Origin: a virus
IMG/VR virus record: IMGVR_UViG_3300025840_000348
Span: 1-20,250 of that record
Length of the DNA stretch: 20,250 nt
Reading direction: 5' to 3' (one strand)
The notes beneath the pieces are model-generated. The model worked only from the letters and a program-made list of their open reading frames with translations. It was not told where the DNA came from and made no database searches. Position numbers and translations under genes: made by a program. Below are positions 1 through 20,250 of the stretch, piece after piece (the stretch's first letter is position 1; the number at the start of each line of letters is the position of its first letter).

Positions 1-15
1 GACTCTACCTGCCAT
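1..15 (-). CDS. 5' end of a further leftward gene (partial)
   Basis: Only the first five codons (M-A-G-R-V) lie in the window. The start is supported by an exceptionally good ribosome-binding site, TTAGGAGAG, ending a few bases before the ATG on the minus strand. The gene follows the tail fibre by about 75 bases in the same direction, so it is probably another tail-fibre-associated or post-tail gene. The intervening minus-strand leader contains an AT-rich segment with TATAAT and GATAAATAT but no matching -35 box, so I do not call a promoter. Function cannot be told from five residues. Confidence 0.6.
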
Positions 16-89
16 ACTTCTCTCCTAAGGGAAATTCCTGTAACACTGAGGCATTACAAGCATTATATTATTTGTTTATATTTATCTGT

Positions 90-1616
90 TTAGCTCAAAT
101 CTTGTGCTGTAACAAACCTATAAGCGGGTCTATATGGATAAGTTAGATATATTCCACCGTCTTGTCCATCACCTGCTTGTACAAATGGGCCAGTAGTAGC
201 GTATCCATCACCTGGCTGAAGAGTTACTGTTGGTTCATAAGTACCTGGTTGAGGAGCACCTTTACCCAAATTAAAAGAGCCCCCGGTAGGATTACCGTCT
301 ACAAATGGTGAATTAGCATGGAAATAATAATAGTAATTTTCTTGGTCTGTGCCGCGTCTTATATTAAAGTTCCAAGATCTTGTTAGTGGAAGTCCTGGTC
401 TCCTTTCTGGTACTTCAGGTCCTTCTGCAATTTGTCTATTTTCATATCCATATGGACTGTTAGTATCACTGCCATAGCCGCCAAATGCACTACCGCCTTT
501 AGTACCGTTGCCATCATTAGCACCAGCAAATATAACATGTTCTTTAAAGTTATTTGGAAATGCAACATTAGAAGCATTGTACGCTAAATCTGTTTCATAT
601 GGTGAAAGAGATATGAATGCATAACCAGGCGTGCCATTACCACCACCGCCTCCATTGCCGCCATTAAACCCACCACCTGATGGGTTTAATGATCCATCAC
701 CGCCTCCTCTTGCTAGTCTACTTAATGATGCAGTTCCATTAAAAATAACAGTATTACTATCTCCGGCTCTAGTGCCCACTGTCATTGTGTATGTTCCTGC
801 AGAAACATTTGCTAAAGGATAACGTAAAAGACCAAGTTCACCTGCACCTGCGCCACCTCCGTAGCCTGAGTTGCTATATGATCTACCACCTGCACCAATA
901 ATTACTCCTTTGAAACACAATCCTTCATCCCAATAATTTTCTTGAGTTGTTGAGTATACATTACCTGTTGCATTTGCATTTACATAATATTGATTGTGCC
1001 AAATATTAGCATTGCCATCATAATTACCAAAGTTTGTTACTGTCAATGTAGAATTGCCATTTGATGTAAATTCATGTCTTTTACTAGCAATTAAATAGCC
1101 TTTGTTTATATCTGCATTGCTATATGCACTATCATCACTATCTGATTCTGCTAAAACATTGGCTACTACTTCTGTATCACCGCCACTTATTGTTATAGGT
1201 GTAACTTCATACAAAAATACAGTGTTAGAATTTGCTACTGTAACATTGCTATTAGGTCTTATCAATCTAAAATCAATTTCTTTGTGCCCACCACTGCTGG
1301 TAACAGTTTTTGTGATAGTAGCATTGCCGTTTGCATCTGTTGTGATATTTCCAGCTATAGTTGCATCAGTAAAATCACCTGTTACAACTCCTGTAAATTC
1401 ATAATCCATTGTGACATTTACAAAATTTGTATCTATATCATATGTTACTGTGGTAGCATCAAGCACTTCAAAATTATTTTGCCACGTACTACTGTTAGCA
1501 TGAGTAGTATTGCCGCTGAACACTAAATTTATAGTCACAGCAGTGTTGATAGGTATTCCTGGTCCATTACCTAACTGTACATTTTTGTTCTGAAACTTGC
1601 TACTACCTAAAGGCAT
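90..1616 (-). CDS. Glycine-rich tail fibre / adhesin protein
   Basis: A 508-residue protein, probably an external tail fibre or receptor-binding component. Residues 1-200 are Thr/Asn/Val-rich with a beta-sandwich character and no recognised enzyme motif. From about residue 237 there are glycine clusters (GAGG, GYGGGAGAGE), and residues 304-331 carry a dense Gly/Asn run including GGNGGGGGNG. The C-terminus (about 455-505) has more Gly-Asp/Gly-Gly motifs ending in an aromatic YLTYPYRPAYR. Glycine-rich blocks of this sort are known from phage adhesins such as T-even gp38 and many environmental tail fibres, where they form polyglycine II lattices that display receptor-binding loops. Assignment to that fold is inference. 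The start has a good AGGAG site 5 nt upstream. It lies directly downstream of a tail-fibre-assembly-like gene, which supports the role. It could instead be a short tail spike. Confidence 0.7.
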   Translation of the reverse strand: MPLGSSKFQNKNVQLGNGPGIPINTAVTINLVFSGNTTHANSSTWQNNFEVLDATTVTYDIDTNFVNVTMDYEFTGVVTGDFTDATIAGNITTDANGNATITKTVTSSGGHKEIDFRLIRPNSNVTVANSNTVFLYEVTPITISGGDTEVVANVLAESDSDDSAYSNADINKGYLIASKRHEFTSNGNSTLTVTNFGNYDGNANIWHNQYYVNANATGNVYSTTQENYWDEGLCFKGVIIGAGGRSYSNSGYGGGAGAGELGLLRYPLANVSAGTYTMTVGTRAGDSNTVIFNGTASLSRLARGGGDGSLNPSGGGFNGGNGGGGGNGTPGYAFISLSPYETDLAYNASNVAFPNNFKEHVIFAGANDGNGTKGGSAFGGYGSDTNSPYGYENRQIAEGPEVPERRPGLPLTRSWNFNIRRGTDQENYYYYFHANSPFVDGNPTGGSFNLGKGAPQPGTYEPTVTLQPGDGYATTGPFVQAGDGQDGGIYLTYPYRPAYRFVTAQDLS

Positions 1617-1627
1617 TTATTCTCCTA

Positions 1628-2047
1628 TTATTTTAAACTAGGCGTTGTTGGCCACACTACATCATCCCAACAATGACAACTGTCAATATCCATATCTCTG
1701 AGTGCTTGTCTGTATGTGGCCCATTGTGCTTTTAATTCTGCTGATAGTGGTGAGTCTGCGGCTTGTGTCCAATCACTTTTACTCAATCTATAGTTTCTCA
1801 TTGTTCTGCATTCTTCACAAAAAGGCACAGGTTGTATGCCTGGTTTGCTTTCTACCACATGTGGATCAACACTAACGTTCACGCGGAAGTTGTTAGGATT
1901 ATCCACTGCACCAATAACACTTTCAGGTTTACATGTCATGTTAAACCTTGCGTTTGCCGCACAATTTTGTTCTGCATGGCTCTGTTTTGTGTAATTTTTT
2001 ACACTGTAAATATAGCCAGTTTCACTGTTATAAAATACATATCTCAT
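1628..2047 (-). CDS. Tail fibre assembly-like protein (Phage_tail_APC-type C-terminus)
   Basis: A 139-residue protein. The C-terminal half (about 86-137) matches the pattern of phage tail assembly chaperones of the tail-fibre type: R-x-x-x-L-x-x-(S/T)DWTQ, a D-x-P-L motif, then WATYRQALRDM and a WP-x-x-P end. These proteins assist folding or attachment of tail fibres, and the next gene downstream is the fibre. Its ATG overlaps the stop of the J-like gene (TAATG), indicating translational coupling. Unusual for the domain, it has C77-x-x-C80 and C124-x-C126, a possible metal-binding set, plus two more N-terminal cysteines. The N-terminal 75 residues are not recognised. Confidence is good for the C-terminal domain and moderate for the exact role. 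Confidence 0.7.
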   Translation of the reverse strand: MRYVFYNSETGYIYSVKNYTKQSHAEQNCAANARFNMTCKPESVIGAVDNPNNFRVNVSVDPHVVESKPGIQPVPFCEECRTMRNYRLSKSDWTQAADSPLSAELKAQWATYRQALRDMDIDSCHCWDDVVWPTTPSLK

Positions 2048-4701
2048 TATCTTAAATCTCTATATCCATCACCTTTGTTGTTTCTGATCAAGTCACCTTT
2101 AAATTTAAAACCTCTTTGTCCTGTGCCTGTTTGATCCAAACTGGTGTTACCATATGGTTGTATGGTGATATTTGCTGGCAAATATTTTTTACCAGTTGTG
2201 ACCACGTTTGCCTCTGTAGCGGCTGCGTTGCCTCTGTCTGGTGAAATTTCAAGACTGAAGTTATCTGATAACACTGGCGGTATAGCAGTGTCAAATGATG
2301 CTATAATACCTTCACCAAACTGGTTATCATACACAATGAGTCCTGTGGGTTCTAAGTTGGCTTCATGCACTTCTTGATATGCAACATTGTTACCCACTTG
2401 GAATGCTAAAGTTGCACCGTTTGTAACATTCAAACTACCAAAAGGCACCACTGAATTCAATGTGGTGTATTCACCATAGTCAATACCACCTAGTGGTATC
2501 ACTGTTGCTGGTTCAAATATACTGTTAGCACCTGTGATCAATTCTGTTCCTGTTGGATCACCCGCGGCGTATACCATTGTGGTGTTAGCGGCTGGGTTTT
2601 CATCCACTTGCAGTGCAACACCAATATCTAATATGTCTTTGTTTGAAATATATCCAGTGTTTTGAGATATATTGATATTTGGAATAGTGGTTGTTTCTGT
2701 TTTCCAATTACCGCCGTTACCTACACCAAATATGCCCAATTCAACGTTGAAACTAGGCAGTTGAGGTCCACCTGGAACTCTAGGATCAACAGGTGGAAGT
2801 GGAGGAACCGGTATGGTCACATTTGTGTTTGTTTCTGGTTCAAATGTGCCACCTCCATGTGGTGGTATTGTGAAACAGGTATTTCCTCCTTGTCCAAAAG
2901 GTGTTACATAACCCAAATCAATACAGATATGTTCAACACCTGGTATGTTTGGTGTGGTAATTGGAATTGTGATAGTGGGATCTGTAGGATCTGTATTATC
3001 TATGCCGGGTATGTTGATGTTTGCCCAATCAATATTGCCATAATCTACATTTCCAACAATGTTACCATTGCCTGGATCATATATGTTTGCATTTGCGTTA
3101 CCAGGATCTGTGATAATGATATTGCCTGGTATGTCAATGATTGCATTACCCCAAATACCTGTCCACCATCCTGGAATACCTGGTAATCCAATAGCACTTT
3201 TTGCTTGTATGGTATTGTGTTCATATACTGAATCTGCATATTCCATCAACACCACTTTGGTTTTAAGCATTCCTTCTGGTGTTTCCATTTCAGCAATTCT
3301 CATGCAACGGAATAATTTTTCATTATAACCATATAAACTGTTTGTGACTTTTACCACATCACCTACATCTACCTGTAATGCTTCATATGATGCATCAAAT
3401 TCCAACATTGTGCTGATTCTACTTTGACGCAAATCAATGTTTGCTAAATTATGTACTCTGGTGTTGTCATTTACTAATTCAAATCTTGTTTGCAGAGGAT
3501 TATCAGGCTCATTTGGGTTTCTATCACCTGCAGGTGTGCTTACTATAACAATGTCTGTTTGGTCTTGGTTATCCAGTCTAGGATATTCTGCTTCAATGCT
3601 GTTGTACATTGAATATAATTCTGTTGAACTGATTGATATTTTGCTCAATATGTTGTCATCATTGAACACAAAAGCATTTGCTTTTTCTGCTAAGGTTTCT
3701 GCTCTGTTTGGCACAACCTTGAATTTACCTGACTTGTTGTCATATGTAAAGAAAGTAGCACTACTTTGACAAATTCTGTCTATGTTTGTTTTTACATCTT
3801 GATATGTTGATATCATACCATCAATTTGCCATCTGCTGTGATATGCTGTGACATTTGATGTATTGATATAATCAACATTACCATAAGTGCCATTGATATT
3901 ACAGTAATCATACATGTCATCAAATGAACTTATCACTAAATCAGTGTTTGCAAGTCCTGCACCATATCTATCATTTTGCAAATAATCTAACAACACGTTA
4001 CTTGGTTCATGTAGTGTGTTTTCAATATCAAAAGTGAGTGTGCCTAATTGTGTTAAACCGTTTTCTGGATCATAGTCCATTTCAAATACTGCATACACTA
4101 GGTCTTCATAATTTGTTGTTGCACTAATTGTTGACAACAATGTTTGTGCCGCTACTGGTGTTCCTGTTGTAGGAAATATTTGGTTTGCATCACTTTGTGC
4201 GTTACCTGCATACACTCTCATACGCATTTTGCCATTTACTCTGGTTGATGATGTGGCATTTGGGTCTGTGATTGATATAACACTTGCACCACTAAAGTTC
4301 AGTGTGGCATCACCTCTTTTTACACTGCGTAATGTGTATGATCCTGAATCTGTTTTTTCACCTATAACCATCACATATATCATGGTGTTGTTTTGATTGG
4401 TGATACCTGCATCAACCATGATGGCACCTGTGTTTACTCTACCATAAAACACTGGTATTCTGTTGTCTGTGCTAGGTGCTAACTGAACTTTAACACCTGG
4501 ATCTTTTGCTTGTTGTACACCTGGTGGTTTGAATAATCCTGATGCTTTTGCTGTTGCAACTGCTAAACCAGCCGCTAATAAACTGGTACCTATACCAATT
4601 GCACCACTAAAAGTCATTGCCGCGGCAAATGTTGCGCCAAATCCTGCACCAAAACCTAATGCTGTTACTATTGCACTTGCTATTGCTGTAAAAACTGCCA
4701 T
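2047..4701 (-). CDS. Tail tip / central hub protein (lambda J-like)
   Basis: An 884-residue tail-tip protein, the largest in the window. Residues 1-60 are a Gly/Ala-rich hydrophobic stretch, as often seen at the start of phage tail-tip proteins and in lambda gpI. Residues 65-500 contain the hub-like region: VKVQLAPSTDNRIPVFYGRV near the start and, late in the block, FELVNDNTRVHNLANIDLRQ-type sequence with QVDVGDVVKV, typical of Phage-tail_3/J family baseplate-like domains. Residues about 500-650 are low complexity, rich in Pro, Gly and Asn (repeated PGN, PGI, DPGN), probably a flexible linker. The last 235 residues look beta-rich and may be the receptor-proximal end. In siphophages this protein caps the tail tube, contacts the host surface and opens on infection. 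Start: GAGGG 7 nt upstream, and the ATG follows the GNAT stop codon directly. Confidence 0.8.
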   Translation of the reverse strand: MAVFTAIASAIVTALGFGAGFGATFAAAMTFSGAIGIGTSLLAAGLAVATAKASGLFKPPGVQQAKDPGVKVQLAPSTDNRIPVFYGRVNTGAIMVDAGITNQNNTMIYVMVIGEKTDSGSYTLRSVKRGDATLNFSGASVISITDPNATSSTRVNGKMRMRVYAGNAQSDANQIFPTTGTPVAAQTLLSTISATTNYEDLVYAVFEMDYDPENGLTQLGTLTFDIENTLHEPSNVLLDYLQNDRYGAGLANTDLVISSFDDMYDYCNINGTYGNVDYINTSNVTAYHSRWQIDGMISTYQDVKTNIDRICQSSATFFTYDNKSGKFKVVPNRAETLAEKANAFVFNDDNILSKISISSTELYSMYNSIEAEYPRLDNQDQTDIVIVSTPAGDRNPNEPDNPLQTRFELVNDNTRVHNLANIDLRQSRISTMLEFDASYEALQVDVGDVVKVTNSLYGYNEKLFRCMRIAEMETPEGMLKTKVVLMEYADSVYEHNTIQAKSAIGLPGIPGWWTGIWGNAIIDIPGNIIITDPGNANANIYDPGNGNIVGNVDYGNIDWANINIPGIDNTDPTDPTITIPITTPNIPGVEHICIDLGYVTPFGQGGNTCFTIPPHGGGTFEPETNTNVTIPVPPLPPVDPRVPGGPQLPSFNVELGIFGVGNGGNWKTETTTIPNINISQNTGYISNKDILDIGVALQVDENPAANTTMVYAAGDPTGTELITGANSIFEPATVIPLGGIDYGEYTTLNSVVPFGSLNVTNGATLAFQVGNNVAYQEVHEANLEPTGLIVYDNQFGEGIIASFDTAIPPVLSDNFSLEISPDRGNAAATEANVVTTGKKYLPANITIQPYGNTSLDQTGTGQRGFKFKGDLIRNNKGDGYRDLR

Positions 4702-5157
4702 CTACACACCCTCATACACATAATTTGTTTCAATTGGACGCCATCCACGTTTTTTCAAGTTAAAATCTGGTGAAATTTCCATGTTTGTGAGCGTAAAAGT
4801 GTCAATTATGTTTTTTTCTACCATTTTTTCACCACATTTAACATATTCTTTGAGCAATCTATAACCTAAACTGCTACCTCTGTGTTCTGGTTCTACCCAC
4901 CAAGCAATTTCTTTCATTGCTTTGACATTTGGTAACCAAACATCTGGTGCTATTCCTGCAATCAACATGCCTTGAATCTCACCTTTGATCTCTCCTACCA
5001 ATATTACACCTTGTTGTATAAATTGGCATAACAATCTTCTCACATACTGATCATTGTATTGTGGATTATGTTGTGCAGAAAATGGTGATGAATTGGCAAA
5101 ATTTATCATCATCTCCATTATTCTGTCAAAATCTTGTATTGTTGCTGTTCTAATCAT
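4702..5157 (-). CDS. GNAT-family N-acetyltransferase
   Basis: A 151-residue GNAT, expected to transfer an acetyl group from acetyl-CoA to an amine. It begins MIRTATIQDFDRIMEMM, the usual first strand and helix of the fold. The acetyl-CoA-binding motif A is AWWVEPEHRGSSLGYRLL (about residues 85-102), an RGSxxG version common in phage GNATs rather than the textbook RxxGxG. A downstream GW-x-P segment corresponds to the last strands. The open frame runs 70 codons further upstream, but that part lies wholly over the 3' end of the preceding tail gene. The ATG at 5157 follows that gene's TAG by one base, so I chose it. There is no clear Shine-Dalgarno site, so coupling is likely. The substrate is unknown. 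Its place between two tail-tip genes suggests modification of a tail or host-surface component. Confidence 0.8.
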   Translation of the reverse strand: MIRTATIQDFDRIMEMMINFANSSPFSAQHNPQYNDQYVRRLLCQFIQQGVILVGEIKGEIQGMLIAGIAPDVWLPNVKAMKEIAWWVEPEHRGSSLGYRLLKEYVKCGEKMVEKNIIDTFTLTNMEISPDFNLKKRGWRPIETNYVYEGV

Positions 5158-5158
5158 A

Positions 5159-5830
5159 CTATCTAAACTGGAAGTTTCTACCAAAGTCTCTGCCTGGGCC
5201 TCCGCCTCCGCCTGGACCACGGCCGCCACCACCTCCATATCCAGAGCCTCCAGTGTATTCTCTACCAAAGTCAAACTGTACGTTCTGTAATTCTGGAACT
5301 CTGTAAAATGTTTGATCTCCAGGATAGAATTTATCTCTGTCTGTGGGAGCAGTTCTTTGTCCTGCAATCTTGTTTTCTAAAATGGTGTTTATGCTGGCAC
5401 AACTCACTGCTATACTGTTTGTGAGTTCACCATCTAGAATGTTTTCTGTTTCTTCTACTGTGAAATTTGTTATTATACCACTAAATCTTTGAAACACATT
5501 AGCACTATCTACACTGTAATCATCATTGAAAAATGCTCTATAAACTGTGACCTCTCCACCTTTGATTGGTGAATTTAATACTTCTGCCATGTAATCTTCA
5601 TTGCTTGGTATTCCACTTAATCCAATTGTGATATCACCATTTGTGGTTTTGATATCTTCTGTGAAATCACTTATTTGCAAAAATGCACCCAGTTCAGTGT
5701 AACTGTTTGAGTTATATGTTATTGGTTTCCATGCACTGCTCAAATAATAAACATTTGCATCCAATGTTAAATCAATCAGCAAACAATGTTTTACTTCAGG
5801 AAGTGTTACTGGTGTGATTGTGGTTGCCAT
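5159..5830 (-). CDS. Tail hub protein, DUF2163-like, with Gly/Arg-rich C-terminus
   Basis: A 223-residue tail-tip protein. Residues 1-185 carry features of the DUF2163/gp13-type tail hub proteins known from gene transfer agents and many marine phages: LPEVKHCLLIDLTL near the start, a beta-strand-rich core (ITIGLSGIP, FQRFSGII) and the GQRTAPTDRDKFYPGDQTF segment at 158-175, where the family has a conserved T-x-x-D-x-x-F-x-PGD-like motif. Residues 190-218 form an unusual tail almost entirely of Gly, Arg and Pro with alternating Phe. It sits between the distal-tail-like gene and the GNAT, and its ATG overlaps the upstream stop (TAATG). The family assignment is from memory of its motifs and the position, not a search. 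Confidence 0.65.
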   Translation of the reverse strand: MATTITPVTLPEVKHCLLIDLTLDANVYYLSSAWKPITYNSNSYTELGAFLQISDFTEDIKTTNGDITIGLSGIPSNEDYMAEVLNSPIKGGEVTVYRAFFNDDYSVDSANVFQRFSGIITNFTVEETENILDGELTNSIAVSCASINTILENKIAGQRTAPTDRDKFYPGDQTFYRVPELQNVQFDFGREYTGGSGYGGGGGRGPGGGGGPGRDFGRNFQFR

Positions 5831-6465
5831 TAAGTGATAACCTCTACTAATTCTACATCACTGTCTAACACAAATCTATCATGGGGTATGATTGTGTAAG
5901 TGGGTTTATTGGTCATTTTAACATACCATGACACATTAGATCCTAACAACACATTTTTACCTGCAGGTGTATATCCTGATTGATCAATAAAGTTTCTGTG
6001 TATTGGCACAGTGATTGAAGTTGCATTCCAAGTAACGTCTGCTGTTACTTGATAAGGATATCTATAACCTGTTGCTGGTTGTATGAAGTCACCTTTTTTG
6101 AGTGCTACACCTGATCCAGTTGCACTGATTGTGTTTAACACTATGTTGCCGTTGCTGGCACTTGTGATAGTTGGTGAACCACCTAGTGTGCCTTGCAATG
6201 CTGTGATATAACTTAATCCTGTGTTTGTTGATCCAATATCTACATTTTCTTCTGTGGTGATATCTAAACTGTCTAATTCTTCTAACACTGCTCTGTTATC
6301 ACTGTAACTGTATCCTGCATTTACACCCACAATGAATCTATATGGTCTATTACTGGTAACTTCTGCAGTCAACAATTTACCACTTCTTGAAATTGTTTGG
6401 CTTGCAAGTTTTTTCTTATCTACTGTGATAAAACTTGCTCTATCTATGATTGTTTGTATTCCCAT
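5830..6465 (-). CDS. Probable distal tail protein
   Basis: A 211-residue protein directly downstream of the tape measure gene, the position of distal tail (Dit-like) proteins in siphophage and GTA operons. It is predicted mostly beta: repeated Thr/Ser/Val strands, a central YRYPYQVTADVTWNATSITV segment and a C-terminal DRFVLDSDVELVEV. I recognise no catalytic motif. The start overlaps the tape-measure stop by one base (TAATG) and has GGAGG upstream, inside the tape-measure coding end. The role as an adaptor ring between tail tube and tip is inferred from position and size. Sequence similarity alone did not identify it. Confidence 0.5.
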   Translation of the reverse strand: MGIQTIIDRASFITVDKKKLASQTISRSGKLLTAEVTSNRPYRFIVGVNAGYSYSDNRAVLEELDSLDITTEENVDIGSTNTGLSYITALQGTLGGSPTITSASNGNIVLNTISATGSGVALKKGDFIQPATGYRYPYQVTADVTWNATSITVPIHRNFIDQSGYTPAGKNVLLGSNVSWYVKMTNKPTYTIIPHDRFVLDSDVELVEVIT

Positions 6466-8435
6466 TATGCTGGCATCCTCCTTTGTCCTACTCTAGTAAC
6501 ATTGTATATAAATTCTGGATCTTGTGCTACTAATTGTTTGAAACTGTAAGCGTCTACAGCATTGATGTTGTATGTAACTGCTTGTCCACCTCCACCGCCT
6601 AACATTGATAGACTGTCTTCATGTGAACTAACTGTTGCTGGCCCCCGTACTAATTCTGGGCCGCCTTCCCCGGTTATGGCAAATCTTCCACTTGGAATAT
6701 ATCCACCTGTTGCTTTACCTCCAGAAAATAAACTGCCAAACAATCCACCGCCAGCGCCACCGCCTCCAAACATGCTGAAGAATCCACTAACAACTCTCAT
6801 TGTTTGGAATTTGATAATTTCTGCTAACAGTGATTTAAATAAATCTTTGAAACTGAGTTTGCCTGTTTCCACAAAGCTCATTATGGCATCTGTGATACCA
6901 TCAGTGAATGTGTTGAATATGTTTTCTCCATATGCCGCGGCGTCTTGTGCATTGGTTTGGAATTCCTCAAATGCTCTAGCCCAGCCAGCACTGAATGTGT
7001 TAGAACCTTCTGTGCCATCACCATCACCATCTTTTTTAGGATCTAATTTATTTAACTGTGTTCCATATTCTGCTAAAAACTTTTCTACTGCGGCTCTAGC
7101 ATTGTCTAATGCGTTGCCTACTGCACCCGTCATTCCTTGTTCTGTGAATGTGCTGGTTAGTCCTATAGCATCAAAAAGTTTATCACTTAGTTCACCTAGT
7201 TTTTCTTTGGCCTCATCTATGTCAATTCTACCAAATGTGACTTTTTCTGCTAAATCAATATCATCTAGACCTGGTATTTTGTTGTATGCTTCTATCAGTG
7301 TGTTGATAGCATCAACACCTTTGTTTACCATCCATTCAAAAGCACCAATAATTTTATTGATTAAACCTAACACAATGTCAACACTTTGTGTAATGGCTAA
7401 AATAATCAATTTGCCTTTAGTGCCTAAGAATAAAAATCCTATGATACCTATTGCTTTTAATTCTGCTGGTAAACCATCTAAAAATCCTATGAGGTTCTTA
7501 AGACCCGTTAAGGCAATGCTGAATACAGGAGCAAGAGCATCATAAATTGCGGCTCCTGCCAATAATGCATTACTGATAACTTTGAATATGCTGTCAGCAA
7601 GTCCATCAAAGAAATCATTTAAACTGTCATCTGAAACTAATTTGGTAATTTCTTCTACAAATGACCCAAAGCCAATTGCCAGTACTTTGAAAAATCTACC
7701 AAAACCTGCTTGGAATAATGAGTCTCTGAGGTCATCAGTGGCATCACCTAAGTTGTTTAGTATTTGGTTGAGGTTTTGTGCTCTTGCTAAACTGGCACCA
7801 CCAAATTGTTCTTCTAAACCCTCAGTTAGTGCGGCAATAATCTGTCTAGCACCTTCTGCTGTTTTACCTACTTCTGATATTTCTAATCTGGTTAAACCTA
7901 ATTTTTCTTCTAGGATAGCAAATACAGGAATACCTCTGTCTGCTAGTCTGTTTAATTCTTCTAAGCCTAAACCACCTGCTGTTGTTCTAGCAACCAAATC
8001 AATCATTGACTGGAAAGCACCCAGTTCATCTGTGGTCACAGATGCCGCATCAGCAAATGTTCTTAATAATTTTTCTGTGGGTTCTACACCAGCGGCTTTT
8101 AACTGTACAAAGTTTTTGGTAAGTTGTTGCACACTGAATTGTGTTGTTTTGGCAAACTTTTTGACTCTGTCAAATGCGGCTGAGCCTTCTTCTATACTGC
8201 CAAATACTGCATTCAGTGAACTACGCAAGTCTTCAAAACTTGCACCTGTTTGAGCAATACTTTGCAAGCCTCTGACAGCACCTACAATACCACCTGCGGC
8301 GGCAGCCAGTTTTAAGAAACTGCCTGATACTGAATCTGCACCTTTGCCTAGACCTGCTAAACCTGTTTTTAATTCTTTGAGACCTCTGTTAGCACTACTG
8401 CTGTTAAGATCTACACTGATATTGACATCTGCCAT
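6465..8435 (-). CDS. Tail tape measure protein
   Basis: A 656-residue tape measure protein, which sets tail length and is ejected with the DNA. Residues 1-230 match the tape-measure N-terminal domain: SVDLNSSSANRGLKELKTGL, GASFEDLRSSLNAVFGS, KFAKTTQFSVQQLTKNFVQLK and RTTAGGLGLEELNRLADRGI. Residues about 290-365 hold hydrophobic segments that could span or perturb the host membrane. Residues about 545-590 are Gly-rich and end in the hallmark GGYIPSGRFAITGEGGPELV, a variant of the aGG-GE-GPEL motif near the C-terminus of many lambda-type tape measures. With the rough rule of 1.5 angstrom per residue the tail would be near 100 nm, a short to medium siphovirus tail (inference). It follows the G/GT chaperone genes, the usual order. 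Confidence 0.93.
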   Translation of the reverse strand: MADVNISVDLNSSSANRGLKELKTGLAGLGKGADSVSGSFLKLAAAAGGIVGAVRGLQSIAQTGASFEDLRSSLNAVFGSIEEGSAAFDRVKKFAKTTQFSVQQLTKNFVQLKAAGVEPTEKLLRTFADAASVTTDELGAFQSMIDLVARTTAGGLGLEELNRLADRGIPVFAILEEKLGLTRLEISEVGKTAEGARQIIAALTEGLEEQFGGASLARAQNLNQILNNLGDATDDLRDSLFQAGFGRFFKVLAIGFGSFVEEITKLVSDDSLNDFFDGLADSIFKVISNALLAGAAIYDALAPVFSIALTGLKNLIGFLDGLPAELKAIGIIGFLFLGTKGKLIILAITQSVDIVLGLINKIIGAFEWMVNKGVDAINTLIEAYNKIPGLDDIDLAEKVTFGRIDIDEAKEKLGELSDKLFDAIGLTSTFTEQGMTGAVGNALDNARAAVEKFLAEYGTQLNKLDPKKDGDGDGTEGSNTFSAGWARAFEEFQTNAQDAAAYGENIFNTFTDGITDAIMSFVETGKLSFKDLFKSLLAEIIKFQTMRVVSGFFSMFGGGGAGGGLFGSLFSGGKATGGYIPSGRFAITGEGGPELVRGPATVSSHEDSLSMLGGGGGQAVTYNINAVDAYSFKQLVAQDPEFIYNVTRVGQRRMPA

Positions 8436-8440
8436 ACGTT

Positions 8441-8953
8441 TTACCTACCTAATTCTTTTTTTATCCTACTTTTAATTTCTTTAGTGATAAAATCTTTTGT
8501 GGGTTTTGAAAACCCATACTTTCTACCCTCAGGTGATACTTTGTTCTTTTGAAAGTTACTCCTATCAATATAAGAACTGTATTCTGCAGATGAATTCAAT
8601 GTGGTTTTACCAACTAATCTTTGATTATTTCTGGCATAACCACTGCGTTTAGCAGTGTGTCTTTTCATTTCTGGTAATGCATCTTTGAATACTTCTTCAA
8701 TTATACCATCAATTCTTTGAAGTTTTAATAGTGCTCTTCTAGCATCTACCCTCACTGCAGGTTTACCTGTTTTACCTTTGAATAATGTTCTTGCTGAGTT
8801 ACCAAATGTTGCAATCAATCTACCGTATGCTACACCCAATCTGGTAGCACCTGCTCTAGCAACTGTGGCCAACCTGGCAACAGAAACTGTGGTAGCTCTA
8901 GCCAGTGTAACTCCTGTTACTCTAACTATGCCTGCTAAAATTGGTAACGCCAT
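8441..8953 (-). CDS. Basic tail protein of unknown family between chaperone and tape measure
   Basis: A 170-residue, strongly basic protein. Residues 1-58 have a repeating Val/Ala/Arg pattern (VARLATVARAGATRLG) that would make a long amphipathic or weakly hydrophobic helix with regularly spaced arginines. The rest is Lys/Arg-rich. The segment SSAEYSSYIDRS followed by KYGFSKPTKDFITKEIKSRIKKEL resembles the end of HK97 gp10-like tail-completion proteins (an aromatic motif, then a C-terminal helix), but the position after the chaperone genes is unusual for that family. Its ATG follows the stop of the frameshift extension by two bases, with a GAGG site 6 nt upstream. Its own 3' end supplies the AGGTAGG site for the tape measure. 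A virion or assembly role is inferred from context. Confidence 0.55.
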   Translation of the reverse strand: MALPILAGIVRVTGVTLARATTVSVARLATVARAGATRLGVAYGRLIATFGNSARTLFKGKTGKPAVRVDARRALLKLQRIDGIIEEVFKDALPEMKRHTAKRSGYARNNQRLVGKTTLNSSAEYSSYIDRSNFQKNKVSPEGRKYGFSKPTKDFITKEIKSRIKKELGR

Positions 8954-8955
8954 AT

Positions 8956-9506
8956 CTATCCTCTAAAATTCTTAAGAGCCTGTTGCAATTGATCTGTATC
9001 ATATGCTTTGCCTATATCATGCTTGGCTCTAGGGTCCTTTTGTTTTTGTTTGTATTCTCTAACTGTGTGTGCCACATCAAATACCAACATATCAAAAGTG
9101 TCTGCACGTCTTAGGATTTCACTGGGTAAAAGCCCATATGTTTCTCCCATCACATGCAACATACACAACATATTTGTATCTGGGCTTTCTAGAACAATGT
9201 GATGGTTTGTTACTTTCCCAAATGTTGTGAAATCAAATTGATAGCCTCCATGAGGACATCAATTGGCAAGGCTTCTCCATCTTTCATCACTGGATTGCCT
9301 GCTTCATCTAAAATCAATTTTTCTATTACTGACGCAATTTCCATAACATTATCTTTGGTGGCAGTGGCCAACTTGGCAAATACGTCCAGTGGTTGTCTGT
9401 CATAAAAGTGGAATGTTACTGATTCACCGTATTTTTCAACAAGTTCTTGCTTGTCAATGGTGATTTCTATAAGTTTGGGTTTTGCGGCTAATTGTTGTAT
9501 TTTCAT
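8956..9506 (-). CDS. Tail assembly chaperone GT, made by -1 ribosomal frameshift
   Basis: Predicted 183-residue fusion. Ribosomes read the 98-codon G frame from 9506, slip one base back at GGGAAAG (9219-9213, minus strand) just before its TAA stop, and continue V-T-N-H-H-I-V-L-E-S-P-D-T-N into the 71-codon ORF ending at 8956. The extension contains MGETYGLLPSEILRRADTFDMLVFDV, the pattern expected of the T part of siphophage G/GT chaperones (short helical domain with YG-x-x-PSE). The -1 frame is open across the junction and the ORF beyond has no ribosome-binding site of its own. In lambda, gpG and gpGT coat the tape measure and recruit tail tube subunits, with GT made in minor amounts. The genes lie directly upstream of the basic tail protein and tape measure, as expected. 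Confidence 0.8.
9147..9205 (-). promoter_or_regulatory. Predicted frameshift-stimulating stem downstream of the slip site
   Basis: Seven bases after the slip heptamer, CCATCACAT (9205-9197, minus strand) can pair perfectly with ATGTGATGG (9155-9147). The 9-bp stem encloses 41 nt that include a second short pairing (ATACA with TGTAT). A spacer of 5-9 nt is typical of -1 frameshift stimulators. The pairing is seen; its function is inferred. Confidence 0.55.
9210..9506 (-). CDS. Tail assembly chaperone G (unshifted product)
   Basis: A 98-residue protein, the main product of the chaperone gene. It starts MKIQQLAAKPKLIEITIDKQ, has an early beta-strand half (VTFHFYDRQPLDVFAKLA) and a helical C-terminus (VLMEAINLISQHLGK), as in many small siphophage tail assembly chaperones. 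The stop TAA follows GGGAAAG directly. The start at 9506 is preceded by AAGGA about 9 nt upstream, inside the end of the previous small gene. The product should bind the tape measure during tail assembly and not be part of the finished virion (known for lambda gpG, inferred here). Confidence 0.8.
   Translation of the reverse strand: MKIQQLAAKPKLIEITIDKQELVEKYGESVTFHFYDRQPLDVFAKLATATKDNVMEIASVIEKLILDEAGNPVMKDGEALPIDVLMEAINLISQHLGK
9213..9219 (-). promoter_or_regulatory. -1 frameshift slippery heptamer GGGAAAG
   Basis: In the G frame the minus strand reads TTG-GGA-AAG-TAA, so the heptamer is G-GGA-AAG, the same slip sequence as in the lambda G/T gene. It overlaps a second possible heptamer, T-TTG-GGA. 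Slipping gives GGG-AAA-GTA and opens the frame into the downstream ORF. Confidence 0.8.
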
Positions 9507-9508
9507 AT

Positions 9509-9691
9509 CTATAAATCCTTTTTACTATTTTCTAGTTTTAAATGGTGAATTGCTGTTAGTACAAATGCAATTCTACTTTTTGTTTTTTTGATGTCTGCTT
9601 CTGCACAAGAGAGTTCACTCTTGCACTTTGCTACTTCCATCTCCAACGTCTGGAGTATCTCCTCCAACGTCAGTTTGTTCCAAATCTGCAT
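9509..9691 (-). CDS. Small helical protein, out-of-frame overlap with upstream gene
   Basis: A 60-residue protein of unknown function starting MQIWNKLTLEEILQTLEMEV. It is almost entirely helix-forming with a coiled-coil-like Leu/Ile/Ala spacing. The start at 9691 has AAGGA 8 nt upstream. The frame is open 14 codons further (ATG at 9733), but that earlier ATG lacks a comparable site. Its first 77 bases overlap the 3' end of the preceding gene in another frame. Its stop lies just before the G chaperone start, and its last codons form that gene's AAGGA site, which argues that it is translated. A tail-assembly role is suggested only by position. Confidence 0.5.
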   Translation of the reverse strand: MQIWNKLTLEEILQTLEMEVAKCKSELSCAEADIKKTKSRIAFVLTAIHHLKLENSKKDL

Positions 9692-9878
9692 GTGTTTGTT
9701 CCTTATATTTATCTGCCTTTTGTGTTTTATCACCGTAATGATATGCTAAATCACTGGCTTTTACTTTGACTCCACCCACAGTAATTTCCTTGCGGCCTTC
9801 TTCAACACACAATTGTGTGTACAACCGTCTAATTTTGGGTTGGTCAAATAAATTTAAAATTCTTTTATCATATTTCAT
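9615..9878 (-). CDS. Small protein between major tail protein and chaperones
   Basis: An 87-residue protein of unknown function. Residues 1-60 are a compact charged domain (MKYDKRILNLFDQPKIRRLY, ITVGGVKVKASDLAYHYGDK). The last 20 residues are acidic, Gly/Asp/Thr-rich and probably disordered. The start has GAGG 9 nt upstream. A 9-bp hairpin separates it from the major tail protein gene. The disordered end coincides with the part that overlaps the next small gene in another frame, consistent with relaxed constraint there. Confidence 0.6.
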   Translation of the reverse strand: MKYDKRILNLFDQPKIRRLYTQLCVEEGRKEITVGGVKVKASDLAYHYGDKTQKADKYKEQTHADLEQTDVGGDTPDVGDGSSKVQE

Positions 9879-9899
9879 ATCTTTTTACCTCTTAAAGGT

Positions 9900-9922
9900 G
9901 TAGTGGGCATAACGCCCACTAC
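9900..9922 (-). terminator. Perfect 9-bp hairpin after the major tail protein gene
   Basis: GTAGTGGGC and GCCCACTAC form a perfect stem with a 5-nt loop, 18 bases downstream of the major tail protein stop. In the direction of transcription the U-tract is poor (ACACCTTTAAG), so it is more likely a 3' mRNA-stabilising or attenuating hairpin than a full terminator. On the opposite strand it is followed by TGATTTTT. Confidence 0.5.
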
Positions 9923-9939
9923 TGATTTTTACTGCTGAA

Positions 9940-10422
9940 TTAAGCAATTGTACCTGATGTGTAATCACCTGAGACCAAAATCTCTAGAGGTGAAACCCAC
10001 ACTGGCGCTGTTGCTGAAACAGTTGGACTAAGACCACTTAAATAACCTTCTCCCTCAATGTACCTGTCTCCACTAGTGGAGCCCTGCCAATACATTCTAA
10101 AATACACTTTGGTTTTTGCATTTGTGATGTCAAAAATACCACTGGTACTTCCTTCACCAGTAAAGAAAGTTGTTGGGTCTAACACCGCATTCAAACTTAA
10201 ACTGTTTGTACTTGGTGTAGTAACAACATTACTACTTAAACTATCAAGTTGCTGCCACTCAAAAGTGCCAGGTTGTGCGTTGACAGTTATGTCCTGTAAG
10301 GCAGGTAAAGTCATTACGTTTGATGTATCAGCCATAGCCGCGTTTGCATTAGCAAAGTCACCGCTGGCGTTGATATCCAACTGTACAAATTCTGCAGTTT
10401 CATTTACTGCTATATAAGCCAT
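9940..10422 (-). CDS. Major tail tube protein
   Basis: A 160-residue protein, probably the tail tube subunit. It is beta-rich with Thr/Ser/Asn-rich loops. TKVYFRMYWQGSTSGDRYIEGEGYLSGLSPT (in parts, residues about 105-135) matches the tail-tube pattern of a strand, a G-x-G-x-x-x-x-L turn and a hydrophobic strand, followed by the WVSPLEILVSGDYTSG-type end. Position after the tail terminator and before the chaperone genes is standard, and 160 residues is usual for a minimal tube protein without an extra Ig domain. The start has AGGAG 6 nt upstream. The hairpin directly downstream would suit a highly expressed gene. Confidence 0.75.
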   Translation of the reverse strand: MAYIAVNETAEFVQLDINASGDFANANAAMADTSNVMTLPALQDITVNAQPGTFEWQQLDSLSSNVVTTPSTNSLSLNAVLDPTTFFTGEGSTSGIFDITNAKTKVYFRMYWQGSTSGDRYIEGEGYLSGLSPTVSATAPVWVSPLEILVSGDYTSGTIA

Positions 10423-10440
10423 ATTATTCTCCTATGGTTT

Positions 10441-10836
10441 TTATACTGTTATAAACGTAAAAATAAATGTGTAAGTGGTCACATCTGCATCAATTTCAGT
10501 ATTCATATTTACGTTTCTAGATATGATACCATCCACTGTGGTAAGATCCTTGGCGGATCTAATGCCACTTAATACACTACTTAAATTACTAGGTTCATTT
10601 TTAGCATCTACACTTAAATACACAGGCACAATGGTTTCAGTTTGATATACATCAACTCCATTGACCACTGGAATAAGTTCTGATACTTCTACACTGTCCT
10701 CTCCAACATAAACTGTTTTCATGTTGCTACTGTAAAGTGCAACATCATTAGACTCCCATGGTAACTCAGTGCTCACACCAAAATTAGTATAAGCACTGAT
10801 GTTTGTTACTATTTGAGTTCTAAGTTCAGTTCTCAT
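10441..10836 (-). CDS. Tail terminator / completion protein
   Basis: A 131-residue protein placed between the neck adaptor and the tail tube, the usual site of the tail terminator (lambda gpU-like). It has an N-terminal helix (MRTELRTQIVTNISAYTNF), central strands (PVVNGVDVYQTETIVPVYLSV) and a C-terminal strand pair ending TTYTFIFTFITV, as expected for the alpha-beta fold of these ring proteins. Its ATG overlaps the adaptor's stop (TAATG). The role rests mainly on size and order. No catalytic motif is present or expected. Confidence 0.6.
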   Translation of the reverse strand: MRTELRTQIVTNISAYTNFGVSTELPWESNDVALYSSNMKTVYVGEDSVEVSELIPVVNGVDVYQTETIVPVYLSVDAKNEPSNLSSVLSGIRSAKDLTTVDGIISRNVNMNTEIDADVTTYTFIFTFITV

Positions 10837-11366
10837 TATTTGACTCTCACAATAGATTTTCTGCCTCTGGTTCTTCTAGTAAGTGCAAATTTAGTCAATT
10901 TTTCACTGCTTTCCACAGTGCCATCACCATCTAGGTCATAAAAATCACCCATTGATAATAGTTCATTGAATAAGTCTTGAAAACGTGTATCAAAATACTT
11001 CATTTTCTCAACTTCTGCACTTTCTGGATTACTAAAGTCAGCAATCTTTGGATACAAATAACTTGAGAGAGTGTGGTAGACGCAACATTCTGTCCAATCT
11101 GCTTGTCTTTCAAACAAATTTGGGTTTGGAGTTGGTAGATCTGCAAGTGTACTGAATCCTAATCCAGCAAAATTGCTGTATTCTCTCCACCAATCTGATG
11201 CTTTGATTTTTTGAATAATTCTGTCAGTGCTACGCTCTAACATGTCTTCCACAATATCTTGTGTTAGACCTTCATTTTTTTCAAATACTCTTTGATCAGT
11301 AGAAGTTACATCAGTGTATTCTGCAAAACTGATTACATTTCCTCCTGCGTCTGTTATAAATGCCAC
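10836..11366 (-). CDS. Head-tail connector (neck adaptor) with an EF-hand-like loop
   Basis: A 176-residue, mostly helical protein directly after the coat gene, the position of the gp6/gp15-type adaptor that docks on the portal. Helical segments include LTQDIVEDMLERSTDRIIQKI and QADWTECCVYHTLSSYLY. Residues 144-155 (D-L-D-G-D-G-T-V-E-S-S-E) match the calcium-binding EF-hand loop at every ligand position. The C-terminus is basic (TRRTRGRKSIVRVK). The start codon is GTG, chosen because AGGAG lies 6 nt upstream and the downstream overlap is consistent. The function is inferred from position and fold type. Confidence 0.65.
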   Translation of the reverse strand: MAFITDAGGNVISFAEYTDVTSTDQRVFEKNEGLTQDIVEDMLERSTDRIIQKIKASDWWREYSNFAGLGFSTLADLPTPNPNLFERQADWTECCVYHTLSSYLYPKIADFSNPESAEVEKMKYFDTRFQDLFNELLSMGDFYDLDGDGTVESSEKLTKFALTRRTRGRKSIVRVK

Positions 11367-11392
11367 AATATGCTCCTAATGTTTACCTGCTA

Positions 11393-12310
11393 TTAAACAG
11401 CCGCCGCGTTTGCGTTAGTTGTTAAGTTGTTTGTTCTAAAGAACATTGAACCTACAGCAGAACCTAACAATGATGTTAGTAATGCTTGGTTACCAAGGTC
11501 ACTTAGACTTGCAATTCCACTAGCACCAACGTTGTTTAGTTCAGAAACAAGAGCGTACTCTGTTGCTGGACCAATAAACGCCGCATACATTGACCCATCC
11601 ATACTTGGGGTATTGGTTGATCTCAAAGATGACACCGCGTGTTGAAATTGTGCTAATGTTGCAACGTTAGCCGCACTAGCAATAGTGTTAGAACCTGCTA
11701 CTAGAGCAATTCTGTCACTAGCAATAGATTTAAATCCATTTCTAATTGTACCTCTGAATTCATGAGTATCAGTGTCTGGGTTGAACCATACGTTTACTGT
11801 AGGTTCTCTCTTAACACCATATGCCAATGAATCTGGGCCCATCACTGCGTTTACTTCAACTGCAACGTTTGTTCCTGCTTCACCATAGTTGGTTGCGCCT
11901 GAACCTGCAATTTCACTAAATCCTGCTAAGTCAGATGCTTGTGAAATTCCACCGGATAATCTTGCAAGAACTTGTTGTCTTACTAGACCAATACCGCCGT
12001 CTTCAATTGCTTCTTCAGTAATGTCTGTCCAAGATGCTCTCTTGGAAATTGTTAGTGAAACACTTGTTGGAACAAAGTCATTCTGTGCAGCCGCGGTATT
12101 TGAAATACTTGCGTTTTCATTGACTACTTGTCCGTCTGTGTAAGCGTTCACAACTGGAATCTTGATAGTGTTACCACTTGTTCCAGTAATATCATAAAAG
12201 TTTCTCATAAACTGAGGGTTAGGAAGCAAAACCTGATCTTCATAATAAGGTACAAGTGATGCTACTATGTCAGCGTATAAGGCACTTACGTTTGCTGATA
12301 ATGTTGCCAT
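11393..12310 (-). CDS. Major capsid protein (HK97 fold)
   Basis: A 305-residue coat protein. The N-terminal helix region (SALYADIVASLVPYYEDQV) is followed by an E-loop-like segment (NTIKIPVVNAYTDGQVVNE), an early P-domain strand and helix (VSLTISKRASWTDITEEAIE) and an A-domain near the C-terminus (SMYAAFIGPATEYALVSELN, then LLGSAVGSMFFRTNNL). The length is usual for coats without a cleaved delta domain, and a separate scaffold gene lies just upstream. No protease gene is visible in the window, so the coat and scaffold may not be proteolysed by a phage enzyme. The start has AGGAG 7 nt upstream, one of the strongest sites here, as expected for the most abundant virion protein. Confidence 0.85.
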   Translation of the reverse strand: MATLSANVSALYADIVASLVPYYEDQVLLPNPQFMRNFYDITGTSGNTIKIPVVNAYTDGQVVNENASISNTAAAQNDFVPTSVSLTISKRASWTDITEEAIEDGGIGLVRQQVLARLSGGISQASDLAGFSEIAGSGATNYGEAGTNVAVEVNAVMGPDSLAYGVKREPTVNVWFNPDTDTHEFRGTIRNGFKSIASDRIALVAGSNTIASAANVATLAQFQHAVSSLRSTNTPSMDGSMYAAFIGPATEYALVSELNNVGASGIASLSDLGNQALLTSLLGSAVGSMFFRTNNLTTNANAAAV

Positions 12311-12339
12311 AATTTTTCTCCTTTAAATGACAAAATTTG

Positions 12340-13161
12340 TTATACTTGTTTACTTGCTTTTATAGTGTCCATAACATTTTTATGTGTTATTTGACTTGCA
12401 AGTAATGATGGGTTATTTGTTCTATATTTAACCCATGCAGTTCTATATGCATTATCACTTTTTAATCTGCCTTCATCTACCAGTTTGCTATCAGCACTGC
12501 TGTCTGCAGGAGATTTGTCAGTGTTTATGCTGTCAATACCTTTCTTGGCAAATGGTAAACCCAATGTTTTACCTACAAGTTCTACAGCACCTTTGTAATC
12601 TGGTGTTTCACCATCAGTGGTTAAGAATTCATCTCCACTCTTGATCACAAAAGTTTGATCTTGGATCTGCATCATGCCACGTGCTTTCATAAGGTCAACT
12701 ACAGCGGCTCTTTGATCCGCACTCCAACCTGCTGGCATGGCATTTTGGAGGTTGCCCATATGATCCTTAAGTACTAATTCAGTTTGTAACTTGGTAACTT
12801 GACTTTTGAGGTCTTCTAATGAAGCCTCTCTTTTCTTAACAGCATCTCTCAAACTCTGCACATCCAATGTGCTTTGTTCTTGATTGCTGTCAACAGTTCT
12901 AAGTTCACTAATAACTGATTTGACTTGATCAAAACTGTCTACGTCTAAGTCCTGTAGCACTTTGCTTTCTGCTTGTGCTTTGGCATTAGCCGCAATCTTG
13001 TTTGTTTCATCTCTGGTATAAACTCTTACACCATCAATAAACATTTTACCATCTTTAACTTCAACACTGGGTGTTTCAGTTTGGGTACTAACTTCAGATT
13101 CTACAGCATCTGTAACTGGTGCCATTTCTTCAGTGGCTACTTCTGTGTTTACATCACTCAT
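12340..13161 (-). CDS. Capsid scaffolding protein
   Basis: A 273-residue protein between portal and coat, the usual scaffold position. The first 35 residues are Glu/Thr/Val-rich and acidic. Residues about 60-135 are a long helical, coiled-coil-like stretch (SLRDAVKKREASLEDLKSQV, TKLQTELVLKDHMG). The middle has a Met/Gln-rich helix, and the C-terminus is basic and helical (ITHKNVMDTIKASKQV), a common coat-binding feature of scaffolds. A linker of Ser/Asp/Lys lies near residue 215. The start has AAGGAG 8 nt upstream. It is expected to direct procapsid assembly and leave before DNA packaging. No catalytic motif for a fused protease is visible. Confidence 0.78.
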   Translation of the reverse strand: MSDVNTEVATEEMAPVTDAVESEVSTQTETPSVEVKDGKMFIDGVRVYTRDETNKIAANAKAQAESKVLQDLDVDSFDQVKSVISELRTVDSNQEQSTLDVQSLRDAVKKREASLEDLKSQVTKLQTELVLKDHMGNLQNAMPAGWSADQRAAVVDLMKARGMMQIQDQTFVIKSGDEFLTTDGETPDYKGAVELVGKTLGLPFAKKGIDSINTDKSPADSSADSKLVDEGRLKSDNAYRTAWVKYRTNNPSLLASQITHKNVMDTIKASKQV

Positions 13162-13202
13162 TTGTGCTTCTCCTTTTTATCCCTCAGAGTGTGGGTAATT
13201 TG

Positions 13203-14906
13203 TTATAAACTGTTTTCACTGTAACTGCCATTCAGCAGTTGTTGTATTCTTTTCTTTAATCCGTCTTCAATGTCTTCATAGTCTTGATTTTTATCAACAC
13301 CATACTTAGACATCAATGCGGTTTGTAATTCTGGATGCGTTGCAAATGGCATATAAATCATTACACCATCTTCTTCATGTGTGTGGAATCCAGAACCACC
13401 TAATTCTTGTGCTCTTGCTTCTGCTAGTTCTTGACTGGCATAAACTTCAAGATCTTCATATTGCTCTATTTCCTCATTGTGAGCAAAACGTTGTTTGTAT
13501 TGATCATACAACATCAACATGTTGTTGATTTCATCAATCTCATAACTGATAGCACGTTTACCATACTGTCTGTTATATGAGATATAAAACTCTTCTGGCA
13601 TTTCAACATTTAGCCAATCAAACCATATACGCCACAAATTGTATTCTGAGTTTTCTAACTGTACTGCTTTGCGTCTCACAAATGCTTCTAGTTTTGAATC
13701 ATACTGTTCAATTTGTACGCCACTACGTGATGCTTTGATCAAGTCATCACTTCTGATCATGGCTATTTGGTTCATTTTTTCTATTTTTTGATCTACCAAT
13801 TTAGATATTTGTTCTACACCCTGCATTGGTGGTGCTTTGAACTCATACACATATTGTGGAGTTCCGCCTACTGATCCTGGTACTCTTAAAACTGTACCTG
13901 GCTCAGCACCAACTTTGCCATCATTTAATTCTGATGTGTTTTCATCTACCAAGTTTACAGGATGTGATCCATATGTTATTGCACTATACAATTCACCAAA
14001 GTCACCATAAATGCTTCTTTGGATTTGTGCAATATCAAATGTTGGAGTATGTCCTACACCGTTATAAATCTTTGTGCCTTGATAAATTGGAATACATGGT
14101 ATGTAACCTAATTCATTTTCAGTTACAGTTCTCATGAAGTCACCTTCATCAATGACTTCTAAATCTGTTGCTATATCTATTTCAACTGAATCATCTTTTG
14201 GTGCATATATAGTTTCAATGGTTTCTGGTGTGAAGTATCTGTATATGGTTACTTCATCATTGTCTGTGAGTTGAATTAGCAGTTTTTTCAACACTAGATT
14301 ACCAGCGCCATCATATGCGTATTCCCAGTTCAACACTTCTAGTGGTGTGTGCATTTTGAATAGAGGATATTCTGAGTCTGTGTACTTCACACAACTGACC
14401 CACATAACACCAAACACTGATGTTAGCAAGTCTAGTTCACTCATGAATTCATTTATGCTGTCACCTTCACCATCTGCATTCATTAAGAATCTTTCTAGTT
14501 CTGGTCTTTCTGGGGTTTGTCTGTGAGGTGGGCTATTGAACAGCATGGCGTTCCATTCTGAACAATATAATCTCACATAAGGAAATAGTGGGGTGTTTTG
14601 TAATTTTTCCCAATAAAATGTGCCTTCATAGTCACCCAAACCTCTGTCTGCGTCTGAGCTGGTGGCACTGTAATTTACAAAACTTTTGTGCGTACCTGTG
14701 ACTGTACCGGTTGTGTCCATGTCATAGGTTCTAATAGTTTCTGAAGCAGTTTCAGTATCAGTTTCATATGCTCTCAAATATTTGCCGTGTCTGTATTCAA
14801 CACCGCCTATGTAACTTTTGAATGCTAGTTGCCAATCCGCAAAGTATCTTTCATACAGCGGATGAAGGCTAGACACAAACTCTTCTAGAGTCTTATATTG
14901 AGCCAT
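13203..14906 (-). CDS. Portal protein
   Basis: A 567-residue portal, the dodecameric ring at the capsid vertex through which DNA is packaged. The N-terminus has the clip/wing-type region (YFADWQLAFKSYIGGVEYRH). The centre carries GYIPCIPIYQGTKIYNGVG and DIAQIQRSIYGDFGELYSAI. The stem and crown part contains GTVLRVPGSVGGTPQYVYEF, APPMQGVEQISKLVDQKIEK and a charged C-terminus with Glu/Gln-rich helices. The pattern fits siphophage portals of the SPP1/DUF4055-like sort. It is the first leftward gene after the rightward island. AGGAG lies 5 nt before the ATG. No consensus leftward promoter is visible in the 100 bases upstream, so the late promoter is either phage-specific or further right. Confidence 0.85.
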   Translation of the reverse strand: MAQYKTLEEFVSSLHPLYERYFADWQLAFKSYIGGVEYRHGKYLRAYETDTETASETIRTYDMDTTGTVTGTHKSFVNYSATSSDADRGLGDYEGTFYWEKLQNTPLFPYVRLYCSEWNAMLFNSPPHRQTPERPELERFLMNADGEGDSINEFMSELDLLTSVFGVMWVSCVKYTDSEYPLFKMHTPLEVLNWEYAYDGAGNLVLKKLLIQLTDNDEVTIYRYFTPETIETIYAPKDDSVEIDIATDLEVIDEGDFMRTVTENELGYIPCIPIYQGTKIYNGVGHTPTFDIAQIQRSIYGDFGELYSAITYGSHPVNLVDENTSELNDGKVGAEPGTVLRVPGSVGGTPQYVYEFKAPPMQGVEQISKLVDQKIEKMNQIAMIRSDDLIKASRSGVQIEQYDSKLEAFVRRKAVQLENSEYNLWRIWFDWLNVEMPEEFYISYNRQYGKRAISYEIDEINNMLMLYDQYKQRFAHNEEIEQYEDLEVYASQELAEARAQELGGSGFHTHEEDGVMIYMPFATHPELQTALMSKYGVDKNQDYEDIEDGLKKRIQQLLNGSYSENSL

Positions 14907-14951
14907 AAAAACTCCTAAAATTGAAATATTTCATCATAACTTATAAGTGCT

Positions 14952-15008
14952 AATATTTATCAAAGACTTGACTTTTTCACCAAAAATCTGTATAATATGA
15001 TAAATATT
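14952..15008. repeat. 11-bp inverted repeat bracketing promoter P1
   Basis: AATATTTATCA (14952-14962) and TGATAAATATT (14998-15008) are exact reverse complements, one upstream of the -35 box and the other overlapping the likely start point of P1. The two arms are centred 46 bp apart, between divergent genes. This could be a paired operator, but AT-rich sequence makes chance matches easier. Confidence 0.5.
14968..14996 (+). promoter_or_regulatory. Sigma-70 promoter P1
   Basis: TTGACT (14968-14973), a 17-bp spacer and TATAAT (14991-14996). The start point should be near 15003, 32 bases before the ATG at 15035. It drives the first two genes of the rightward island and shares the TTGACTTT core with three other promoters. 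Confidence 0.8.
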
Positions 15009-15034
15009 TGTACAAATGCATTATTGGAGACAAC

Positions 15035-15568
15035 ATGTTACATGACATTAGAAAATATCAAGCCATCAAAGGCATAGATTTACCAGACTTATTTGACGCA
15101 GGGTTTACCACCAAACATGCTGAAGAAATACGCAAAATATTAGACATAGCACTAGATTGGACCCTCACAAACAACAGTGATACCCCATGGGATATAGAAG
15201 GCAAGCACAACATAGATTTTGGCAATGCCTGTAGACGTGCCAGCACTATCAGTCAATGGGCAATGATTTATTGCACCAAACGTATCAAGCAAGATTACAT
15301 CAAAGAAGGGTATGCAAATTATCAAACTGACATATCCAGTGTAAACACAAAAGTATTAAATGAATTATTAAATGACACAGTAGAATCTGTGGCAGTGTGT
15401 TGTGCTGATGACAAAAACTATGATGTAGACTTTTTGGAGTTCATGAATGAAAGTGCATCAAAACGTAAAAAATTCAAACCTCATCAAACCTGGCAAATAG
15501 GCAGTGAATTCTGTGAAGCAATGGGTGTGAAATATGTAAACCCAGAAAAAAGGAACATGATAAAATGA
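15035..15568 (+). CDS. Unknown protein, first gene of the rightward island
   Basis: A 177-residue protein starting MLHDIRKYQAIKGIDLPDLF. I do not recognise a family. It is mixed helical, with a Trp/Cys-containing middle (ACRRASTISQWAMIYCTKRI), a Cys pair (AVCCADD) and a Lys-rich C-terminus (ASKRKKFKPHQTW). The frame extends nine codons upstream to a TTG at 15008, but GGAG lies 5 nt before the ATG at 15035, and the TTG is too close to the predicted start of transcription. Its stop overlaps the next ATG (ATGA). The consensus P1 promoter suggests early expression by host polymerase. Confidence 0.75.
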   Translation: MLHDIRKYQAIKGIDLPDLFDAGFTTKHAEEIRKILDIALDWTLTNNSDTPWDIEGKHNIDFGNACRRASTISQWAMIYCTKRIKQDYIKEGYANYQTDISSVNTKVLNELLNDTVESVAVCCADDKNYDVDFLEFMNESASKRKKFKPHQTWQIGSEFCEAMGVKYVNPEKRNMIK

Positions 15569-15975
15569 AATTAAACACTTTACCAGGCCGTTTGTCATTC
15601 AGTGATAATTCTCAGTTAGAAGCAGATATAGCCTGTTTGTATGATAGCATATTGCTAAAATATGGATATCAAGACATCATTGACAAAGAATTAGAAAAAA
15701 GAAAAGCAAATCCAAATTATGGTTTAGAAATTGTACACAACATTGATGATACTTTATTTCATTGTGTAAGAGATGAATTTTTATATAACCATGGTGGTGT
15801 GCCTAGACCTAACAATGATTGGAATGAATTATTTGAAATCATGAGAATTAGAAATAATAAAACTAACATACAAATAGAATTGACACCACTGTATAATGCC
15901 AAAGTAGAATTTTACACAGGCATCATGCAGTTGTTTCAAAAATATGGTGGCATACCTAAACAGTGTGCTAAGTAA
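15565..15975 (+). CDS. Unknown protein, second gene of the P1 unit
   Basis: A 136-residue protein of unknown family, starting MKLNTLPGRLSFSDNSQLEA. It is Tyr/Asn-rich and probably mostly helical, with LYDSILLKYGYQDIIDKELE and a C-terminal NAKVEFYTGIMQLFQKYGG segment. The ATG overlaps the preceding stop codon (ATGA), and AAGGA lies about 10 nt upstream, so translation is coupled. No membrane segment or signal peptide is seen. It is followed by 337 bases without a gene that end in a strong terminator. Confidence 0.7.
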   Translation: MKLNTLPGRLSFSDNSQLEADIACLYDSILLKYGYQDIIDKELEKRKANPNYGLEIVHNIDDTLFHCVRDEFLYNHGGVPRPNNDWNELFEIMRIRNNKTNIQIELTPLYNAKVEFYTGIMQLFQKYGGIPKQCAK

Positions 15976-16241
15976 TAATATCAGAGAATGTTTTCACTGA
16001 TAAGCCGGTATAACATAAATTGTGTGTAGATCTTTTAACCGGCAAGATCAAACTACAGGCACTGTGTAACGCTGGCGTTGCCGGCAACACTTTTAACTAA
16101 CTAATAATTAGTAACAGGTTATATATTACATTTTTTAGCACAGTGTAACAAGATTGCAAGACTAATAATTTTAACCAATTTTTAGTATTTAAGTAACTTG
16201 CAATTTTAAAATACCCGGCTTAATCCCCCGGGTATTTTTTT
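15976..16241 (+). ncRNA. Structured non-coding region / 3' UTR of the P1 transcript
   Basis: A 266-base stretch with no credible ORF but several predicted RNA structures. A 10-bp bulged stem (16025-16034 with 16044-16049 and 16053-16057) has the loop TTAACCGGC, whose ACCGGC can pair with GCCGGT at 16004-16009 as a pseudoknot. AACGC-TG-GCGTT (16068-16079) overlaps the palindrome GTTGCCGGCAAC (16077-16088). CACTGTG (16060-16066) can pair with CACAGTG (16139-16145), closing a domain. ATTGCAAG (16153-16160) pairs with CTTGCAAT (16197-16204). The region ends in a terminator. GC-rich islands in an otherwise AT-rich sequence favour real structure. No known RNA family or tRNA was recognised. It may be a 3' UTR, a processed RNA or the remnant of a lost gene. 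Confidence 0.45.
16208..16241 (+). terminator. Intrinsic terminator of the P1 unit
   Basis: AAATACCCGG (16209-16218) pairs with CCGGGTATTT (16228-16237), a 10-bp stem with a 9-nt loop followed by a run of T. It separates the P1 transcript from promoter P2, only 12 bases further on. Confidence 0.88.
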
Positions 16242-16252
16242 GACTTAAAAGG

Positions 16253-16281
16253 TTGACTTTGATCACAATTTCTGGTATAAT
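16253..16281 (+). promoter_or_regulatory. Sigma-70 promoter P2 (extended -10)
   Basis: TTGACT (16253-16258), a 17-bp spacer and TATAAT (16276-16281) preceded by TGG, an extended -10. A second TTGACT lies 13 bases upstream, inside the terminator's T-tract end. It drives the 171-residue gene beginning at 16313. Confidence 0.85.
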
Positions 16282-16312
16282 ATAAAAATAGAGAAACAGG
16301 AAATTTATTAAA

Positions 16313-16828
16313 ATGAAATTGCGTAAAGTCACTAAATGGTATCATGCCACTTCATTAGAAGCCGCACAACAAATTCTAGACTGTGGTTATATCATGCCTA
16401 ATACAGATCATATGATATTTTTAGCAACCAACAAAGAAGATGCAGGTTTCTTTTTGAATGCCAGAGGGCATAGCAAATATGCTATTTTTGAAATTCACAG
16501 AAGAAATATTGATAACATGTGTTTGTTTGAAAATCCAGCAAGTAAAAATATGTTAAGTAGTGTTTACACAAAACCTATATCTGTTACTGCAAAAAATTGT
16601 AGATTAGTTGAAGATGACAGAGATTTTACACATGGTATTCCTGGTGTAAACATAATCACAGAAGGTAACGGCAAAACTGGTTTTAGTGTTGATCCAAAAC
16701 AGTTTACACAACATCTCACAAACAAAATTGGTGCTGACAATTACAAACAGTTTATCAATTTGATGGATGCTGGTAAACAAACAGAAGCAGAAAACTTTTT
16801 AGAAAAAAAATTACAAGAAGTTGCATAA
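16313..16828 (+). CDS. Putative ADP-ribosyltransferase-like early protein
   Basis: A 171-residue protein. Its first 60 residues resemble the ADP-ribosyltransferase fold: WYHATS (9-14), where the His would be the NAD-binding residue of the first strand, then SLEAAQQILDCGYI as the usual helix and turn, IFLATNKEDAGFF (35-47) as the second strand and helix, and KYAIFEIHRRNI as the next strand. A later KPISVTAKNCRLVED is placed like the final strand of such enzymes. The catalytic Glu and second-motif aromatic cannot be fixed by eye. Phages such as T4 use early ADP-ribosyltransferases to alter host polymerase and other proteins, and this gene has its own consensus promoter. It ends in QEVA. The ribosome site is modest (CAGGAA, about 11 nt upstream). 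It could be an enzyme-dead relative. Confidence 0.5.
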   Translation: MKLRKVTKWYHATSLEAAQQILDCGYIMPNTDHMIFLATNKEDAGFFLNARGHSKYAIFEIHRRNIDNMCLFENPASKNMLSSVYTKPISVTAKNCRLVEDDRDFTHGIPGVNIITEGNGKTGFSVDPKQFTQHLTNKIGADNYKQFINLMDAGKQTEAENFLEKKLQEVA

Positions 16829-16841
16829 AAAGGTTGACTTT
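16823..16841 (+). repeat. 19-bp direct repeat at gene end / promoter P3 (copy 1)
   Basis: GCATAAAAAGGTTGACTTT contains the last Ala codon, the stop codon and the -35 box. An identical copy lies at 17798-17816, and its last 14 bases recur at 16247-16260 in promoter P2. Confidence 0.85.
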
Positions 16842-16862
16842 GACCACAAAATGTGGTATACT
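16834..16862 (+). promoter_or_regulatory. Sigma-70 promoter P3 (extended -10)
   Basis: TTGACT (16834-16839), a 17-bp spacer and TATACT (16857-16862) preceded by TGG. The spacer holds a dyad, ACCACA-AAA-TGTGGT (16843-16857), a possible operator. It drives the three coupled genes from 16897 to 17803. Confidence 0.83.
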
Positions 16863-16896
16863 ATGTATATAGTTTAACAAATAAGGAGTAACTATT

Positions 16897-17343
16897 ATGA
16901 TGAAAGTAAGAGATGAGAATAGTGTGTTTTTATTGGTAGACACGCCTATTTACAGAGAACAGTGTTTGGAACTTTGGAACCAATTTAATAAAAATTTAAC
17001 AAATGATGTTTTCAAACACCTTGAAGATATTACTCATGATGGCTATGGTTCATTTGTAATAGAATTTCAAGAAGGTCATGATTTGACATTTAATGATGCA
17101 TTTGCTGTTACTTTATGGGAGGCAGGTGGTGAACTAATTGATGATATACTGTTTATAAATGAAATGGTATATGATTTAGTTGAAGAAGGTGACCATACAC
17201 CTGCAGAAATAATTCAATATTACAACAATGCTATTGAAAGAATTGGTTATCCTTTAGACAAACAAGCCACAATTGATGCATTTGAATATAGAGGTCAAGA
17301 ATATATTGATGCTATTGAATCTGTCTTTGAGGAGGTGGCGTAA
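16897..17343 (+). CDS. Acidic unknown protein, first gene of the P3 unit
   Basis: A 148-residue, strikingly acidic protein of unknown family. Glu and Asp are spread throughout (for example FKHLEDITHDGYGSFVIEFQ and YDLVEEGDHTPAEIIQYYN), with few basic residues. Acidic early phage proteins often mimic DNA or bind host nucleic-acid enzymes, but no particular inhibitor family is recognised and this stays an inference. AAGGAG lies 8 nt before the first ATG; a second ATG follows at once, so a 147-residue form is possible. Its last codons (GAGGTGGCG) form the ribosome site of the next gene, and its stop overlaps that gene's ATG (TAATG). It ends in EEVA. Confidence 0.75.
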   Translation: MMKVRDENSVFLLVDTPIYREQCLELWNQFNKNLTNDVFKHLEDITHDGYGSFVIEFQEGHDLTFNDAFAVTLWEAGGELIDDILFINEMVYDLVEEGDHTPAEIIQYYNNAIERIGYPLDKQATIDAFEYRGQEYIDAIESVFEEVA

Positions 17344-17579
17344 TGAATAAATGGATAACATTATCAGAATTAGAATTATATGATGTAATTATGTCACCTA
17401 ATACTTTACCTGAACCGTATAACAATGCAGGTCCGGCTATGGTAGTTGGTATTAGTAAACAATTTGTTACTTTTAAATGTAATGGTGTTGAATGGAAAGA
17501 AAAGAAAACATATACAAAGAATGGTATTGTTAGAGACAACCATTGCACATTAGCAAGAAAACATAGTGAGGTGGCGTAA
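17343..17579 (+). CDS. Small unknown protein, second gene of the P3 unit
   Basis: A 78-residue protein of unknown function, starting MNKWITLSELELYDVIMSPN. It appears to be a compact mixed domain with central strands (AMVVGISKQFVTFKCNGVEW) and a basic C-terminal part (KEKKTYTKNGIVRDNHCTLARKH in parts). The start overlaps the previous stop, with GAGGTGG as ribosome site. The same GAGGTGGCGTAATGA junction is repeated at its own end for the next gene. It ends in SEVA. Confidence 0.7.
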   Translation: MNKWITLSELELYDVIMSPNTLPEPYNNAGPAMVVGISKQFVTFKCNGVEWKEKKTYTKNGIVRDNHCTLARKHSEVA

Positions 17580-17803
17580 TGACTAATATTGATAACACAT
17601 TCACTATGCGTAGATTACTCAAAAAAGATAGTATTGATAGAAATGAATTTATTGAATTACAGACAGAGTTTGCTAAGTGGTTGATTAAGTTAAATAATAT
17701 CAAAAGACAAAAACAGATATTGGACCAAATGCGTAATGCTGGTGTCATAAAAGAAAATGAATATGATATGTTACTGATGTTGTGTATGTCTGAGGTGGCA
17801 TAA
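17579..17803 (+). CDS. Small helical unknown protein, third gene of the P3 unit
   Basis: A 74-residue, Lys/Arg- and Leu/Ile-rich helical protein of unknown family. It includes ELQTEFAKWLIKLNNIKRQK and QILDQMRNAGVIKENEYDML, which could form a helical hairpin. Translation is coupled to the upstream gene through TAATG. It ends in SEVA encoded by GAGGTGGCA, the same bases that act as a ribosome site at the two earlier junctions, although no gene starts here; promoter P4 begins six bases after the stop codon. Confidence 0.7.
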   Translation: MTNIDNTFTMRRLLKKDSIDRNEFIELQTEFAKWLIKLNNIKRQKQILDQMRNAGVIKENEYDMLLMLCMSEVA

Positions 17804-17816
17804 AAAGGTTGACTTT
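17798..17816 (+). repeat. 19-bp direct repeat at gene end / promoter P4 (copy 2)
   Basis: This is the second exact copy of GCATAAAAAGGTTGACTTT (first at 16823-16841). Again it spans an Ala codon, a stop and a -35 box, although the genes before it differ. Confidence 0.85.
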
Positions 17817-17836
17817 TAAATTAAAATGTGTATAAT
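17809..17836 (+). promoter_or_regulatory. Sigma-70 promoter P4
   Basis: TTGACT (17809-17814), a 16-bp spacer and TATAAT (17831-17836). The start point is expected near 17843. Only about 100 bases separate it from a strong terminator, with no credible ORF between. Confidence 0.78.
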
Positions 17837-17842
17837 TAGTAT

Positions 17843-17941
17843 TGTGCAATAGCACTTTTAATATGGGTCAATTATTTGACAGAATTAAAACTCCTTTTAG
17901 AAAAAGAAAACCCCCAATGCTGATGCAAAGGGGGTTTTTTT
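17843..17941 (+). ncRNA. Candidate small RNA between P4 and a terminator
   Basis: A roughly 99-nt unit with its own consensus promoter and intrinsic terminator. It can form a 5' hairpin GTGC-AATA-GCAC (17844-17855), a middle hairpin GTCAA-TTAT-TTGAC (17867-17880), a single-stranded linker containing AAAACTCCTTTT (17887-17898) and the terminator stem. CTCCT in the linker is complementary to Shine-Dalgarno sequences; AAAACTCCT matches the portal leader's AGGAGTTTT over 9 bases. A 37-codon ORF starts at 17863 but has no ribosome site and reads through the terminator, so I favour an RNA. Both ends are predictions. Confidence 0.55.
17907..17941 (+). terminator. Strong, probably bidirectional intrinsic terminator
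   Basis: AAAACCCCC (17907-17915) pairs with GGGGGTTTT (17930-17938), followed by a T run to 17941. In the reverse direction the stem is followed by TTTTCTTTTTC, so it can also stop leftward transcription coming from terL and its small genes. It closes the rightward island. Confidence 0.88.
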
Positions 17942-18010
17942 ATGCTGAAAAATATCTCTTACATGGCCACACATAAGAGTTTTTTATGCCAAAAGTTTAC
18001 GTTAAACTTC

Positions 18011-18029
18011 TGTTATGTAACACATAACA
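18011..18029. repeat. 8-bp inverted repeat in the convergent intergenic region
   Basis: TGTTATGT-AAC-ACATAACA is a perfect dyad of 8 bp arms with a 3-nt centre. A second one, ACTGTT-ACAC-AACAGT, lies at 18049-18064. The 17942-18066 stretch holds nothing else I can name. No promoter is nearby, so a mRNA 3'-end role for the leftward transcript is as likely as a protein-binding site. Confidence 0.45.
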
Positions 18030-18066
18030 CATACATCACATACACTACACTGTTACACAACAGTAT

Positions 18067-18345
18067 TTATGCTATAATGATTGTGTCACCTTTGTGGTTG
18101 TCCACACTGCTGTCTACCACATCACCTAACACTTTCTTCTTCAGCATACCCTTAGGTGCTTCATAGTAGTTGTCATAGTTTGCTCCTGGTACTTTGCCCC
18201 CCATTTTCCAAACTATTGCATTGTGTACAGGGTTAGTCTCATCATACCCCCAACTTTGTGCTTTGCGTCTTTCTATTTCTTTTTTATTTAACCGGGATTT
18301 CCTGAACTTGCCCTGATTGTATCTGTTCATTGCTCTGTGTTTCAT
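18067..18345 (-). CDS. Small basic protein, last gene of the terL unit
   Basis: A 92-residue protein of unknown function. The N-terminal 32 residues are very basic (KHRAMNRYNQGKFRKSRLNK), suggesting nucleic-acid binding. The rest has SWGYDETNPVHNAIVWKMGG and ends in a short strand (GDTIIIA). The ATG at 18345 has GGAG 7 nt upstream, which outweighs the 62-base overlap with the preceding gene in another frame. It is probably the last gene before the bidirectional terminator at 17907-17941. Confidence 0.6.
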   Translation of the reverse strand: MKHRAMNRYNQGKFRKSRLNKKEIERRKAQSWGYDETNPVHNAIVWKMGGKVPGANYDNYYEAPKGMLKKKVLGDVVDSSVDNHKGDTIIIA

Positions 18346-18592
18346 GTTTTTTCTCCATTGCTTGTTTAAATGCAGGATTGTGTAACTCTGTTACATCTTG
18401 CCAATCATATGATCCCCATTTGAGATGCCAATAACTGGCATATTCTTCTACGCCTTCTAGACTGCCTTCATTAGCAGGCACATACGCCCAAGTTCTTATT
18501 GTGGCATATGGTTCACCACCATTCACGTATGCATCTTTACTTTTTGATATGTCTCTGTACCAATATTTGTAGTGTTTGTAATCAATCTGCAT
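18284..18592 (-). CDS. Small unknown protein of the terL unit
   Basis: A 102-residue protein starting MQIDYKHYKYWYRDISKSKD. It is rich in Tyr and Trp (EEYASYWHLKWGSYDWQDVT), with a polar Gln/Glu-rich C-terminus. No family is recognised. The frame extends to ATGs at 18604 and 18631, but these lie inside the previous gene; I chose 18592 because GGGGA lies just upstream and the overlap is then only 11 bases. The start remains uncertain by up to 13 codons. Its polar end overlaps the next gene. Confidence 0.55.
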   Translation of the reverse strand: MQIDYKHYKYWYRDISKSKDAYVNGGEPYATIRTWAYVPANEGSLEGVEEYASYWHLKWGSYDWQDVTELHNPAFKQAMEKKHETQSNEQIQSGQVQEIPVK

Positions 18593-18767
18593 GTTTATCC
18601 CCATAATGTTTTTTGTTTGGTGGTTCAACACCGTTTTGTCTTAATTGTTCAGCATAACGTTCTTGATCTCTTTTATGCTTGCCAAATATTTCATCCCAAT
18701 TGGCGTTGAACTTTTGTTTGTCTACTGGACGTTGTGTGCTACCTTTGCCACCGCTCCATTTAGTCAT
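18582..18767 (-). CDS. Small GKGS-motif protein of the terL unit
   Basis: A 61-residue protein beginning MTKWSGGKGSTQRPVDKQKF. The N-terminal K-W-x-GGKGS-x-x-RP pattern recurs, as far as I recall, in small unassigned proteins of many environmental phages and is not a P-loop. The rest is charged and helical (DEIFGKHKRDQERYAEQLRQ). Of the three possible ATGs (18782, 18773, 18767) I chose the last: GAGG is 9 nt upstream and the protein then begins at the recognisable motif. The start overlaps the end of the upstream gene by 8 bases. Confidence 0.55.
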   Translation of the reverse strand: MTKWSGGKGSTQRPVDKQKFNANWDEIFGKHKRDQERYAEQLRQNGVEPPNKKHYGDKHAD

Positions 18768-19023
18768 TTTCATGATCCTCATCTATGTACACACCATTTA
18801 CTTTTACTCTATAACTTTTGTTACTGTTCAGTTTCTTACCCCAATTGATTTGATCATAGTTGTCTCCAAATCCTGAACTAACTATGTCACCTTTGTATTT
18901 CAAGCCGTTACTTTGATCTTTCAGTTTCTTCAACATTGGTGTTTTGTTGATGATGTTGTCAAACTTTGTTTTGTTTTCATGTTGTATACGCATTTCTCTG
19001 GTAACTCTGTCTTCTTTGCTCAT
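18760..19023 (-). CDS. Small unknown protein directly after terL
   Basis: An 87-residue protein with a charged helical N-terminal half (KEDRVTREMRIQHENKTKFD) and a C-terminal half likely to form strands (KSYRVKVNGVYIDEDHEND). No family is recognised. The ATG overlaps the terL stop (ATGA), and GGGAG lies 6 nt upstream within terL, so the genes are translationally coupled. The place next to terL suggests a role in packaging or head assembly, but this is positional only. Confidence 0.6.
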   Translation of the reverse strand: MSKEDRVTREMRIQHENKTKFDNIINKTPMLKKLKDQSNGLKYKGDIVSSGFGDNYDQINWGKKLNSNKSYRVKVNGVYIDEDHEND

Positions 19024-20250
19024 AGCATTCTCCCGGTGGTTCTGCGTCTGTTAGTGCCACCATTATAATTTCTACTTATAGGATACAATTGATACACACT
19101 GTAACTGAGTGCATCTGTTATGTGGTCATATCCTTTATCCTTTTCTGGTATTCTACTACCATCCTTGTATGAATGTTTGATCAGTGCTTCACGCAACTGT
19201 CTACATCTAGGGTCTACATACAAATGATGTTCACCTTGACTGTTAGTAAATCTGGCATTAGTAGAATTTATTCTGTCAATCACACTTGGATTAGTGTTAT
19301 TTACTCTCAGTTTGAATCCTTGGTTTTGTAATATGATGTGATCTGTTAAACCATTAGCACTTGTTCTGCGTTGTGCTCCTGAAGCGTCTGGATATGCAAA
19401 TATAGGATTTTGTGGATAACGTAATCTTAGTTCTTGACACATTTCCAGCGTATTGGAGGAATAAATGAGTATTTCATCTATAACATACATATCATCACCA
19501 TGCAACACACTCACAGTACAAGTGCCTGGGTTTATGTTAAAATCAAAGCCACAGTGTAGTGGCATATTAGGAGGTATTTGTTCTGGAAACTTTTTAACAC
19601 ATTCATCTGTGAAGCCATAGTACACTGTTTGACTCCACGTTACAAATTGTGCTAGATACTCTTGTTCAAATGTTCTAGCATCTAGGTCTAGTTTTGCTTG
19701 AGCTAATTCTTCTGCTGGCACATTGCCACCTTCCAGTGTGGTAAATTGGAAACTTTCCCATTCTGCACTTTGTTTGGAGTTTACCCACATGTCATAAAAC
19801 CAATTTCTACCAGTAGGTGAACTAATAAACAGTGCATCACCCAATGTGTCTGACAACATGGGTCTAACTACTGAAAACCAAGTTTCAGAATCTATGAAAC
19901 TGCACTCATCCATAACCACAAAGTTGTATTTAGATCCACGTAATGCATCATGATTGTCACTACTACGCAAATATATCTTGCTGTTGTTTATGAGTGTTAT
20001 ACACAAGTCTGATTCATTTACTCTCTGTATCCAATTTATGGCAAACAGTCTTTCTTTGAGTTCATTCCAAAATACCTGCTTTACCTGGCGGTATGTTGGT
20101 GCTATAATACAGATAAGTTGGTTGGGCATTCTGGCATACTTGGCTACTTCATTTATGGCTAAGAAACTTTTGCCAAAACGTCTACCACAAGCGGCTACTC
20201 TAAAACGTGCATCTGAATTAGATATGGTTTTTTGGGCTGGACTTAACTTC
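19020..20250 (-). CDS. terL: Terminase large subunit (5' end outside window)
   Basis: The packaging motor ATPase and nuclease; 409 codons are visible and the start lies beyond the right edge. The ATG at 20129 is internal, because the frame continues upstream and encodes the Walker A motif CGRRFGKS (about 20166-20189). Next come APTYRQVKQVFW, the Walker B FVVMDE followed by CSF, and the coupling motif SSPTGRNWFYDMW. The nuclease half has FDFNINPGTC (first acidic residue), YPDASGAQRR and DHITDALSYS (last acidic residue), a full set for an RNase H-like nuclease. The small subunit is not in the window and probably lies to the right. The gene leads a set of four small overlapping genes. Its stop overlaps the next ATG. 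Confidence 0.95.
   Translation of the reverse strand, partial: KLSPAQKTISNSDARFRVAACGRRFGKSFLAINEVAKYARMPNQLICIIAPTYRQVKQVFWNELKERLFAINWIQRVNESDLCITLINNSKIYLRSSDNHDALRGSKYNFVVMDECSFIDSETWFSVVRPMLSDTLGDALFISSPTGRNWFYDMWVNSKQSAEWESFQFTTLEGGNVPAEELAQAKLDLDARTFEQEYLAQFVTWSQTVYYGFTDECVKKFPEQIPPNMPLHCGFDFNINPGTCTVSVLHGDDMYVIDEILIYSSNTLEMCQELRLRYPQNPIFAYPDASGAQRRTSANGLTDHIILQNQGFKLRVNNTNPSVIDRINSTNARFTNSQGEHHLYVDPRCRQLREALIKHSYKDGSRIPEKDKGYDHITDALSYSVYQLYPISRNYNGGTNRRRTTGRML

Follow-up and report, generated by a model that had tools for sequence, protein, structure and literature searches.

Described frameshift cassettes and the present locus

In tail assembly of the lambda type, the binding partner of gpG and gpGT is the tape measure protein, and that of T is the tail tube subunit (PMC5009743). 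The heptamer G_GGA_AAG is highly shift-prone in Escherichia coli (PMC5009743). The DNA that we analysed, hereafter the window, is a whole virus record of 20,250 bases, and its minus strand carries a cassette that is like lambda G/GT in the heptamer G_GGA_AAG, the −1 direction, the pairing of a small chaperone with a C-terminal extension, and the location upstream of the tape measure gene (PMC5009743). However, the window cassette is unlike lambda G/GT in having no detectable sequence kinship with it, a stop codon right after the heptamer, a candidate stem, and an extra gene between T and the tape measure gene, which in relatives is of the tail completion or Neck1 type.

The E. coli dnaX gene provides a second comparison. 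It also has a heptamer ending in AAG and a stem a few bases downstream (PMC5009743), whereas the window stem has a 41-nt loop and no Shine-Dalgarno-like stimulator lies upstream. Such a stimulator, 2–14 nt upstream of the shift site, was found in one of 63 relatives.

At the level of proteins, the best fold matches of the window G among solved structures are HK97 gp13 (2ob9) and YqbN (3klu), a resemblance at the fold level only (Z 5.2, 14% identity, r.m.s.d. 5.1 Å). In BFVD, the chaperones A0A6J5LPC3 and A0A6J7WLS6 from uncultured Caudovirales match the fold of G with E-values of 1.4e-8 and 5.4e-9, at 28% identity; they differ from the window product in having been deposited without a T fusion, and relatives of T, for example A0A6J5N5Q7, are named 'uncharacterized'. 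As judged from sequence, the cassette is a lambda-type G/GT module of a large uncultured lineage, in which it is well conserved and for which we found no annotation; the frameshift trick itself is well known.

The cassette in the window

The G gene (9210..9506, minus strand) encodes, in the zero frame, a putative tail assembly chaperone of 98 aa, with relatives in more than 180 loci, and is preceded by the Shine-Dalgarno sequence AAGGA (9516..9520, minus strand), 9 nt ahead of its ATG. Its 3′ end reads TTG GGA AAG TAA, such that the heptamer GGGAAAG (9219–9213) is in the X_XXY_YYZ register and the stop codon TAA (9212–9210) abuts it. The −1 frame runs open from position 9213 through 85 codons to a stop at 8958–8956, and this extension, T (8956..9213, minus strand), would add 85 aa to the 98 aa of G to give a GT fusion of 183 aa. 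Beyond the shift site (9213..9219, minus strand), after a spacer of 7 nt, the 5′ arm of a candidate stimulator stem, CCATCACAT (9197..9205, minus strand), can pair with the 3′ arm, ATGTGATGG (9147..9155, minus strand), across a loop of 41 nt. The 9 pairs are perfect, and the spacer is within the 5–9 nt expected for a structure-stimulated cassette. A previous sequence-only reading of this DNA had described a GGGAAAG directly before the G stop, a 183-residue fusion through an open −1 frame, and a 9-bp stem with this spacer and loop; all of its coordinates hold on the minus strand, the translation gives 98 + 85 aa, and the two arms are exact reverse complements.

The occurrence of the heptamer is by itself unremarkable, with two GGGAAAG in the window versus 1.5 expected. 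The strong part of the cassette is rather its in-register position together with the open −1 frame, and the stem goes only modestly beyond chance, as judged from the shuffles and the folding energy given below.

An AlphaFold model of G, built with 56 relatives, is confident (pLDDT 89), and the top solved structure found with it is the HK97 chaperone 2ob9 (Foldseek E 0.27; VIA Z 5.2, 89 residues), with 3fgx and then YqbN as the next matches. In BFVD, one of the top matches carries the name 'Tail assembly chaperone' (E 1.4e-8). Since these fold scores are modest, the match is supportive, but not proof. Searches against Pfam and PHROG at their cut-offs placed neither G nor T in a named chaperone family: the window G scores 12.9 bits against PF16459 (Phage_TAC_13), under the curated cut-off of 28.8, and the best E-value of this family against the 56 relatives is 0.012. 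We infer a chaperone function for G, which by its predicted fold is most like the HK97 tail chaperone.

The shift site is retained across relatives

Relatives were searched with the tape measure protein, G and T, which yielded 182 loci having both halves of the cassette, with 103 distinct junctions, from which 63 representatives of at most 85% identity were taken. A query with the fusion added 53 loci from a related clade, for a total of 235 relatives. All are uncultured virus contigs, except for one MAG contig. Isolates with G or T relatives were not found by tblastn in 50,697 phage records, and a collection of 84,980 genomes had a G/T relative in one MAG contig only. This contig (L189, CAISLL010000046.1, positions 50–600) was binned with a beta-proteobacterium, which may be a hint of the host or may reflect a mis-binned virus.

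In every one of these loci (182 of 182, and all 53 further ones) T is in the −1 frame relative to G, and an in-frame heptamer occupies the homologous position. Related phages with both ORFs and lacking the heptamer, which the sequence-only reading had named as a refutation of the cassette, amount to zero cases in the 182 and 53 loci. The commonest form is GGGAAAG, and the variants are GGGAAAA, GGGAAAC, GGGGAAG and GGGGGGC.

The choice of codons at this position is as follows. First, the Leu codon that precedes the Gly ends in G in 63/63 representatives, versus 125/467 (27%) elsewhere in G. Second, the Gly of the shift site is encoded by GGA or GGG in 63/63, versus 33/180 (18%) elsewhere. Third, the Lys is encoded by AAG in 56/60, versus 64/262 (24%) elsewhere. 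Codon choices that leave the protein unchanged, and are of consequence for slippage alone, are thus fixed, which we take as the decisive computational evidence for the shift site. Moreover, of the 181 locus pairs tallied, 11 keep the heptamer in place although their zero-frame stop is displaced by 1–15 codons downstream, so the heptamer is no mere by-product of the stop context. Loci with a displaced stop, and hence a longer G product, are L168, L173, L182, L050, L054, L163 and L117. This combined evidence makes a lambda G/GT-type programmed −1 ribosomal frameshift at the site very probable.

The GGGGAAG form is found in 9/63 representatives, and the tree needs at least five changes between this and the other forms. 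Its carriers are L037, L041, L045, L050, L054, L056, L058, L091 and L104, together with others. At this variant the Lys tRNA cannot re-pair in the −1 frame (AAG to GAA), and only the P-site Gly tRNA can. Such sequences could use slippage in the P site alone, on the Z_ZZN tetramer G_GGG, which predicts Glu, not Lys, at the junction.

Structure downstream of the shift site

The stem of the window was compared with several expectations. A stem of at least 9 bp starting 4–10 nt past the site is seen at 0.4% of all window positions; its frequency is 0.3% among dinucleotide shuffles and 2.5% when synonymous codons are shuffled so as to leave the T protein unchanged. The 83 nt as a whole fold with an unexceptional energy (z −0.16). 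Given these shuffle rates and this folding energy, the window stem alone is suggestive, not compelling. Apart from the window and a contig with the same sequence at this locus (L002/L004), this exact stem is found in L003 alone, the nearest relative, whose G is 79% identical. Both arms are unchanged between the window and L003, as are almost all of the surrounding 120 nt (97–100% identical), so the conservation of the whole block means that the arms offer no independent test. Compensatory change is unseen in the window lineage because only one distinct relative has the same stem.

These observations favour a reading in which the frameshift is real and the 9-bp stem is incidental, the heptamer beside the stop codon being enough, as would the fact that about four fifths of the relatives are without an unusually long stem past the site. 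We regard this reading as quite possible, if not as the probable one. Against it stands the excess of structure right after the site throughout the family: the folding z there is −1.13, versus −0.10 to −0.83 at later T positions (a range that excludes the overlapping windows, with z −1.02 and −0.80) and −0.22 to −0.75 inside G, and the stem is longer than in 95% of codon shuffles in 13 of 62 representatives, versus 3.1 expected. Furthermore, L007, the nearest outgroup, is without the window stem and has a different strong hairpin at the same place (z −3.18).

Further evidence against an incidental role comes from the related clade with the GGGAAAA heptamer, in which a 10-pair stem (positions 8–17 with 35–44) has the same 7-nt spacing and shows double synonymous compensatory changes at three pairs (UA/CG, CG/UA and CG/GC/AU). 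Cells with changes on both sides number 12, versus 3.1 in shuffles, a value reached in 0/500 of them. The UA to CG change at pair 8–44 involves wobble bases in Asn and Ser codons. It is seen three times on the tree, including inside the sister pairs L203/L206 and L207/L214. In a tree test of this clade, the independent compensatory events on well-supported branches were too few for significance. RNAalifold predicts the stem unaided in the GGGAAAA subset alone, and no structure in a mixed set of 15 sequences. Likewise, a search for a common stem among 36 relatives with His at T residue 4 gave no consensus helix, and the window pairing scored no better than other pairings.

At least one related clade thus gives good support for a structural stimulator. 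For the window a stimulator is likely but not proven, and on balance we lean towards the 9-bp stem acting as one. The stimulator proposed by the sequence-only reading finds only partial support, as covariation of a stem with this spacing was seen in a related clade and not in the window lineage itself. It may also be, although we consider this a tentative and rather doubtful extension, that what is kept is the position of the stimulator, which begins about 6–7 nt past the heptamer, and that the 3′ partner and the loop are redrawn between clades (the window and L003, L007, and the GGGAAAA clade), while the heptamer flips between G_GGA_AAG and G_GGG_AAG. On this reading, the repeated flips would suggest that the strength of the site is traded against that of the stem, holding the G:GT ratio.

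T is probably read as an extension of G

An internal ATG (9169..9171, minus strand) opens a 71-aa ORF within T, and it was from this that a separate gene, with no fusion being made, could be proposed. We consider such a gene very unlikely. In L003 the ATG, which lacks a Shine-Dalgarno sequence, is replaced by GTG, and across the 63 representatives neither a ribosome site nor a start position is conserved for T: a Shine-Dalgarno sequence precedes the G start in 57/63 and T starts, at scattered positions, in 7/63. Conserved residues in the −1 frame start right at the shift site. In the first 14 T codons, ahead of the usual start codons, variability peaks at the third codon position of the −1 frame, and a −1 stop in the T stretch preceding any start codon was found in 0/55 sequences. 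Finally, a separate gene leaves the constraint on the heptamer unexplained. The preferred reading, in which T would be translated only within the 183-aa fusion, thus agrees with two claims of the sequence-only reading, namely, that T lacks a ribosome site of its own and that ORF calling mis-starts it, the ATG being a false start.

This false start may have left its mark on the existing protein families. A family of function unknown, phrog_6541 (69 positions), is weakly matched by 20 of 56 T sequences, and the window T aligns to it only from residue 22 onward, which fits T usually being annotated from the false start. The AlphaFold model of T is a helical domain (pLDDT 81), for which a fold search gave no clear match, and a sequence search of T against solved structures gave zero matches.

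Slippage could also be placed in transcription instead of translation, and we judge this exceedingly unlikely as the origin of the extra product. Runs at which transcription slips are typically of 8 or more bases. The run present here is only GGG AAA, below this length, and the constraint tracks the codon register and the X_XXY_YYZ form. A sequencing or assembly error within a single long ORF, for which nothing more than the overlap itself would speak, is refuted by the relatives: more than 100 distinct sequences, drawn from many metagenomes, have the identical −1 break at this heptamer.

Proposed mechanism and its implications

The lambda-like arrangement suggests, by homology, that the same G/GT mechanism operates in this phage, and it is from this arrangement that we infer slippage in the host, as well as its rate. 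Most ribosomes would stop at the end of G and release the 98-aa tail assembly chaperone. A minority would slip by −1 on G_GGA_AAG, with the Gly and Lys tRNAs re-pairing on GGG and AAA (the behaviour of tRNA(Lys) being assumed), and would read on through T to produce the 183-aa GT protein. The stem, placed 7 nt past the site at the region where mRNA enters the ribosome, probably increases the rate of slippage. Free G, together with the G portion of GT, would then form a coat on the tape measure protein, and the T portion would recruit the major tail subunit.

This interpretation would correct the annotation of the chaperone gene in hundreds of contigs of uncultured aquatic phages, in which T is either named as an uncharacterized protein or truncated at a false start. 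In addition, the relatives offer a large natural series of variation at a single frameshift site, in which the heptamer varies and stems come and go, and from which one could measure how much the site and the structure each contribute to a constant protein ratio.

Gene neighbourhood and additional observations

The genes of the minus strand follow the order terminase large subunit, portal, scaffold, major head protein, small genes, probable major tail protein, G, T, a gene of 170 aa, tape measure, and distal tail and tail proteins. The tape measure protein (6465..8435, minus strand) was recognized by PHROG tape measure (7.7e-26) and by the Pfam families TMP_3 and Tape_meas_lam_C, and the probable major tail protein (9940..10422, minus strand), which has no family match, by gene order only. 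G and T are therefore upstream of the tape measure gene, with one gene intervening (8441..8953, minus strand), whose 170-aa product is without a family match in the window. This gene order, together with the fold and the architecture of the products, supports the G/GT identity that had been claimed for the cassette.

The genes that occupy the intervening position in relatives are shorter and match tail-completion or Neck1 families (phrog_5/169, down to 7e-10). The location of a tail-completion/Neck1-type gene between chaperone and tape measure (L012, 748–1050; L023, 2070–2378) is unusual.

Upstream of G, an ORF for a coiled-coil-like product of 60 aa (9509–9691, minus strand) overlaps the preceding ORF of 87 aa (9615–9878, minus strand) by 77 nt in another frame, an overlap that recurs in L007, L010, L013, L020 and L023. 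Neither ORF has a family match. A second frameshift was ruled out at this overlap, because the second ORF starts at an ATG of its own, preceded by AAGG.

Finally, in the Pelagibacter phages HTVC202P (L028, 4681–4860) and HTVC026P (L029, 4675–4854), gp41/gp42 ends with an A_AAA_AAC that is followed, just before the tape measure gene, by a T ORF in the −1 frame that is not annotated. A likely G/GT frameshift is thus missing from the records of both phages.
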